This document shows, piece by piece, positions 1-64,000 of a stretch of DNA of 64,000 nt. This DNA comes from Parerythrobacter jejuensis (lineage in GTDB: Bacteria; Pseudomonadota; Alphaproteobacteria; Sphingomonadales; Sphingomonadaceae). A program made the position numbers and the translations under genes. Below the pieces are notes generated by a model, which searched no databases, had not been told where the DNA came from, and saw nothing but the letters and a program-made list of their open reading frames with translations. Position 1 is the stretch's first letter. Each line of letters starts with the position of its first letter. The stretch spans positions 1,364,001 through 1,428,000 of the forward strand of contig NZ_BAAAZF010000001.1 of assembly GCF_039536765.1 (NCBI RefSeq), given 5' to 3'.

Positions 1-692
1 AGAAACCCTTTCAATCGGCGGCCATCTTCGCTGGACGTGGATACCGGCATGTAGACGAGAAAACCCGGGGCCTCTTCACCGCCTTCCTGCGCCAGCACAA
101 TTTTGCCGGACGCTGTCGGACTGTTGGTCTGCAACGCCGTGTCCATTGCTGCCCTTCGCTTGGGCTCGGAATACATATCGTATCCCAATGCGCGGCGGGC
201 CCTGATGGTATCAGGATAAAGGAATGTCACCGGGGCAAGCCGGTTTTGCGTGGCATCGGGTTGCGGAGTGACTGTGAAGGGCGCGAGCAATTGCTGCTCT
301 ATGCGATCTTCGAAGTCTCCGATTTGCCACGGAGCGATACTTTCAGCCCAGCCGATGCCTTCCGCCCCGCGGTTGTCGTCGTTCAGCCTCAGCTCTTCGA
401 CGAAACGGCGAAACAAAGCCGCTGGTACTGCCTCGACGGTGGCAAACAGAGCGGCACCTGCGCGCAACGATGATCCTGTTGTATTGCCCCGCCGGTCGAG
501 CGCTGATGCAATGGCCTGCGCTGTCTGTTCGATCTCCGCCGCTTCACGGCCGTCCTCGCCTGTTTCGATGGCAAAGACGCTCAAGGCGGCAATGCCAGCC
601 ACGAGCAAGAAGATCGCGACCGGCACAGCGCGCGGGAATCGCACCAGCCACCGGCTCGTCCGCCGGACAGTAATGTCTGGTTGTGAAACCAA
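1..692 (-). CDS. CHASE-domain sensor histidine kinase, N-terminal part (cut by window edge)
   Basis: The frame is open on the minus strand from a TTG at 692 to the left edge, about 230 residues. An in-frame TGA lies just upstream (720-722) and an AGGGAG ribosome site sits at 702-707, which picks the TTG. After a basic N terminus there is a membrane segment at about residues 22-43, then an extracytoplasmic region with typical CHASE signatures (RGAEGIGWA, and GYDMYSEPKRRAAMD further on). The kinase domain would lie outside the window. It diverges from nepR-ecfG, and kinases beside this pair often feed PhyR in the alphaproteobacterial general stress response. That role is inferred; the CHASE region is seen. 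Confidence 0.8.
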   Translation of the reverse strand, partial: MVSQPDITVRRTSRWLVRFPRAVPVAIFLLVAGIAALSVFAIETGEDGREAAEIEQTAQAIASALDRRGNTTGSSLRAGAALFATVEAVPAALFRRFVEELRLNDDNRGAEGIGWAESIAPWQIGDFEDRIEQQLLAPFTVTPQPDATQNRLAPVTFLYPDTIRARRALGYDMYSEPKRRAAMDTALQTNSPTASGKIVLAQEGGEEAPGFLVYMPVSTSSEDGRRLKGF

Positions 693-750
693 GAAGTTCC
701 GCTCCCTTATGTCCCTCGATCACCAAACGGCGCTCGCGTCTCCAGTGGTG

Positions 751-777
751 GGAACCAAAGCATCGCGGTTTCGTTCC
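751..777. promoter_or_regulatory. Bidirectional EcfG (general stress) promoter
   Basis: On the plus strand GGAAC (751-755), 16 bases, then CGTT (772-775) match the alphaproteobacterial EcfG consensus GGAAC-N16/17-CGTT, about 78 bases before the nepR start. On the minus strand the same bases read GGAAC (777-773), 16 bases, GGTT (756-753), pointing to the divergent kinase about 60 bases from its start. The element is a near-palindrome, so one site could serve both transcripts. Confidence 0.75.
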
Positions 778-852
778 TTTCCCCACGATGGAAATTCGCA
801 ATTGGTCCGCGTAAGGGACATTGCGAAGGGTGAGGGAACAGGCGGAAGCCAT

Positions 853-1059
853 ATGACAACGAAACCAACTGGCGAGGCCGGTACCGGCAAGGCGGGCGCC
901 ACCAACGACGCGTCCCCGGCGGGAAGCAAGAACCCCGAATGGGCAGACGGCTTGCGGCAACTCTACGATTCCGTCGTCGAGGAGCCCCTGCCTGACAGCT
1001 TCAAGGATCTGCTCGCCAAACTTGACGACGGCAGCGATACCGACGGCAAGAGCGCATGA
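853..1059 (+). CDS. nepR: NepR, anti-sigma factor of EcfG
   Basis: Encodes 68 residues, the size expected for NepR. The N-terminal 27 residues are low-complexity; the C-terminal half carries the NepR core (GLRQLYDSVVEEPLPDSF, then KDLLAKLD) that forms the two helices binding EcfG, or PhyR when phosphorylated. The start is the ATG at 853 because the conserved core leaves little room and the frame upstream has no family similarity. The stop overlaps the ecfG start by four bases (ATGA), so the pair is translationally coupled. Expected function, known from the family: hold EcfG inactive until phospho-PhyR captures NepR. No phyR gene is visible in the window. Confidence 0.92.
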   Translation: MTTKPTGEAGTGKAGATNDASPAGSKNPEWADGLRQLYDSVVEEPLPDSFKDLLAKLDDGSDTDGKSA

Positions 1060-1670
1060 ACAAACCGGCGCGCACTGCCGCAGAAAAAGCAGATTTCAAA
1101 CATGAGCTCACCGAGGTCGTCCCGCATCTGCGTGCCTTTGCGCGCGGCCTGTGCGGTCGACCCGATATGGCCGACGATCTGGTGCAAGAGGCCTTGATGA
1201 AAGCCTGGGCCGCGCAAGAGCGGTTTGAGCCGGGAACTTCGATGCGTGCCTGGACCTTCGTGATCCTGCGCAATGCCTATCTGACCGACATGCGCCGCAA
1301 TCGCTTCCGCGGCGAATATGATGAAGGCGTGGCCGAACGGATCCTTACGGCTCCGGCAGGACAGGAGGAACCGATCCACTTGTCCGACATGCATCGCGCC
1401 TTGTTGACCCTGCCCCCAGAAAGGCGCGAAGCCCTGCTGCTCGTCGGTGCGGGCGGTTTTTCCTACGAAGAGGCGGCCGAAATTTGTGGTTGTGCCATCG
1501 GCACGATCAAGAGCCGGGTCGGACGGGCACGGTCTGCTCTCAATGAAATGCTGGCCGAAGGCAAAATTCCGCAGCGCGCGATAGGTGACGACGCTGCGCA
1601 CCGGGCAATCCTGGAGGAGCTCGACATGGTCGCAGCCGGAGATGGCTTGTCGGAGCCTACCCAGACTTGA
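1056..1670 (+). CDS. ecfG: EcfG-type ECF sigma factor, general stress response
   Basis: 204 residues with only sigma regions 2 and 4. Region 2 is at about residues 20-90 (DDLVQEALMKAW is the core-binding helix) and region 4 at about 105-165, with the helix-turn-helix SYEEAAEICGCAIGTIKSR. It starts inside the nepR stop codon. In alphaproteobacteria this factor switches on stress genes from GGAAC-N16/17-CGTT promoters; one such promoter precedes its own operon, so positive autoregulation is likely. A C-terminal tail of about 35 residues after region 4 has no recognised function. Confident from the NepR neighbour and the promoter match. Confidence 0.92.
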   Translation: MNKPARTAAEKADFKHELTEVVPHLRAFARGLCGRPDMADDLVQEALMKAWAAQERFEPGTSMRAWTFVILRNAYLTDMRRNRFRGEYDEGVAERILTAPAGQEEPIHLSDMHRALLTLPPERREALLLVGAGGFSYEEAAEICGCAIGTIKSRVGRARSALNEMLAEGKIPQRAIGDDAAHRAILEELDMVAAGDGLSEPTQT

Positions 1671-1719
1671 ACGGCCTGCATTTGACGCTGGCCACACCTA
1701 TCGCCCAGAGAGAGGCGAC

Positions 1720-2931
1720 ATGAGTAACGAACCGACACCCGCAGATCCGGCGCCCCAGGAACCGGCCCAAACGTCGGCGCGAACGTCGACCCAGCCCAGT
1801 GCAAGGCCAAGCAAGCGGACAGCCTTCGCCGAACAGGAATTGCGCCTGATCAGCACATTGGTCCTCCTGATCGGACTTGGCCTCTTCCTCGCGCTGCCAT
1901 TTGTCTTGTCGATCGGTTCGGTCGTATTCCTGCCGCTCACGACAGCCATCGTCTTGACGATCCTGCTTTCACCGCTGGCAGACCAATTGGCCCGGATCGG
2001 ATTACCCAATGTCGTCTCGTCGATGCTGGCCCTGCTGATCTTCTGTGCCATCGTGCTGGTGGCCTTTGCCGTTATTCTCCAACCGGCCATTTCGCTGTTC
2101 GACGAGTTTCCGGACATGGTCGACCAAGTCGGAGCACGGTTTACCGAATTGCAGCAGGACTTCGCCTGGCTGGCGCGCGCCAATGCCGAATTCATGGAAG
2201 TGATGGGACGCTCTGGCGCAAACGAAGTGGTGCTGGCAACGCCATCGGTGTTCGAACAATTGGCAGTGGGCGCTCCCAGCCTGGTGCTAGAAATCCTGCT
2301 GACCTTCCTGATGGCCTTTTTCCTGATCGAGTCACGCATTCGCCTGCGCAGGAACCTGCTGTTCGGGCGGACCAATTTCGGCACCAGCATCAAGGCCGCG
2401 CGGGTCATGCGCGAAGTTCAGGATCGGGTTGCCGCCTATATCCTGACAGTTGCCTGGATCAATCTGGGCGTCGGGGTCGTGGTCGGGTGCGGTGCATGGC
2501 TGCTTGGTGTCGATGCGCCATTGATGTGGGGCGGCCTGGCGGCCCTGCTGAACTTCATTCCCTATATCGGCCCGTTGGCAATGACGGGCATCCTGACCTT
2601 GTTCGGGATTGCAACGGCAGACACATTGTTTCTAGGCCTGGTCCCGGCGGCAGCCTACCTGGCCCTGCATACGGTCGAGGCCAACGTGGTCACTCCGTCG
2701 ATCCTCGGGGCCCGGTTCACTATGAACCCGGTGATGATCCTGATCGCCTTTTCCTATTTCACCTGGGTATGGGGCGCGTTCGGGGCGTTGTTATCCGTGC
2801 CGATCCTGCTGATGCTGACTGCATTCTTCGATCATGTCGGCAGGCCGAACCTGATCGGGTTTATCTTTGGCGAGCCCCTATTTGCAACGCCGTTGATGGA
2901 AATCCCTACAAGCGATGAAACGCAGGCCTGA
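1720..2931 (+). CDS. AI-2E family transporter (permease)
   Basis: 403 residues from the ATG at 1720, preceded by an AGAGAG-type ribosome site. The first 40 residues are Pro/Thr/Ala-rich and probably cytosolic. The rest shows about eight hydrophobic segments with the AI-2E family (PF01594) layout: paired helices near residues 45-90, a soluble stretch (DEFPDMVDQVGARFTEL) and a C-terminal helix block with GGLAALLNFIPYIGPL and the VVTPSILG motif. Members include quorum-signal exporters and Na+/H+ antiporters, so the substrate cannot be read from sequence. It lies 49 bases after ecfG on the same strand and may be co-transcribed with it. Confidence 0.85.
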   Translation: MSNEPTPADPAPQEPAQTSARTSTQPSARPSKRTAFAEQELRLISTLVLLIGLGLFLALPFVLSIGSVVFLPLTTAIVLTILLSPLADQLARIGLPNVVSSMLALLIFCAIVLVAFAVILQPAISLFDEFPDMVDQVGARFTELQQDFAWLARANAEFMEVMGRSGANEVVLATPSVFEQLAVGAPSLVLEILLTFLMAFFLIESRIRLRRNLLFGRTNFGTSIKAARVMREVQDRVAAYILTVAWINLGVGVVVGCGAWLLGVDAPLMWGGLAALLNFIPYIGPLAMTGILTLFGIATADTLFLGLVPAAAYLALHTVEANVVTPSILGARFTMNPVMILIAFSYFTWVWGAFGALLSVPILLMLTAFFDHVGRPNLIGFIFGEPLFATPLMEIPTSDETQA

Positions 2932-2932
2932 C

Positions 2933-2974
2933 AGCAGAAGGCCCGCCCCGCATGTGCGGGACGGGCCTTCTGCT
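2933..2974. terminator. Bidirectional hairpin terminator between convergent genes
   Basis: A 20-base stem with a single mismatch (arms 2933-2952 and 2955-2974, a two-base tip at 2953-2954) fills the gap between the AI-2E permease and sodB, which converge on it. The arm starts AGCAGAAGGCCCG and returns as CGGGCCTTCTGCT, so each strand reads pyrimidine-rich sequence after the stem. Confidence 0.7.
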
Positions 2975-2994
2975 GCTTGGTGCTAGGACCGTGA

Positions 2995-3609
2995 TCAGGC
3001 CGGATAGGACCAGGTCGTTCCGCGCGCCAGATTCTCGGACGCAAAGCTCCAGTTCAGCTTGTCGCCGGTCACAGCCTTCAGATAGGCCGGACGGGCATTC
3101 TGGTGGTCGAGATAATAAGCGTGTTCCCACAGGTCGATCACCAACAGCGGATTGACGCCGTCCTGGTCGGCCAGCGTGTCCCCATCATGGGTTTCCTCGA
3201 TCGAGAGCTTGCCGCCCTTTTCAGCGAGCCAGACCCAGCCGCTGGCAAAATGGCCGGCGCCACGATCCTGCAACTGCTGCTTGAGCTCGTCAATCGAACC
3301 GAAGGCATCGTTGATCATGCTGGTCAATTCATCCGACGGGCTGTTGGTGTCGCCGGTCATGGAATGCCAGTAAAAGCCGTGGTTCCAGCTTTGCGCGGCG
3401 TTGTTGAACAGACCCTGGTTCGATCCGCGTGCAGCGGCGATCACATCTTCCAGCGTGCCATTGGCATGGTCAGTGCCTTCAATCGCGGCGTTCATCTTGT
3501 CGATATACGCCTGGTGGTGCTTGCCGTGATGGAACGACAAAGTCTCGGCAGAGACGGCCGGCGCCAGCGCGTCATCGGCGTAGGGAAGTGGAGTTACTGC
3601 AAAAGCCAT
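2995..3609 (-). CDS. sodB: Iron superoxide dismutase
   Basis: 204 residues, the usual length. It disproportionates superoxide to peroxide and oxygen in the cytosol. Metal ligands are visible: His27 in LSFHHGKHHQAY, the second His in NNAAQSWNHGFYWHS, and the Asp and His of DLWEHAYYLDHQN. The residues around the second ligand and the GAGHFASGWVWL segment fit the Fe type better than Mn, although cambialistic use cannot be excluded. The peroxide it makes would be handled by AhpC/AhpF and KatG encoded 44-49 kb away. No signal peptide is seen. Confidence 0.95.
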   Translation of the reverse strand: MAFAVTPLPYADDALAPAVSAETLSFHHGKHHQAYIDKMNAAIEGTDHANGTLEDVIAAARGSNQGLFNNAAQSWNHGFYWHSMTGDTNSPSDELTSMINDAFGSIDELKQQLQDRGAGHFASGWVWLAEKGGKLSIEETHDGDTLADQDGVNPLLVIDLWEHAYYLDHQNARPAYLKAVTGDKLNWSFASENLARGTTWSYPA

Positions 3610-3672
3610 CGAATGATCTCCCGTTTGAGATGGTATGAATTTCTGTGTCGGCTTACCAACGCACAGAACGCG

Positions 3673-4983
3673 CTAGGGTTGCAAGCCGGTATCTTTTTCC
3701 CTGTCGACCGCTGCGGTCAGGCCGACATTCATGGTCACATTGGCCAGAGTCCGCATGATATCGGGCAGCATTTCAACCGCAACCAGCAGGGCTAGCGGCT
3801 CGATCGGGACCCCCATCGCCAGCGCAATCGGGCCGATCGAAATGACGAAGCTGATCGATCCGGGCAGGCTGACCGAGCCGACGCTGATCACAAAAGCAAC
3901 CGCGATACCGGCGATCAGCAGCATCGGGGTCAATTCAACACCGGCAAGATGCGCGACATAGATCGCGACGGCCATATTCATGGCCGGGCTGGTGGCCCTG
4001 AATATCGCGACTGCGAGAGGCAGGACAAAATCCGCCACTTCCTCCCGGATACCAAGCCGGCGAGCACTCGCGAGCATTGCGGGCAAGCTGGCAAGCGAGC
4101 TCTGGGTCGAGACTGCAACCGCTTGTGAAGGCAAGACAGCGCGGGCGAATTGTGCAGGCGATCTTCGCCCTCCGACGATCCCGACGATATAGCCCGCGAC
4201 CAGCACGATCGCCCCCATCGCCGACACAGTAATGATGTAATGCGCCAGGGTTGCAAAGGCCCCGCCCCCGGCCCGCGCTGCGACCCCGACAGCCAGTGCG
4301 AATACCCCCACCGGTGCAACCCATAGCACCCAGCCGATGATCGTCAGCATGGCATTCGCCAGGGCTTCGAAGAATCTCAGCATTGTCAGGCGCTGCCCCT
4401 CGGGCAGGCGCGATACGGCGACTGCGAACAGCGCGAAGAAGATCGTCAGCGGCAAGGTAGAGGTTTCGGCTGCCGCCTGGATAATATTGGGCGCGATCAG
4501 CGAGGAAATGAAATCTCCGATCGTCGGCACTTGCTGCGCTTCACCCGCCGGGGCGTCAAGAATGCTGGCCGCGCCCGCTGGCGGCGGGAACGCTTGAAGC
4601 AACAGCGGCATGCAAATGGCAGCCGCGACCCCACTGAAAACAAGCAAGGCGAACACCATCAGCAGCATTCGCCGCGCCGTCGCGCCGGCCCGGGCCGCCT
4701 GCGCCATCTTCGTAATGCCCAGCACCAGCAGCGCCGCGACCAGTGGAATGATCGTCATCTGCAAAGCCCGGAGCCACAGCGAGCCGACTGGCCGTGTCAC
4801 TTCCAGCACAGGCTCGATCACGCTCGATCCTGCCAACAGCAACCCGGTCAGCAATCCGGCCACCAGGCCGCCAAATGTCCACCAGACCGGCAGCCTGATC
4901 GTGACCAATCCGTCGCCTTCGCCAGCGGCTACGGATGCGCCTTGCTGTGTGTCAGTATCGGCCAAGCCGGTATTCTCCCCCAA
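3673..4983 (-). CDS. Dicarboxylate/amino acid:cation symporter (DAACS family)
   Basis: About 436 residues with eight or more membrane segments and the glutamate/dicarboxylate symporter fold (PF00375). Hallmarks are the serine-rich re-entrant segment ([15 protein letters not shown]), the helix-7 motif [10 protein letters not shown] after RATSPAM, and the second re-entrant loop [12 protein letters not shown]. The start is TTG at 4983 with an AAAAGGG upstream; no in-frame ATG precedes the first helix, so the exact start is uncertain. It probably imports C4-dicarboxylates or acidic amino acids with Na+ or H+; the substrate is unassigned. It diverges from glmM over 92 bases. Confidence 0.88.
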
Positions 4984-5075
4984 TCGGCCCTTTTCTTTGT
5001 GGCCGCTTCACGCCAGAAGCGCGTGGCAAATCGCGGGAAGCCCCGCAACACCAAATCGCGAAACAGGGACAGGCA

Positions 5076-6413
5076 ATGGCGCGCAAATTTTTCGGCACGG
5101 ACGGAATCCGGGGCGAGACCAACAAGGGGAACATGACCGCCGATATGGCCATGCGTGTGGCGCAGGCAGCTGGCGAATACTTCCTGCGCGGGGACCACCG
5201 CCATAGGGTGGTGATCGGCAAGGACACCCGGCTTTCCGGCTATATGATGGAAGCTGCGATGGTGGCCGGGTTCACCAGTGTCGGCATGGATGTGATCCAG
5301 ACCGGCCCGATCCCGACCCCGGGCGTCGCGCTGCTCGCACGCGAAATGCGGGCCGATCTGGGCGTGATGATATCAGCCAGCCACAATGCCTATCTCGACA
5401 ATGGCATCAAATTGTTCGGCCCTGACGGGTTCAAACTGTCAGACGACGCGGAAATGGCCATCGAAGCGGCGCTGGACCGCGAGCCGGCCCTGGTTCAGGC
5501 TGCGCAGATCGGCCGCACCCGCAAGATCGAGGATCTGCGTGGGCGCTACATCCATGCCGTAAAGCAAACCGTTTCGTCCGAAACCCGGTTCGACGGCCTG
5601 AAAGTGGTTATCGATTGCGCCAATGGCGCAGGATACATGGTCGCCCCCTCCGCAATTTGGGAACTGGGTGCTGAGGTGATCAGCATCGGGGTCACTCCCA
5701 ACGGGACCAATATCAATGACGGGGTCGGCTCGACATCGCTCGGCCTGCTCAAGAAAACCGTGGTCGAAGAAGGCGCAGATATCGGCATCGCGCTCGACGG
5801 GGACGCCGATCGGTTGATCGTGATCGACGAAAAGGGGCAAGAGGTTGATGGCGACCAGATCATGGCGCTGATTGCCACGCGCATGGCCGAGAAGCAGGTT
5901 TTGCGCGGCGGCGGCGTGGTTGCAACGGTAATGAGCAATCTGGGCCTTGAGCGCTATCTGCACAGCAAGAAACTGACGCTCGAGCGGACCAAAGTGGGCG
6001 ACCGTTATGTCCTGAGCAGAATGAAGACTGGTGGCTTCAATATCGGCGGGGAGCAATCGGGCCATATGATCATGCTCGACCATTCGACCACGGGCGACGG
6101 CACCGTGGCTGCGCTGCGGGTGCTGGCGAGCCTGGTCAATTCGGGCAAGCGCGCCAGCGAAATGCTGCATGTTTTCGAACCGGTCCCGCAATTGCTCAAG
6201 AATGTCCGCTACGAAGGTGGTCGCCCGCTGGAGAAAGACAGCGTGCAGGCTGCCATCGCCGAAGCAGAAAAAGCGTTGGACGGCACGGGCCGGCTGGTCA
6301 TTCGCCCATCGGGAACCGAGCCAGTGATCCGCGTGATGGCGGAAGGCGACGATGCCGCTCAGGTCGAAGCGATCGTCGACCAAGTGTGCGATGCAGTGAA
6401 AGCAGCAGGATAA
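5076..6413 (+). CDS. glmM: Phosphoglucosamine mutase
   Basis: 445 residues. It converts glucosamine-6-phosphate to glucosamine-1-phosphate for UDP-GlcNAc, the precursor of peptidoglycan and lipopolysaccharide. The start is the ATG giving [13 protein letters not shown], the invariant GlmM N terminus. The phosphoserine loop is [17 protein letters not shown] at about residue 100, the metal loop is DGDADR near residue 243, and the sugar-binding loop is GGEQSGH. The C-terminal phosphate-binding motif [12 protein letters not shown] is intact. The stop overlaps the next ATG, so it heads a glmM-DUF1272-thiD unit. Confidence 0.97.
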
Positions 6414-6640
6414 TGCCCTTGGAGATGCGCCCGGATTGCGAACGCTGTGGCACCGATCTGCCGGCCTCGGCTTCGGGCGCTTTCATTTGCAGCTTCGAAT
6501 GCACTTTCTGCGCGGATTGCGCCGACGAGATGGATGATCGGTGCCCCAATTGCGGTGGCGAGCTGATGGATCGCCCGACCCGTTCGAAGCAATTGCTGGA
6601 AAAGTACCCGGCCAGCACCGAGCGGAAGTACGCCCCGTGA
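6413..6640 (+). CDS. DUF1272 small cysteine-rich protein
   Basis: 75 residues starting [13 protein letters not shown], the usual N terminus of the DUF1272 family. Cysteines occur as CERC, single Cys in FIC and FEC, then CADC, RC and PNC, which suggests one or two zinc sites. The ATG overlaps the glmM stop (TAATG) and its own TGA overlaps the thiD start (GTGA), so it is translationally coupled on both sides. Family function is unknown. A second in-frame ATG at 6425 (MRPDCERC) is possible. Confidence 0.85.
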   Translation: MPLEMRPDCERCGTDLPASASGAFICSFECTFCADCADEMDDRCPNCGGELMDRPTRSKQLLEKYPASTERKYAP

Positions 6641-7443
6641 CCGCGCCGCCCCGCATCCTGATCATAGCCGGGTCCGACAGTTCGGGCGGCGCGGGCATTC
6701 AGGCCGATATCAAGACGGTGACGATGCTGGGCGGCTACGCGATGACCGCGATCACGGCCGTCACCGCCCAGAACAGCGTCGGGGTCCAGGGTATCACCCC
6801 GCTGGAAGGGCAGTTTGTCGGCCAGCAGATTGCCTCGTGCCTCGACGATATCGGCGTCGATGCGATCAAGATCGGAATGCTGCAGAACGAGGATATCGTG
6901 CGGCACGTAGTGCGCGCGCTTGGCGAGATTGACGGGGACATTCCCATTGTCCTCGATCCGGTGATGGTCGCCACATCAGGCGCACCGCTGGTGGTGCAAG
7001 ACGCCATTGACGTGATCCGTGACCAGCTGTTCCCGCTCGCCAACCTCCTTACGCCCAATCTGCCCGAGCTCGAATTGCTGGCTGGCCTCGAACTGCGCGA
7101 CACGGGTCAAGTTGGCGAAGCCGCGCAGTCCCTCGCCGAAGAATACGGCTTCAGTGTGCTCGCAAAAGGCGGGCACACTGACGATCAACGGATCATCGAT
7201 ATCCTGGTCCCGCCCGACGAGCGCATGGTCCATTTTGACGGCGCCCGGATCGACACGCGCCACACCCATGGCACGGGCTGCACACTCGCGAGCGCCATTG
7301 CCACGCTGCTGGGTCATGGCCAGTCGATGGAGCACGCCGTGCGCCTTGCGCGCCGGTTCGTGCGCGAAGCGATCGAGAAAGCACCCGGATTCGGCGCCGG
7401 TGGCGGCCCGCTGGGCCACCAGGCGGTGCGCCTCAAGGATTAG
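6637..7443 (+). CDS. thiD: Hydroxymethylpyrimidine (phosphate) kinase
   Basis: 268 residues from a GTG that overlaps the DUF1272 stop. It phosphorylates HMP and HMP-phosphate in thiamine synthesis. The ribokinase-like fold is recognisable: N-terminal ILIIAGSDSSGGAGIQAD, the central VLDPVMVATSG, and the C-terminal anion hole THGTGCTLASAIA with the catalytic Asp/Cys region. The last four bases overlap the end of the convergent LOG-family gene. No other thiamine gene and no TPP riboswitch is visible nearby. Confidence 0.93.
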   Translation: MTAPPRILIIAGSDSSGGAGIQADIKTVTMLGGYAMTAITAVTAQNSVGVQGITPLEGQFVGQQIASCLDDIGVDAIKIGMLQNEDIVRHVVRALGEIDGDIPIVLDPVMVATSGAPLVVQDAIDVIRDQLFPLANLLTPNLPELELLAGLELRDTGQVGEAAQSLAEEYGFSVLAKGGHTDDQRIIDILVPPDERMVHFDGARIDTRHTHGTGCTLASAIATLLGHGQSMEHAVRLARRFVREAIEKAPGFGAGGGPLGHQAVRLKD

Positions 7444-8333
7444 CTGTCGAGGTCGTAGAATTCCGCGATATGCGCCCAGGCATCATCGGCAGTTTCGCAC
7501 CAGGTAATCAGGTCCAGATCTTTCTTCGAAATCGTGCCTTCTTCGGCAATCGCTTCAAAATTGACGACCCGGTTCCAGAAACCTTTGCCGAACAGCAGGA
7601 TCGGCATCGGCTTCATCTTGCCGGTCTGGATCAGCGTGAGCAGCTCGAAGAACTCGTCAAAGGTGCCGAAACCGCCCGGGAACACCGCCACGGCCTTGGC
7701 ACGCAGCAGGAAGTGCATCTTGCGTAGCGCAAAATAGTGGAACTGGAAGCTGAGATAGGGCGTCACATATGTGTTGGGCGCCTGCTCATGCGGCAACACG
7801 ATATTGAGCCCGATGGACTCAGCGCCGGCATCGCTTGCACCGCGATTGGCCGCTTCCATAATCGATGGGCCACCGCCGCTGGTGACCACGAATTGGCGCT
7901 TGCCGTCTTCGACAATAGCCTTTTCGCTCACCATCCGGGCAAGCTTGTAGGCCTCTTCGTAATACTTGGCCTTGGCGACAAGATTGGCCGCCACCCGCTG
8001 CTCGTATTCGGAATCGCCCTTGGCAGCTTCCAGCCGGGCTTCCGCTTCTTCCGGAGAAGGAATGCGGGCCGATCCATACATCACCAGGGTTGATCCAACC
8101 CTTGCCTCGTCCAGCAGCATCTCCGGCTTGAGCAATTCCAGCTGGAAGCGGACCGGGCGCAGTTCCTCGCGCAGCAGGAAATCGTCGTCCTGGAAGGCCA
8201 GCTTGTAAGCCGGGTGCTGCGTTTGCGGCGTCTCATGCGGCGCGGTCTCACAGAAACCGGCCTCCTGCTCGGCCGGATAGAACCGGCGGTCGGACAGGTC
8301 GTGGTCGGGAATCTTGTCTGCTTTGTCAGTCAT
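7440..8333 (-). CDS. LOG family protein (TIGR00730-like nucleotide phosphoribohydrolase)
   Basis: 297 residues from the ATG giving MTDKADKIPD; a longer frame to 8369 is open but lacks a convincing start. The Rossmann-like LOG domain (about 120-290) has SGGGPSIMEAANRGA and the signature PGGFGTFDEFFELLTLIQ. LOG proteins cleave cytokinin-type or purine nucleotide 5'-monophosphates. This one belongs to the longer bacterial group with an N-terminal extension of about 90 residues, whose substrate is less certain. It ends inside the end of thiD (convergent). Confidence 0.85.
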   Translation of the reverse strand: MTDKADKIPDHDLSDRRFYPAEQEAGFCETAPHETPQTQHPAYKLAFQDDDFLLREELRPVRFQLELLKPEMLLDEARVGSTLVMYGSARIPSPEEAEARLEAAKGDSEYEQRVAANLVAKAKYYEEAYKLARMVSEKAIVEDGKRQFVVTSGGGPSIMEAANRGASDAGAESIGLNIVLPHEQAPNTYVTPYLSFQFHYFALRKMHFLLRAKAVAVFPGGFGTFDEFFELLTLIQTGKMKPMPILLFGKGFWNRVVNFEAIAEEGTISKKDLDLITWCETADDAWAHIAEFYDLDS

Positions 8334-8372
8334 TGCATCGCCCCTAGGCCTAGCAACACCTGCGGGCAAGCA

Positions 8373-8927
8373 TCACAGGACAAACGCAAGCAATACGAAC
8401 ACGATAGTGCCAAAGGCGAGCGACCCGATCGTCTTGTTGCGATAGCCCGGGGCCATGAAGCCCACGATCAGCCCGCCGAACACCACCAGGAACAGGCTGA
8501 TGGCGGCAAAGATCTGGTACCATTTGAACATTTGCGGGCCGTGCCCCTTGTGCAATTCCATCATCCGGTATTGCAGGTTGGGCTGGTGCAAGGCGGCGGA
8601 CCACTGGCCGTCCTCATCGGTCAGCACCACAAAGTCACGCGAGGTCGGGCGGGTCGTAATCGAGCCGGGGCGCATCCGAAGATATTCGAAGTCTGTCGGG
8701 AGATCATTGGCTGCGAGCACCGCCCGCACGCTATCTTCCACATCAGGCGCGTCTTGCTGGATTGCGATCTCCGCGGGAACAGACAGCGCCGTTTCGACAG
8801 TCTCGCCCTTGTTGCCCCACAAATAGAGCCCCCCAGTCACCGCGACCAGGAAGAACAGCGGCGCCAGCAGGCCCGCCAGCAACAGGTGGCACACGACCAG
8901 GAAATTGCGCGTTTTGGCACGGCTCAT
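8373..8927 (-). CDS. PepSY-associated membrane protein, probably iron-regulated
   Basis: 184 residues: a membrane helix at about 10-38 (FLVVCHLLLAGLLAPLFF), a periplasmic middle with PepSY-like features (SVRAVLAANDLPTDFEYLRM), then two C-terminal helices from about residue 135 (FKWYQIFAAISLFLVVFGGL). It resembles short PepSY-associated TM proteins found near TonB-dependent siderophore receptors, which may help reduce or release imported iron. A near-consensus Fur site lies 35-53 bases upstream of its start, which supports an iron role. No receptor gene is adjacent. Function is inferred. Confidence 0.65.
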   Translation of the reverse strand: MSRAKTRNFLVVCHLLLAGLLAPLFFLVAVTGGLYLWGNKGETVETALSVPAEIAIQQDAPDVEDSVRAVLAANDLPTDFEYLRMRPGSITTRPTSRDFVVLTDEDGQWSAALHQPNLQYRMMELHKGHGPQMFKWYQIFAAISLFLVVFGGLIVGFMAPGYRNKTIGSLAFGTIVFVLLAFVL

Positions 8928-8961
8928 TTACAACGCTCCAGTGGCAGACAGAGGAAATCAG

Positions 8962-8980
8962 GATAATGATAATCAATTGC
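8962..8980 (-). promoter_or_regulatory. Fur box upstream of the PepSY-like gene
   Basis: The 19 bases match the classic Fur consensus GATAATGATAATCATTATC at 16 positions, including the first 14. The distance to the downstream start at 8927 (35 bases) is right for an operator over the promoter. Iron-replete repression is expected. Confidence 0.7.
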
Positions 8981-9065
8981 AACAAGCGATTGGCGGCATG
9001 AGAATGGATTGTCAAACCCTGTTCGCGTCCGAAAGGCGAAAAAGTGCCGGATTGAGAAGGAGTGC

Positions 9066-9139
9066 TGGATGCCCCGTGAGGATTCGAACCTCAATTGACG
9101 GAGTCAGAGTCCGTAGTCTTACCATTAGACGACGGGGCA
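9066..9139 (-). tRNA. tRNA-Gln, anticodon CTG
   Basis: Read on the minus strand. The acceptor TGCCCCG pairs with CGGGGCA, the D arm has the AATGGTA loop, the anticodon stem ACGGA/TCCGT encloses loop CTCTGAC (anticodon CTG), and the T arm TGAGG-TTCGAAT-CCTCA is perfect. CCA appears encoded at 9066-9068 after a T discriminator. Confidence 0.93.
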
Positions 9140-9335
9140 ACAGCGAGGGCTCGGCAGCGCTCGGGAATCATTTCCACGGCGCCGAGGAGGCCGCGCATCT
9201 AGGTTCCGCGTGCCGCTGCGTCAAGGCTCGCGAGCAGGCCGCGCGACATCCTCTTGCCGATCAGCGGTCGAGCGTCTAACTTCTTTGTCAGGTCCCCGTA
9301 CGATCAATGCGTGCGGGAGGAGAAAGAGAAGTACT

Positions 9336-10541
9336 ATGGCGGATATGAATCCGCCGGACACGAACAGGAGGGCTGGCCGCAAGGGGAGCAAAAAGTCCGG
9401 CAAAGTAGCCGATTTTCGCTACAAGAGTTCCCCGCCGCCCGACAATGCCAAGGATCGCCGCCCGGCCCGCAATGGTGCCGGTCGTGGTGCCTCTCCGCAT
9501 CATTCACGCAATAACAAGCGACCGTTTCACCGGCCCCACCCCCGCCAGGCCTATGCCGCGCTGGACCTTGGCACGAACAATTGCCGGTTGCTGATTGCCC
9601 GCCCGTCGGGCGAGAATTTCACTGTCATTGATGCTTTCAGCCGGGTCGTGAAACTGGGCGAAGGGCTCGCCAATTCCGGGCGACTGTCGGACGAGGCCAT
9701 GGATCGCGCCCTCGGCGCGTTGAAGGTCTGTTCCGAAAAGCTGCGGCGGCGCAATGTCCACCTGGCCCGATCTGTCGCCACCGAAGCGTGTCGCCGGGCC
9801 GAAAACGGCGCGCATTTCATAAATCGCGTGCGCGACGAAACGGGCATCATGCTCGATATCATCTCCGCCCAGGAAGAAGCACGCCTTGCTGTTCTGGGAT
9901 GTCATGTGCTGCTTGAACAGGGGCACGGCCCGGCGGTGATTTTTGACATTGGCGGTGGCTCGACCGAGCTCGTCCTGATCGAACCGGGCGAAGGCGCAGT
10001 GCCGCGTATTCTCGACTGGCAGAGCGTACCGTGGGGTGTTGTCTCATTGACCGATACAGTGTCCCGCTCCGGATCAGGACCGGAGCAACGCCTGGCCCGC
10101 TACACCGAAATGCGGCGCGTGGTGAGCGAGAGTTTTGCTCCGTTTGCCCAGCGCGTGGCCAGCGCATCACAATCCGAAGACATCCGGTTGCTCGGCACCA
10201 GTGGCACGGTCACCACCCTCGCCAGCCTTCACCTCGAGCTGCCGCAATATGACCGGCGCGCCGTTGACGGCCTGATTGTGCCGTCCGAATCCATGCGCGA
10301 CATCTCGACCCGCCTGTCCGGCATGAGCGTCGAGGAGCGTTGCACCCTGCCCTGTATCGGGCATGATCGCGCGGAACTGGTTGTCGCCGGCTGCGCCATC
10401 CTGGAAGCAATCCTGGACTTGTGGCCGGCGCCGCAGCTGGGTGTCGCAGACCGTGGCATCCGCGAGGGGATCCTGCGAAGTCTGATGGCGGCAGACTTCG
10501 AAGCCGCACAGGCAAATCCCGTCAAAAGGAAACCGGCATGA
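9336..10541 (+). CDS. Ppx/GppA family phosphatase (exopolyphosphatase / pppGpp phosphatase)
   Basis: 401 residues from the ATG at 9336 with a strong purine-rich ribosome site. The first 70 residues are basic and disordered, an extension beyond the family core. The actin-like ATPase core begins at AALDLGTNNCRLLIARPS and continues with VKLGEGL, a VATEACRRAENG segment, the catalytic DIGGGSTELVLIE, and GTSGTVTTLAS. The family hydrolyses polyphosphate or pppGpp, affecting the stringent response; the sequence does not tell which. The rlmE start lies in its stop codon (ATGA). Confidence 0.88.
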   Translation: MADMNPPDTNRRAGRKGSKKSGKVADFRYKSSPPPDNAKDRRPARNGAGRGASPHHSRNNKRPFHRPHPRQAYAALDLGTNNCRLLIARPSGENFTVIDAFSRVVKLGEGLANSGRLSDEAMDRALGALKVCSEKLRRRNVHLARSVATEACRRAENGAHFINRVRDETGIMLDIISAQEEARLAVLGCHVLLEQGHGPAVIFDIGGGSTELVLIEPGEGAVPRILDWQSVPWGVVSLTDTVSRSGSGPEQRLARYTEMRRVVSESFAPFAQRVASASQSEDIRLLGTSGTVTTLASLHLELPQYDRRAVDGLIVPSESMRDISTRLSGMSVEERCTLPCIGHDRAELVVAGCAILEAILDLWPAPQLGVADRGIREGILRSLMAADFEAAQANPVKRKPA

Positions 10542-11203
10542 CCCGCTCGGGCCGCAATCCCGACAAGCGGGTCCGCACCGCCAAGAAGCGCACAGCCTCG
10601 CAAACGCGGTGGCTGGAGCGGCAGCTGAATGATCCTTACGTCAAGCAGGCCAAGGCGGAGGGCTACCGCAGCCGCGCAGCCTACAAACTGATCGAACTGG
10701 ACGAGAAATTCTCGATCCTGCGCCAGGCATCGCGGGTGGTCGATCTGGGCATCGCCCCAGGCGGGTGGGCCCAAGTGGTACGCAAGAAAAAGCCCAGGGC
10801 CGGAATTGTCGGGATCGACCTTCTGGAAACAGACCCGATCGAAGGCGTCACCATCCTGCAAATGGATTTCATGGCCGACGAAGCACCTCCCGCACTTGAG
10901 GCGGCACTGGATGGCCCGCCCGATCTGGTGATGTCGGATATGGCAGCCAACACCGTAGGCCACAAACAAACCGATCATCTGCGCACGATGGGGCTGGTCG
11001 AAGCGGCTGCGTGGTTTGCGGTCGAAACTCTGGAAAAGGGCGGCACCTTCGTAGCGAAAGTTCTGGCCGGCGGAACCGACAAGGACCTGCTCGACCTGCT
11101 CAAGAAGCATTTCAAGACGGTCAAACACGCCAAACCACCGGCGAGCCGCAAGGGCTCGTCAGAATGGTACGTTGTTGCTCAGGGTTTCAAAGGGCGCGAC
11201 TAG
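10538..11203 (+). CDS. rlmE: 23S rRNA (uridine-2552-2'-O) methyltransferase
   Basis: 221 residues of the FtsJ/RlmE family. A basic N terminus is followed by SRAAYKLIELDEKF (catalytic Lys), the SAM motif VVDLGIAPGGWAQV, LVMSDMAANTVGHKQTDH (catalytic Asp), the second Lys in TFVAKVLAGG and the terminal Glu in KGSSEWYVVAQGF, so the K-D-K-E tetrad is intact. It methylates U2552 in the A loop during late 50S assembly. Coupled to the upstream ppx/gppA gene; this pairing is common in alphaproteobacteria. Confidence 0.95.
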   Translation: MTRSGRNPDKRVRTAKKRTASQTRWLERQLNDPYVKQAKAEGYRSRAAYKLIELDEKFSILRQASRVVDLGIAPGGWAQVVRKKKPRAGIVGIDLLETDPIEGVTILQMDFMADEAPPALEAALDGPPDLVMSDMAANTVGHKQTDHLRTMGLVEAAAWFAVETLEKGGTFVAKVLAGGTDKDLLDLLKKHFKTVKHAKPPASRKGSSEWYVVAQGFKGRD

Positions 11204-11221
11204 GCACGCCGACCGTCCAGC

Positions 11222-11902
11222 TTATTCCGGCGGGCCTTCGGCGACAGGCTGTTCATCACCCATCGCGCCAGCCGCCTCGACAGCATCAACTGCGCCGCCT
11301 TCGACGCCGCCTGGGCCTTCGGCCGCGCCGTCGATCTCGCCTTCAGCAGCCCCGGCAACCGCCTCGACATATTCGGGAACAGCGAGATTGGAGCCATTCT
11401 CGTTCATGAAGAGCGCGACTGCGGCGCGATCTTCGATCTTGGACAGGCCGGCAAAGCTCATCTTGGTGCCATTGGCGAAGGCCCGCGGGCTCTTGAGCCA
11501 TGCGCTCATGGTTTCCCAATCCCAGGTGCCGCCCTTGCTGGCCAGCGCATCGGAATAGGCAAAGCCCGGGACACCGCCGCCAACAGGCTTGCCCATGATG
11601 CCGTACAGATTGGGCCCGATACCGTTGGCACCGCCCTGGTTGATCGTGTGACATGCCGTGCATTTGGCGAAAACCTTTTCGCCTGCCGAAACATCGATGC
11701 CGTCCATGTTCAGGGCAGCAGCCATGGTCATCTCCGCTGCCGCACCGCCACCTTCTTCAGCGCCTTCGATGAAGTAACCCGGGGTTTCGGGAGCTTCGGG
11801 GCTGTTGGCATGGAAATATTTGCCGCTCAGGCTGGTCAGCCCGAGTGCAACGATCCCGGAAAAGAGGACCCAGCCAAAAGTGGTGTTGTTGATGTCTGAC
11901 AT
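11222..11902 (-). CDS. Membrane-anchored class I cytochrome c
   Basis: 226 residues: an uncleaved N-terminal anchor (about 8-26), a spacer rich in Glu/Pro/Gly, then a class I cytochrome c domain at about 70-175 with the haem site CTACH and a distal Met in NGTKMSFAGLSK. It is built like CycM/c552 proteins that carry electrons from the bc1 complex to terminal oxidase. Unusual is the tail of about 45 residues after the haem domain, made almost only of Ala, Gly, Glu, Val and Asp. It diverges from pheA over 152 bases. Confidence 0.88.
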   Translation of the reverse strand: MSDINNTTFGWVLFSGIVALGLTSLSGKYFHANSPEAPETPGYFIEGAEEGGGAAAEMTMAAALNMDGIDVSAGEKVFAKCTACHTINQGGANGIGPNLYGIMGKPVGGGVPGFAYSDALASKGGTWDWETMSAWLKSPRAFANGTKMSFAGLSKIEDRAAVALFMNENGSNLAVPEYVEAVAGAAEGEIDGAAEGPGGVEGGAVDAVEAAGAMGDEQPVAEGPPE

Positions 11903-12054
11903 GCGTTGAGAATCCGCAGATGTTTAAGCGTTGAATGTGTGCCGCGCTCTAGTCAGCCAGACGCCGTTGCGCAAGGGCTATGCGCACAGCTTGAGCGGGG
12001 CGAAACCTGAATTGCTTGCGACGCAACACTCGGCCCGCTACCGGCGACAATTCT

Positions 12055-12948
12055 ATGATGAGCTTTCCTGCCCCGGCCCAAGCGATGGTCCAGCAAATGC
12101 AGGCAGCTGCCGCCGCCGATCCCCGGCGCGCTATCGCCTTGCAAGGCGCCCCTGGCGCCAATTCGCACCGCGCCGCGCGCGAATATGCCCCCGACCTGCT
12201 GCCCTTGCCCTGCTTCAGTTTCGAGGACGCCATCGAAACCGTAAAACGCGGCGAAGCCGGATGCGCGATCATCCCGATCGAGAACAGCCAGCATGGCAGG
12301 GTCGCCGATATCCATTTCCTCTTGCCGGGCAGCGGCCTGAAGATTGTTGGCGAGCATTTCATGCGGATTGAGCACGCGTTGATGGGGCTGGGCCAGGGGC
12401 CGTTCGAAGTCGCCTATTCGCATCCGCAAGCCCTGGGCCAGTCGGCCGTTTTCCTGCGCGAACGCAATCTCGTGCCGCTCAGCTATGCCGATACGGCCGG
12501 CGCTGCCGCATTTGTTGCCGAGAAGCAGGACCCCAAGCTGGCCGCCATCGCTCCGGCCCTCGCTGCCGATCTCTACGGTCTCGATATCGTCGAGGAGAAT
12601 GTCGAGGATTCGCCAGACAACACGACTCGCTTCGTTATCCTGGCCGAGGAAGGGCTTGATCCGGCCAGCCTCGACGGAGAGCAGGCGATCACGACTTTTG
12701 TCTTCACCGTGAAGAACATTCCGGCAGCGCTGTACAAGGCCATGGGCGGCTTTGCGACGAACGGGGTCAACATGACCAAGCTGGAAAGCTACCAGCAGGG
12801 GGCGAGCTTTTCTGCCACCACCTTCTATGCCGACATCGTGGGTGCGCCCGGCGATCCGGCGGTTGATCGCGCGCTGGAAGAAGTGGCATTCCACTGCCGC
12901 GAACTGACAATGCTCGGCACATATCGCATGGCGCGCGAGCGCGGATAA
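12055..12948 (+). CDS. pheA: Prephenate dehydratase
   Basis: 297 residues. It converts prephenate to phenylpyruvate for phenylalanine. There is no chorismate mutase domain. The catalytic domain (about 25-200) has ALQGAPGANSHRAA, the ENSQHGRVADIHFLL loop, and the conserved DNTTRFVIL ending. The ACT regulatory domain (about 215-290) includes NIPAALYKAMGGFATNGVNM and the Phe-binding ESYQQG-type motif, so feedback by phenylalanine is expected. The ATG at 12055 is chosen; the frame is open to 12016. Confidence 0.94.
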   Translation: MMSFPAPAQAMVQQMQAAAAADPRRAIALQGAPGANSHRAAREYAPDLLPLPCFSFEDAIETVKRGEAGCAIIPIENSQHGRVADIHFLLPGSGLKIVGEHFMRIEHALMGLGQGPFEVAYSHPQALGQSAVFLRERNLVPLSYADTAGAAAFVAEKQDPKLAAIAPALAADLYGLDIVEENVEDSPDNTTRFVILAEEGLDPASLDGEQAITTFVFTVKNIPAALYKAMGGFATNGVNMTKLESYQQGASFSATTFYADIVGAPGDPAVDRALEEVAFHCRELTMLGTYRMARERG

Positions 12949-12999
12949 CGCATAAGTCGCGTGCTGCGCCTTGCGCGCGGCGTCGGGCCATGTCACCAC

Positions 13000-13680
13000 A
13001 TGGATGTGACTACGGGTCGGGGCACAATTCCGGATTCCAGCGAGAATTCAGGCACCAGCGTTGCGGGCAGTGATGCCGGCAACAACGCCGATGCTTGGGA
13101 TAGCGTGCGCGCTGACAGTGACATCCAGTTCGAACCCCTGCCCCCACGAGAAATCGAGCCTCCGCCTGCATGGCTGCAAGCGATCGGTGAGTTCTTCGAA
13201 GCCGTTTTCGCGCCGTTAGCGCGATTTCTGGCCGGATCGTGGCCGGTCTTGAAATGGGTGCTGTTGGCACTGCTGGTGGCCATGATAGCGGCGATAGTCT
13301 GGCGCCTGGTCGAGCCCTATTTCGGACGGCCCAAAGCCGAACCGGTAGAAGAATACTGGCAGCCGGAGCGCGAGCAAGCCCGGGCCTTGCTGGAGGATGC
13401 CGATCAGCTTGCCGCAGCCGGAGACTATGACGCAGCAGTGCGTCTCTTGCTCGCACGGAGCGTCGGACAGATCGCCGAGGCACAACCCGGTCTGGTCGAA
13501 CCGAGCAGCACGGCGCGTGAATTGGCCAACCAACCCAGCCTGCCCGACAAGGCCCGCACAGCCTTCGGCGTGATTGCTTCAGGCGTGGAACGCAGCCTGT
13601 TCGCCTTGCAGGATCTGGGCCAGCAAGACTGGCAGGCAGCCCGCACGGCCTATGCCGATTTCGCGCTGGAGAAGCTCTGA
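13000..13680 (+). CDS. DUF4129-like membrane protein, first gene of the MoxR cluster
   Basis: 226 residues. An acidic, low-complexity N terminus (1-55) precedes one membrane helix at about 83-104, then a soluble C-terminal domain with YDAAVRLLLARSVGQIAEAQP and a final helical part that resembles the DUF4129 domain of transglutaminase-associated proteins. The start is the ATG at 13000. One base separates its stop from the next start (13682). Its place at the head of a MoxR-DUF58-SpoIIM-RDD operon suggests an envelope-facing partner of that system. Function unknown. Confidence 0.7.
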   Translation: MDVTTGRGTIPDSSENSGTSVAGSDAGNNADAWDSVRADSDIQFEPLPPREIEPPPAWLQAIGEFFEAVFAPLARFLAGSWPVLKWVLLALLVAMIAAIVWRLVEPYFGRPKAEPVEEYWQPEREQARALLEDADQLAAAGDYDAAVRLLLARSVGQIAEAQPGLVEPSSTARELANQPSLPDKARTAFGVIASGVERSLFALQDLGQQDWQAARTAYADFALEKL

Positions 13681-13681
13681 C

Positions 13682-15001
13682 ATGGCCAGCGCGCCCGCCA
13701 TTGCTTCGGCCCCGGCAGCCAATCCGCAAGCCTTCGGCAAGCGCGGTGTGCTGGCGCTGGTTGTGTTCGGCACGCTCGCCTTTGTTGCATTGCTTTACCT
13801 GATCGGGGCCGGCCAGATGACCGGGCCTGCCAATAACGGCCAGGCCCATGCCGGATCGAAGGGGCTGACGGGATACGCAGCGCTGGTTCAGTTGCTGGAG
13901 GGCGAAGGGCACGATGTGACCGTGTCGCGCAGCGAGGCGCAGCTGGATGACGAAGGGCTGTTGGTCCTGACCCCGCCACCCTTCACCGATGTCGAGGAAT
14001 TGCGCGACCTGATCAACCGACGGCGCTATGTCGGCCCAACCTTGGTCATCCTGCCGAAATGGCAAACCACACAAGCCAGTGACAGCGATAATGCGAAATC
14101 GGGCTGGGTCCGCTTGTTCGGCGCTTTCGGCCTGCAGGAAAGCTTACAAGTCCATGTTGCCACCCTCACTTTCGAAGTCACGGTATCGGAAGACGAGACG
14201 CCCACCCTTCCCCGCTGGTCAGGTCCGGGCTCTCGCCAAGGCCGATTGCCAACAGCAGAAGCGGTCCAGACCTTCAGCGACGACAGCTCCTCTCTCGTCA
14301 TTCCGCTGGTTACCGCACCCCAGGGTGTCCTCGCCGGATACTACGACGACAATGGCTATTATGACGCGCTGGCCGAAGCTGGCGGCGTGCAGCCCAATGA
14401 TGCCGATACTACCGACATGGAACTGTGGAACGTCACCATCATTGCCGAACCTGACCTGGTTAACAATTGGGGACTGGCCGATCGCAGCCGGAGCGAGCTT
14501 GCCCATCTCATTGTCGACCTGGCCTCCGAAGGGGACGACCAGCAAGTCGTGTTTGACACCACGCTCAATGGCCTGGGCGGTTCGCGCAACCTGCTGACGC
14601 TGGCATTCGAGCCGCCATTCCTGGCCGCCACATTGTGCCTGATCATGGCGTTGTTGCTGGTGGGCTGGCGGGCTTTCAAGCGCTTCGGACCGGCAGCCGA
14701 AAACGGTCCGAATATCGCATTTGGCAAGGGGCAATTGGTCGAAAACGGCGCCAGCGTTATCCAGCGCACGCGCCGGGTACACTTGCTGACCCGCCCATAT
14801 GCCGCCCTGATGGCCGCCCGCATTGCCCGCAGTCTGGGCCTGCGCGGGCACGACCGCGCGACCATCGATGATGCGCTGGTCCGGCGCGGGTTGGAGACTG
14901 TATCGCCCCGCCTTGCCACTTTGGAAAATGCCCGCCACCGGGCCGACATCATTCGCGCCGCACGCGCTCTCCATTCGCTTGAAAGGACACTCACCCGATG
15001 A
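13682..15001 (+). CDS. DUF4350-domain membrane protein
   Basis: 439 residues with a helix at about 22-43, a periplasmic domain (about 50-300) starting GLTGYAALVQLLEGEGHDV, as DUF4350 domains do, and a second helix at about 311-330. A cytosolic basic C-terminal region of about 105 residues follows (RRVHLLTRPYAALMAARI). The periplasmic part resembles a small ligand-binding or ThuA/GATase-like fold; no catalytic motif is evident. Its stop overlaps the moxR start (ATGA). Part of the coupled six-gene operon; biochemical role unknown. Confidence 0.75.
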   Translation: MASAPAIASAPAANPQAFGKRGVLALVVFGTLAFVALLYLIGAGQMTGPANNGQAHAGSKGLTGYAALVQLLEGEGHDVTVSRSEAQLDDEGLLVLTPPPFTDVEELRDLINRRRYVGPTLVILPKWQTTQASDSDNAKSGWVRLFGAFGLQESLQVHVATLTFEVTVSEDETPTLPRWSGPGSRQGRLPTAEAVQTFSDDSSSLVIPLVTAPQGVLAGYYDDNGYYDALAEAGGVQPNDADTTDMELWNVTIIAEPDLVNNWGLADRSRSELAHLIVDLASEGDDQQVVFDTTLNGLGGSRNLLTLAFEPPFLAATLCLIMALLLVGWRAFKRFGPAAENGPNIAFGKGQLVENGASVIQRTRRVHLLTRPYAALMAARIARSLGLRGHDRATIDDALVRRGLETVSPRLATLENARHRADIIRAARALHSLERTLTR

Positions 15002-15963
15002 CCCAGTCTCTCGAGGCCCTGCGCCAGTTGGCCGATGCCGTTCGCGCCGAAGTTGGCAAGGCGATTGTCGGCCAGGATGCCCTTGTTGATCACCTGCTGA
15101 TCGCGCTCGCCAGCGAAGGCCATGTGCTGATGGAAGGCCCGCCGGGAACGGCCAAGACCTTCCTTGCGCAATGTTTCGCCAAGGCAACCGGCCTTGATTT
15201 CGGGCGGATCCAGTTCACGCCGGATTTGTTGCCGGGCGATATCCTGGGTTCGAACCTGTTCAATTTCCAGACCAGCACCTTCACCATGACGCGCGGGCCC
15301 ATTTTCACCGAGCTTCTGCTGGCCGATGAAATCAACCGCACCCCGCCAAAGACCCAGGCCGCCTTGCTTGAAGCCATGCAGGAACGGCGGGTCACTCTCG
15401 ATGGCGAAACCCACCCGCTGCCCGACAGGTTTATGGTTGTCGCAACCCAGAACCCGATCGAAAACCAGGGGGTCTATCCCCTGCCCGAGGCGCAGCTCGA
15501 CAGGTTCCTGTTCAAGTTGTTAGTTCCCTATCCAGACGAGGATGAAGAGGCGAAGATCGTTTCGCGGTTCTCGGTCGAACAGGGCCCGACCCGTCCGGAA
15601 TCCTTCGGCATCAAGGCCGTCGCCGACCATGCCAAGCTGACCGATGCTGTTGGTGCAGTGAAAGGCGTGACGCTGGCCCAGGAGAATGTTGATTATGTTG
15701 TGCGGTTGGTGCGCGCAACGCGTGAACATGCCGACCTGCTAACCGGCGCATCGCCGCGTGCTGCCGTGCTGCTGGCCAATGCCGCGCGCGCGCGGGCTGC
15801 GCTGGAAGGTCGGGACTATGTGATCCCCGATGATATCAAGCAGCTTTCCACCAGCGTGCTGCGCCATCGCCTGACGCTAACCGCAGCTGCCGAAATTGAA
15901 GGTCGCGCTGTCGAGACGATTGTCGATGAGCTGGTCACCAATACGGAGGCGCCGCGGTCCTAG
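14998..15963 (+). CDS. MoxR family AAA+ ATPase
   Basis: 321 residues. Walker A is GPPGTAKT at about residue 47, Walker B is LLADEINR at about 107, sensor 1 is VVATQNPIENQG, and the C-terminal lid carries SPRAAVLLANAARARA. MoxR ATPases act as chaperones that activate metal- or vWA-containing partners. The next gene encodes a DUF58 protein, the usual partner. The start overlaps the upstream stop; the downstream DUF58 gene begins directly after the stop codon. Confidence 0.95.
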   Translation: MTQSLEALRQLADAVRAEVGKAIVGQDALVDHLLIALASEGHVLMEGPPGTAKTFLAQCFAKATGLDFGRIQFTPDLLPGDILGSNLFNFQTSTFTMTRGPIFTELLLADEINRTPPKTQAALLEAMQERRVTLDGETHPLPDRFMVVATQNPIENQGVYPLPEAQLDRFLFKLLVPYPDEDEEAKIVSRFSVEQGPTRPESFGIKAVADHAKLTDAVGAVKGVTLAQENVDYVVRLVRATREHADLLTGASPRAAVLLANAARARAALEGRDYVIPDDIKQLSTSVLRHRLTLTAAAEIEGRAVETIVDELVTNTEAPRS

Positions 15964-17298
15964 ATGAGGGTCAAGTTTCCCCTCGTTCCTACCGGTAGGG
16001 CAGTCTGGCTCGCCGCCCTCGCGGCACCGGTCGCGCTGCTGGTGGCCTTGATAGCCCCGGCTGCATGGCTGGTCGCGCCGATTGCGGCGGTTGCCCTGAT
16101 CCTGGCGGTGCTGGCGGACGGGTTGCTGGCCGGGAAACTGGCGGACTGGCGTTTCCATGCGCCCGACAATGCCGAGGTCGGCGAACCGTTTGCCCTGACC
16201 GTGCTGGCTGATATTGCCGGCGGTGCGCCGGGCAAGGTGGAGGCTGCGTGGCAATGCGACCCGCGCCTCGCTCCCGGAGGGCGTGCAACCGCGCGCTTGG
16301 CACGGAGCGGCGATGGCGCGAGCTGGAACGGCTCCACTGAATTAATCGCGTCGCGCCGTGGCACCGGCGAGCTTTCGCGCATCTGGCTTAATTGGTCAGG
16401 CCCGCTTGGCCTGGGTGCGCGGCAGATCAGCCAGCCGCTTGATCGTGAGGTTCGCATCTGGCCTGATCTTGCCCCGATCCGCTCTGCAACCTTGCAGGCC
16501 TTGCTGAGGGATGCCGAGATCGGCTTGATCGCGCGGCGTCAGCGCGGCGAGGGAACCCAGTTCGAAGCCCTGACCGAGTATGACGCCGGGATGGACCGGC
16601 GCCGCATCGACTGGAAAGCAAGCGCCCGTCATACCAAGCTCTACGCCCGCGAGAACGAGAGCGAGCGCAACAACCAGATCGTTTTTGCCTTCGATTGCGG
16701 GCAAGCCATGTGCGAACCAGTCGACGGCGTGCCGCGGATCGATCGTGCAGTCACGGCAGGTCTGACAGCGGCCTATGTCGCCTTGAAAGGAGGCGATCGC
16801 TCCATGCTGTTCGGGTTTGCCCGCCGCCCGATGGTCGCGACCCCGTTCATCGGCGAAACCCGCGCCTTCCCCAAGCTGCAGGAAGCGGCCGCCGCGCTCG
16901 AATACCAATCGGAAGAGCCCAACTTCACGCTAGGCCTGGCAACGCTCTCTGCGCGCCTGCGCCGCCGGTCCCTGATCGTCCTGTTTTCCGAATTCACCGA
17001 TCCGACCAGCGCCGAACTGATGATTGAAAGCATCAGCCGCCTGATCGAGAAACATATCGTGCTGTTCGTCACTTTCGAAGACACCGAGCTGGAGGCACTG
17101 CGGCGCGCAGAGCCGGAAAGCATGGATGCCATTGCCGGTGCGGTGACCGCTGACTCGCTCGCCCGTCAGCGCCAGTTGGTGCACGAGCGCCTGCGTCATA
17201 TGGGGGTCGACATCATCGAGGCTCCGCATGACCGGATGGGCTTTGCCGTGATCGACCGTTACCTGCGGATCCGGCGCAGCGAGGCAATCGCTGGATGA
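15964..17298 (+). CDS. DUF58 domain protein (vWA-like), MoxR partner
   Basis: 444 residues. Two membrane helices occupy about 13-55, an Ig-like or beta segment follows, and the DUF58 motif is at about 195-235 (EFEALTEYDAGMDRRRIDWKASAR) before a vWA-like region (FAFDCGQAM, SLIVLFSEFTD). The Asp in FDCGQAM stands where the MIDAS DxSxS would be, but the second Ser is not obvious, so metal binding is doubtful. Coupled to moxR and, by ATGA, to the SpoIIM gene. The pair is widespread; molecular function is unknown. Confidence 0.9.
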   Translation: MRVKFPLVPTGRAVWLAALAAPVALLVALIAPAAWLVAPIAAVALILAVLADGLLAGKLADWRFHAPDNAEVGEPFALTVLADIAGGAPGKVEAAWQCDPRLAPGGRATARLARSGDGASWNGSTELIASRRGTGELSRIWLNWSGPLGLGARQISQPLDREVRIWPDLAPIRSATLQALLRDAEIGLIARRQRGEGTQFEALTEYDAGMDRRRIDWKASARHTKLYARENESERNNQIVFAFDCGQAMCEPVDGVPRIDRAVTAGLTAAYVALKGGDRSMLFGFARRPMVATPFIGETRAFPKLQEAAAALEYQSEEPNFTLGLATLSARLRRRSLIVLFSEFTDPTSAELMIESISRLIEKHIVLFVTFEDTELEALRRAEPESMDAIAGAVTADSLARQRQLVHERLRHMGVDIIEAPHDRMGFAVIDRYLRIRRSEAIAG

Positions 17299-18359
17299 AG
17301 GCGCCAGTCCTCTCGAACCTGTTCGGCAGCAAGGAAGTGGCACCCCCGCCCGAGATCGAGGCGGCTGCCCTCAGGTCGGACCGTTTCCGCCTCGAGCGTG
17401 AGAGCGAATGGCGACGGCTCGACGATATCGTCACTCGGCTGGAGAAGGGCCGTCTGCGCGGGGTCGCTGACGACGACATTGCCGATTTGCCCGCCCTGTA
17501 TCGGACAGCTGCCTCCAGCCTTGCGGTCGCCCGCGAGACATCGCTCGACGCAGCTACGCTTGCCTATCTGGAGGGGCTGGTCCAGCGCGCCTGGTACCAG
17601 GTCTATGGCCCGCGCCGGGGATTCATCGCATGGCTGCGCCAGTTCCTTACCGGCGACTGGGCCCGCTCGGTTCGCGAAATCTGGCTCGACATGTGTATTG
17701 CGCTGGCCGTGATGGTTGCCGGTACTGTCACCGGCTGGATGCTGGTGGCGCAGAACCAGGATTGGTTTTATGCGCTTGTCCCCGGCGACCTGAGTGACAC
17801 CCGCGTCCCTGGCGCAAGCCGCGAAGTGCTGGCGGAAACACTGAAGGTCGAGAATGATGCCGGGGGGCTATCCGCCTTCGCTGCTTACCTGTTCTACAAC
17901 AATGCGACGGTGTCGATCCTGGCTTTCGCTCTGGGGTTTGCCTTTGGCATCCCCAGCCTGATGCTGCTGGTTTACAACATGGCCATGCTGGGCGCGCTGA
18001 TGTGGCTGTTCCATTCGGTTGGCTTGCTGCCTGAATTGCTGGCGTGGCTGGCGGTGCATGGCACGACCGAGCTGTTTGCCATCCTGCTGGCGGGCGCGGC
18101 AGGGGTACATGTCGGGCGCAAGATGGCGTTTCCGGGCACAGCGACAATCCTTGGCGCTGCCGCCAATGCCGGGCGCCGCTCTGCCAGCGTGATGGTCGGC
18201 GTGGTGCTGATGCTGGTCCTGGCAGCCCTGCTCGAAGCGTTTCCGCGCCAACTGGCCGGATCGGAAGCGCGGACCATAATCGGCCTCTTCATGCTCATCT
18301 TCTGGCTCGCCTATTTCACCCTTTCGGGCCGTGAACGCCGCAAGGGGGTTTCGACATGA
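17295..18359 (+). CDS. Stage II sporulation protein M-like membrane protein
   Basis: 354 residues. A cytosolic N-terminal part of about 135 residues (LDDIVTRLEKGRLRGVADDDIADLPALY) is followed by five or so membrane segments with the SpoIIM family signature: a small residue-rich helix after YLFYNNATVSILAFALGF and HGTTELFAILLAGAAG. In Bacillus SpoIIM acts in peptidoglycan remodelling; non-sporulating bacteria keep homologs inside MoxR/DUF58/RDD operons, as here. Starts and stops overlap by four bases on both sides. Confidence 0.88.
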   Translation: MKAPVLSNLFGSKEVAPPPEIEAAALRSDRFRLERESEWRRLDDIVTRLEKGRLRGVADDDIADLPALYRTAASSLAVARETSLDAATLAYLEGLVQRAWYQVYGPRRGFIAWLRQFLTGDWARSVREIWLDMCIALAVMVAGTVTGWMLVAQNQDWFYALVPGDLSDTRVPGASREVLAETLKVENDAGGLSAFAAYLFYNNATVSILAFALGFAFGIPSLMLLVYNMAMLGALMWLFHSVGLLPELLAWLAVHGTTELFAILLAGAAGVHVGRKMAFPGTATILGAAANAGRRSASVMVGVVLMLVLAALLEAFPRQLAGSEARTIIGLFMLIFWLAYFTLSGRERRKGVST

Positions 18360-19261
18360 ACGCAGCCACCCAGCGTCGCACCCGTGTTTCGGACAAGCGC
18401 CAGCGCATCCTGACCACGCCGGAAGGGATCACCTTGCCAATCACGCTGGCCGCCCGCGGATCGCGACTGGTCGCGCTGATCCTCGATTACATGCTGATCA
18501 TCGTTTCGATCCTTATCTTGCTTTTCAGTATCGCCTTCCTGGCCGGCAGCATGGATGCCCTGAACGAAAATGTGGCGGGCGCAGGTGAATTCCTGGTGGT
18601 GGTCTTTTTCGTCACGTTGTTCCTGCTGTGGAACGGCTATTTCATCCTGTTCGAAATGGGGCCGCGCGGCGCGACACTGGGCAAGCGCATCATGAAAATC
18701 CGGGTCGCTTCCCGCGATGGCGGGCGCTTGACACCCGAGGCTGTGATCGCCCGCAACCTGCTGCGCCAGATCGAGATTTTCCTGCCGATTTCCTTCGTCA
18801 GCAATGCCAGCACCAGTGGCGCAGGCGCGGCGTGGTTCGCCGGGGCTGCATGGTTCCTGATCTTCATGCTGTTCCCCTTTTTCAATCGCGATGCGATGCG
18901 GGCGGGCGATGTGATTGCAGGGACCTGGGTGCTCGAGGCGCCGCGAACCAAACTCGCCGGGGTCTTATCGGTCGAGGACGACGATGCGCCTCGCCAGCAT
19001 CGCTATTCCTTCGGGCCGGAGGAATTGGCGGTCTATGGCGAGCACGAGCTCAAGACGCTGGAGGAGGTCTTGCGGCGGGGCGATCCGGAAGCGATGGCCG
19101 CCGTACAGGCCGCGATCTGCCGCAAGATTGGGTGGGACAGCGGCTCCGGCGATGAACAGGCCTTCCTCGAAACCTTCTACACCGCCCTGCGGGCCAAGCT
19201 TGAAGGCGGAATGCGTTTCGGCAAACGCAAGCTCGACAAATTTGACGAAAGCCCATCCTGA
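18356..19261 (+). CDS. RDD family membrane protein
   Basis: 301 residues. The RDD domain (about 25-185) has the Arg-Asp feature (RGSRLVALILDYML), a second helix, and the conserved FEMGPRGATLGKRIMKIRV segment. A cytosolic tail of about 115 residues follows (EHELKTLEEVLRRGDPEAM) with charged helices. RDD proteins are of uncertain function; some are Na+/H+ exchangers. It is the last member of the coupled MoxR operon. Confidence 0.85.
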   Translation: MNAATQRRTRVSDKRQRILTTPEGITLPITLAARGSRLVALILDYMLIIVSILILLFSIAFLAGSMDALNENVAGAGEFLVVVFFVTLFLLWNGYFILFEMGPRGATLGKRIMKIRVASRDGGRLTPEAVIARNLLRQIEIFLPISFVSNASTSGAGAAWFAGAAWFLIFMLFPFFNRDAMRAGDVIAGTWVLEAPRTKLAGVLSVEDDDAPRQHRYSFGPEELAVYGEHELKTLEEVLRRGDPEAMAAVQAAICRKIGWDSGSGDEQAFLETFYTALRAKLEGGMRFGKRKLDKFDESPS

Positions 19262-19324
19262 TTGGCAACCTGTTTGCGGCCTATCAGCGGATCAGGTATG
19301 TCAGGGGCAAAAGGAGGGTCGGCG

Positions 19325-20239
19325 ATGAAACAGGCGCCCGAGATTTTCGATTATCTCAGCCGCGAAGAGATTGCCACGTTTGGCGAGAAGTCGGACCTGC
19401 GCGCATCGCTGACGCTGGCGATACAGCTGGCCCTGTTTGCCGGCGCGTTCGCATTGGCAATCCTGTGGCCCAACCCGGTTACCATTGTGCTTGCCATCCT
19501 GCTGCTGGGCGGACGGATCCAGGCTTTTGGCGTGATGACCCATGATTGCGCGCACGGCGCGTTCTTCAAGTCCCCCTCGCTCAACCAGTTTGTAGGCAAG
19601 TGGATTGTCGGCGGGCCGGCCCATACGCCGCTGGAGGCGTATCGCCGCTATCACCTCGATCATCATCGCTATGCCGGCACGCCGGACGATCCCGACAAAT
19701 GGATGGTCAAGAACTACCCGATCGCCAAGGCCAGCCTCAAGCGCAAGTTCATCCGTGACCTGACTGGCCAGACCGGCTTTCGTGACCTTGTCCGCGAGGT
19801 GAAGGGTTTCACCTGGTCTGGAAACGGCCCGACCCTGGTGTTTCATGTGACGCTGGCCCTGGTGCTGACAGCCTTGGGCGCTCCATGGGCTTACTTGCTG
19901 TTCTGGGCAGCGCGGCTGTTGGTCTATCCGGCAATCCATCGCCTGCGTCAGATCAGCGAACATGGCGTTGTGCCTGACCGCGACGTTCTAGATGCGCGCC
20001 TTAATACCGGCACCACTATCCCGCGCTGGTGGGAACGGCTGGTCGTATCGCCCTGCAACGTGAACTACCATCTGGAGCATCACATTTTCGCATCTGTGCC
20101 ACCTTACCGGCTCCCCGCCCTTCACCGGCTGCTGGTCGAGCGGGGATATTACCGTGACCATGATTGCATCGCACATGGCTTTGCCGATGTGCTGCGGCGC
20201 GCGACCCGGCCTGACGAAACAACCCCGGTGGCAGCATGA
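19325..20239 (+). CDS. Fatty acid desaturase family protein
   Basis: 304 residues. Start ATG at 19325 with a strong AGGAGG site. Histidine boxes of membrane diiron desaturases are complete: HDCAH (about residue 75), HLDHH (about 110) and HLEHH (about 247). Four membrane helices surround them. It would introduce or modify a double bond in an acyl chain or a related hydrocarbon; the substrate is not readable. The stop overlaps the start of a second, different desaturase-family gene, so both are probably produced together. Confidence 0.85.
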   Translation: MKQAPEIFDYLSREEIATFGEKSDLRASLTLAIQLALFAGAFALAILWPNPVTIVLAILLLGGRIQAFGVMTHDCAHGAFFKSPSLNQFVGKWIVGGPAHTPLEAYRRYHLDHHRYAGTPDDPDKWMVKNYPIAKASLKRKFIRDLTGQTGFRDLVREVKGFTWSGNGPTLVFHVTLALVLTALGAPWAYLLFWAARLLVYPAIHRLRQISEHGVVPDRDVLDARLNTGTTIPRWWERLVVSPCNVNYHLEHHIFASVPPYRLPALHRLLVERGYYRDHDCIAHGFADVLRRATRPDETTPVAA

Positions 20240-21120
20240 ACGTGCATTCGCCAATCCTGCCCGGCAACCTTGCCCAGCTATCGAGCGCGGAACTGACCCG
20301 CCTCGAACGTGAAATCGCGCAGAAATATGCCGGCAAGACGCCGTGGGAAACGGTGGCCTGGGGGGTCCTGATCCCGCTGGTCTGGATTGGCAACGGCGCC
20401 CTGGCACTGACCGGCACGATCCCGCTGTGGCTGGGATTTGTCATTTCTACACTCGCCCTGATGTTCACCTACGCGCCCAATCATGATGCCCAGCATCACA
20501 TCATCGGGCGCAAGGGCACCAAGAGGCATCGCCTTAATGAATTTGTCGGGCACTGGACCAGCTGGCTGCTGGTTCTACCGTTCGAGACCTTGCGGGTGAC
20601 GCATCTCGACCATCATCGCCACACCAATGATCCGCAACTGGATAGTGATATCACGACCCAGGCCCCTACTGCGGCGGCGGCGATCTGGGAATCGGTTCTG
20701 CAACGCCAGCCCAACGGGAAAAGGGCACAGGACTATCGCGCCAGTCTGGAGCGAGCCGGGCGAGAAGATTTGGTCAAGCTGACCGCGCTCTATAAGCTCG
20801 GCTTCTTTGCCAGCCTGTTCACGCTGGCCTGGAACGGGCTGGCGATCGAAGCTTTCGTGCTGTGGTGGCTGCCATACCAACTGGCAATGACATACATCAT
20901 CTTTTTCCTGAGCTGGGCGCCGCACAGCCCCGACATGCCGCAAGGCAAATATCGCGACACCAAGAGCTGGAAATCAAAGTTGGGCGATCCGCTTTCAATG
21001 TGGATGGGATATCACGTGGTGCACCACCTGCACCCCTATATCCCCCTTCTGAAGACCAAGCCGGCCTATTGGGAAATGCGCCCGATATTGGAGGCGCGCG
21101 GGGTCAAGCTGGGGATGTGA
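20236..21120 (+). CDS. Membrane diiron desaturase/hydroxylase, paralog A
   Basis: 294 residues. Histidine boxes are HDAQHH, HLDHHRH and HVVHHLHP, a different arrangement from the gene upstream. It is closely related to the product at 26437-27333: the two share HDAQHHIIGR, THxDHHRHTNDPxLDxDIT, YRDTK and the C-terminal PILEARG segment. The family includes fatty acid desaturases and carotenoid ring hydroxylases, and sphingomonads make hydroxylated carotenoids, so both are possible. The start overlaps the upstream stop (ATGA). Confidence 0.8.
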   Translation: MNVHSPILPGNLAQLSSAELTRLEREIAQKYAGKTPWETVAWGVLIPLVWIGNGALALTGTIPLWLGFVISTLALMFTYAPNHDAQHHIIGRKGTKRHRLNEFVGHWTSWLLVLPFETLRVTHLDHHRHTNDPQLDSDITTQAPTAAAAIWESVLQRQPNGKRAQDYRASLERAGREDLVKLTALYKLGFFASLFTLAWNGLAIEAFVLWWLPYQLAMTYIIFFLSWAPHSPDMPQGKYRDTKSWKSKLGDPLSMWMGYHVVHHLHPYIPLLKTKPAYWEMRPILEARGVKLGM

Positions 21121-21130
21121 TCACCGGCCC

Positions 21131-22240
21131 TCACTCGCTGCCGTAAATCGCCACTTCCTTGACCCCCGCGCTGGTGGCGCGGGCCCGGTACATGCCGGCG
21201 GTGTTGAAACTGAACACTGCGGGCCCGAACGGCGAAACCACAATCACGCCGCCTGTGCCGCCAAGGTCTTTCACATCCGCCATAGCCGCGTCTGCTGCTG
21301 CCTGGATGTCGGCTTCTTCCAGCCACATCTCGCTTGCGTGGACGATGAAAGTCGGATTGCCATCGGCATCCTTGGGCACTGATGCCTGGGCATCATCGAG
21401 CATCTTGCGCCAACGGTATTTCAACGTTTGGCAGATCGAATGGCCAACCGCCGCACGGATGAAGTACTCGCCCTGTCCGGTTGCCGAAACGGCACAGTCG
21501 CGATTGTCGGCATAGGTCCCTGCGCCCAGCACAGGGACATCGCCGATCCGGCCCCAGCGTTTGCCGGTCAGCCCACCGGTTGATGTTCCCGCCGCGACAT
21601 TGCCTTCCAGGTCCAGCGCGACAGCCCCGACAGTACCGAATTTGTGGTCGACATCGATGGCAGACAATTGCCGCGCCTTAAGACGTTCCAGCGCCTCGCG
21701 CCTTGCCTCGGTTGCGAACCAGTCCGGCGAAGCTGTCTCCAGCCCCCGCTCGCCCGCAAATTCCTCGGCCCCCGCACCGCTCAGGAAGACATGCCGGCCG
21801 TCTTTCATCACTTCGCGGGCAAGCAGGATAGGATTCTTGATCGACTTCACGCCGGTCACCGCGCCTGCGCTACGGTCGCGGCCATCCATGATCGCCGCAT
21901 CCAGTTCGTTCTCGCCTTCCCAGGTGAACACCGCGCCGCGTCCGGCGTTGAATTTAGGGTCATCCTCCAGCAGCAGGATTGCCGCCACCACCGCGTCCAT
22001 CGCGCTGCCGCCATTCTTCAGGATGTCAGTACCGGCCTCCAGCGCCTGATCCAGCGCGGCAAGATACTCCGCTTCCTGCTCCGCGTTCATATTCTCGCGC
22101 TTGATGGTTCCCGCTCCGCCATGGATCGCAAACGACCAGCGCGGCTCCATCGGATCATGATCGTCCTGTGCCTGGACTGGAAGACCGAGAGCCGCCAGCA
22201 ACATAGCCGCTCCACCAAGAACCAAGTTTTTTGTGAACAT
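21131..22240 (-). CDS. Exported isoaspartyl peptidase/L-asparaginase (Ntn hydrolase)
   Basis: 369 residues from the ATG at 22240, with a signal peptide (KNLVLGGAAMLLAALGLPVQAQ). The type-2 asparaginase fold is clear: FAIHGGAGTI, NAGRGAVF, DAAIMDG, the autocleavage site with catalytic Thr in KFGTVGAVALD (around residue 202), and GTSTGGLTGK with the Gly-Gly oxyanion loop. Such enzymes cleave isoaspartyl dipeptides or asparagine after self-processing. A periplasmic form with this precursor is less common than the cytosolic one. Confidence 0.9.
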   Translation of the reverse strand: MFTKNLVLGGAAMLLAALGLPVQAQDDHDPMEPRWSFAIHGGAGTIKRENMNAEQEAEYLAALDQALEAGTDILKNGGSAMDAVVAAILLLEDDPKFNAGRGAVFTWEGENELDAAIMDGRDRSAGAVTGVKSIKNPILLAREVMKDGRHVFLSGAGAEEFAGERGLETASPDWFATEARREALERLKARQLSAIDVDHKFGTVGAVALDLEGNVAAGTSTGGLTGKRWGRIGDVPVLGAGTYADNRDCAVSATGQGEYFIRAAVGHSICQTLKYRWRKMLDDAQASVPKDADGNPTFIVHASEMWLEEADIQAAADAAMADVKDLGGTGGVIVVSPFGPAVFSFNTAGMYRARATSAGVKEVAIYGSE

Positions 22241-22379
22241 CTCGATGTTCTCCCACATCCGCCAAGGCTTCATTCAGCTTCGCTACGAAAATTATTAACG
22301 ATGCACTTTCGCAGAGGTGCACGGCTGTGGTATTCACCGTTCAAGCCGAAATTCCAATCGACTTTTTGGGGGACTCGCA

Positions 22380-23543
22380 ATGAGAATAGGAAATTACGAA
22401 TTTGACCAGGCTCTGGCGATGGAGCTGGCCGAGAAAGCCGGCCTCGCATTGCTGATCCTGGTTGTGACGTGGGCTTTGGCCAAAGCGGCCAAGTGGGCCT
22501 TCGCCCATCTGGTCGACCGGGTGTCCTTTCTGCAGAAGGGGACATCCAGTGGCGGTTCCGTGGGCGAGTCTCTGGGCAAGATCGTTTCGCTGCTGATCTG
22601 GCTCTTCGGCCTGCTCGGCATTTTGCAAGTGCTGGAACTGAACGCGGTCGCTGGCCCGATCAATTCCCTGCTTGAAAACATCATGGACTTCATCCCGAAC
22701 CTGGTTGGTGCTGGCCTGCTGTTGTTCATCGGATTGATGATTGCCGGGATCGTGCGCGACATCGCGATAACCGCGATGCAGACAATCGATCTGGACAAAT
22801 GGGCGAACAAGGGCGGTGTCGACAATGTCACCGGCAACAATGCCATCAGCACCACGCTGGGCACCATCATCTACGTCCTGATTGCGATCCCGGTCGCGAT
22901 CGGCGCGCTGGGTGTGCTCAACATTGCGGCCATCTCCGGCCCTGCCAGCGACATGCTGCGGATGATCCTGGAAGCGATTCCGAATATTATCGCGGCGGCT
23001 ATCCTGCTTGGCCTGGGCTATTTCATCAGCAAGTTCGTAGTCGACCTGCTGAAAGAATTGCTGGGCGGCCTGGGTGTTGACCGTGCTCTGGGTGAAACCG
23101 GCCTGTTGCCGGACGGCACCGCAGCATCATCGGTCATCGCGCGGATTGTACAGGTTGCCATCATCCTGTTCTTCGCCATTGCAGCCACGCGGATGCTCGG
23201 TTTCCCGGAACTGACGGCCATCCTCAACGAGGTGCTGGCTCTGGGCGGCAAGGTCGCATTCGGCGCTGTGGTTATCGGCGCTGGCTTCCTGATCGCCAAC
23301 CTGCTGGCCAAGCTGATCGGCGGCGCCAGCGAGGGCTCGACTGCAGCCACCATCGTGCGCTGGGCGACCATCGTGCTGTTCACGGTGATGGGCCTACAAT
23401 ACACCGAAATCGGCGGAATGCTGCCGGGCAATGCCTTGCTCGTCTTCATCATCGGCGCATCGGTTGCAGGCGCTCTTGCCTTCGGCCTCGGTGGCCGCGA
23501 ATGGGCCGCCAGGAAGCTGGAAGAGTGGGACAGCAAGAAATAG
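22380..23543 (+). CDS. Mechanosensitive-channel-like protein with repeated TM helices
   Basis: 387 residues, almost entirely membrane segments and Gly/Ala-rich linkers, with the conserved TM-helix repeat (PF05552 type): similar blocks ending DFIPNLVGAGLLLFIG and EAIPNIIAAAILLGLG occur about 100 residues apart. The MscS beta domain is missing. This is the usual shape of proteins annotated as mechanosensitive ion channel or conserved TM helix, and ion conduction is unproven. The start ATG at 22380 follows a GGGGGA site. No coupling to neighbours. Confidence 0.8.
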   Translation: MRIGNYEFDQALAMELAEKAGLALLILVVTWALAKAAKWAFAHLVDRVSFLQKGTSSGGSVGESLGKIVSLLIWLFGLLGILQVLELNAVAGPINSLLENIMDFIPNLVGAGLLLFIGLMIAGIVRDIAITAMQTIDLDKWANKGGVDNVTGNNAISTTLGTIIYVLIAIPVAIGALGVLNIAAISGPASDMLRMILEAIPNIIAAAILLGLGYFISKFVVDLLKELLGGLGVDRALGETGLLPDGTAASSVIARIVQVAIILFFAIAATRMLGFPELTAILNEVLALGGKVAFGAVVIGAGFLIANLLAKLIGGASEGSTAATIVRWATIVLFTVMGLQYTEIGGMLPGNALLVFIIGASVAGALAFGLGGREWAARKLEEWDSKK

Positions 23544-23610
23544 GCTGGCCACGGTTTGACCAGAGCGGGGCTTTACGCCCTGCCTGACTACAGGATAGGG
23601 GCGCGGGATC

Positions 23611-24132
23611 ATGATCCTGCGCCCCGTTTCTTTGGACGATGTCTCAGCCCTTTCCCGTCTCGGCACGGAAAGCTTCATCGCCGCGTTCGGGCATCTTTAC
23701 AAGAAAGCCGATCTCGACGCGTTTCTGGAGCAGGTATATTCGGAAAAATCGGTCGAGGAGGAAATCCGCGACGACCATTGCGTGCATTGCCTGGCCGATG
23801 ATGGCGAGCGCCTGCTGGGCTTCGTAAAGCTTCGCCATCCCAGCTGGTACGAAGAAGACTCGCCCTCCGACGCCACCAACCCGGTCGCGCTGGGCCAGCT
23901 TTATACCCAGCCCGATGCCACCGGCCAGGGGATCGGTGCGGCACTGATGGAATGGGCCATTGCCGAAGCCCGCCAGCGTGGCCATGATGCGATCCAGCTA
24001 TCGGTGTGGAGCGAGAATTTCGGCGGTCAGCGCTTCTATCAGCGCTATGGCTTTGAAAAGGTCGCCGATATCGACTTCTACGTCGGGGAGCACCGGGACG
24101 AAGAGTTCCTGTACGAGTTACGACTGGCATAG
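23611..24132 (+). CDS. GNAT family N-acetyltransferase
   Basis: 173 residues with the whole GNAT fold: N-terminal ILRPVSLDDV, the central strand GFVKLRHP, the acetyl-CoA site TGQGIGAALMEWAIAEA (motif A) and the terminal NFGGQRFYQRYGFEKV. This is the usual shape of small-molecule or peptide N-acetyltransferases. The acceptor is unknown. It is transcribed towards the SDR gene 41 bases downstream and may share a transcript. Confidence 0.88.
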   Translation: MILRPVSLDDVSALSRLGTESFIAAFGHLYKKADLDAFLEQVYSEKSVEEEIRDDHCVHCLADDGERLLGFVKLRHPSWYEEDSPSDATNPVALGQLYTQPDATGQGIGAALMEWAIAEARQRGHDAIQLSVWSENFGGQRFYQRYGFEKVADIDFYVGEHRDEEFLYELRLA

Positions 24133-24173
24133 GCGCGCCGCATCAGGCTCGCCGGGATTGTGGAGAGACGAGC

Positions 24174-25130
24174 ATGAGCGAATTTGGTTTCAGCAGCACT
24201 GCAGACGAGGTGCTTGAGGGCAAGGACCTGACCGGCAAGACAGCTTTCATCACAGGCGGCTATTCTGGCCTTGGCAAGGAAACGGCCCGGGCAATGGCAG
24301 CCAAGGGGGCCCATGTCATTGTCGCCGGGCGCGATATCGAGAAAGCCAATACCGCTGCCGAAGAGATCCGCAGCGAGGTAGAGGGCGCCCATATCGAGAC
24401 GATCCTGTGCGATCTCGGTTCGCTCGAGGCGGTCAGGGCATGCGGGGAAGAGGCGCAGCAGCGCTTCGACAAGATTGACCTGCTGATCAACAATGCCGGG
24501 GTCATGGCGTGCCCGAAGGGCGAGACGAGTGACGGCTTCGAAATGCAATTCGGCACCAATCATCTCGGCCATTTCGTGCTCACCAAGCATCTGCTGCCAC
24601 TGGTGGAGAAAGGCGAAGATGCGCGCATCATCAACCTTTCAAGCCGTGGCCATCACCTCGACACGGTTCATCTCGATGATCCGAACTACGAGCATCGCGA
24701 GTACGAGAAATGGCCCGCTTATGGCCAGTCCAAGACGGCCAACATCCTGTTCTCGGTCGGCCTTGCTAACCGGTTCGGCCACAAGGGTATCACCGCCCTC
24801 GCCCTGCATCCGGGCGGGATCATGACCAATCTCGGGCGTCATATGACGGAAGAGGACCTGACCTGGATGCGCAAGCGGATGGAGGACAATGCCAAGGATG
24901 GCGGCGAAGGTCTCAAGACCATTCCCCAGGGCGCAGCCACGACCTGCTTTGCCGCGACCGAGCCAAGCCTTCAGGGCCATGGCGGGCAATATCTGGAAGA
25001 CTGCCACGTGGCCGAAGTTGATGACGAAAGCTCTTCCGGCGGCGTGCGTTCCTACGCGCTCGACCCCAAGACAGCCGACGATCTTTGGGCCTTGTCCGAG
25101 CGGCTGGTCGGCGAGACTTTTTCGAACTGA
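24174..25130 (+). CDS. Short-chain dehydrogenase/reductase
   Basis: 318 residues. Cofactor-binding TGGYSGLGKETA near residue 29 replaces the usual TGxxxGxG form only in detail; NNAG follows at about 105; the Ser-Tyr-Lys set is in NLSSRGHHL and AYGQSKTAN (YxxxK). Length and the long insertion after the active site (HLDDPNYEHREYEKW) match the retinol-dehydrogenase/WWOX-like group, NADP-linked. Substrate unknown. It precedes the sigF unit. Confidence 0.88.
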   Translation: MSEFGFSSTADEVLEGKDLTGKTAFITGGYSGLGKETARAMAAKGAHVIVAGRDIEKANTAAEEIRSEVEGAHIETILCDLGSLEAVRACGEEAQQRFDKIDLLINNAGVMACPKGETSDGFEMQFGTNHLGHFVLTKHLLPLVEKGEDARIINLSSRGHHLDTVHLDDPNYEHREYEKWPAYGQSKTANILFSVGLANRFGHKGITALALHPGGIMTNLGRHMTEEDLTWMRKRMEDNAKDGGEGLKTIPQGAATTCFAATEPSLQGHGGQYLEDCHVAEVDDESSSGGVRSYALDPKTADDLWALSERLVGETFSN

Positions 25131-25152
25131 GGAAATTTTTCTTCCGCCTTGT

Positions 25153-25178
25153 GTAACCGGGCCAGCCCCCCTGCCGAA
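25153..25178 (+). promoter_or_regulatory. SigF-type ECF promoter
   Basis: GTAACC (25153-25158), 16 bases, CGAA (25175-25178) equals the consensus GTAACC-N16-CGAA reported for Caulobacter SigF promoters. It lies 35 bases before the sigF start (25214), so the gene is probably autoregulated. Confidence 0.75.
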
Positions 25179-25213
25179 CTGCCCGGTGTAACTTGCATCG
25201 GGGAGGTGCGCAG

Positions 25214-25744
25214 ATGATTGCAGATGAAGCCACGCTGGCGCAGCTGATGCGCAAATCGCAAGAGGGCGACAAGCGCGCCTATGCGGTGCTGCTGGACGAA
25301 GCTGCAAACTGGCTGCAGCGCTATTTCCGGCGTCGCGTGCCGCCCCATCAGCTGGACGATCTGGTCCAGGAAGTGCTGATGGCGGTGCACAGAAAGCGCG
25401 ACACCTGGGATAGCGAAAGGGCATTCCTGCCCTGGCTGGCTGCCATCGCGCGCTATCGCTGGGTCGACCATCTGCGCAAGGTCTATCGGACCGAAGCGGA
25501 TCAGCTGGAAGACTGGGATGCAGCCGAAGAAAGCAGCGAAGAAGCGGTGCTGGCTCGCCTGAGTCTGGAACGTCTCTTCGTGAAGCTTCCGGAAAAGCAG
25601 GCCGAAGTGATCGAAATGGTCAAAATCGAGGGCCTGTCGATCAAGGAAGCATCGGACAAGACCGGCCAGAGCGAAAGCCTGGTCAAAGTGAATATCCATC
25701 GTGGGCTCAAGAAGCTGTCCACGCTTATCGAGAAGGCAGAATAG
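25214..25744 (+). CDS. sigF: SigF-like ECF sigma factor (oxidative/metal stress)
   Basis: 176 residues from the ATG at 25214, chosen for the GGGAGG site. Region 2 carries DDLVQEVLMAVHRKRDTWD and region 4 (about 120-170) the helix-turn-helix LSIKEASDKTGQSESLVKVNIHRGL. The next gene encodes a six-helix DUF1109 protein, the anti-sigma NrsF of Caulobacter SigF, separated by two bases. Together with the matching promoter this identifies the SigF/NrsF group, known in Caulobacter to respond to oxidants and heavy metals. Confidence 0.88.
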   Translation: MIADEATLAQLMRKSQEGDKRAYAVLLDEAANWLQRYFRRRVPPHQLDDLVQEVLMAVHRKRDTWDSERAFLPWLAAIARYRWVDHLRKVYRTEADQLEDWDAAEESSEEAVLARLSLERLFVKLPEKQAEVIEMVKIEGLSIKEASDKTGQSESLVKVNIHRGLKKLSTLIEKAE

Positions 25745-25746
25745 TC

Positions 25747-26388
25747 ATGAACAGGGCGAACCAGGCATTGATTGCCGAGCTCACCGAAGACCTGCAGCCG
25801 GTCCGGGCCATGAAGGCGCGCGACGGGCTGATGCTGGCCGGATTGGCCGGCGCGATCACGGTGCTTGCGGTCTGGCTTGTGGCCGGATTGTGGGATGGCA
25901 TCGTGACTGGCGAAGCCTCGGCCTTCTTCCTGATCACCAATGGCCTGTTGCTGGTTTTGGGCATTGCCGCGGTCACGGCGGTTGTTGCGCTGGCCAGCCC
26001 CTCGGTCGGAAATCGTCAGGACGGGCCGAAATGGGCGCTGTCGATGATTGCAATCCTGCCTGTTGCCGGGCTGTTTGCCGCCTTGCGGCTGGGTGAAGGG
26101 ATCGGCGCGGCCGTAGACCCTTACGCCTTCCATTGCCTGGCCTCGGGCACCGCCGCATCGGCGCTGACCTTCGTGGCCCTGACCTATTGGCTCAAACGTG
26201 GTGCCCCGGTGTCGACCGAGACGGCAGGCTTGTTCGCCGGGATTGCCTCGGGCGCCATTGGCAGCTTTGCCTACGGCCTGTCCTGCCCGATCGATGGGGT
26301 CACCCACCTTGGCCTGTGGCACGTCTTCCCGATCGCCATCGCCGGTGCTCTTGGCCGGGCCATCCTGCCACGGATCATCCGGTGGTGA
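25747..26388 (+). CDS. nrsF: NrsF-like anti-sigma factor (DUF1109)
   Basis: 213 residues with six membrane helices and a short cytosolic N terminus (MNRANQALIAELTEDLQPVRAM) that would bind SigF. Two conserved cysteines sit in FHCLASG (about residue 130) and LSCPIDG (about 180); in Caulobacter NrsF this pair is needed for redox or metal sensing. Starts two bases after sigF. By family knowledge it holds SigF at the membrane until an oxidant or metal acts on the cysteines. The Cys pair is seen; the signal is inferred. Confidence 0.85.
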   Translation: MNRANQALIAELTEDLQPVRAMKARDGLMLAGLAGAITVLAVWLVAGLWDGIVTGEASAFFLITNGLLLVLGIAAVTAVVALASPSVGNRQDGPKWALSMIAILPVAGLFAALRLGEGIGAAVDPYAFHCLASGTAASALTFVALTYWLKRGAPVSTETAGLFAGIASGAIGSFAYGLSCPIDGVTHLGLWHVFPIAIAGALGRAILPRIIRW

Positions 26389-26436
26389 TCAGCAAAGGAT
26401 TTTGACCTCCCTCGCCCGTTGGTGCAAATTGCGCGA

Positions 26437-27333
26437 ATGGGCGAGGCAGCAGCACAATTGACAGACAGGGCAGGCATCGATCTGTCGCAACTGAGCGACC
26501 GCGAGTTGCGCAAGCTCGAATTACAGATCGCCCGCAAACATAGCGGGATGTTCCCTTGGGGCATTGTGGTCTGGGCCTTCCTGAACCTGGCCGTCTGGCT
26601 CAGCCTGTGGCCGCTCGTATTGCTGGACATTATCCCGCTATGGCTGGGATTTGTTGTTGCCTCCGTCAATCTGTCATTGGTCTATCTGCCGACCCATGAT
26701 GCCCAGCATCACATTATCGGGCGCCCGGGCACGCGGTGGTACTGGCTGAACGAACTGGTCGGCCACGCCACCAGCTGGATGATCCTGACCCCGTTTGAAG
26801 TGTGGCGGATCACCCATATGGACCATCATCGCCATACCAATGATCCGGAACTGGATGTCGACATTACCAGCCATGCAGACAATGGCTGGCAAGCGATCTG
26901 GCGGTCCATCCGGCAACGCCAGCCAGACTCCAAACGGCAAGAGGATTATGCTGCTTCGGTCCAGCGCGCCGGCCGGGAGGATCTCCTCGGCCAAGCCGCG
27001 CTGTTCAAGCTTGGCCATCTGGCATTTCTGTTCGCAATGGCGTGGAGCGGCTATGCGCTCGAGGTATTCCTGCTGTGGTGGCTGCCCTACCACATAGCGA
27101 TCACCTATCTCGTGTTCTTCCTGAGCTGGGCACCGCACAGCCCGAATATGGGCCAGGGTTGCTATCGCGACACCAAGAACTGGCGATCACAGGTTGGCAA
27201 TATCCTGTCGATGGGGATGCAATATCACATCGTCCATCACCTCCATCCCTACATTCCGTTGATGCAAACAGGTGCAGCCTATCGGGAAATGAAGCCGATC
27301 CTGGAAGCACGCGGCTGCAAGCTGGAAATGTAG
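26437..27333 (+). CDS. Membrane diiron desaturase/hydroxylase, paralog B
   Basis: 298 residues from the ATG at 26437; an in-frame GTG at 26422 is the alternative. Histidine boxes are HDAQHH, HMDHHRH and HIVHHLHP, the same as paralog A, and about half of the residues look identical by eye. It begins 48 bases after nrsF on the same strand with no terminator between, so it may belong to the SigF transcript, which would tie a lipid or carotenoid modification to that stress response. Enzyme function is inferred from motifs. Confidence 0.8.
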   Translation: MGEAAAQLTDRAGIDLSQLSDRELRKLELQIARKHSGMFPWGIVVWAFLNLAVWLSLWPLVLLDIIPLWLGFVVASVNLSLVYLPTHDAQHHIIGRPGTRWYWLNELVGHATSWMILTPFEVWRITHMDHHRHTNDPELDVDITSHADNGWQAIWRSIRQRQPDSKRQEDYAASVQRAGREDLLGQAALFKLGHLAFLFAMAWSGYALEVFLLWWLPYHIAITYLVFFLSWAPHSPNMGQGCYRDTKNWRSQVGNILSMGMQYHIVHHLHPYIPLMQTGAAYREMKPILEARGCKLEM

Positions 27334-27396
27334 GGCGCGGCAGGCAGGCGGGCACTACTGCTTCGGAAAGGCCAGTCGCCAGAGGCGCAACAGGTA

Positions 27397-27426
27397 CGGG
27401 GCGGACGGCATCAGCCACCCGCCCCG
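27397..27426. terminator. Possible hairpin between convergent genes
   Basis: Arms CGGGGCGG (27397-27404) and CCGCCCCG (27419-27426) pair perfectly, with a 14-base loop, in the short gap between desaturase B and the ompW-like gene. No T run follows, so termination is doubtful. Confidence 0.3.
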
Positions 27427-27451
27427 GTCCGATGGATATGCATCCAGCATC

Positions 27452-28129
27452 CTAGAAACGAAAACCAAGACCGGCGCTGATCACCCATGGATCGAGCTTG
27501 TGATCCGTGTTGATGATGTTCACGCCGCCAGCATTGAAGTTGGCCGTCGTGTCGACGAAATAGCGCTTCACATCAACGCCCAGCACCATGCCGGTGTCAT
27601 TGAGATCGATGTCGGCACCGGCTTGCAGGACGAAGCCGAACTCGTTCGACAGGTTCACATCATCAATACCAAGCGCGGCAGCATCGGGGCCGACGCCTTC
27701 GTCGAAGATGAAGAAATGCGTTACACCGCCGCCGATATAGGGCTTGAAGCCGGAATCATTGGTCAGGTGAAACTTGCCTGTCAGCGTGGCTGGCAAAACG
27801 ATCGCATTGTTGATCAGGTTGGTTCCGGCAAGGCCGCCGATTCCGTCGACATCGGTCGTGGTGATGCAGCAAATCGTCTCGATCGAGAAATTGCTGGCGA
27901 TGAAGTACTCTGCCGCGATGGTCGGAACGACACTGTCGGTGACATTGGTTTGTGCATCGGCCGGCAAGCCGAACAGATCCGCGTTCACATCGGTGATCTC
28001 GCCATCGGGCAAGACACCCGTGACAAAAGCGCGAACCTGGATGTCACCCGCTTCCTGCGCAGACGCAGCGGACACCGGCAGGGCCATGGCGGCAAAGGCG
28101 CTGGCTGCAAGCAATGATGTCTTCAACAT
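27452..28129 (-). CDS. OmpW family outer membrane protein
   Basis: 225 residues from the ATG at 28129 with a signal peptide ending ASAQ. The mature part shows alternating beta-strand pattern for an eight-strand barrel: PTIAAEYFIASNFSIE, TGKFHLTNDSGFKPYIGGGVTHF, and the final strand VISAGLGFRF ending in Phe, typical for outer membrane insertion. An adjacent Cys pair (ETICCITTT) is unusual for a barrel. OmpW proteins pass small hydrophobic or oxidant molecules. An OxyR-like site lies upstream. Confidence 0.88.
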   Translation of the reverse strand: MLKTSLLAASAFAAMALPVSAASAQEAGDIQVRAFVTGVLPDGEITDVNADLFGLPADAQTNVTDSVVPTIAAEYFIASNFSIETICCITTTDVDGIGGLAGTNLINNAIVLPATLTGKFHLTNDSGFKPYIGGGVTHFFIFDEGVGPDAAALGIDDVNLSNEFGFVLQAGADIDLNDTGMVLGVDVKRYFVDTTANFNAGGVNIINTDHKLDPWVISAGLGFRF

Positions 28130-28212
28130 TTCAAAACCTCTCAAAACTCTCCGTCCGAACACTAAATGAGACTGAGTTACATTGGTGTCATTGAAAGAGA
28201 TGGGCCATATTG

Positions 28213-28227
28213 ATAGTTTTCATCTAT
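28213..28227. promoter_or_regulatory. OxyR-like site (ATAG-N7-CTAT) upstream of the ompW-like gene
   Basis: ATAG (28213-28216), seven bases, CTAT (28224-28227), with the inner T and A of the consensus ATAGnTnnnAnCTAT also matching. It lies 84-98 bases upstream of the OmpW start and 196 upstream of ispG. A LysR-type regulator such as OxyR is the natural binder, but no such gene is in the window. Confidence 0.45.
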
Positions 28228-28324
28228 GACCGGGCTTTAAGGAGCGACCTAACCGTCATTTCCTACCGGGCCGTGCGCTGATAGGTGGCCTCCATGCGAA
28301 TGCCCCTCCACAAAGCGCGCTCAA

Positions 28325-28412
28325 CCCGCCATACGGGGCGCGAGACCGGCTGCGTGCCCCTGTATTTTGAGCATCAGGACTGTGTTCCATGTGTTCCATC
28401 CAGTAGGATTTG
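28325..28412 (+). repeat. Intergenic repeat element, copy 1 (ahead of ispG)
   Basis: Contains two direct TGTTCCA units nine bases apart. The core at 28375-28412 matches copy 2 (45713-45750, opposite strand) at 36 of 38 bases; weaker similarity continues upstream to a shared CCCGCCA at 28325. It ends 10 bases before the ispG start and points toward that gene. Confidence 0.65.
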
Positions 28413-28422
28413 AGCTTTGAGT

Positions 28423-29562
28423 ATGAATGCCATCCGCCCCTGGCGCACGATTGAACGGCGCACATCGCGGCAAATCATGGTCGGCAATGTCCCGGTTGGT
28501 GGTGATGCGCCAATCACGGTGCAAACGATGACCAACACGCCGACCGAGGATGCGGTGGCGACGTTGGACCAGATCCGGCGCTGCGAAGATGCCGGAGCTG
28601 ATATCATCCGGGTTTCGTGCCCGACCGAGGAATCGACCAGGTCCTTTGCCAAGATCACCAAGGCGGCAGCCGTCCCGATCGTCGCCGACATCCACTTCCA
28701 CTACAAACGGGCGCTGGAGGCGGCGGACGCCGGTGCGGCGTGCTTGCGGATCAATCCCGGCAATATCGGATCTTCCCAGCGCGTAGCCGAAGTCGTCCGC
28801 GCCGCCAAAGCCAATGGCTGCGCAATCCGGATCGGCGTCAATGCAGGCAGCCTCGAGAAAGACCTGCTGGAGAAGTATGGCGAACCCTGCCCCGAGGCAC
28901 TGATCGAAAGTGCGCTTGACCATATCAAGCTGCTCCAGGATCACGACTTCCACGAATACAAGGTCGCTGTGAAAGCAAGCGACGTGTTCCTGGCCGTTGC
29001 GGCCTATCACGGGCTGGCCGAAGCGGTCGATTGCCCGCTTCACCTCGGCATTACCGAAGCCGGGGGCCTGATCGGCGGCACCGTGAAGAGCTCGATCGGA
29101 ATGGGCAGCCTGTTGTGGGCGGGGATCGGCGATACGATCCGCGTGTCACTCTCTGCGGAACCCGAGCAGGAAGTGAAAGTCGGCTTCGAAATGCTCAAGG
29201 CCCTGGGCTTGCGCACTCGCGGCGTGCGGGTCGTGTCGTGCCCGAGTTGTTCACGCCAGGGCTTCGACGTGATCCGCACGGTAGAGGCACTTGAAACCCG
29301 GCTTGAGCACATCAAGACCCCGATGAGCCTCTCTGTCCTTGGCTGTGTCGTCAATGGCCCGGGCGAGGCGCGCGAAACCGATATTGGCCTGACCGGCGGC
29401 GGAAAGGGCAAACATATGGTATATCTCAGCGGCGTGACTGATCATCATGTCGAAGACCAGGACATGCTTGATCACATCGTCAAGCTGGTCGAGGAGAAAG
29501 CCGCCAAGATCGAAGCCGGCGAAGCCGAGGCTTTTGACCCGCATGCGGTGGCGGCCGAGTGA
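28423..29562 (+). CDS. ispG: 4-hydroxy-3-methylbut-2-en-1-yl diphosphate synthase
   Basis: 379 residues. It is the penultimate enzyme of the MEP isoprenoid pathway, an iron-sulphur enzyme making HMBPP. N-terminal [20 protein letters not shown] and ISVQTM-like [11 protein letters not shown] lead the TIM barrel; [12 protein letters not shown] and [13 protein letters not shown] hold the three cluster cysteines. The start ATG at 28423 overlaps in frame with a TTG at 28417. The pathway supplies the carotenoid precursors typical of this group. Followed five bases later by a small repeat protein. Confidence 0.97.
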
Positions 29563-29566
29563 GAAT

Positions 29567-29821
29567 ATGCCGACGGATGAGCAAACCGGAATAGAAGCCG
29601 AACTGCAACAGGCGGTTCCGCAGGAACAGCTGCCTATCAAAGCCGAACGGGCACGGTCCGTAGGCGCGATTGCTGCTGGCGCTTTTGCACTGGGCGCGTT
29701 CGCGATGGGCGCGGTGGCTATTGGCGCCCTCGCCATCGGCAGAGTTGCGATTGGCCGACTACGGATCCGTGATGCGCAGATTGACCGGCTGCGAGTAGGA
29801 CGCCTTGAAGTTGAGGACTAG
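29567..29821 (+). CDS. Small protein with pentapeptide-periodic repeat, unknown function
   Basis: 84 residues from an ATG four bases after the ispG stop. Residues 1-32 are polar (MPTDEQTGIEAELQQAV). From residue 33 to 82 the chain runs in ten consecutive five-residue units: GAIAA, GAFAL, GAFAM, GAVAI, GALAI, GRVAI, GRLRI, RDAQI, DRLRV, GRLEV. The first six are apolar, the last four charged. This may be a short beta-solenoid or a membrane hairpin with a Gly every fifth residue. No family recognised. The next gene's TTG start overlaps its end. Confidence 0.7.
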   Translation: MPTDEQTGIEAELQQAVPQEQLPIKAERARSVGAIAAGAFALGAFAMGAVAIGALAIGRVAIGRLRIRDAQIDRLRVGRLEVED

Positions 29822-30344
29822 GCCCTTGTTCCGGTCAGCCTTCGCCGCACCCCTAGCACTGGCGGTGGCTGCATGTGTACCCGCCAGCAATGCTCCGGTT
29901 GCCAGCGCGTCAAAGGCAGAGAAACATCCCGAAGCGCGGCTCTACGACGCCAGCCTCGATGCCAGCATGGCCGTCGACGCGGCCCTGGAACGCGCCGCCG
30001 GGCGGAACGTGAATGCTCTGGTCGTGATGGGTGCCAATTGGTGCCATGACAGCCGCGCCTTTGCTGGCTGGAGCGAGACTCCCCGCTTTGCGGCGATGCT
30101 GGCCCAGCGGTTTGAACTGGTGTTCATCAATGTCGGGATGCCGCAAACCGGCGACGGGCATAATCTTCATATTGCCAAGCGGTTCGGGATCGAAGAACTC
30201 GAAGGCACGCCCACAGTGCTGGTCATCGCGCCAGACGGGAACGTTCTGAATGGCGATACGGCGAAGACCTGGCGCGACACAGCCAGCCGCAGCGAAGACG
30301 CAGTTTTCGAAGAACTGGCCGCGTTCCCTCTACCTGCGCGATAG
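29805..30344 (+). CDS. Thioredoxin-like lipoprotein with a single active-site cysteine
   Basis: 179 residues from a TTG (29805) preceded by AGGA; it overlaps the previous gene by 17 bases. A lipobox (LAVAAC) ends the signal peptide at about residue 24. The thioredoxin fold is seen from about 60: NALVVMGANWCHDSRAFAG, then ELVFINVGMP and GTPTVLVIAPDGNVLN (cis-Pro). The CxxC motif is reduced to WCHDS, with one Cys, as in some periplasmic monothiol types. It could shuttle disulphides or bind a metal at His-Asp. Role unknown. Confidence 0.75.
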   Translation: MKLRTRPLFRSAFAAPLALAVAACVPASNAPVASASKAEKHPEARLYDASLDASMAVDAALERAAGRNVNALVVMGANWCHDSRAFAGWSETPRFAAMLAQRFELVFINVGMPQTGDGHNLHIAKRFGIEELEGTPTVLVIAPDGNVLNGDTAKTWRDTASRSEDAVFEELAAFPLPAR

Positions 30345-30463
30345 GCGCAATATTTGCCTTGTCTTGATTGGTCCAATACAGTCGGATCACCATCGGGTCA
30401 GACTATCTTGATCGGACCGGGCCAAGATCCGGCTGATCGCGATTCTTGCAAAGGGGATGCCCA

Positions 30464-30940
30464 ATGGCAAAAGGAATGCTTGTAACAAATGCCGGACCTG
30501 CGGAGACCAGGGGGGCATCGATCTTCAAGTCCGATGGCGCGGCGGATGGTGCTGCTTCGGGAACGGCCAAAGGTGCCATTCCCGCCAACTACCTGACCAA
30601 GCTGCTGACATTGTTCCCGACCGAGATTGTCGGGATTTACACCGCGATGGTCGCCATCTGGGGTCAGTCGACCTGGTGGATCGCCACCGCATCCCTGCTT
30701 GCCTTGCTGATCCTGCGCTATGTCATGCTGAAAGCCGACGGCAAGAAACTGCTGTGGCAAGCCTATCTGGTCAGTATCGTGTCCTTCATTCTGTGGCTGT
30801 TCGTGCAGAAAGATGCCTTCGTGGTCGACATGTTGCAGGATTTCGGAACACCCGAAGAGATTCAGAAAGCAGCCTCTGCTCTCGCCGTATTCTGGGCCGG
30901 GATCATGCCAGCGATCACAAAGCTTGAGGCCAAGGAGTAG
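30464..30940 (+). CDS. Hypothetical membrane protein
   Basis: 158 residues from the ATG at 30464 with an AAGGGGA ribosome site. A polar, Gly/Ala-rich N terminus of about 40 residues is followed by three or four hydrophobic helices (YTAMVAIWGQSTWW, ATASLLALLILRYVML, AYLVSIVSFILWLFV, and a last one near the C terminus). I do not recognise a family. It is followed 19 bases later by a histone-deacetylase-like gene on the same strand. Confidence 0.7.
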   Translation: MAKGMLVTNAGPAETRGASIFKSDGAADGAASGTAKGAIPANYLTKLLTLFPTEIVGIYTAMVAIWGQSTWWIATASLLALLILRYVMLKADGKKLLWQAYLVSIVSFILWLFVQKDAFVVDMLQDFGTPEEIQKAASALAVFWAGIMPAITKLEAKE

Positions 30941-30958
30941 CCACCCTACCTCGGGCAG

Positions 30959-31879
30959 GTGCTGCACGTCGTCCACCATGCCGATTACATGGCTCCGCGC
31001 CCAGAGCGGGGGACATTTAAATTCGACAAGTACTTCCTGGTCATGGAGGCTTTGCGCGCGAGCGGCGAACCCGTCACCGAACACGCTCCGGAGCCGATGC
31101 CGCGCGAATGGCTCGAGGCGGTGCATTGCCCCGACTATGTTGATCAGGTTTTCACCGGCACGGTTCCGCGAGACAAGGAACGGCGGATCGGATTCCCGGT
31201 CACCTCGCATATTGCCAGCCGGGTACGCCATACCAATGGCGGGACCTGGCTCGCGGCGCAGCTAGCAAAGGCGCATGGTTATGCCGCCAACAGTGCTGCG
31301 GGCAGCCATCACGCGCTTTACGATGCCGGTGCAGGCTATTGTGTGTTCAATGATCTGGCGGTTGCTGCCAACCGGCTGATTGCAGAAGGCGATGCACGCC
31401 ATATTCTGATCGTCGATCTCGATGTGCATCAGGGCGATGGCACCGCCAGCCTGACTGCCCTGCGTGACGACGTGGTTACCTTTTCCATGCATGCAGAGAA
31501 GAATTTCCCGGTGCGCAAGGCGCGCTCGAACCTGGATGTCCCGCTCGCGGACGGGATCGGCGACGAAGCCTATATGGCTACCCTCGCCCGGCACTTGCCG
31601 GCGCTGCTTGACGACGTTGAACCGGATCTTGTTCTCTATCAGGCCGGGGTCGACCCGCATGAAGGAGACAGGCTTGGACGGCTGGCGCTTTCCAGCGAGG
31701 GGCTGTGCACCCGTGATCGCTATGTGATTGCCGAAGTCCGTCGCCGGGGCTTGCCCGTCGCCAGCGCACTTGGCGGTGGCTATGGCGAAGACCAGCATGA
31801 GGTTGCTGCCCGGCACGCTCGATCAATGCTGGCAATGGCGGATGAAAACAGACTTCAGGGCGGCTTTACACCCGCTTAA
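30959..31879 (+). CDS. Histone deacetylase family (acetylpolyamine/acetoin type) hydrolase
   Basis: 306 residues from a GTG start. Catalytic features are intact: the His pair in GSHHALYDAG, the FNDLAVAA segment, and zinc ligands in IVDLDVHQGDGTA (Asp, His) and QAGVDPHEGDRLGRL (Asp). GGGY near the C terminus would position the substrate. Bacterial members remove acetyl groups from polyamines, acetoin or proteins. The substrate cannot be told from sequence. No coupled partner. Confidence 0.9.
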   Translation: MLHVVHHADYMAPRPERGTFKFDKYFLVMEALRASGEPVTEHAPEPMPREWLEAVHCPDYVDQVFTGTVPRDKERRIGFPVTSHIASRVRHTNGGTWLAAQLAKAHGYAANSAAGSHHALYDAGAGYCVFNDLAVAANRLIAEGDARHILIVDLDVHQGDGTASLTALRDDVVTFSMHAEKNFPVRKARSNLDVPLADGIGDEAYMATLARHLPALLDDVEPDLVLYQAGVDPHEGDRLGRLALSSEGLCTRDRYVIAEVRRRGLPVASALGGGYGEDQHEVAARHARSMLAMADENRLQGGFTPA

Positions 31880-31902
31880 TCTACCTGCGGTAGTCTGTGG
31901 CA

Positions 31903-32436
31903 ATGATTGGACGCTACCTCTTGCTGGCCTTTGGCTTGTGCGCCCTGGTGATTGCATTTGTGCCGAGTGACACCGGCACCGGCCCGGCGCCGGCATCTCC
32001 AGATGGAGAACAGCAAGGCGATCTCTCCCTGAATGCAAGCACTCCTGCCTCTGCCGATTGGTATGCGGGAACTCACACGCTAGCGCGCCAGCCGGACGGC
32101 CATTTTTACGCTGATGCGCGAGTTGGCGGCACACCTTTGCGAATGATGGTCGATACTGGTGCAAGCGTTATCGCTCTGACGGGACCGGATGCCCTGGCAG
32201 CAGGGTTGTCGTGGGATGATGCGCAAATCGCGCAAGTCGGATCGGGTGCCAGCGGCGCGGTGTTCGGGATCAATACGATGCTGGACGAGGTCGAAATTGG
32301 CGGCATGGTCCGGCGCAATGTGCGTGCTGTGATAATCCCGCAAGGCCTCGAAGTGTCATTACTTGGCCAATCCTACCTGTCGCAAATCAGCTCTGTCAAG
32401 ATCGCTGCCGACAAGATGGTGATGGACGCGCAATAG
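31903..32436 (+). CDS. Retropepsin-like aspartic protease (TIGR02281 family)
   Basis: 177 residues from the ATG at 31903, with an N-terminal membrane helix (about 2-21) as anchor or signal. The soluble part has the single catalytic motif VDTGASVIAL at about 85, the flap-like MLDEVEIGGMVRRNV region and the C-terminal LLGQSYLSQI. Such proteases dimerise, each chain giving one Asp. Common in alphaproteobacteria and located in the periplasm. The substrate is not known. Confidence 0.85.
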   Translation: MIGRYLLLAFGLCALVIAFVPSDTGTGPAPASPDGEQQGDLSLNASTPASADWYAGTHTLARQPDGHFYADARVGGTPLRMMVDTGASVIALTGPDALAAGLSWDDAQIAQVGSGASGAVFGINTMLDEVEIGGMVRRNVRAVIIPQGLEVSLLGQSYLSQISSVKIAADKMVMDAQ

Positions 32437-32466
32437 TTCGCGCAACCGGCCCATGGCGCGACAATC

Positions 32467-33027
32467 CTAGAAGTAGATGTCGATGTAGTCGGTCAGCAAA
32501 TCGCACCATTCGAACTCGCGCAAGCGCCAGTACTTCCGGTTCTGCGTCACGGCGAAGCGCCAATTTGTCCTGCGCTGACGGCACAGCCGCCCTTCGTCTG
32601 GCGTGTCCACTATCGAGACGAGTCCATCAAGTATGAAATAGTCAGGCCCGATCTCGGTGACCCTGCCTTCGACGAGCAATTTGCCGGGGCCGCCTTGCGC
32701 ATTTTGCATGCCGCGCAGGATCATCACTCCACCATTTTGCCTAATGTCTACCGGCCCACGATCTTCCCAGCCGATCCATTGCAAAGTGATGCCACCATTG
32801 CCCCTCAGACGCAGAGCAGCATCCTGATCAAGAATTCTCGTCGGCGAAGGAGGTAACGGCGTTGTTTCCTGCGCCACTTCCGGAGATGGTGGGCGATCAG
32901 GCGACGCCCGCAGACCGGCCGGTGCTGCAGGAACGCTTGCCGCTAGATCCGGGACATTCGGCGCATCGGCAGGGATGGCGCATCCGGCAAGCAGTCCTGC
33001 CGCAACAACGATCAAAGCGCGTACCAT
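32467..33027 (-). CDS. Hypothetical lipoprotein
   Basis: 186 residues from the ATG at 33027, chosen because it begins a lipoprotein signal (VRALIVVAAGLLAGC). The frame is open to 33096. After the lipidated Cys comes a Pro/Ala/Ser-rich linker of about 60 residues, then a compact domain with GNGGITLQWIGWEDRGPVDI and FILDGLVSIVDTPDEGRLC, and a final YWRLREFEWCDLL. Two late cysteines could pair. Not recognised. It diverges from the FAD oxidoreductase gene. Confidence 0.7.
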   Translation of the reverse strand: MVRALIVVAAGLLAGCAIPADAPNVPDLAASVPAAPAGLRASPDRPPSPEVAQETTPLPPSPTRILDQDAALRLRGNGGITLQWIGWEDRGPVDIRQNGGVMILRGMQNAQGGPGKLLVEGRVTEIGPDYFILDGLVSIVDTPDEGRLCRQRRTNWRFAVTQNRKYWRLREFEWCDLLTDYIDIYF

Positions 33028-33113
33028 TTCCCGATACCCCTTCCCCGGAATCCGTTTCTCTCTCACGGGTGCCATGCTAGGGCGAGCGCCTGACAAAGGA
33101 AAGAAATCCCCTC

Positions 33114-34526
33114 ATGCCGACACTTGATACCGACTACCTCATTATTGGCGCCGGCGCGGTTGGCCTCTCCTTTGCCGATGTCGTCCTGCAAGAGGATCCC
33201 GACGCGCATCTGACCATCGTCGACAAACATTCCAAGCCGGGCGGACACTGGAACGATGCCTACAGCTTCGTCGCGCTGCACCAGCCGAGCGCATCTTACG
33301 GCATCAATTCAGTTGACCTGGGCAGCAACCGCATCGACGAGGCAGGGCCGAACAAGGGCTATTACGAGCTCGCCAGCGGGCCCGAAGTTGTTGCCTATTT
33401 CGATAATGTGATGCGCGATCACTTTCTCCCGACCGGCCGTGTCGATTATCATCCGTTGTCCGAGTACACTGGCGAACACACCTTCCGCGGCGTGCTGTCG
33501 GGGCAGGAAACGAAAGTGAAAGTGCGGCGCAAGGTCGTCGATGGCACATTCTACGACACATCTGTGCCTTCCACGCATACCCGCAAGTTCGAAGTCGCCA
33601 ATGATGTCCGCATCGTTGTTCCCGGCGCGCTGCCCGATCTCTGGAAGAAGCCGGATGAAATCCCGGCACACTATTGTATTCTGGGCGCAGGGAAGACTGC
33701 GATGGATGCAGGCGTGTGGCTTGTCGAAGCAGGCATCGATCCGTCCAAGATCAGCTGGGTACGCCCCCGCGATAGCTGGATGCTCAACCGCCAGTATACC
33801 CAGCCGGGTGTCGAGTTTTTCGAAGGAGTCATCGCCAGCCAGATCCGCCAGATGGAAGCCTGTGCGCAGGCCAGTGACGCCAACGACCTGTTCCTGCGGC
33901 TGGAGGCCGGTGGCGATATGCTCCGGCTAGACAAGGACGTGGTGCCGACCATGTTCCACTATCCCACCATTTCAGTTGGCGAAGTCGAACGTTTGCAGAC
34001 CATTACCGATGTCATCCGCAAGGGACGTGTCCGCAGTATCGAGCGGGGTGTCCTGCATCTCGAGCAGGGTGAACACGCCATGCCGGCAGACACGCTCTAC
34101 ATCGATTGCACAGCATCTGCGGTCCACAAGACCGAGACCAAGCCGCAATTTGAAGAAGGCCTGATTACACCCCAATTGATGCATGTGCCCCTGGTCACAC
34201 TCAATGCTTCGATCACCGCCTTCCTCGAGGTGCATCTGGATACAGATGAGGAGAAGAACGCCCTCAGCGCGGTTTCCCCGTTCTGCCATTCTATCGAAGG
34301 TTTTCCGGCAACCGTGATGGGCACCGGAATGAGCCGGATGCGCTGGGCCCAATATCCCGAATTGATGGCGTGGCTGGAACGGTCACGGCTCAATCCGGCT
34401 TCCCGTGCCATTGCGCAGTTGAAGCAGGAAGATCCGTCAAAATTGGCCATCCTTGCGCCTATGCAAGCTGCCGTGATGGCTGCCGGGCCCAACCTCATGC
34501 GCCTTGCGGCGATGGCGGAAGACTAG
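33114..34526 (+). CDS. FAD-dependent oxidoreductase (monooxygenase-like)
   Basis: 470 residues. A dinucleotide-binding motif DYLIIGAGAVGLSFADVV opens the chain, followed by the VDKHSKPGGHW linker as in flavin monooxygenases. A second Rossmann-like motif (YCILGAGKTAMDAG) lies near residue 187. The chain ends with a helical region. Motifs place it with FAD/NAD(P)-dependent monooxygenase-type proteins, but the fingerprint FxGxxxHxxxY is not seen. Substrate unknown. Its neighbours do not reveal a pathway. Confidence 0.8.
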   Translation: MPTLDTDYLIIGAGAVGLSFADVVLQEDPDAHLTIVDKHSKPGGHWNDAYSFVALHQPSASYGINSVDLGSNRIDEAGPNKGYYELASGPEVVAYFDNVMRDHFLPTGRVDYHPLSEYTGEHTFRGVLSGQETKVKVRRKVVDGTFYDTSVPSTHTRKFEVANDVRIVVPGALPDLWKKPDEIPAHYCILGAGKTAMDAGVWLVEAGIDPSKISWVRPRDSWMLNRQYTQPGVEFFEGVIASQIRQMEACAQASDANDLFLRLEAGGDMLRLDKDVVPTMFHYPTISVGEVERLQTITDVIRKGRVRSIERGVLHLEQGEHAMPADTLYIDCTASAVHKTETKPQFEEGLITPQLMHVPLVTLNASITAFLEVHLDTDEEKNALSAVSPFCHSIEGFPATVMGTGMSRMRWAQYPELMAWLERSRLNPASRAIAQLKQEDPSKLAILAPMQAAVMAAGPNLMRLAAMAED

Positions 34527-34588
34527 GAACAATCTGGAAATTCTGCGCTTCACGGTGCAGACATGCAATTCCTGTTATGGTGAGGACT

Positions 34589-35299
34589 ATGAAACGCCGT
34601 GATCTGATCAAGGGAGCCGTTGCCACCGGAGCGCTGGCCGCACTGCCAGCGCGTGCTTTCGCGCAACCTGCCAAGGGCAGCCAGAGAGACCGGAAGCTCT
34701 TCGCGCTTGCGAAGGAACAACTCGACAAGGCTGGCGACGTCATCTGGAAACGCGACATTGTCGGTATTTCGGACTTCGGACTGCGGTCCAGCGAGCCGAG
34801 ATTCCATTTCGTGAATCTCGATCGCCAAGAAGTGAAGAGCTATTTGGTAAGCCACGGGACCGGATCGGATCCCGAACATGACGGGTGGCTCAATTCCTAT
34901 TCCAATATCGAAGGGTCAAACGCCACCAGCAAAGGCGCCTATGTCACGTGGGAATGGTACAAGGGGCGTTATGGCACTTCAGTCCGCTTGGGAGGCCTTG
35001 ATACGACCAACAACAATGCGTTGCGCCGCTATATCGTGATGCACCGTGCGCGTTATGCCGAACCCGAACATGTCGAACGCTGGGGCCGCCTTGGTCGCTC
35101 GAATGGTTGTTTCGCCATGGGCGAAGAACAGTTCCGCATTGCACTGCTCAACCTCTCCGGCGGACGGTTGCTCTATGCAGACAGCCTTGGCTGGAGTGAA
35201 GACGGATCGGTTGTCGAGCGGCCAGAGCCGCGCGATCTTGAATTGTTGGTGCCCGACAACGCGACCGGTGAAGACCGGCTCAATCCCGGCGTCTACTAA
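34589..35299 (+). CDS. Murein L,D-transpeptidase catalytic domain protein (YkuD_2 type)
   Basis: 236 residues with a Tat-like leader (MKRRDLIKGAVATGALAALPARAFA). The mature part is a YkuD_2-type domain: SYLVSHGTGSDPEHDGW, SNIEGSNATSKGAYVT, and the catalytic segment RLGRSNGCFAMGEEQF with Cys. It would crosslink or anchor peptidoglycan in the periplasm. It converges on a second, different L,D-transpeptidase gene ten bases away. A start at 34589 is supported by the twin Arg. Confidence 0.88.
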   Translation: MKRRDLIKGAVATGALAALPARAFAQPAKGSQRDRKLFALAKEQLDKAGDVIWKRDIVGISDFGLRSSEPRFHFVNLDRQEVKSYLVSHGTGSDPEHDGWLNSYSNIEGSNATSKGAYVTWEWYKGRYGTSVRLGGLDTTNNNALRRYIVMHRARYAEPEHVERWGRLGRSNGCFAMGEEQFRIALLNLSGGRLLYADSLGWSEDGSVVERPEPRDLELLVPDNATGEDRLNPGVY

Positions 35300-35308
35300 T
35301 TTGCGCGA

Positions 35309-36715
35309 TTAGATCGTGCGGGGATCATCCTCGATCACGATGATCTGTTCGTTCGTCACCCGCGAGCGGTTGGCCACACGCGGCTTTGCAAACGCATCGA
35401 TTACGGCAGCATCGCGTCCGTAAAGATCGCGGAAGGTCGACAATTTGCCTTCGATGTCCGTCGCCATCGTGAAATAGGTGATATAGACCGGCATCTTCTT
35501 CTCGAAACGGACCCGGGTGTATTTGCCGGACGTCAGCTTCGCGACACCCTCGTCAGCCGTCAGACCCGCTTGCAGGATAGCGAGCGTGAGCGCGAGTTCG
35601 GTCGCGCGTTCGGTGCGGATACAGCCATGGCTGAGCGCCCGGCTCGCATTCTTGAACAGGCCACGGCTTGGCGTATCATGCAGGAAAATCGCATGCCGGT
35701 TGGGCATGTCGAGCTTCATCCGGCCTAGCGAATTCGTCGGCCCTGGTTGCTGTACAACGGTGACCCAGCCATTCGCACCGCGAGTGGCTTTGTAGCCTTT
35801 GGCGCGAGCCCAACCCGGATTCCCGAGAACGCGGGCGCCCAGTCCCTCACCCCTCACAATGCTTTGCGGCACCGTCCAGGTCGGGTTGAGGATCACCCCT
35901 TCGACCACTTCGGCCAGTTGCGGGGTCGCGGTGCGGCCTGGCTTGCCGACAATGGTTCGATAGGTGCGCACGATCTTGTCATTCACCGTCAGTCGCAGCT
36001 GGTATTCCGGCACATTGGTGATCAGATATTGCCCGCCGAGATCGCGTGGCAACCAGCGCCAGCGATCCATATTCGCCTGGATCTGCCTGAACTCGCTGCT
36101 TCCCGGTGTCGCTCCGGCCAGTGCTTCGCGCAGGACCGCATAATCGGGATGCAGTGGGGCAACGCTATCGAGGGCTGAGCCCAGATCGCCGCTCGTGAGT
36201 GCAGTCTTGAGGATTTTGCCGCTGCGATAGCGATCCGCGTCAGGATCCATCACGAACCATTGCTTGCGTCCGGCCATTGGCGTCCGGCCGTCACGCATAT
36301 CCTCGACCAGCCAGACGAAACGCTCGCTGGCGGCAGCATCCAGCGCCGCACTGGCACCTTGGGCAATAATTCCTTGCAACCCGACAGCATCATAATCTTC
36401 CGGATCAAGTCCTTCGGAATCGATCCCTTCGATCAGGGATACCAAGGCGTTGGCCTGATCGATCGACCAGCTCTGGACCACCGGATCCACTTGCTGAACC
36501 GTCTCGAAGGTTCCGTCGAACGCCTTCTCGATCGAATCTTGGGTTGGCGCATCATAGTCCGCGTCACCAGCCTCGGCGGTCGACGTGGTTGGCAAAGCTT
36601 CGACAGGAGCAGGCGGAAGAAGATTCTCGGGCTCGGCCTGCTGGGCCAGTGCCGCGACCGGCAACACCAGGCCAACTCCGGCCAGAAACAAGGATTTGCG
36701 CATATTCGCCTTCAT
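35309..36715 (-). CDS. L,D-transpeptidase (YcbB-like, YkuD domain)
   Basis: 468 residues from the ATG at 36715; the frame extends to 36817 without a better site. A signal peptide (KSLFLAGVGLVLPVAALAQ) precedes a large scaffold domain. The YkuD catalytic segment is HDTPSRGLFKNASRALSHGCIRTE at about residue 370 (shown in two parts: HDTPSRGLFKN, then ALSHGCIRTE). It makes 3-3 crosslinks between stem peptides. Length matches the YcbB group. It converges with the YkuD_2 gene, and no terminator is seen in the 9-base gap. Confidence 0.92.
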   Translation of the reverse strand: MKANMRKSLFLAGVGLVLPVAALAQQAEPENLLPPAPVEALPTTSTAEAGDADYDAPTQDSIEKAFDGTFETVQQVDPVVQSWSIDQANALVSLIEGIDSEGLDPEDYDAVGLQGIIAQGASAALDAAASERFVWLVEDMRDGRTPMAGRKQWFVMDPDADRYRSGKILKTALTSGDLGSALDSVAPLHPDYAVLREALAGATPGSSEFRQIQANMDRWRWLPRDLGGQYLITNVPEYQLRLTVNDKIVRTYRTIVGKPGRTATPQLAEVVEGVILNPTWTVPQSIVRGEGLGARVLGNPGWARAKGYKATRGANGWVTVVQQPGPTNSLGRMKLDMPNRHAIFLHDTPSRGLFKNASRALSHGCIRTERATELALTLAILQAGLTADEGVAKLTSGKYTRVRFEKKMPVYITYFTMATDIEGKLSTFRDLYGRDAAVIDAFAKPRVANRSRVTNEQIIVIEDDPRTI

Positions 36716-36870
36716 GAATGACAACCCACCAAAGTTGAGGAGCGTTTCGATTTGCCCCGTATTGCAGCCAATTTGCCGCATTCCTCGATTTCCATCAAGC
36801 ATCGACGCTTTCCCCATGCTGAATTATTCCGCGACGTGACGCAGGCGTCCACTGGCCCTAGGAGGCGACC

Positions 36871-37752
36871 ATGCATCGCGATCACCCTGTTTTGCCATTC
36901 CTGCTAACCTTCGCAGGGGTCGGGATGCTCTCATTGATGGATGCCTTCATGAAAGGCGCGTCGCTGGCCATCGGGGCGTATAGCGCGGCTGTTTGGAGGG
37001 CCGCCCTTGCCTGCTTGATCATAGCGCCTTTCTGGTTGTTGCTGGGCGGGAGATGGCCGGCGCGCAATGTGCTCAAGCTGCACTTGCTGCGGGGTACCGT
37101 ATCGGCATTCATGGCGCTCAGCTTCTTCTATGCGCTGACCAAGCTACCGATTGCAGAGGCGATTGCGATTTCATTTATTGCGCCGCTCATCGCACTCTAC
37201 CTTGCCGCCCTCTTGCTGGGCGAACAGATCCGCCGCGAAGCCATCTTTGCCTCGATCCTGGGTTTCGGCGGCACAATTGTGATTATCGGAGGGAAGATCG
37301 GGCGCGAGCCACCCAGCGAGGATGTCTGGCTGGGGCTGGGTGCGATCCTGTTCTCCGCGATGCTGTATGCGTATAATTTCGTCGTCATCCGGCAACAATC
37401 GCAAGTCGCCAAACCGGCCGAAATCGCCACCTTCCATGGCGGTGTCGCAGCCTTGGTGCTGGGACTTGGCGCACCATGGTTCCTGGAATGGCCCACAACT
37501 GCCGCCATGATTGATCTGGGATGGGCTGCATTGCTGACGGTTGGTGGCGCCATGGCGCTGGCCTGGGCCTATGCCAGGGCGGAAGCGCAGGCTCTGGTGC
37601 CAATCGAATATTCGGGCTTTCTCTGGGCTTCGCTGTTTGGCTGGCTGTTCTTCGCCGAGCAAGTGACCTTGCCTACCATCGCGGGAACTCTGCTGATTGT
37701 CGCCGGGTGCTGGATTGCGGCCCGCGCGCCGACCGAACAAAGCACCATCTAA
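36871..37752 (+). CDS. EamA/DMT family permease
   Basis: 293 residues, ten membrane helices arranged as two five-helix repeats typical of the drug/metabolite transporter superfamily (EamA, PF00892 twice). Conserved points are the small-residue-rich helix ends, ALTKLPIAEAIAISFIAPL in repeat one, and VPIEYSGFLWASLFGWLFF in repeat two. A strong AGGAGG site precedes the ATG. The substrate is not deducible; metabolites or amino acids are exported by relatives. Confidence 0.88.
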   Translation: MHRDHPVLPFLLTFAGVGMLSLMDAFMKGASLAIGAYSAAVWRAALACLIIAPFWLLLGGRWPARNVLKLHLLRGTVSAFMALSFFYALTKLPIAEAIAISFIAPLIALYLAALLLGEQIRREAIFASILGFGGTIVIIGGKIGREPPSEDVWLGLGAILFSAMLYAYNFVVIRQQSQVAKPAEIATFHGGVAALVLGLGAPWFLEWPTTAAMIDLGWAALLTVGGAMALAWAYARAEAQALVPIEYSGFLWASLFGWLFFAEQVTLPTIAGTLLIVAGCWIAARAPTEQSTI

Positions 37753-37888
37753 GACCAATCTCCGATCAATCGACGGCCCGTCTCCTCTTGACCAAACCGC
37801 TGCTCTAGCGCAGGTGCGCAGCAGATAAATCGGGCGCAGCGCGAGGCATCGCGCCGCCCTTCCAGATTCGTGATGAAAGGACCCCCGG

Positions 37889-40561
37889 ATGACCCAGGTC
37901 GGTAAAGACACGCTCGGCACCCGCAGCACTTTGACAGTCGATGGCAAGGACTATGCCTACTACTCTTTCGCCAAGGCGGCAGAGAAGATCGGCGATGTCT
38001 CGAAGCTCCCCTTCAGCATGAAAGTACTGCTGGAGAATATGCTGCGCTTCGAAGACGGCGGCTTCACCGTGTCGACCGACCATGTCCAGGCGATTGCCGA
38101 CTGGCAGAAAGATCCCAAGACCGGCGGCGAAATCCAGTATCGTCCGGCGCGCGTTCTGCTGCAGGATTTCACCGGCGTTCCGTGCGTGGTCGACCTTGCT
38201 GCAATGCGTGACGCAATCAAGGATCTGGGCGGTGATACGGCCAAGATCAATCCGCAGGTTCCCGTGAACCTGGTCATCGATCACTCGGTAATGGTCGACG
38301 AGTTCGGCCACCCGAAAGCGTTCGAAAAGAACGTCGAGCTGGAATACCAGCGTAACGCCGAACGCTATGACTTCCTGAAATGGGGCTCCAAGAGCTTCCA
38401 GAACTTCTCCGCTGTACCTCCGGGCACCGGCATCTGCCACCAGGTAAATCTGGAACACATCGGCAAGGGCATCTGGTCCGGCGCCGATCAGAATGGCGAC
38501 ATGGTTGCCTATCCTGATACCTGTGTCGGTACAGACAGCCACACCACCATGATCAACGGGCTTGGCGTGTTGGGCTGGGGCGTTGGCGGGATCGAGGCAG
38601 AGGCCGCCATGCTTGGCCAGCCGATTTCCATGCTGATCCCCGAAGTCGTTGGCTTCAAGCTGACCGGCAAAATGGCTGAAGGAGTGACTGCTACCGATCT
38701 GGTCCTGACCTGTGTGCAAATGCTGCGCGAAGTCGGCGTCGTCGGCCGGTTCGTCGAGTTCTACGGCCCTGGTGTTGCCGAGCTCAGCCTGGCTGACCGT
38801 GCGACCATCGCCAATATGGCGCCGGAATATGGCGCAACCTGTGGCTTCTTTGGTATCGACGACAAGACGCTCGATTACATGCGTCTAACGGGTCGCGAAG
38901 AACATGCCATTGCGCTGGTCGAAGCTTATGCCAAAGAGCAGGGCATGTGGTTCACGCCAGACAACGAGCCAACTTTCACCAAGACACTCTCGCTCGACGT
39001 ATCGGCAGTGGTCCCCTCGCTGGCTGGCCCGAAGCGTCCGCAAGACAAAGTCATTCTCCCCGAGGTTGACGAGCTGTTCAACGGCGATCTCAAGACGACG
39101 TACAAGAAGGACGCAGCCGTCCGTGTCGGCGTCGATGGCAAGGATCACGATATCGGCGATGGCGACGTAGTCATTGCGGCTATCACCAGCTGCACCAACA
39201 CTTCCAATCCGGACGTGCTGATTGCTGCCGGCCTGGTGGCGAAGAAGGCCAATGAGAAAGGCCTCAAGCCCAAGCCATGGGTGAAGACCTCTCTCGCACC
39301 GGGCTCTCAGGTGGTCACCGACTATCTGATCAAGGCCGGTTTGCAGAGCGAGCTCGATAATATCGGTTTCGACCTTGTCGGCTATGGTTGCACCACATGT
39401 ATCGGCAATTCCGGCCCGCTGGCTCCGCCGATCAGCAAGGCGATCAACGGCAATGATATCGTCGCTGCCTCGGTTCTTTCGGGCAACCGCAATTTCGAAG
39501 GACGGGTTAGCCCCGATGTCCGTGCAAACTTCCTCGCTTCGCCGCCGCTGGTCGTTGCCTACGCGCTAAAGGGCACGGTCACGGAAGACATCACCACGAC
39601 ACCGATCGGGCAGGACCAGGACGGGAATGATGTGATGTTGGCCGACATCTGGCCGAGCAATGCAGAGGTATCAGAAGTCCGGTCTGGCGCCATTGATCGT
39701 TCGATGTTCGAAAGCCGCTATGCCGACGTCTACAAGGGCGATGAGCACTGGCAAGCGATCAAGGTCGAAGCTTCGGACACTTATCGCTGGCAGCCGGGGA
39801 GCACCTACGTCGCCAGCCCGCCTTACTTCGAAGGCATGAGCATGACGCCGGACGTGGTGCAGGACATCACCGACGCCAAGCCGCTGGCAATCCTCGGCGA
39901 TTCCGTCACGACCGACCACATTTCGCCAGCCGGTGCGATCAAGGAAGATTCGCCTGCCGGTGAGTACCTGAAGAGCCACCAGGTCGCGAAGGCAGACTTC
40001 AATTCCTACGGCTCGCGTCGCGGCAACCATGACGTGATGATGTGCGGCACTTTCGCCAATATCCGGATCAAGAACGAGATGGTTCCGGGCGTCGAAGGTG
40101 GCTTCACCACCTATAATGGTGAGCAGATGGCGATTTACGACGCCGCGATGAAGCACAAGGAAGACGGCACGCCACTGGTCGTCGTGGGCGGCAAGGAATA
40201 TGGCACCGGGTCCAGCCGTGACTGGGCCGCCAAAGGCACGATCCTGCTGGGTGTACGGGCCGTAATCGTCGAAAGCTTCGAGCGCATCCACCGTTCCAAC
40301 CTGGTCGGTATGGGTGTCTTGCCGATCCAGTTCACTGGTGGCGACACCCGCGAAACTCTGGGCCTGACGGCGACGGACACGTTCAGCATCAAGGGTCTCA
40401 CCTCGATGAAACCAGGTCAGGAACTGGAAGTGGATGTGACCCGTGAAGACGGCACCACCTTCACCTTCACCGCGCAATCGCGGATCGATACCGAGAACGA
40501 AATGGAATATTACCGCAATGGCGGGATCCTCCAATATGTGATCCGTAAGCTCGCTTCCTGA
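37889..40561 (+). CDS. acnA: Aconitate hydratase A
   Basis: 890 residues, the standard AcnA length. It isomerises citrate to isocitrate in the TCA cycle with a [4Fe-4S] cluster. Cluster cysteines are in AAITSCTNTSNP and GCTTCIGNSGPL. Substrate-binding motifs include the early VDHSVMVDEFG-type segment, DSHTTMINGLGVLGWGVGG, and the C-terminal GSSRDWAAKG. It is monocistronic, followed by a hairpin terminator. The cluster is oxidant-sensitive, fitting the many peroxide-defence genes nearby. Confidence 0.98.
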   Translation: MTQVGKDTLGTRSTLTVDGKDYAYYSFAKAAEKIGDVSKLPFSMKVLLENMLRFEDGGFTVSTDHVQAIADWQKDPKTGGEIQYRPARVLLQDFTGVPCVVDLAAMRDAIKDLGGDTAKINPQVPVNLVIDHSVMVDEFGHPKAFEKNVELEYQRNAERYDFLKWGSKSFQNFSAVPPGTGICHQVNLEHIGKGIWSGADQNGDMVAYPDTCVGTDSHTTMINGLGVLGWGVGGIEAEAAMLGQPISMLIPEVVGFKLTGKMAEGVTATDLVLTCVQMLREVGVVGRFVEFYGPGVAELSLADRATIANMAPEYGATCGFFGIDDKTLDYMRLTGREEHAIALVEAYAKEQGMWFTPDNEPTFTKTLSLDVSAVVPSLAGPKRPQDKVILPEVDELFNGDLKTTYKKDAAVRVGVDGKDHDIGDGDVVIAAITSCTNTSNPDVLIAAGLVAKKANEKGLKPKPWVKTSLAPGSQVVTDYLIKAGLQSELDNIGFDLVGYGCTTCIGNSGPLAPPISKAINGNDIVAASVLSGNRNFEGRVSPDVRANFLASPPLVVAYALKGTVTEDITTTPIGQDQDGNDVMLADIWPSNAEVSEVRSGAIDRSMFESRYADVYKGDEHWQAIKVEASDTYRWQPGSTYVASPPYFEGMSMTPDVVQDITDAKPLAILGDSVTTDHISPAGAIKEDSPAGEYLKSHQVAKADFNSYGSRRGNHDVMMCGTFANIRIKNEMVPGVEGGFTTYNGEQMAIYDAAMKHKEDGTPLVVVGGKEYGTGSSRDWAAKGTILLGVRAVIVESFERIHRSNLVGMGVLPIQFTGGDTRETLGLTATDTFSIKGLTSMKPGQELEVDVTREDGTTFTFTAQSRIDTENEMEYYRNGGILQYVIRKLAS

Positions 40562-40587
40562 TCCGATCGCCTTCTAAAAGGCAACGA

Positions 40588-40616
40588 GGGGCTCCGCATA
40601 TGCGGGGCCCCTTTCG
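40588..40616 (+). terminator. Rho-independent-like terminator after acnA
   Basis: Arms 40588-40598 and 40601-40611 (GGGGCTCCGCA / TGCGGGGCCCC) pair with one mismatch and a two-base loop, followed by CTTTCGTATT. It lies 26 bases after the acnA stop. Confidence 0.7.
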
Positions 40617-40675
40617 TATTCAGCCTCCGTCAAGCCAAATGCGCGCAGCCTCCCCTGTGGAAATGGGAGATCATC

Positions 40676-41206
40676 ATGCGCTTGCATCATCTTATCTTGC
40701 TCGGATCGGCTTGTTTGTCGGCACCCGCCTTCGCGCAAGGCCAGAACCCGCAAATCGATTACAGCGCTTTCACAGAGCTTGCTTCCCAGCTGGGTGAAAC
40801 GCGCGAGCAGCACTTGCTGACGCTTCCCGAATTTGTGCTCAAAGCATCTCAAGATCAGGCGATCATTCTGGACACGCGATCGGCAGAGGCCTTTCGCCTC
40901 GGCCACATCGCTGGCGCAATCAACCTGCCCTTTTCCGACTTCACCGATGCCAAACTGGCCAAGGTCCTGGGCGAAGATCGCACACGCCCGATCCTGATCT
41001 ATTGTAACAATAATTTCAGCGACAACCGGCGCCCTATCGCTCTGAAGCGGGCGCCGCTTGCGCTCAATATCCCGACATTCATCAACCTGCACGGCTATGG
41101 CTACACAAATGTCTGGGAATTGGCGGATGTCGTATCGACTGCGGATGTCGATTGGGTTGAAGAGCCGTTAATCCAACTTCCTATCAAGGCGGCAACCTCT
41201 CAATAG
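40676..41206 (+). CDS. Exported rhodanese-like protein
   Basis: 176 residues with a signal peptide (LILLGSACLSAPAFAQG). The rhodanese fold begins around residue 55: AIILDTRSAEAFRLGHIAGAINLPFSDF, and the active-site loop is LIYCNNNFSDNRRP, with the catalytic Cys. The longer loop after Cys is not the classic CRxGxR, so sulphur transfer is uncertain; it could bind another thiol or metal partner in the periplasm. It ends at a two-way terminator. Confidence 0.85.
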   Translation: MRLHHLILLGSACLSAPAFAQGQNPQIDYSAFTELASQLGETREQHLLTLPEFVLKASQDQAIILDTRSAEAFRLGHIAGAINLPFSDFTDAKLAKVLGEDRTRPILIYCNNNFSDNRRPIALKRAPLALNIPTFINLHGYGYTNVWELADVVSTADVDWVEEPLIQLPIKAATSQ

Positions 41207-41244
41207 AAAAAGGGCGGCTCCCGTCTGGGGAACCGCCCTTTTCT
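41205..41244. terminator. Bidirectional terminator between convergent genes
   Basis: A stem of AGAAAAAGGGCGG (41205-41217) with CCGCCCTTTTCT (41233-41244) brackets a loop of about 15 bases. T-rich and A-rich arms on each side give a T run for transcripts in both directions. It sits between the rhodanese and the Ser/Gly-rich gene. Confidence 0.8.
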
Positions 41245-41263
41245 AACGTCGGATCGCTGTCCG

Positions 41264-43201
41264 TCAGGCTGCGATGTTGTCTTTCTTCACCTTGAACTTG
41301 CGGCGTCCGAGGATCGCAGCTGCTGCTGCACCGAACAGGATCGTCATCGGCGGAGCTGGAACCGGAGTTCCGCTGCTGGTCGTCGTCGTCATGCCGCTGG
41401 TCGAGCCCGAAGAAGAGCCGGACGAGGAAGACGAGGACGAGCTGCTGCTCGAAGACGACGAGCTACTGGTCGAGCTGGTCATGTTACCCGAGCTGGAGCC
41501 CGAAGTCGAAATGCCGCCGCTCGAGGAGCTGGAACTGCTCGAAGAAGAAGACGAAGAGCTGCTGCTCGACGAACCACTGGAGGTTGCACCGCCTGTGGTC
41601 GAACCGCCCGAAGAGCTGCCCGAAGACGACGAGCTCGAAGAGCCTGAGCTGCTGCCCGAAGATCCGCCCGAAGTCGCGCCACCGGTCGTGGTGCCAGGGT
41701 GACCCGTGCTGGTCGAGGTGTTGCCACCCGACGAGCCGGAGCTCGAGGACGAACTGCTCGACGAGGAGGAGCTCGACGAAGAGCTGCCCGACGAACCGCC
41801 ACTGGTGTTGCCCGAGCTACCGCCCGAGGACGAACTGCTGCCCGAAGACGAGCTGCTGCCCGACGAGGATGAGCTGCCACCGTTGGAACCGCCCGAGCTC
41901 GTCATGCCGCCATTGGACGTGTTGCCGCCGGAAGACGAAGAGCTGGAAGAACTCGAAGACGAGGAGCTGGAGCTGCTCGAGGACGAGGACGAGCTGGAGA
42001 CGTTGCCGCTGCTCGACGAGACATTGCCCGAAGAGCTCGAGACGTTGCCGCTGCTCGAAGACACGTTACCCGAGGAACTGCTGACGCCGCCGGTGCTCGA
42101 CGAAACATTGCCAGACGAACTGGTAACGCCGCCAGTGCTCGACGAAACATTGCCAGACGAGCTGGAGACATTGCCCGAGGAAGTCGAGGTCGAAACACCA
42201 CCGGTCGAAGTGCTGACACCGCCGGTAGTCGTGGTGCTTCCGCCGCTCGTATTGTCAATATCGATATTGATATTGATACCGCTCGAGCTGCCGTCACCGC
42301 TGGTTCCGCCAGAAGTCCCGCCAGATGTCGATGTCGAGCTACCTCCGGTCGAAGTCGAGCCGCCAGATGTCGAGGTCGAAGTCGACCCGCCATTGGTGCC
42401 ACCGTTGGTACCGCCGGAGGTCGTAGTGGTCGACGAAACAACCACGCTGCCGCCGCTGGAACCGCCGCCGCCGAAGAAGCCGCCGAAGAAGCCGCCACCA
42501 AAGCCGCCGCCGAAGCCGCCACTGCCGCCGATAACGGTCACGCCGCCATCACCGCCACCGCTGCCGCCGACGAAACCGCCGCCAACAGGGAATACTGCCG
42601 GAGCAACCGAGACAACGGTCGTGCCGCCGCCGCAGTAATTTGCGCCGCCACCAGTGTAGATCGTGCGCGATGCGCCTGCGATGCCGCCATAAGCGGGGCC
42701 GCCGACATAGCCACCTTGAGCATAGCCACCCTGGCCATAACCGCCTTGGGCGTAGCCACCGCCGGCATACCCGCCGCCAGCATAGGCTCCACCAGCACCG
42801 GCACCTGCGCCGCCACGATAGGCCGGGCCACCCGGATAAGCCGGACCACCTGGATAGCTGCGGCTTGCGCCCGCAGCACCGGCTGCTCCGGCACCTTGGG
42901 CCATGGCACCGCCGCTATGAACGACTGCCGGCATTGCACCGTTGCCCGCTGCACCTGCCGGGACACAGTCCACGACCTGCTTCACGACACGACGCTTCCG
43001 CTTGATCGTCTTGGGCACGCGACGCTTCTTAACGTAACGCTTCTCTTTGACGTAACGTACGGGCTGCGCCTTCACCGATTTGACGGACTTGTATCCGACA
43101 TTCGCTGCCTGGGGTTCGGCGACATGCACCGCACCACCTGCAAGCAACGCACCGCCTGCTGCGGTTGCGGACAATTTCGCCAGGGCCATTTTTACCGACA
43201 T
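41264..43201 (-). CDS. Ser/Gly-rich exported protein with PEP-CTERM-like tail
   Basis: 645 residues from the ATG at 43201 (a TTG two codons upstream is in frame). Order: signal-like region (1-35), a basic stretch to about 80 (KRRVPKTIKRKRRVV), Gly/Tyr/Ala-rich repeats (GGYAQGGY), a Gly/Val/Thr part, and about 400 residues of Ser, Gly, Thr and Asn. The C terminus reads PVPAPPMTILFGAAAAAILGRRKFK: a Pro-rich motif, helix and basic end like PEP-CTERM sorting signals. Probably an exported, extracellular or surface protein; the role is unknown. Codon use is repetitive, and DNA repeats lie inside. Confidence 0.75.
   Translation of the reverse strand: MSVKMALAKLSATAAGGALLAGGAVHVAEPQAANVGYKSVKSVKAQPVRYVKEKRYVKKRRVPKTIKRKRRVVKQVVDCVPAGAAGNGAMPAVVHSGGAMAQGAGAAGAAGASRSYPGGPAYPGGPAYRGGAGAGAGGAYAGGGYAGGGYAQGGYGQGGYAQGGYVGGPAYGGIAGASRTIYTGGGANYCGGGTTVVSVAPAVFPVGGGFVGGSGGGDGGVTVIGGSGGFGGGFGGGFFGGFFGGGGSSGGSVVVSSTTTTSGGTNGGTNGGSTSTSTSGGSTSTGGSSTSTSGGTSGGTSGDGSSSGININIDIDNTSGGSTTTTGGVSTSTGGVSTSTSSGNVSSSSGNVSSSTGGVTSSSGNVSSSTGGVSSSSGNVSSSSGNVSSSSGNVSSSSGNVSSSSSSSSSSSSSSSSSSSSSSSGGNTSNGGMTSSGGSNGGSSSSSGSSSSSGSSSSSGGSSGNTSGGSSGSSSSSSSSSSSSSSSSGSSGGNTSTSTGHPGTTTGGATSGGSSGSSSGSSSSSSSGSSSGGSTTGGATSSGSSSSSSSSSSSSSSSSSSGGISTSGSSSGNMTSSTSSSSSSSSSSSSSSSSGSSSGSTSGMTTTTSSGTPVPAPPMTILFGAAAAAILGRRKFKVKKDNIAA
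41995..42180 (-). repeat. 42-base tandem repeats inside the Ser/Gly-rich gene
   Basis: Units of 42 bases (14 codons) repeat about four times. The block beginning GTGCTCGACGAAACATTGCC at 42093 recurs exactly at 42135 for at least 26 bases, and a diverged pair lies at about 42001-42080. They encode SSSGNVSSSTGGV-type units. Slippage or unequal crossing-over would change protein length by 14 residues. Confidence 0.8.
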
Positions 43202-43417
43202 GGGCAAACTCTTCTGTTCAACTGGGCTTTCCCAAGATCCGGCGGGTCCGGACTGGGCGTATCCCTGTGATGCCCTTGGAACAGATGCAGCCTTTAAGCG
43301 GCAATCGCGTTAACTATGAAAACGACATGGCGATTCGATTTTTTTCGCCCGTAAACGGGGTTAGCTGCCGACTTGTCCCGCTATGGGACCGAAATGGCTG
43401 AAATCCTTGCATTCATG

Positions 43418-44461
43418 TTAAGGATTTCCGTCGAACAAGCCCGTTTGCGATGATCCGGATTCGGGTTTCGGAGGCGTCTTTTCAAGATGCTCCCACGCCC
43501 GGTCATTGAGGCAACGCCCGCGTGCTGTGCGCGCCACCAGGCCGAGCTGGATCAGGAACGGCTCGACCACCTCCTCCACCGTATCGCGCGGCTCGGCCAG
43601 GCCTGCTGCCAGCGTCTCTACGCCCACAGGCCCGCCCTTGTAGATGTCCGCGATCATGGTGAGATAGCGGCGATCCATGGCATCAAGGCCCAACCGATCG
43701 ACTTCGAGTCGGGTCAGCGCTTCGTCGGCAATCCGTGCATCGACAGTGCCCGACCCCGCAACCTCGGCAAAATCGCGCACCCGGCGCAGCAAGCGCCCGG
43801 CCACACGCGGCGTACCCCGGCTGCGACGCGCAATTTCCAGCGCACCGGCAGAATTGATCTCCAGCGCCATCAGCCCGGCACCACGGGTGACGACTTTTTC
43901 CAGCTCTTCTTCGGTGTAGAAGTTGAGCCGCACAGGAATGCCGAACCGGTCACGCAGCGGCGTGGTAAGAAGCCCCTGCCGCGTGGTCGCGCCGATCAGA
44001 GTAAAGGGTGGCAAGTCGATCCGCACGCTGCGAGCAGAGGGGCCCTCGCCGATGATGATATCGAGCGCACGGTCCTCCATCGCGGGATAGAGGACCTCCT
44101 CGACCACCGGATTGAGCCGGTGGATCTCGTCAATGAACAGCACATCATGCGGCTCGAGATTGGTCAGCAGCGCGGCCAGATCGCCTGCCTTGGCGATCAC
44201 CGGGCCTGACGTGGCGCGGAAACCGACGCCCAGCTCCTTGGCGATAATTTGCGCCAGCGTGGTCTTGCCCAGCCCCGGCGGACCGAAGAACAGCGTATGG
44301 TCCATCGCCTCGCCGCGCGACTTCGCGGCCTCGATAAACACCGCGAGATTACCCTTCGCCGCCGCCTGCCCGACGAATTCGTCGAGCGACTTGGGCCGCA
44401 GCGCGGCATCCGGGTCTTCCGGCTGCCGGTCGGGTGTGTGAAGGGGGATTGGGTCGGTCAA
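43418..44461 (-). CDS. ruvB: Holliday junction branch migration ATPase RuvB
   Basis: 347 residues. Walker A is [11 protein letters not shown], Walker [14 protein letters not shown], sensor 1 [20 protein letters not shown], and the winged-helix C terminus has [10 protein letters not shown]. It drives branch migration with RuvA. The TTG start overlaps the stop of the upstream DsrE-like gene (TTGA), indicating translational coupling and explaining the unusual start. ruvC is not in the window. Confidence 0.97.
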
Positions 44462-45000
44462 AACGGGTTCACCGTATAGCCATTCTGCTGCAGCAATGCG
44501 TGGGCGGTCATGGCCGATAGCGCCGTCTCGACACCCGGGATCAGCTCATCGGCCTTAAGACCCCACGCCGCGCCGCTTTGGCCGCACAGGATGAAGCGCA
44601 CGCCCTGATCCAGCATGGCGCGGATCATGGCAGCTGAGGGATTGGTGCCTTCTCTCCCCTTCGCTGCCCACGCGTCATTGGTCATCAAATCCATCGCAGC
44701 CTTGCCGTGAACCACCACAGCAATGCGGATATTCTCCTCCGGCACTCCTGCGGCCACATGCATGTTGATGAACCGTGCCGCGCTCTCAAATCCGCGATTG
44801 CGCGCGCCGTCCTCGGCCGGTTTGGCAACATCGAAAGCGATGGCGAATTCCGTTTCGGCGGGTACAGCTTCTACGCCATCCACCGGCGCATGGGGGCCGA
44901 ATTCTGCGAACACGGGGCCGGTCTTGAAGGACGAGAGGTTTTGCGCGGCTGCTGGTGCGGCCAGTGCCAGGCACGCTAGCAATCCCGTCAAGTATTTCAT
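44458..45000 (-). CDS. DsrE/DsrF-like exported protein between ruvA and ruvB
   Basis: 180 residues from the ATG at 45000, six bases after GGAG; four other in-frame ATGs lie up to 45015. A signal peptide ([20 protein letters not shown]) leads a DsrE-like fold: [36 protein letters not shown], and a late conserved Cys in [12 protein letters not shown]. Members bind or transfer sulphur in small trimers; this one is exported. It lies inside the ruvA-ruvB operon, with its stop overlapping the ruvB start. A link to recombination is not evident; shared transcription may be chance. Confidence 0.8.
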
Positions 45001-45011
45001 CATCATCTCCA

Positions 45012-45614
45012 TCATCCTGCCGCCATTTTCAGGGCCACGCGGATCAGGTCGCCTTCCGCAGCGCCCTCGCCCAGTTCGGCTTGAGCTGCCGCCACGGCCC
45101 GCGCCGCAAGCGCTGGCTTGAATCCCAGATTTTCCAGGGCGCTGACGGCATCGGCACCTGCTCCGCCTGCAGGGGTCAGCGCCGCTCCAGCCACCCCGCC
45201 ACTTGCGGGTAGTGCACCTGCCTTGTCCTTCAACTCGTTGACGATCCGCCCGGCCAGTTTCGGCCCCACACCCTGTGCCCGGGCCACCATGGCCGCATCG
45301 CCATTCGCGCAGGCAGTCTGCACTTCCTGCGTCGACAATGCAGAGAGGATCGCGAGCGCGACTTTGCTGCCCACGCCTTGCACCTGGGTCAGCAGCCGGA
45401 ACCAGTCCCGCTCTGCCCCGTCGGCAAAGCCGAGCAGGCGCATGTCGTTCTCGCTCACCTGCAAATCGGTATAGACGGTGCAGGCTTCGCCTACCTCGCC
45501 CAGTGCGGCCAATGTCTTGGTCGAGCAATGGACCAGATAGCCGACGCCGGAGACGTCAATCACCGCCCAGTCGGTACCGGCCTCGTCCAGCAGTCCCTTA
45601 AGCTTCGCAATCAT
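45012..45614 (-). CDS. ruvA: Holliday junction DNA helicase RuvA
   Basis: 200 residues from the ATG at 45614. The OB-fold domain ([30 protein letters not shown]), two helix-hairpin-helix motifs ([40 protein letters not shown]) and the C-terminal three-helix domain ([22 protein letters not shown]) that binds RuvB are all there. Longer in-frame sequence upstream is a by-product of the leader region. An intergenic repeat lies about 100 bases upstream. Confidence 0.97.
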
Positions 45615-45712
45615 GCGTTTCTCTCTACGCCAGCACAGCGCTGTTTGAGCGCGGTTTGTTCCTGCCCGATGTCCCCCGCTTTGGCCAGTGCGCAGCGACA
45701 CTTTGTGCGCGG

Positions 45713-45791
45713 CAAATCCTACGCGATGGAACACATGGAACACAGTCCTGGCGCAAGAAAACATGCCACAAGCCTTGCCTCGTCTGGCGGG
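45713..45791 (-). repeat. Intergenic repeat element, copy 2 (ahead of ruvA)
   Basis: Opposite-strand copy of the element at 28325-28412. The 38-base core (45713-45750) matches copy 1 at 36 positions, and similarity extends to CCCGCCA at 45785-45791. It points toward ruvA, whose start is 99 bases away. It sits in a 302-base gap between ruvA and aroC that otherwise shows no gene. Confidence 0.65.
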
Positions 45792-45916
45792 CAGAATGGG
45801 AAAAGGTCGGGGTCATACCCAGTGCGATGGCAGCTTTGGGCGAGGTAGGAAAATCTTGGGCGGGCTCGCCCCTGCCGCTGCTCGACATGCGCGTATTCCC
45901 CGCTAGAACGCATGGG

Positions 45917-47005
45917 ATGAGCTTCAACACTTTCGGCCATCTATTTCGCTTCACCACCTGGGGCGAAAGTCACGGACCCGCGATTGGCGTGGTGATCGAC
46001 GGGTGCCCACCGGGGATCGCGCTGGCGCAAGACGGCATCCAGCCCTTCCTCGATGCGCGTCGCCCGGGGCAAAACAAGTTCACCACCCAGCGGCAGGAAC
46101 CTGACCAGGTGAAGATCCTCTCTGGCGTGTTCGAGGGGCCGGACGGCCAACAGCGCACAACCGGCACCCCGATCAGCCTGATGATCGAGAATGTCGACCA
46201 GCGCAGCAAGGATTACTCCGAAGTCGCCAAGGCCTACCGCCCCGGTCATGCCGATTACACCTATGACGCCAAATACGGTTTTCGCGACTATCGCGGGGGT
46301 GGCCGGTCCAGTGCACGTGAAACCGCGATGCGGGTCGCGGCGGGCGCTGTTGCGCGGCTGGTCATCCCTGATGTCACGATCACCGCCTATACCTGCGAAA
46401 TCGGGGGTGACCGGATCGATCCGGTCAATTTCGATGCTGCTGAAATCCGCAACAACCCGTTCTGGTGTCCCGATGCGAAAGCAGCCGAACGCTGGGAAAA
46501 GCTGGTCGATGATGCGCGCAAGTCGGGCTCCTCGCTCGGCGCCGTGGTTGAATGTGTTGCGACCGGTGTGCCAGCGGGATGGGGCGCGCCGATCTATGCC
46601 AAGCTGGATGCCGAACTCGCGCTGGCGATGATGGGCATCAACGCGGTCAAAGGCGTCGAGATCGGAGACGGGTTTGATGCCGCGCGCCTTACGGGTGAAC
46701 AGAATGCCGATCCGATGCGACCGGGCGACGATGGCACGGGACCGGACTTCACTGCCAACCATGCAGGCGGCGTTGCGGGAGGGATCAGCACCGGGCAGCC
46801 GGTGACGTGCAAAGTCGCTTTCAAACCGACCAGTTCGATCCTGACACCGGTCGAAACGATCACCCGAGATGGCACTGCGACCGAGATTCGCACCAAGGGG
46901 CGGCACGATCCCTGTGTGGGCATTCGGGGGGTGCCGGTGGTGGAGGCGATGATGGCCACGGTCCTGGCCGACCAGATGCTGCTCCACCGCGCGCAATGCG
47001 GTTGA
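45917..47005 (+). CDS. aroC: Chorismate synthase
   Basis: 362 residues. It is the last step to chorismate, FMN-dependent. Start ATG at 45917 ([20 protein letters not shown], the universal N terminus). Signatures: [21 protein letters not shown] and the C-terminal FKPTSSI and [19 protein letters not shown]. The conserved GESHG and HDP histidines are present. No ribosome site of standard form is clear. It feeds pheA at 12 kb in the same biosynthetic route. Confidence 0.97.
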
Positions 47006-47098
47006 CTTCGAACTTCACACTACGCGTTCGGGACGGGCTTTACAAAACGAAGTCAGTTGGATAGCCAGAGGCTTCGGAATTACATAGAGGGTCGCACC

Positions 47099-47236
47099 TT
47101 GCAGAACAAATTTCATGTCCGGCGCGAACGCGCCGAGCGTCAGCGAACATTGCAAAACTTGGCGAGAAAGGCCGTGCTGGGTCTTATCGTGCTGACAGCG
47201 ATACTGACTGTCTACGCGTTCCAGCAATTCTCCTGA
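47099..47236 (+). CDS. Possible small membrane protein, 45 residues
   Basis: A TTG-started frame (MQNKFHVRRERAERQRTL, then NLARKAVLGLIVLTAILT and VYAFQQFS) with AGAGGG seven bases upstream. A strongly basic start leads into one membrane helix at about 22-40. No family known. It occupies much of the 420-base gap between aroC and ahpC, where nothing else is apparent except the ahpC leader. An in-frame TTG at 47057 is an alternative. Confidence 0.4.
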   Translation: MQNKFHVRRERAERQRTLQNLARKAVLGLIVLTAILTVYAFQQFS

Positions 47237-47326
47237 CCAGAGGGCGCCTGGGCCGCATCTGTTGCAACAAACGCAACGAAAAATGCTGCGTGTTGCACTT
47301 TGCGAAAGTTCCCGGATTTTGATTGA

Positions 47327-47353
47327 TTCTTTCGATTTTCATTATTGAAAGAA
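47327..47353 (+). promoter_or_regulatory. Inverted repeat in the ahpC leader
   Basis: TTCTTTC (47327-47333) and GAAAGAA (47347-47353) are perfect inverted arms 13 bases apart, 73 bases before the ahpC start. It could be an operator for a peroxide regulator or a leader hairpin; it does not match ATAG-N7-CTAT. Confidence 0.4.
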
Positions 47354-47425
47354 CCCGCTTTGCTGCGCTCCAGCAGTACCTATTTGCGTCTCCGAAAGTT
47401 CAACCCGAACCTAAACGGAGACATC

Positions 47426-47992
47426 ATGGGTATCATCGGAACAAGCATCAAACCCTTCACCGCCACCGCATTCCAGGCGGGCAAAGACTTCTTCGACGTG
47501 ACTGACGAAGACGTGAAGGGCAAGTGGGCCGTATTCTTCTTCTATCCGGCAGACTTCACATTCGTGTGCCCGACCGAACTGGAGGATCTGGGCGAGAAGT
47601 ATGCGATGCTGCAGGACATGGATGTCGAAGTCTATGCCGTCAGCACCGACACCCATTTCAGCCACAAGGCATGGCACGATACCAGTGACAAGATCGCCAA
47701 GCTGAACTTCCCGTTCCTGGGCGATCAGAACCACGTTCTGGCGCGCAATTTCGACGTGCTGCGCGAGGGCGTCGGCCTGGCCGATCGTGCCACATTCGTT
47801 GTCGACCCGGACGGCGTGATCCAGATTATGGAACAGACTTGCGAAGGTGTGGGTCGCAATGCCAACGAACTGACGCGCAAGATCAAGGCAGCCCAGTATG
47901 TCCGCGCCAATCCCGGCCAGGTTTGCCCGGCGGCATGGGAAGAAGGCAGCGAAACGCTGGCGCCCTCGCTCGATCTTGTCGGCAAGATCTGA
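47426..47992 (+). CDS. ahpC: Alkyl hydroperoxide reductase subunit C (peroxiredoxin)
   Basis: 188 residues from the ATG at 47426. Typical 2-Cys peroxiredoxin: peroxidatic Cys in [15 protein letters not shown] (about 47) and resolving Cys in [13 protein letters not shown] (about 166). It reduces hydrogen peroxide and organic peroxides in the cytosol and is regenerated by AhpF, encoded next. The gap to ahpF holds two strong hairpins, likely setting the subunit ratio. Length and motifs are standard. Confidence 0.97.
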
Positions 47993-48008
47993 CCGAAACC
48001 GAACCCGT

Positions 48009-48033
48009 CGCCCGCGCAAATGCTGCGCGGGCG
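48009..48033 (+). other. Hairpin 1 between ahpC and ahpF
   Basis: CGCCCGCGCA (48009-48018) pairs perfectly with TGCGCGGGCG (48024-48033) over a five-base loop, starting 16 bases after the ahpC stop. No T run follows, so it is more likely an mRNA stabiliser or weak attenuator than a terminator. Confidence 0.65.
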
Positions 48034-48036
48034 GCC

Positions 48037-48086
48037 GGAAGACCCGGGGCGGTTTCTCCCTCCCCCTCCCACGCTCCGGGTCTTCC
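48037..48086 (+). other. Hairpin 2 between ahpC and ahpF
   Basis: GGAAGACCCGG (48037-48047) and CCGGGTCTTCC (48076-48086) form an 11-base perfect stem around a 28-base pyrimidine-rich loop, directly after hairpin 1. It ends 46 bases before the ahpF start. Confidence 0.55.
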
Positions 48087-48132
48087 CCCACCCCTTTCCA
48101 TTCATAGCCCCCGTCAGGAAGGTACCCGGACC

Positions 48133-49722
48133 ATGCTCGATGCCTCAATGAAACAGCAGCTCACGACCTATTTCGGAAATTTGCGTGAGCCCATCGAGCT
48201 GATCGCTACGCTGGACGAGGGCGAGAAATCGCTCCAGACGCGAGAATTGCTGGAAGAAATCGCGGCGCTGCACAGTCTAGTCACAGCGCGCTTCGATGGC
48301 GATGGTCCGCGCAAACCGAGTTTCACGATCCAGCGTTCTGGCGACACATCGCGCGCCGTGACTTTCGCAGGTCTGCCAATGGGGCATGAATTCACGTCTC
48401 TGGTCCTCGCCTTGCTGTGGGCCGGCGGCCATCCGCCGAAAGTCGAGCAGGACACGCTGGACCAGATCCGCTCTCTTGAGGGCCCTTTCGATTTCGAGAT
48501 GTTCTTTTCTCTCAGCTGTCACAACTGCCCCGATGTGGTGCAGGCGCTGACCCTGATGGCGCTGGAGAATCCCGCAATCTCCGCCACCCTTATCGAAGGC
48601 GGCACATTCCAGACCGAGGTCGATCGTCGTGATGTCATGGCGGTGCCAGCGACATTTCTGAATGGCGATCCCTTCTACAATGGCAAAATGAGCCTCGAGG
48701 AAGTGTTGGCCAAAATCGACCGCGATGCAGGAGACAAGGCTGCGGCGAAGCTAGACGCGAAAGAGCCGTTCGAAGTGCTGATCGTGGGTGGTGGCCCGGC
48801 AGGGGTGGCCGCAGGAATCTATACCGCTCGCAAGGGCTACAAGACCGGTATCGCTGCGGAGCGCTTTGGCGGGCAATTGCAAGATACACTTGGCATCGAG
48901 AACATGCCCGGCACGGCCTATACCGAAGGGCCAAAGCTTGCTGCCGAGCTGGAAAAACAAGTCCGGGAAAACACGATCGACCTTATGAACCTTGCCGAGG
49001 CGCGCACGCTGGTGCCGGCCGGGCAGGCGAGCGAACTCCACACCCTGGAACTGGACAATGGCGCGAAGTTGAAGGCCCGCAGCCTGATCCTGGCAACGGG
49101 CGCACGCTGGCGCGAACTGGGCGTGCCGGGCGAAACCGAGTACCGCAACAAGGGCGTCGCCTACTGCCCGCATTGCGATGGCCCGTTGTTCAAGGGCAAA
49201 CGCGTTGCGGTGGTCGGGGGCGGGAACTCCGGCGTCGAAGCCGCGATCGATCTCGCGAACATCGTCGAGCATGTCACGTTGGTGGAATTCGATAGCAAGC
49301 TGCGCGCGGACGAAGTGTTGCAGGCCAAGCTGCGAAGCCTTGGCAATGTTGATGTCCTGGTCAACGCCAAGACAACCGAAATCACGGGTGCCGAAGGTCG
49401 CGTCAATGGACTGGTCTATGAGGATCGCACCAGTGGCGAAGAGAAAGTGATCGCGCTTGCCGGCGTCTTCGTTCAGATCGGATTGGTGCCTAACACGGAA
49501 TGGCTCGGCGACAGTGGCCTGGCGCTGTCGCAATATGGCGAAATCGCAGTGGATGATGAGGGTGCAACCAACCTGCCCGGTATCTTCGCAGCAGGCGATT
49601 GCACCACTGTCCCTTACAAACAGATCGTCGTGGCGATGGGCGAAGGTTCGAAAGCCGGGTTGTCTGCGTTTGACTTTCTGATCCGCAATGCTCCGGCAGG
49701 GGAACTCGCAGCAGCGGCCTGA
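48133..49722 (+). CDS. ahpF: Alkyl hydroperoxide reductase subunit F
   Basis: 529 residues from the ATG at 48133. Domain order: two N-terminal thioredoxin folds with the redox CHNC in [12 protein letters not shown] (about 130), an FAD domain from [21 protein letters not shown], a NAD(P)H domain with [18 protein letters not shown], and the thioredoxin-reductase site CPHC in [11 protein letters not shown]. It passes NADH electrons to AhpC. Complete and standard length. Confidence 0.97.
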
Positions 49723-49745
49723 TCCGGTCCTGGTGATCATCGTTG

Positions 49746-49783
49746 AAGGCGCGTTCTCACACCGATGGGAACGCGCCTTTTCA
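49746..49783 (+). terminator. Terminator after ahpF
   Basis: AAGGCGCGTTC (49746-49756) and GAACGCGCCTT (49769-49779) form a perfect 11-base stem with a 12-base loop, followed by TTTC. It separates ahpF from katG. Confidence 0.8.
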
Positions 49784-49815
49784 CATCCTCGATCAAGCGT
49801 GACACAACAGCGGTT

Positions 49816-49847
49816 CAATCGATCAATATCTGCCAATTAATCGATTG
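49816..49847 (+). promoter_or_regulatory. Inverted repeat upstream of katG
   Basis: CAATCGAT (49816-49823) and ATCGATTG (49840-49847) are inverted arms 16 bases apart, centred about 95 bases before the katG start. The arrangement resembles a dimeric LysR-type operator, but the sequence is not the classic OxyR motif. Confidence 0.4.
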
Positions 49848-49925
49848 GACGGATCAGACGGAATCCGCCATCTCGTCCATCATTGTCACAATAGCGATTC
49901 TGAAAATCGAAAAAGGAGAGACGAG

Positions 49926-52142
49926 ATGGATGCGAAGACAGGCGATATCAGCGGCGGCTGCCCGTTCACCGGGAATGGTGGCATGCGCGATTTGCTGGGC
50001 CGCACGAACCGCGATTGGTGGCCTGATGCCCTGCAACTGGACATCCTGACCCAGCAAGGCCGCACCGTCGATCCGATGGGCGAAGACTTCGACTATTGCG
50101 AAGCCTTCAACGCTGTCGATTACGATGCGCTCAAAGCCGACCTGACCGCGCTGATGACCGACAGCCAGGACTGGTGGCCGGCAGATTATGGCCATTACGG
50201 CCCCTTCTTCATACGTATGGCATGGCACGCCGCAGGCACCTATCGTACCGGCGACGGTCGCGGTGGTGCGGGCAGCGGGCAGCAACGTTTTGCGCCGCTC
50301 AACAGTTGGCCGGATAACGGCAACCTCGACAAGGCGCGCCGCCTGTTGTGGCCGATCAAGCAGAAATACGGCAAGCATATCAGCTGGGCGGATCTGTTCA
50401 TCCTGACCGGCAATGTTGCGATCGAAAGCATGGGCGGCCCGGTCTTCGGCTTTGGCGGCGGACGTGCGGACGTGTTCGAACCCGAAACCGTGTATTGGGG
50501 CACCGAAGAACAGTGGGTCGACACTGGCGCCGAAACCCGCATCATCCCTGATGAAGGAAAGGCATTGGAGAACCCGCTGGCCGCGATCCAGATGGGCCTG
50601 ATCTACGTCAATCCGGAAGGCCCGGGCGGCAATCCCGATCCGCTGGAGTCGGCCCGCGACATGCGCGAGACCTTCGCCCGCATGGCCATGAACGACGAAG
50701 AGACTGTCGCTCTGACCGCTGGTGGCCACGCCTTCGGCAAGGCCCACGGCGCGGCCCCATCCGACACTTTCGGCGGGGCGCCGGAAAGCGAAGCCCTCGC
50801 CCTGCAAGGCTTCGGCTGGCTCAACGACAAGGAAGAGATCGCCAAGGGCAATATCACGACCTCGGGCATCGAAGGCGCATGGTCGAACAACCCCACATCG
50901 TGGAGCCACGACTATTTCCGTCTGCTGTTCAAATATGACTACGAACTGACGGAAAGCCCGGCCGGGGCCAAGATGTGGACGCCGGTCAATCCTTCCGAAG
51001 AAGATATGGCACCTGACGCCCGCGATCCGGACAAGAAGGTTCCGACCATCATGACCACCGCCGACATGGCGCTGAAGATGGACCCGGATTATCGCAAGAT
51101 TTCGGAGCGCTTCCACAAGAACCCGGAACAGCTGGACGATGCTTTTGCGCGCGCCTGGTTCAAGCTGTGCCACCGCGATATGGGCCCCAAGGTCCGCTAT
51201 CTCGGCCCGGAAGTACCCTCGGAAGATCTGATCTGGCAGGATCCGGTTCCCACCAACGAGAACCCGCCCATTGGCGAAAGCGAACTGGCAGACCTGAAGC
51301 GCGCCATCCTCGACAGCGGGCTGACCGTTTCCGAGCTGGTCAAGGCAGCATGGGCCTCGGCTTCGACCTATCGCAACAGCGATCACCGTGGCGGTGCCAA
51401 TGGCGCACATATCCGCTTTGGGCCGCAGAAAGACTGGGCTGCCAATGACCCTGAAGAGCTGGCCAAGGTCTTGGCCAAGCTGGAAGAGGTCAAAGGTGCA
51501 CACCGGATCAGCATGGCCGATATGATCGTGTTGGGTGGTACTGCCGCCGTTGAAAAGGCTGCCAAGGATGCCGGTTACGACGTCAGTGTACCGTTCACCG
51601 GCGGTCGCGGAGACGCTGTGGAAGAGCAAATCGATGCCGAGAGCTTCGAACCGCTCGAGCCGTTTGCCGACGGTTTCCGCAACTACCTGCGCACCAAGGC
51701 GAGTGTGAAGACCGAAGACATGCTGGTCGACAAGGCCAACCTGCTCGGTCTGTCGGTTCCCGAAATGACCGCGCTGGTCGGCGGGATGCGGGCACTGGGT
51801 GCTGTAGCCGGTAATACCGGACATGGCGTGCTGACCGATCGTCCGGGTCAGCTGACCAACGACTTCTTCGTCAACCTGCTCGACATGGCCACCGAATGGA
51901 AAGTGGTCGACGAGAGCGGCGATGAAGAATTTGTCGGCAGCGACCGTGCCTCGGGTGAAGAGAAATGGCGCGCAACCCGCACCGATCTCGTCTTCGGGTC
52001 CAACTCGCAGCTTCGCGCTGTGGCCGAAGTCTATGCCGAAAACGGTCACGATACGAAGTTCGTCAACGACTTTGTAGCCGCCTGGACCAAGGTCATGGAT
52101 GCCGACCGGTTTGACATCACCTATCAGCGCTATCACGGCTAA
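49926..52142 (+). CDS. katG: Catalase-peroxidase KatG
   Basis: 738 residues, a typical bifunctional haem catalase-peroxidase. The start is the ATG at 49926 with AAAGGAG ahead. The distal Arg-Trp-His set is in [20 protein letters not shown], the proximal His in [11 protein letters not shown], and the Tyr of the Met-Tyr-Trp adduct in [12 protein letters not shown] second, haem-less domain repeats the fold (about residues 430-735). It decomposes hydrogen peroxide. Monocistronic, ending at a strong terminator. Confidence 0.98.
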
Positions 52143-52167
52143 GCCGCCGCGCTACACCAACAGCGAG

Positions 52168-52198
52168 GGCCCCCGGCAGAGATGCCGGGGGCCTTTTC
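52168..52198 (+). terminator. Terminator after katG
   Basis: GGCCCCCGGCA (52168-52178), loop GAGA, TGCCGGGGGCC (52183-52193), then TTTTC: a textbook intrinsic terminator 26 bases after the katG stop. Confidence 0.92.
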
Positions 52199-52237
52199 TT
52201 TGGCCATTGGGCGTGTTTGGTGCCAAGGCGCGCGGCT

Positions 52238-52855
52238 ATGGCTTCCGTCCCGACTACTCCACCCTCCCGCCAGGCGCGCCTGTTAGCTGCTGCGATCGCG
52301 TTCCTTGCGCTGGCCGCGCTTGGTGTCCAGCCCTCACTGGGTGAAGGAACCCTGCTGGAAAATGCTGGCGGGCTCGTCCGCTTTTTCACCATCTGGGGCA
52401 ATATTGCTGCGGCAGTGATTATGGGCTGTATCGCGCTGGGCAGGCCGGTCTCGACACCGGTCATGGCCGCGTTGGCGACAATGCTGACAGTCATCGCGTT
52501 GGTCTATTGGGGTTTGCTCGCGGCTGATCATCACCCCGTCGGGCTCGATCGGATCACGAACCAGGTCTTTCACACGATTGTGCCGCTTGCCGTGATTGGG
52601 TGGTGGCTACGTTTCACCCCGCCCGCACCAGCAATCCTGCCGCTGGTGCCAGTGATCATGGCGCCTCCATTGGCGTACGGTCTGTTCGCTTTTGTGCTGG
52701 GGGAATTGACCGGCTTCTACGCCTATTTCTTCCTCGACCTGCCGCAATTGGGCTGGGCCCAATTCCTGCTCAGCAACCTGGTTTTGGCGGTGTTCTTTGC
52801 CGTCCTGGGGGCCGGCCTTGTCGCCCTCAAAAACGTGGCAAGCCGATATATTTGA
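52238..52855 (+). CDS. Pr6Pr family membrane protein
   Basis: 205 residues from the ATG at 52238. Six hydrophobic helices fill the sequence, the polar ones at LLENAGGLVRFFTIWGNI and DRITNQVFHTIVPLAVIGWW, which resemble the Pr6Pr/FAR-17a group. The His in DHHPVG and NQVFH would be the conserved points. Function unknown. It converges on the LytTR gene. GTG 52217 is possible as a start but lacks a site. Confidence 0.75.
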   Translation: MASVPTTPPSRQARLLAAAIAFLALAALGVQPSLGEGTLLENAGGLVRFFTIWGNIAAAVIMGCIALGRPVSTPVMAALATMLTVIALVYWGLLAADHHPVGLDRITNQVFHTIVPLAVIGWWLRFTPPAPAILPLVPVIMAPPLAYGLFAFVLGELTGFYAYFFLDLPQLGWAQFLLSNLVLAVFFAVLGAGLVALKNVASRYI

Positions 52856-52870
52856 CGGCCAGACTGCGGG

Positions 52871-53692
52871 CTAGATCCAGCCCGCATCCTTGAGCCGCTG
52901 AACATTAGCCCGGCTGACAGGCGCTTCCAATCCGCCCCCAAGCACAAGCCGCACATTGCGGCCCTCCCGCTTCACATCCTTCACTGCACCGCGCGCGACC
53001 CACCAGCTGCGGTGGACCTGCATCCCTTCAATCCCCCCCAGCTCTGCCATTGCATCGCGCAGCCGCATGAGCACGAGATCGGAACCCAATGCGGTGTGCG
53101 CTCGCACATAATGGTCCTCCATTTCCAGCGCCAGCAAACCTGTGCCGAGTTCAGGCGGCAAACGGTCGATGAAGCTCGGCAGGAATTTTGAGGCTTGGGT
53201 CGGCTCTTCCTCCGCAAATGGCGGGCAATCACCCTGTACAGCCCCTCCAGCAGTTAAACCGTCGGCCTGCCGGCTCTCGATCAGAACGAAAAACGCCGTC
53301 ACTGCACCGCCGATCAGAAAGACGTAGAAATAGGATGTCAGCGCCTGTTCCAGCGTCGGCCATTGTATGGGCCCGGGCAGAAAGCCGATACTCCACACAA
53401 TTGCCGTCATCGGAATGGTGGCGATGGCGACGCCCATCAGCCACAGAAGTGGCTTGGGAAGGTGGAGCGATGCCTCGAGACGGTTCACCAGCCAGCTCAT
53501 CGGACTGTAAACGGCGTAGCCAATCCAGGCGAAGGCAACCCAGCTGACCAGTCGCAGAGGCAGCGGCGCGTTGATGGTGCCAAAGGGTCCGATGAAGCCG
53601 AGAAAAAGGCCAATCGCCGTCATGATCGATAAATCGATGATGATCTTGCGGGCAAGAGATTGGGCAGGTGCGGGAACGGGCTGCGTCATCAT
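52871..53692 (-). CDS. LytTR-family transcriptional regulator with membrane domain
   Basis: 273 residues from the ATG pair at 53692/53689. Four N-terminal membrane helices (about 15-155) are followed by a LytTR DNA-binding domain (about 180-273): LLALEMEDHYVRAHTALGSDL, MQVHRSWWVARGAV and VSRANVQRLKDAGWI, the usual recognition end. No receiver domain. It belongs to the membrane-bound LytTR type of which some act with small membrane regulators. Ligand and targets unknown. Confidence 0.88.
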   Translation of the reverse strand: MMTQPVPAPAQSLARKIIIDLSIMTAIGLFLGFIGPFGTINAPLPLRLVSWVAFAWIGYAVYSPMSWLVNRLEASLHLPKPLLWLMGVAIATIPMTAIVWSIGFLPGPIQWPTLEQALTSYFYVFLIGGAVTAFFVLIESRQADGLTAGGAVQGDCPPFAEEEPTQASKFLPSFIDRLPPELGTGLLALEMEDHYVRAHTALGSDLVLMRLRDAMAELGGIEGMQVHRSWWVARGAVKDVKREGRNVRLVLGGGLEAPVSRANVQRLKDAGWI

Positions 53693-53856
53693 TGGCGTTT
53701 CTGGCGGCCCATTCGCGCTTCGTAAAGTGGCAGACCCCGCAAAATCAGGGCGTAACCGGCCCGTTCGCGCATGCGGCAATCCAATCGCGCATGGCAGGTT
53801 GCGGGCGAATGGGCGGGCGGCATTGTGGAATTCGTATTACAGAGATGGAGACAACA

Positions 53857-54390
53857 ATGACCACACTTTCCCTGCCCTTCTTCACTACCCCCAAGGCCAA
53901 GCCAGGCTTTGATATCGGCCCCATCACCCGCGGTATCGTGGGCACTGCCGCGATTGCGATGTCGCTGGCTTGTATCATTGCACTGGCCCGTTTCGCCTTC
54001 GGTATGGCGCCCGATCACCCCGCCCTGCGCAACATTCCGGTTCTGATCCATGTCGTCACGGTACTGCCGGCAGTCCCGCTCGGCGCATATTTGCTGGTCG
54101 CGCCCAAAGGCACCCCGATGCACAAGATGCTCGGCAAGATCTGGCTTTCGCTGATGGTGATCACTGCGATTGCGATCACCTTTATCCGCGGCGGTACCGA
54201 TTTCAGCTGGATCCACATTTTCGTGCCGATCACCCTTCATGGCGCATGGAAGACTGTTGCAACCGCGCGTGCCGGCAAGATCGCACAGCACAAGAGCCAT
54301 CTCGTCGGCATGTATCTGGGTGCGCTGATGATCCCGGGCATCTTCAGCTTCATGCCCAGCCGTCTGATGGGCACCTGGCTGTTCGGCTAA
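53857..54390 (+). CDS. DUF2306 membrane protein
   Basis: 177 residues from the ATG at 53857, with GGAG six bases upstream; an ATG at 53845 is in frame. Four membrane helices. The DUF2306 features are HKMLGKIWLSLMVITAIAITF and HIFVPITLHGAWKT, with the late HKSHLVGMYLGALMIPG. Function unknown. It diverges from the LytTR gene over 164 bases in which nothing else is seen; shared regulation is plausible. Confidence 0.82.
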   Translation: MTTLSLPFFTTPKAKPGFDIGPITRGIVGTAAIAMSLACIIALARFAFGMAPDHPALRNIPVLIHVVTVLPAVPLGAYLLVAPKGTPMHKMLGKIWLSLMVITAIAITFIRGGTDFSWIHIFVPITLHGAWKTVATARAGKIAQHKSHLVGMYLGALMIPGIFSFMPSRLMGTWLFG

Positions 54391-54409
54391 GTGTCGCGTT
54401 CGGGCGCGA

Positions 54410-54973
54410 TCATCTCTGGCGCCTGAGCACGACATAGAGCGCACCGTCGCCTCCGTGGCGGCGGTGCGCTTTTCGTATGGCCGCGATGCTTTCGCCGTGT
54501 TCGCTAGCCGCAAGCCAATCGAGGATCTTGGCCCGGATCGCACCGCGCCGTGTGGCCCGATCAGCGGGATCGACCGGACGTGCCTTGCCGGTCACCACCA
54601 GCACCACCCGCGCGCCGATGCTGCGCGCCTGCTCCATCCCGGCCATCAGGCGCGAATAGGCGGCATCCAGCCCGTGATCGTGCAGGTCGAGCGACAGGTC
54701 GGGCGTGATCTCCCCGCCTTTCAGTCGCTTGTCCCAATGCCCGTCGAGATTGCCAACAGGGTTGCGGCCTCGGGCCGCTACGGCCGGAGCAGCAGGGACA
54801 GCTGGCGCCGACGGTTTGGGCGTCTTGCGACGAGCGGCAGGCTTGGGCATCGGGCGCGGCGGTGCGTCGATCTTGGTGGCTGCGACGCTGGCCGGGTGGA
54901 TAGGCTCGACCGTTGCGGCCAGCTTCTCCCACACGGTAGCTTCGGCATCGCTCAGGCCACGGGGATGGGTCAC
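54410..54973 (-). CDS. Smr domain protein
   Basis: 187 residues. A basic, Pro/Ala-rich linker (about 30-80) precedes the Smr domain (about 90-187): LSLDLHDHGLDAAYSRL, VVLVVTGKARP and HGGDGALYVVLRRQR at the end, the usual LDLHG...TGxG...GGxGxxxVxL pattern. Relatives nick DNA or cleave RNA, or act in ribosome rescue. Here LHDH replaces LHG in the first motif. Start overlaps the mltA stop by four bases. Confidence 0.88.
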   Translation of the reverse strand: MTHPRGLSDAEATVWEKLAATVEPIHPASVAATKIDAPPRPMPKPAARRKTPKPSAPAVPAAPAVAARGRNPVGNLDGHWDKRLKGGEITPDLSLDLHDHGLDAAYSRLMAGMEQARSIGARVVLVVTGKARPVDPADRATRRGAIRAKILDWLAASEHGESIAAIRKAHRRHGGDGALYVVLRRQR

Positions 54974-56178
54974 TGCCCTGCTTTGGCGGCCTGGAGACGT
55001 GCTACCGTGCCCTTGGGCAACAACACCAGCGCCTGGCCGCGTCCGCTCATTCCTCCGGCAATCTCGCGCGCATCGCCGCCATTGCCCCAGAAAGTATCAA
55101 ACCGGTTCGCGCCCTTGATTGCCCCGCCGGTATCCTGTGCGATCCACAATCCGTCTGCCACATCGCGATCGAGATCAAGGAACACGGGCGCCCCGTAGGG
55201 TACGAAACGGGGATCGACGGCAACGCTGCTCTCGCGGCGGACTGGCACGCCGAGCGAGCCAAGCGGCCCATCGGTGGTCAGCTCGCGAAAGAAGATCCAA
55301 CTCTGGTTGAGGCGCATCAGGGCGCGGCCATCCTCGGGATTTTCGCGCAGATAGCGGATGATGCCCTGCATGCTGCCTTCGTACTGGCCCGGCCCGTCAC
55401 CCAGCAGGCCGCGTTCGCGCATGACGCCCCCGATACCGGTATAACCGCGCCCGTTCTGCCCGGCATATCCGATCCGCATCACTGTGCCATCGGGCTGGCG
55501 CAGCAGGCCGGAACCCTGGATCTGGAGGAAGAACATCTCTATCGGGTCTTTGGCCCAGGCGAATTCCAGCCCGCGGCCCGCCAATGCCCCGTCTTCGATT
55601 GCCGCGCGATCGAAATAGGGAACATGCTTCCCCTCTTCGTTGATCCGGCCCAGTGGGGGCCTACCTGTGCGTTCGGCCTCGGGCATATCATCGGGCCAGG
55701 CCCGCACCAGATCATCGGGCACGCGATAGACAGGCACATCATAGCCGGGGAGCTTGGTGCGGCTGCCCTCGATCTCCGGCTCGAAATAGCCGGTCGCAAA
55801 GGCCGCACCGTCGCCGATCCGTGCTGTTTCGAAATGCTGGAGGAAAAAGTCAGCGCCACGGGATGCCGGCCACGTGCGTGCAGCATCACAGGCAGGTTGC
55901 CAGTCTTCAGGCCGGGTCAAGCCGCTGCGGTCATCCTTGCTGGTCAACCATCGGCAACTTGCCACGAACGCTGAAAGGGCGGAATTGGCATCCGGCCTGG
56001 AAAAGCCCAGCGTGCCTACGCCCGGCCCGACCGCAAGCCCTGCGGCAAATGCGCTTTGCGCCACAACAGTAGGCGGCGGCGGATCGATGATGGTGCTGGG
56101 CGGCTTTGCGTCGGGCACAACAGCACAGCCTGCAAGCGTCCCGAGCAATGCCAGAATTCCGATACGTCGCTTGGCCAC
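54970..56178 (-). CDS. mltA: Membrane-bound lytic murein transglycosylase A
   Basis: 402 residues from a GTG start, with a lipobox in LLGTLAGCAVV. The MltA domain carries ATGYFEPEIEGSR and, at the C terminus, the 3D domain (DVADGLWIAQDTGGAIKG, then RFDTFWGNG) with the catalytic Asp. It cleaves glycan strands with 1,6-anhydro product, anchored to the outer membrane. The Tim44-MltA-Smr order is a known alphaproteobacterial arrangement. Stop overlaps the smr start. Confidence 0.95.
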   Translation of the reverse strand: MAKRRIGILALLGTLAGCAVVPDAKPPSTIIDPPPPTVVAQSAFAAGLAVGPGVGTLGFSRPDANSALSAFVASCRWLTSKDDRSGLTRPEDWQPACDAARTWPASRGADFFLQHFETARIGDGAAFATGYFEPEIEGSRTKLPGYDVPVYRVPDDLVRAWPDDMPEAERTGRPPLGRINEEGKHVPYFDRAAIEDGALAGRGLEFAWAKDPIEMFFLQIQGSGLLRQPDGTVMRIGYAGQNGRGYTGIGGVMRERGLLGDGPGQYEGSMQGIIRYLRENPEDGRALMRLNQSWIFFRELTTDGPLGSLGVPVRRESSVAVDPRFVPYGAPVFLDLDRDVADGLWIAQDTGGAIKGANRFDTFWGNGGDAREIAGGMSGRGQALVLLPKGTVARLQAAKAGQ

Positions 56179-56243
56179 GGCGCCACTCCCTACCGATGTT
56201 GATGGGGCCTATGTCAATCGGGCCAGCGCCAATTTGGCGAGCC

Positions 56244-56900
56244 TCAGCCCTCGTCGGTTTCGTCGAGGATCCAGTCGGGGCTGGCCGAGTTCACATCACG
56301 CATGAAGGTCCAGATATCGCGGCTTTCAATCGCATCATCGAGCGAGCCGGCAATGACCTGGCCATCCTTGTCGCGGGTGACGGCAGCGATATCGGATACG
56401 AATCGCACTGTGACGCGCGCGGTGCCGCCATCAAGCGAAGCATCACGAATCATCGTGTCTTCGATGCGGATCAGAGTGTTGTCGAGCGTTTCGCCAGCTG
56501 CCTCGCGCGCGTCGATGGCGAAGGTGAAGCCCTGGTACACATCGTCGTCGCACAGCTCGCGCAGCGTTTCCTTGTCGCCTTTCCAGAAAGCGTCGAGCAC
56601 CATGGCATAGGCACCCTTGGCCCCTTCGAGGAAAGCGCTGATATCGAACCCGCGATCGGCGGCTGCAATGGCACGCACGCCCTGCTCTACAGAGGGGAGC
56701 ATGTCGGGATTGGTATTCAGCTCGACCACGGTGTTGGCCGGTTTCGGCGCGTCCTGCACCTGCGCCGGGGCGTTTTCCCCGTTGTCGAAACGGTTCGGCA
56801 CGATCTCCTCTTCATGCTCGGCCCGCTGGCCCAGCACAGAGTAAAGCCGCATCCCGAGGAAAGCGGCGATCATGGCGAGAATGACAATTTCGAAAATCAC
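56244..56900 (-). CDS. Tim44/TimA-like protein
   Basis: 218 residues: an N-terminal membrane anchor (2-17, IFEIVILAMIAAFLGM), a variable linker with Glu and Pro, and a Tim44-like domain at about 75-215 (FDISAFLEGAKGAYAMVLDAFWKGDKETLREL, DIWTFMRD). In alphaproteobacteria it is a relative of mitochondrial Tim44, associated with inner-membrane protein handling. It lies upstream of mltA in the usual order and diverges from secB. Confidence 0.88.
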   Translation of the reverse strand: MIFEIVILAMIAAFLGMRLYSVLGQRAEHEEEIVPNRFDNGENAPAQVQDAPKPANTVVELNTNPDMLPSVEQGVRAIAAADRGFDISAFLEGAKGAYAMVLDAFWKGDKETLRELCDDDVYQGFTFAIDAREAAGETLDNTLIRIEDTMIRDASLDGGTARVTVRFVSDIAAVTRDKDGQVIAGSLDDAIESRDIWTFMRDVNSASPDWILDETDEG

Positions 56901-57170
56901 GAGTGACTACACCTATCGATTGCGCTGTGCGGTATAGCAGATTCTTCCGCACAAGTCCTTTGGGTTAACGCCCTAACCTTAAATAGGGTGTGATTACAAA
57001 TACACAACGCGGCACATGGCCCATCTGCGGACCGTTTGGCCGCAGCTGCGAACCGGCAAGAACACGCAGTGGCGCATTGCGACAACGTCCCGGCAGTGCT
57101 AGGCGCGCCGCCGAATGCCTGACCTAAGCGCAAGGCACCTGTTCACAAGATAGACGAAAGACCACGCAAC

Positions 57171-57701
57171 ATGGCCGACGAAGGCGATATCCTGACCGAC
57201 CTCAATATGGATGCAACCGCAGGCAATGGCGCGGACACCCGCCCGACCGCCGGCATCATCACCCAGTATATCAAGGACTTTTCGGTCGAGAACCCGAATG
57301 CTCCGGCAGTATACCAGTGGCAGGAACAGCCGCAGGTCGATCTGCAGTTCAACATCGGTGCCGAAGCCGTGAACGACGAAGTGACCGAGGTCGAGCTGAA
57401 GATCAACGTCGAGGCCAAGGTCGAGAGCGGCGCGCTGTATATCGTCGAGCTGGTCTATGCCGGGCTGGTCGGCCTGCGCAACCTGCCTGACGAACAGGCC
57501 CATATGTTCCTTTATGCCGAGGCTCCGCGGATCCTGTTCCCGTTTGCACGCCGCGTCATTTCCGATGCGACCCGCGATCTGGGTTTCCAGCCGCTGATGC
57601 TCGATCCCATCGATTTCAACGGCCTGTATATGCAGCGCCTGCAGGAAAAGGCCGCCGAAGAAGGCACGAGCCAAGGCGATGCCCCGGCAGGCAGCGCGTA
57701 A
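57171..57701 (+). CDS. secB: Protein-export chaperone SecB
   Basis: 176 residues. It keeps preproteins unfolded for SecA as a tetramer. Core: IITQYIKDFSVENPNAP, VELKINVEAKVESGALY, and the C-terminal LDPIDFNGLYMQRL. The N-terminal 25 residues are acidic. secB, murJ and trpS stand in this order here, as in many alphaproteobacteria. The 270-base gap to the Tim44-like gene shows no other gene. Confidence 0.96.
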   Translation: MADEGDILTDLNMDATAGNGADTRPTAGIITQYIKDFSVENPNAPAVYQWQEQPQVDLQFNIGAEAVNDEVTEVELKINVEAKVESGALYIVELVYAGLVGLRNLPDEQAHMFLYAEAPRILFPFARRVISDATRDLGFQPLMLDPIDFNGLYMQRLQEKAAEEGTSQGDAPAGSA

Positions 57702-57762
57702 GCTCTTGCCGGCTGCGGGCGTGAAGCGATGAACGTGCCCCGTTTATGAAGCGACGCCCGTC

Positions 57763-59334
57763 ATGAGCCTGCTCAAGAACGTCGGGACAATCGGCGGGCT
57801 GACTGCGGTCAGCCGCGTGTTCGGTTTCGTCCGCGACATCCTGATTGCGCGCGTATTGGGCGCAACTGCGATGGGCGATGCCTGGCAGCTCGCTTTCATG
57901 CTGCCCAATATTTTCCGCCGCCTGTTCGCCGAGGGGGCCTTTGCCAGCGCCTTTGTCCCGCTGTTCAACCGCCGGATGAAGGAAGATGGCGATGTCAGCG
58001 AAGCGCGCATGTTCGCCGAGAATGTGCTCGCGGTGCTGCTGCCGGTCCTGATCCTGTTCGGCGCGGTGGCGATGATCGCCATGCCGTGGGTTGTCGAGTT
58101 TTTCGCGCCAGAGGGGCTGGCCACCGATGCCGATGCGCTGGCGATCGCGGTCTTTATGGGCAGGGTCACCTTCCCCTATCTGCTGTTCATGAGCGTTGCG
58201 ACGCTGATTGCCGCAGTGCTCAATTCCCTGTCACGTTTTGCGGCCGCAGCGGCGGCACCGATCCTGCTCAACATCTGCCTCATCGCCGCGCTTGCCTATG
58301 GTTTGACGATGGGTGAGGATCCGGCTGCCCGCTGGACCGCGGCGCAGGCGATGGCATGGGCGCTTTCACTCTCGGGTCTGCTGCAGGTCATCTGGCTCTA
58401 CAGCTTCATGCGCCGGGCCGGTTTCAGTCTCGCGCTGGTGGCACCGAAAATTACCGGCGGGGTAAAGGAACTTGGCCTGCTGGTCGTGCCCGCCATTTTT
58501 GGCGCGGGAGTTTACCAGATCAGCCGGTTCGTCGACCTCTTTTTCCTCTCCACCCTGGAGGTTGGCAGCTATACCTATCTAGCCATGGCCGACCGCTGGA
58601 ACCAGCTGCCGCTAGGGATCATCGGCATCGCTCTGGGCACCGCAATCCTGCCAGCCCTGTCCCGGTTTCTGAGCCGGGAAGAAGCTGACGAGGCCGCGCG
58701 CCTGCAATCCAATGCTATCGAACTGGCTATGTTGCTGACGGTGCCGTGCGCCGTTGCGCTGTTCTTCACCGGCACAGCCTTTGTGCAAGCTTTCATGGTG
58801 GGGCAGAATTTCACTGCCGAGGATGCGATCGTGACCGGTTCGGTTGTTTCCGCCCTTGTTCTCGGCCTGCCTGCCTATGTGCTGGTCAAGGTGCTGACGC
58901 CCAACTTCTTCGCCCGCAAGGATACCCGCACACCGGTGGTCACTGCCGCCATTTCGCTGGTGGTGACAATCGGGCTCAACATCGTGCTGGTGCCGCGCAT
59001 CGGTGTGGTTGGCCTTGCCATTGCCGGGGCTGTCGGAGCCTGGATCAACATTGCCCTGCTCGGCGCGATCCTGCATGCGCGCGGCTATTACCGCCTGCCA
59101 GCGCGCGTTGCCGGGCGGGTTCTGCGGATCGGACTGGCTGCTGCTGCTATGGGCGCTGCACTTTGGTTCCTGATGCCAGAAATCGCAGACTGGTTCTCGC
59201 AAGGGCTCCTGGACAAGGCCGCCGGGATCGCCGCGATTATGGCGACCGGGATCGCCACCTATGGCCTGGCCGCGATGCTGCTCGGCGTGCTTGACCGCGC
59301 GACCATCGGCAGGCTTATGCGCCGTCAAGGCTAG
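57763..59334 (+). CDS. murJ: Lipid II flippase MurJ
   Basis: 523 residues with about 14 membrane helices. Family features: TIGGLTAVSRVFGFVRDIL near the start with functional Arg, DAWQLAFMLPNIFRRLFAEGAF (conserved basic loop), and KVLTPNFFARKDTRTPV. It flips lipid II across the inner membrane for peptidoglycan synthesis. Complete, no unusual features. Followed 34 bases later by trpS. Confidence 0.95.
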   Translation: MSLLKNVGTIGGLTAVSRVFGFVRDILIARVLGATAMGDAWQLAFMLPNIFRRLFAEGAFASAFVPLFNRRMKEDGDVSEARMFAENVLAVLLPVLILFGAVAMIAMPWVVEFFAPEGLATDADALAIAVFMGRVTFPYLLFMSVATLIAAVLNSLSRFAAAAAAPILLNICLIAALAYGLTMGEDPAARWTAAQAMAWALSLSGLLQVIWLYSFMRRAGFSLALVAPKITGGVKELGLLVVPAIFGAGVYQISRFVDLFFLSTLEVGSYTYLAMADRWNQLPLGIIGIALGTAILPALSRFLSREEADEAARLQSNAIELAMLLTVPCAVALFFTGTAFVQAFMVGQNFTAEDAIVTGSVVSALVLGLPAYVLVKVLTPNFFARKDTRTPVVTAAISLVVTIGLNIVLVPRIGVVGLAIAGAVGAWINIALLGAILHARGYYRLPARVAGRVLRIGLAAAAMGAALWFLMPEIADWFSQGLLDKAAGIAAIMATGIATYGLAAMLLGVLDRATIGRLMRRQG

Positions 59335-59368
59335 AACCCTTTCAACCGATTCTTCAGGACCAGAATTC

Positions 59369-60427
59369 ATGCCCCCCAAAATGAGAGTCGTTTCCGGCAT
59401 CCAGCCCACGGGCAATCTTCATCTCGGCAATTATCTCGGGGCCATCCGCAACTGGGTGAAAATGCAGGATGAGATGACGGAAGGCAGCGAGTGTCTTTTC
59501 TTCCTCGCCGACCTTCACGCAATTTCGACCCCGCATGATCCTGCCGAACTACGCGCGACTACGCTCGAAATGGCGGCGGCTGTTGTCGCCTGCGGAATCG
59601 ATCCGGATCGGTCCATCCTGTTCAATCAGGCCCAGGTTCCGGCCCATGCCGAACTGCAATGGCTGCTCAATGGCACCGCGCGGATGGGCTGGCTCAACAG
59701 GATGACGCAGTGGAAGGACAAGGCCGGCAAGAACCGCGAAGGCCAGTCCATCGCATTGTTCGCCTATCCCGTCCTGCAGGCAGCCGATGTTCTCCTGTAC
59801 CAGGCCACCCACGTGCCGGTCGGCGAAGACCAGAAACAGCATCTTGAGTTGGCGCGCGACATTGCGCAGAAATTCAACAACGACTTTGCGCCAAAAGACG
59901 AGAATGGCGAAGAGAAGCCCGTCTTCACCCTGCCCGATCCCTACATCCCGCCCCAGGCCGCGCGAATCATGAGCCTGCGGGACGGCTCGGCAAAAATGAG
60001 CAAATCCGATCCGAGCGAAATGAGCCGGATCAACCTGGTCGATGACGCCGATACGATCATGAAAAAGGTGAAGAAGGCCAAGACCGATCCTGAGCCATTG
60101 CCAGCCTCCAAGGAAAAACTGGCTGACCGGCCCGAGGCCCTTAACCTGGTCACAATTTTTGCCGCGATCGAGGAGTCGAGTGTCGAGGACGTGCTCGGCC
60201 GGTTTGCCGGCCAGGGCTTTGGCGCCTTCAAGCCAGCGCTTGGTGAATTGCTGGTCGAAACGCTCAGCCCGATCTCGACGCGTTTTCGCGAGCTGCTGGA
60301 AGACCGCGAAGCGCTCGACGCCATTCTCGCCAGAGGTGCTGCGCGTGCCCGCGAACGAGGCTCACCCACGCTGGACGCAGCCTATGAGGCGCTCGGGCTA
60401 TTACGCGGGCGGTCTAACCACCTGTAA
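59369..60427 (+). CDS. trpS: Tryptophanyl-tRNA synthetase
   Basis: 352 residues. The class I signatures are TGNLHLGNYLGA (HIGH equivalent) and SAKMSKSDPSE (KMSKS). A Trp pocket region (FLADLHAIS) and the C-terminal helical anticodon-binding part are seen. The start at 59369 (MPPKMRVVSGIQPTG) is favoured; ATG at 59381 is in frame. No T-box or attenuator is visible. Standard length. Confidence 0.96.
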   Translation: MPPKMRVVSGIQPTGNLHLGNYLGAIRNWVKMQDEMTEGSECLFFLADLHAISTPHDPAELRATTLEMAAAVVACGIDPDRSILFNQAQVPAHAELQWLLNGTARMGWLNRMTQWKDKAGKNREGQSIALFAYPVLQAADVLLYQATHVPVGEDQKQHLELARDIAQKFNNDFAPKDENGEEKPVFTLPDPYIPPQAARIMSLRDGSAKMSKSDPSEMSRINLVDDADTIMKKVKKAKTDPEPLPASKEKLADRPEALNLVTIFAAIEESSVEDVLGRFAGQGFGAFKPALGELLVETLSPISTRFRELLEDREALDAILARGAARARERGSPTLDAAYEALGLLRGRSNHL

Positions 60428-60547
60428 TCGCCGGTATTCAATCGCGGTTCATGGCCATGCGCCTATTCTGGTGGTAATGATGCATGCGCGTGCGCCGCAT
60501 TCCTCCGGAGTAGCGGCGCTGCGGATTGAAAATTCAAGGGCTACGCC

Positions 60548-61228
60548 ATGACCAAACCGACCATCACCAGGCGCCTGCTGAAAGCAGCCTCCGTCCCGCT
60601 CCTGCTTGCTACGCTTGCGGGGTGCGCCAGCTCGTTCAATTCCGATGTGACGCGCTTCACCACCCAATTGCCTGCACCGCAGGGGCAGACCTTTGCAGTA
60701 GTCGCGGAGGATCCCGCCCTTGCTGGCGGGCTTGAGTTTTCGCAATATGCCGATTTGGTCGAGGCACAGATGGAGCGCCTCGGCTACGCCGAAGGCTCGC
60801 CCGAAACCGCTAGTCTTCTCGTCAAGTTCGACTATGGCGTAGACACCGGGCGCGAACGCGTCCGGTCGACCGGCTTTGCCGATCCGTTTTACAACCCGTG
60901 GTATGGATATTCCCCGCGCAGCCGCTTCCTGCGCAGCCGTTTGCGTGGCAGCCGCTGGGGATACGGGTTCTATGATCCGTGGTTCGGTGGCGCGGATGTG
61001 CGCAGCTACACCGTCTATACCAGCGGCATCGATATGAAGATCGACAACCGCGTGACCGGTGAACGCCTGTTCGAAGGCAAGGCGCAAGCCATGTCGACCA
61101 GCAACCGGCTGCAACATCTCGTGCCCAATCTGGTCGAAGCGATGTTCACGGATTTCCCCGGCAATTCGGGCGAAACCCTGCGCATTTCGATTGCTCCGGA
61201 AAAGGTGAAAGTCCGCCGGGTCAACTAG
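60548..61228 (+). CDS. DUF4136 lipoprotein
   Basis: 226 residues. Lipobox LLATLAGCASS. The DUF4136 pattern appears: TFAVVAEDPALAGGLEFSQYADLVEAQMERLGY, then an Arg/Tyr-rich middle (RSRFLRSRLRGSRWGYG) and the C-terminal LVEAMFTDFPG. Probably outer-membrane attached, function unknown. The Arg-rich central insert is longer than usual for the family. Precedes a small membrane protein by 31 bases. Confidence 0.85.
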   Translation: MTKPTITRRLLKAASVPLLLATLAGCASSFNSDVTRFTTQLPAPQGQTFAVVAEDPALAGGLEFSQYADLVEAQMERLGYAEGSPETASLLVKFDYGVDTGRERVRSTGFADPFYNPWYGYSPRSRFLRSRLRGSRWGYGFYDPWFGGADVRSYTVYTSGIDMKIDNRVTGERLFEGKAQAMSTSNRLQHLVPNLVEAMFTDFPGNSGETLRISIAPEKVKVRRVN

Positions 61229-61259
61229 TCGCGCGCGCCATCGTGCAGGGAGGCCGCCA

Positions 61260-61556
61260 ATGGAAGTAGAATCAGTACGCGAAGTATCGGTTTCGGGTCA
61301 CTGGCGCTGGGCCTACTTGCTGTTCGCAGCTTGCCTGCTTGCAACCCCGCTGGTGGCTATGCAGTTCACTCGGGAAGTTCGCTGGACTGGCAGTGATTTT
61401 CTCGTCTTTGGCGCCATGCTCGCCGGTCTTGGCCTACTGCTTGAAATGGCCGTCCGTTTCGGCAGCACGCCTCGCAAGAGAATGTTCATGGCAAGCACGG
61501 CGGCGGCTGCATTCCTGCTCCTCTGGGTCGAGCTCGCAGTCGGAATCCTCGATTAG
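61260..61556 (+). CDS. Small membrane protein
   Basis: 98 residues with three hydrophobic helices (WAYLLFAACLLATPLVAM; DFLVFGAMLAGLGLLLEM; MASTAAAAFLLLWVELAVGIL) and a good AGGGAGG site. A family was not recognised. It probably shares the transcript of the DUF4136 lipoprotein. The stop is four bases from the end of dut, convergent. Confidence 0.75.
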   Translation: MEVESVREVSVSGHWRWAYLLFAACLLATPLVAMQFTREVRWTGSDFLVFGAMLAGLGLLLEMAVRFGSTPRKRMFMASTAAAAFLLLWVELAVGILD

Positions 61557-61560
61557 GGGG

Positions 61561-62016
61561 TCAGAGCTTCGCGTGGCCGCCGGTTGATCCAAAGCCACCT
61601 TCTCCGCGATCGGTTGCATCCAGTTCTTCGACCTCTTCCCAGGCCGCTCGCGTCACCGGGGCAATCACCAATTGGGCAACCCTGTCGCCGCGATGGATCG
61701 CGAAGGGCTCGGTGCCGTGATTGATCAGGATCGCTTTCAATTCACCGCGATAATCGGAATCGATCGTGCCCGGTGTGTTAGGCACCGTGATACCGTGCTT
61801 GAGCGCCAGGCCCGAACGCGGTCGCACCTGGATTTCATACCCCTGCGGAATTGCCATCGAGAGGCCGGTCGCAACCGCATGGCGCGCGCCGGGCTGGAGT
61901 GTGATGTCCTCTGCCGAGACGACATCCATCCCTGCCGCACCTTCGGTGGCATAAGCAGGCAAAGTCAGCCCGTGCCCGTTGGGCAAGCGCTTCAGTTTGA
62001 CGGGCACGTCAGCCAC
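61561..62016 (-). CDS. dut: dUTP diphosphatase
   Basis: 151 residues from the GTG at 62016 with GAGGAG upstream, overlapping the coaBC stop by eight bases. Five motifs of trimeric dUTPases are there: [49 protein letters not shown] and the C-terminal arm [11 protein letters not shown]. It removes dUTP and makes dUMP. The coaBC-dut arrangement is common in proteobacteria. Confidence 0.96.
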
Positions 62017-63652
62017 CGGCAGTCTCCTCCAAAGCCGCCGCGATCCTTTCCACCAGGGCGCGGGCGACATCTTCTTTGGGCATTTCGGGCAAGTCTTCGA
62101 CACCCTTGGAGGTGACGATATGCACATCATTGTGACTGCCGCCCATCACGTCGCCAGAAACGTCATTGGCCACAATCCAGTCCGCCCCCTTGCGCTTGCG
62201 CTTGGCAGTGGCGTGTTCGACCACGTCATTGGTCTCCGCAGCGAAGCCGACCACCAGTGGCGGGCGTTTGTCACTGGCCGAAAGATTGGCAAGGATATCG
62301 GGGTTTTCCTCCAGGATCAGCGCAGGCGGTGCCGATCCGCGTTTCTTCATCTTCTGGTCCACGAAATCGCGTGTGCGCCAGTCTGCCACCGCAGCAACCA
62401 TCACGGCAGCATCGGCGGGCAATGCCGACTTTACGGCGTCGGCCATTTCGCGCGCGCTTTCAACGTCGATGCGGTCGACACCTGGCGGCGTTTCGAGATG
62501 GACCGGGCCGGCGACCAGCGTGACCCGCGCGCCTGATGCAGCCGCCGCGGCAGCAATGGCAAAGCCTTGTTTGCCGCTGGATCGATTGGCGATGTAGCGA
62601 ACCGGGTCAATCGGTTCATGCGTTGGACCCGCTGTGATCAGCACATGGCGTCCATAGAGCGGGCGATGATCCGGGTCGGTTTCGAAATCGGGTTGCCCGG
62701 CAAGCGGATTGGGCTCTGGCGGGCTTTCCTGCACCAGAGATCCGGCTCCTGCGACTGGTTCAGGCATTTGTTCTCCCGTGCCTGTCGCGACTGTATGATT
62801 GAGAGCATCGGCATCGGTCGGGGGTGCGGAGACAGCGCCGCCTTTGCTGGCTAGCAGCGAGCCGTCAGTCTCAATGGGTTCGCCCAACTCGCCAGCTGCT
62901 TCCGCTTCGAGCGCAGCAATATCCACCGCGTCAGGATCCGGGGCCTCTTCCCATTGCGCCTCGAGTTCTTCCTGGCTGCGTTTTGGCGTGGTGCGGGGAA
63001 TGATCGAGGACAGGATGCCCCCCAGCATGCCCTTGCTTTCCACCTCCGGCTCGGGCTCCAGAGCCTCGACCGGCATGGGGGCAGCATCCTTGACATTGGT
63101 TTCAAGGCCCAGTTGCGTTGCAATGGCTGACCAGACCGCCTCGGGTTCGGGCAAACGCCCTGCTCCAAATTCTCCGCACGCCATCGGCCCGACATCGGGT
63201 TCGACCACATGCACTCCGGCTTCGCGCAGCCGGGCAACATTCATCTGGGTCGCCGCATGTTCCCACATCCGCACATTCATTGCCGGCACGGCCATAACCG
63301 GCTTGTCTGTGGCAAGGATCAGCGTCGTCGCAAGATCATCAGCGATCCCGGCCGCCATCTTGGCCAGCATGTTGGCCGTGGCTGGGCAGACCACGATCAG
63401 GTCGGCCTCGCGGCTCAACTGGATATGACCCATCTCGACTTCGTTCTTGAGGTCCCACAAGGTCGTGTGGACTTCGTTCTCGCTTAGCGCCGCAAGCGCC
63501 ATCGGGGTCACGAATTTCGAACCGCCATTGGTCAGCACGCAGGTTACGCTGCCGCCCTGCTTGCGCACCAGGCGCACCAGCTCGCACGACTTGTAAGCCG
63601 CAATCCCGCCACCAATGACGAGCAGGATCTTGGGACCCGCCACGTCGCTCAT
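62009..63652 (-). CDS. coaBC: Bifunctional phosphopantothenoylcysteine decarboxylase/synthetase, with long linker
   Basis: 547 residues against about 400 in E. coli. The N-terminal decarboxylase (1 to about 180) has [23 protein letters not shown] (His), [11 protein letters not shown] and the [10 protein letters not shown] lid Cys. The C-terminal synthetase begins at about 330 ([28 protein letters not shown] in two parts) and is complete. The extra length is a Glu/Pro/Ala-rich linker of about 150 residues between domains, with no recognisable fold. The start is the ATG at 63652 (RBS GGAAGGGGG). Confidence 0.94.
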
Positions 63653-63814
63653 ACTCGCCCCCTTCCAGGACCATTGTGTTGCCGGCCAGCCTAGCCGCGC
63701 CAGCGAGCAGGCGAAAGGCCCGTGTGGCCCGGTGCGCATGGGCGGGTTACGAATTGCCTAGCGATGCATGATGGTCCGGCCTAAGCTGCGCCGGATATCG
63801 GGGGAGATGTAAGC

Positions 63815-64000
63815 ATGCGATTGGTTTTGACGGCACTGCTGTTCGTTGGCGGATTGTTCTATCTGTTCATGGGCACAGGCTTCCTGCTTGATCCCGCCAC
63901 CAGCGGCGGCGATTTCGGCCTCAAGCCTGACGGCGCGCAGGGCTTGTCCTCCATCAGGGCCGATCTCACGGCGTTTTTCTGGGTCGCAGGCGGCTGCATG
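63815..64000 (+). CDS. DUF4345-like membrane protein, N-terminal part (cut by window edge)
   Basis: 62 residues are visible from the ATG at 63815, which follows GGGGAGAT. They read as a first membrane helix (RLVLTALLFVGGLFYLFMGTGFLLDP) and the start of a second (ADLTAFFWVAGG), with the pattern of DUF4345 proteins. Four helices would be expected in full. Function unknown, and the right edge removes the remainder. Confidence 0.65.
   Translation, partial: MRLVLTALLFVGGLFYLFMGTGFLLDPATSGGDFGLKPDGAQGLSSIRADLTAFFWVAGGCM

Follow-up and report, generated by a model that had tools for sequence, protein, structure and literature searches.

A desaturase gene behind the ECF16 SigF/NrsF switch of Parerythrobacter jejuensis is probably a species-specific passenger

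In Parerythrobacter jejuensis, the genes for an ECF sigma factor and its putative anti-sigma factor are followed on the same strand by a desaturase-like gene, and the locus raises the question whether this sigma factor commands a membrane-modifying enzyme of its own. We analysed a window of 64,000 bases (bases 1364001–1428000 of a single-contig genome of 2,895,386 bases; positions refer to the window unless stated otherwise). sigF (25214–25744, + strand; alternative open TTG start at 25193) encodes a short protein of 176 residues in which Pfam recognizes sigma-70 regions 2 and 4. Two bases past its TAG stop (25742–25744) lies the ATG of nrsF (25747–26388, +), whose 213-residue product matches PF06532 with 135.3 bits (cut-off 26.8) and contains Cys-130 and Cys-180 as its sole cysteines. 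Forty-eight bases past the nrsF TGA stop (26386–26388), ATG 26437 opens a 298-residue ORF that runs to 27333 (+). We call this gene desA; its product matches the PF00487 desaturase/hydroxylase family with 110.6 bits (cut-off 29.7) and carries three histidine boxes, located by eye as HDAQHH, HMDHH and HIVHH. The string GTAACC-N16-CGAA occurs as an exact match at 25153–25178 (+), 35 bases from ATG 25214 of sigF and 22 bases past the stop of a short-chain dehydrogenase-like gene (24174–25130, +; named by eye), which is syntenic in many relatives. Downstream, desA is met by a convergent gene of outer-membrane-like appearance by eye (27452–28162, −). The gene order, spacings and diiron family assignment given in an earlier, sequence-only reading of this DNA are thus all reproduced.

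The names used here are family names, because curated cut-offs for narrower functions are missed: NrsF scores 41.2 bits against the NrsF equivalog model NF042994 (curated cut-off 300), and the best curated model for desA, the CrtR β-carotene hydroxylase NF045688, reaches 80.8 bits (cut-off 475). Sequence comparison of desA with solved structures gave no meaningful match, and a structure model built from three sequences (mean pLDDT 49.8) was too poor for a fold search. Compared by residue number, the two NrsF cysteines lie near known sensing positions (C131/C181 and C129/C179). In a named-genome collection that holds close relatives only, the one confirmed NrsF relative is that of Altererythrobacter xiamenensis, with 54% identity.

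GTAACC-N16-CGAA is the sequence bound by SigF in Caulobacter crescentus (PMC3511200), and a similar promoter motif is given for ECF16 elsewhere (PMC8315932, PMC3420878). Genome-wide, over 2 × 2,895,386 positions, GTAACC-N15–17-CGAA occurs at 24 sites and the reversed string at 35, a raw count that suggested a chance motif; this candidate explanation was overturned by placement tests. From the 24 sites, simple arithmetic gives a chance expectation of ~4e-4 per 100 bases upstream of a given gene. Among 86 sigF copies, P. jejuensis included, for which 100 or more upstream bases were available, the motif lies within 300 bases 5′ of sigF in 27 and the reversed string in 0 (one copy was counted twice, hence 26/85). 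The remaining 59 copies have no motif in that interval; for the 42 of them with at least 1500 bases, it is found within 2.5 kb on either strand in 29 and the reversed string in 1. These 29 divide into 22/23 copies with an MNIO signature and 7/19 without, the MNIO gene near sigF being recognized by a short peptide pattern and checked by Pfam in the copy of genus mate G002 (PF05114, 358.7 bits). In most of the 29 copies the motif sits 0.5–1 kb ahead of sigF, a position that we take to mark the start of a longer operon. Within P. jejuensis, 7 of the 23 sites other than that of sigF stand in a clean promoter position, each with its two halves 16 bases apart, compared with 1/30 in the reversed control, from which 5 of 35 sites without a locus were left out. 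As many as 15/23 of the other sites, versus 29/30 reversed ones, lie inside predicted genes, so the string alone is no promoter mark, and it is by comparison with relatives that the sigF promoter appears credible. Pfam matches and motif placement agree with the earlier claim of a SigF/NrsF unit behind a SigF-type promoter, and the unit at 25153–26388 is an ordinary ECF16 switch. A stable fold is also predicted for 25170–25220, from the −10 region through the sigF start (z −3.5).

What else might this switch control? Clean SigF-type sites precede trxB (TIGR01292, 385.3 bits; cut-off 343.45) and genes for a thioredoxin-domain protein, a DUF1223 protein, a cysteine-rich ORF together with a DUF6969 protein, an outer-membrane barrel and two membrane ORFs, neither of which matches a family above its cut-off. 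Membership inferred from promoter position suggests a small regulon, partly of thiol-redox and cysteine-rich character. A second cysteine-rich ORF (L004, genome position 415057) begins 233 bases past an exact SigF motif, and no DUF6969-like reading follows it by eye. The genome itself has 0 matches to PF05114 and hence does not qualify for a bufferin cluster, whereas in G002 an MNIO gene, a cysteine-rich ORF without a match to any Pfam model and a DoxX-like ORF (by eye) lie between the dehydrogenase-like gene and sigF. P. jejuensis has therefore retained the SigF/NrsF switch without the enzyme that goes with its usual output, bufferins. In an MNIO-free genome that retains SigF, this candidate regulon of trxB, the thioredoxin-like gene and the cysteine-rich ORF with DUF6969 may matter more than the desaturase link; such a genome makes testable what signal NrsF answers in the absence of bufferins and what role the cysteine-rich proteins play.

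The cysteine-rich ORF (95 residues; genome position 2200188–2200472) and the DUF6969 gene lie outside the window, behind an exact SigF motif at genome position 2200130–2201079 (L178/L231). DUF6969 (PF22308) is present at 17 loci (L219–L235) in 16 of 149 family genomes and absent from both genus mates that were sampled for it (G002 and G096); we found no naming of it in the literature searched. At 15 of the 17 loci an ORF with at least five cysteines, often in repeats, lies upstream, a count that has no control set for such ORFs, and these ORFs share a similar hydrophobic start by eye. One of the two other loci, in G089, has a weak cysteine-rich match in the right place. By sequence, the 95-residue protein itself is found in 4/149 genomes, P. 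jejuensis included; it matches neither Pfam nor NCBIfam, and the second cysteine-rich ORF has no NCBIfam match either. At 7/17 loci the upstream 600 bases contain an exact SigF motif, compared with 0 for the reversed string, and 10/17 have no motif. NrsF is encoded in 14 of the 16 DUF6969 genomes versus 61 of the 133 others (Fisher p 0.0025, overstated since the genomes are related). In G100 (L060; G100:C4, 192–2903) the cassette, with an exact SigF motif, is divergent from sigF-nrsF; there the 300 bases ahead of sigF contain no exact motif, and a further one, at 2878, stands between nrsF and an ORF that looks CcdA-like by eye. We found no MNIO signature in the 17 DUF6969 flanks examined (up to 1.5 kb), and 4 of the 16 DUF6969 genomes have such a signature near sigF (G023, L049; G041, L098; G114, L066; G121, L084), so the cassette is no simple replacement for bufferins.

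One could take these observations to mean that SigF has been rewired in P. jejuensis: with MNIO gone, it would drive cysteine-rich repeat proteins, one of them with DUF6969, and thioredoxin-system genes, and would have gained desA as an extra gene on the sigF transcript, the cysteine-rich/DUF6969 pair acting as a second, MNIO-free thiol or metal buffer under SigF control. This reading is weakened by the missing cassette in both genus mates sampled and by MNIO near sigF in some cassette genomes, and we consider it somewhat unlikely.

For desA, the sequence-only reading had gone further and proposed a new output for this group, with retention of the gene triplet in related genomes as a check. 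NrsF is present in all five genus genomes sampled (P. jejuensis being represented by one strain), and a desaturase gene lies behind nrsF in P. jejuensis only, the triplet being kept in 0/4 other genus members. Across the family, NrsF is encoded at 86 places in 75/149 genomes. We scanned 83 of the 86 places, P. jejuensis included, together with G149, G150 and A. xiamenensis, leaving out G123:C2:59232 and fragments in G067 and G051; loci L010–L039 mostly extend up to 1.5 kb per side, and L089 reaches 190 bases past nrsF. Among these loci P. jejuensis is the only one with a relative of desA, desB or desC (the latter two described below) behind nrsF, at a tblastn cut-off of E ≤1e-8 that more distant desaturases would escape. 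The ORF lists downstream of nrsF, which are crowded with antisense ORFs and show no nrsF ORF at four loci, did not enter these counts. Conversely, desA relatives (E up to 1e-50) are found in 78/397 family genomes, and 0/46 other desaturase loci have the triplet; these 46 are the closest ones plus a few at about 40%, including the third paralogue in P. jejuensis, other weaker ones being left out. By the criterion of the sequence-only reading itself, the lack of triplet conservation refutes desA as an output of the group. A sigma factor with its own lipid enzyme would matter only if selection maintained the link, and the triplet is present in none of the other genomes examined.

Where desaturase and sigF do share a neighbourhood, as in 11 relatives, the desaturase lies 3.6–10.1 kb upstream of sigF, beyond an asparaginase-like gene (neighbour named by eye). 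This is the position taken in the window by a second desaturase, desB (20236–21120, +), which is 60% identical to desA and whose start is overlapped by four bases by a third PF00487 gene, desC (19262–20239, +). In four further relatives (L133–L136) no sigF intervenes in the row of desaturase, asparaginase-like gene and ispG, which ties the desaturase to this place rather than to SigF. In the loci scanned, only genus members have desC there, and one of them, G149, has it with both desA and desB absent. On the other side of the switch, the interval after nrsF that holds desA in the window is occupied in L048, L055, L064 and L081 by a convergent gene of ~340 codons that resembles CorA/ZntB-type metal transporters by eye.

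How did desA come to stand behind nrsF? In a 51-row desaturase tree, the copies of three genus mates form a group with desB (support 100/100), and desA falls with copies of other genera (G291, G392 and G199) at 91/77, which is not strong support. A clade of desA with the genus desB is rejected (AU p 0.0007), and with it desA as a recent tandem copy of desB; the same clade with G054 added is retained (p 0.295), both groups having been picked after inspection of the tree. desA is thus probably no within-genus duplicate, and since the clade with G054 is not rejected, it may either be an old paralogue or have been acquired from a different genus. Base composition (GC 57.7%, GC3 0.72), which is near that of the neighbouring genes, gives no help to a foreign origin.

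A further difference concerns a short hydrophobic ORF of ~64 residues, here termed ORF X, which lies within 500 bases upstream of the desaturase in 42/51 rows (L130, L132 and L164 included) and overlaps or almost touches the desaturase start wherever the letters were inspected. It has no Pfam match, and desaturases of this family are likely to have it as a partner. Nine rows lack it, namely those of desA, desB, G054, the three genus mates and three weaker relatives with uncertain starts; the sole ORF X match in the P. jejuensis genome adjoins a third paralogue, which is 39% identical to desA.

At the junction itself, the sequence-only reading had seen no terminator between nrsF and desA. This stands for the U-tailed type, of which there is one match, inside desA (1.2 in shuffles), but a strong predicted hairpin that spans the desA ATG (26410–26446, +) had been overlooked. 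Folding gives −30.4 kcal/mol in a 61-nucleotide frame (z −5.1; 0/200 shuffles as stable) and z −2.8 in a 91-nucleotide frame (3/200 shuffles as stable). The genome holds no second copy, partial matches being limited to at most 26 query bases (E ≥0.67), which rules out a repeat element. Without a U tail, the hairpin is no textbook terminator. A consensus scan detected no sigma-70-like promoter in 25100–27500, and no SigF-like site lies within 300 bases 5′ of desA. With no promoter seen before desA, read-through of the sigF transcript is possible, and desA may depend on it. From the fold, the hairpin should hinder translation of desA from such a transcript; it need not stop translation, and the true desA start may sit further in.

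These results bear on two further explanations. In the first, that of the sequence-only reading, sigF, nrsF and desA would form one operon, and selection would maintain DesA as an output that alters membrane lipid or carotenoid once SigF is released. The SigF promoter at the head of the unit, the shared strand, the 48-base gap containing neither a sigma-70-like promoter nor a U-tailed terminator, and the intact histidine boxes all accord with this. However, the triplet is missing from the relatives examined, the hairpin covers the desA start codon, and none of the 51 desaturase rows, P. jejuensis included, has a SigF-like motif within 300 bases upstream, so that SigF promoters driving the relatives' desaturases are rejected as well; we consider a selected one-operon output unlikely. 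In the second, desA would be independent of SigF and read from a promoter of another class, located either towards the end of the nrsF coding region or between the two genes. Sigma-70 consensus scans miss many alphaproteobacterial promoters, and the hairpin could act in a desA leader, but the scans found neither type of site, and most of the promoter and leader would need to sit inside nrsF, which makes a private promoter for desA a rather improbable solution.

We think it fairly likely instead that the locus is an autoregulated ECF16 switch behind which desA has arrived in this species, weakly expressed at most and no conserved output. By analogy with work on Caulobacter and Bradyrhizobium, the NrsF-family membrane protein would hold SigF until its two conserved cysteines are oxidized or bind metal, and the SigF set free in this way would then drive its own operon and a small regulon from GTAACC-N16-CGAA promoters. 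desA would be a copy of a desaturase whose gene has other positions in relatives, placed behind nrsF in P. jejuensis without the usual ORF X. Some sigF transcript probably runs into desA, so that some DesA could be made under stress, and the hairpin over the start codon would limit translation to a weak addition at most. The intact gene with its histidine boxes is probably under selection for something, which counts against a passenger; on balance we infer little translation and no selected role within the switch, of which desA is probably a passenger and no standard output.

How does this locus compare with known systems? In Myxococcus, a plasmalogen made by the desaturase-like enzyme CarF is needed to inactivate the anti-sigma factor CarR, which like NrsF belongs to the DUF1109 group (PMC8156234). 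A corresponding feedback, in which a desaturase product in the membrane tunes NrsF, is brought to mind by the desaturase-family gene adjoining the anti-sigma gene in P. jejuensis, and we retain it because the CarR/CarF case shows that a lipid can be needed for the response, but regard it as very improbable, as CarF is unlinked to carQRS and little similar to other diiron desaturases (PMC8156234) and nrsF is followed by a desaturase gene in none of the relatives scanned. A literature search for NrsF together with "fatty acid desaturase" gave no such report among the matches listed. Closer counterparts are EcfF/OsrA of Bradyrhizobium (PMC3420878) and BcrS/AbcS of Brucella (PMC8315932), both ECF16 systems with a DUF1109/NrsF-type anti-sigma factor carrying Cys-129 and Cys-179, a similar promoter and redox outputs. 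They differ from P. jejuensis in having methionine sulfoxide reductases among these outputs, and the word "desaturase" is absent from the main texts of both reports. Bufferin gene clusters that include genes for a sigma factor and for NrsF have been described (PMC12452194); relatives including G002 resemble them in the MNIO gene near sigF-nrsF, whereas the P. jejuensis genome, without a PF05114 match, does not. The nearest parallel is SigF/NrsF of Caulobacter crescentus, where C131 and C181 are the conserved NrsF cysteines and SigF-dependent genes comprise CC2748, CC2905–2907 and CC3254–3257 (PMC3511200). Both species share sigF followed by nrsF, the GTAACC-N16-CGAA promoter and the two conserved anti-sigma cysteines; P. 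jejuensis differs in that it has no MNIO gene, in the genes to which its motif sites point, trxB and thioredoxin-like and cysteine-rich genes being some of them, and in the desaturase gene behind nrsF.
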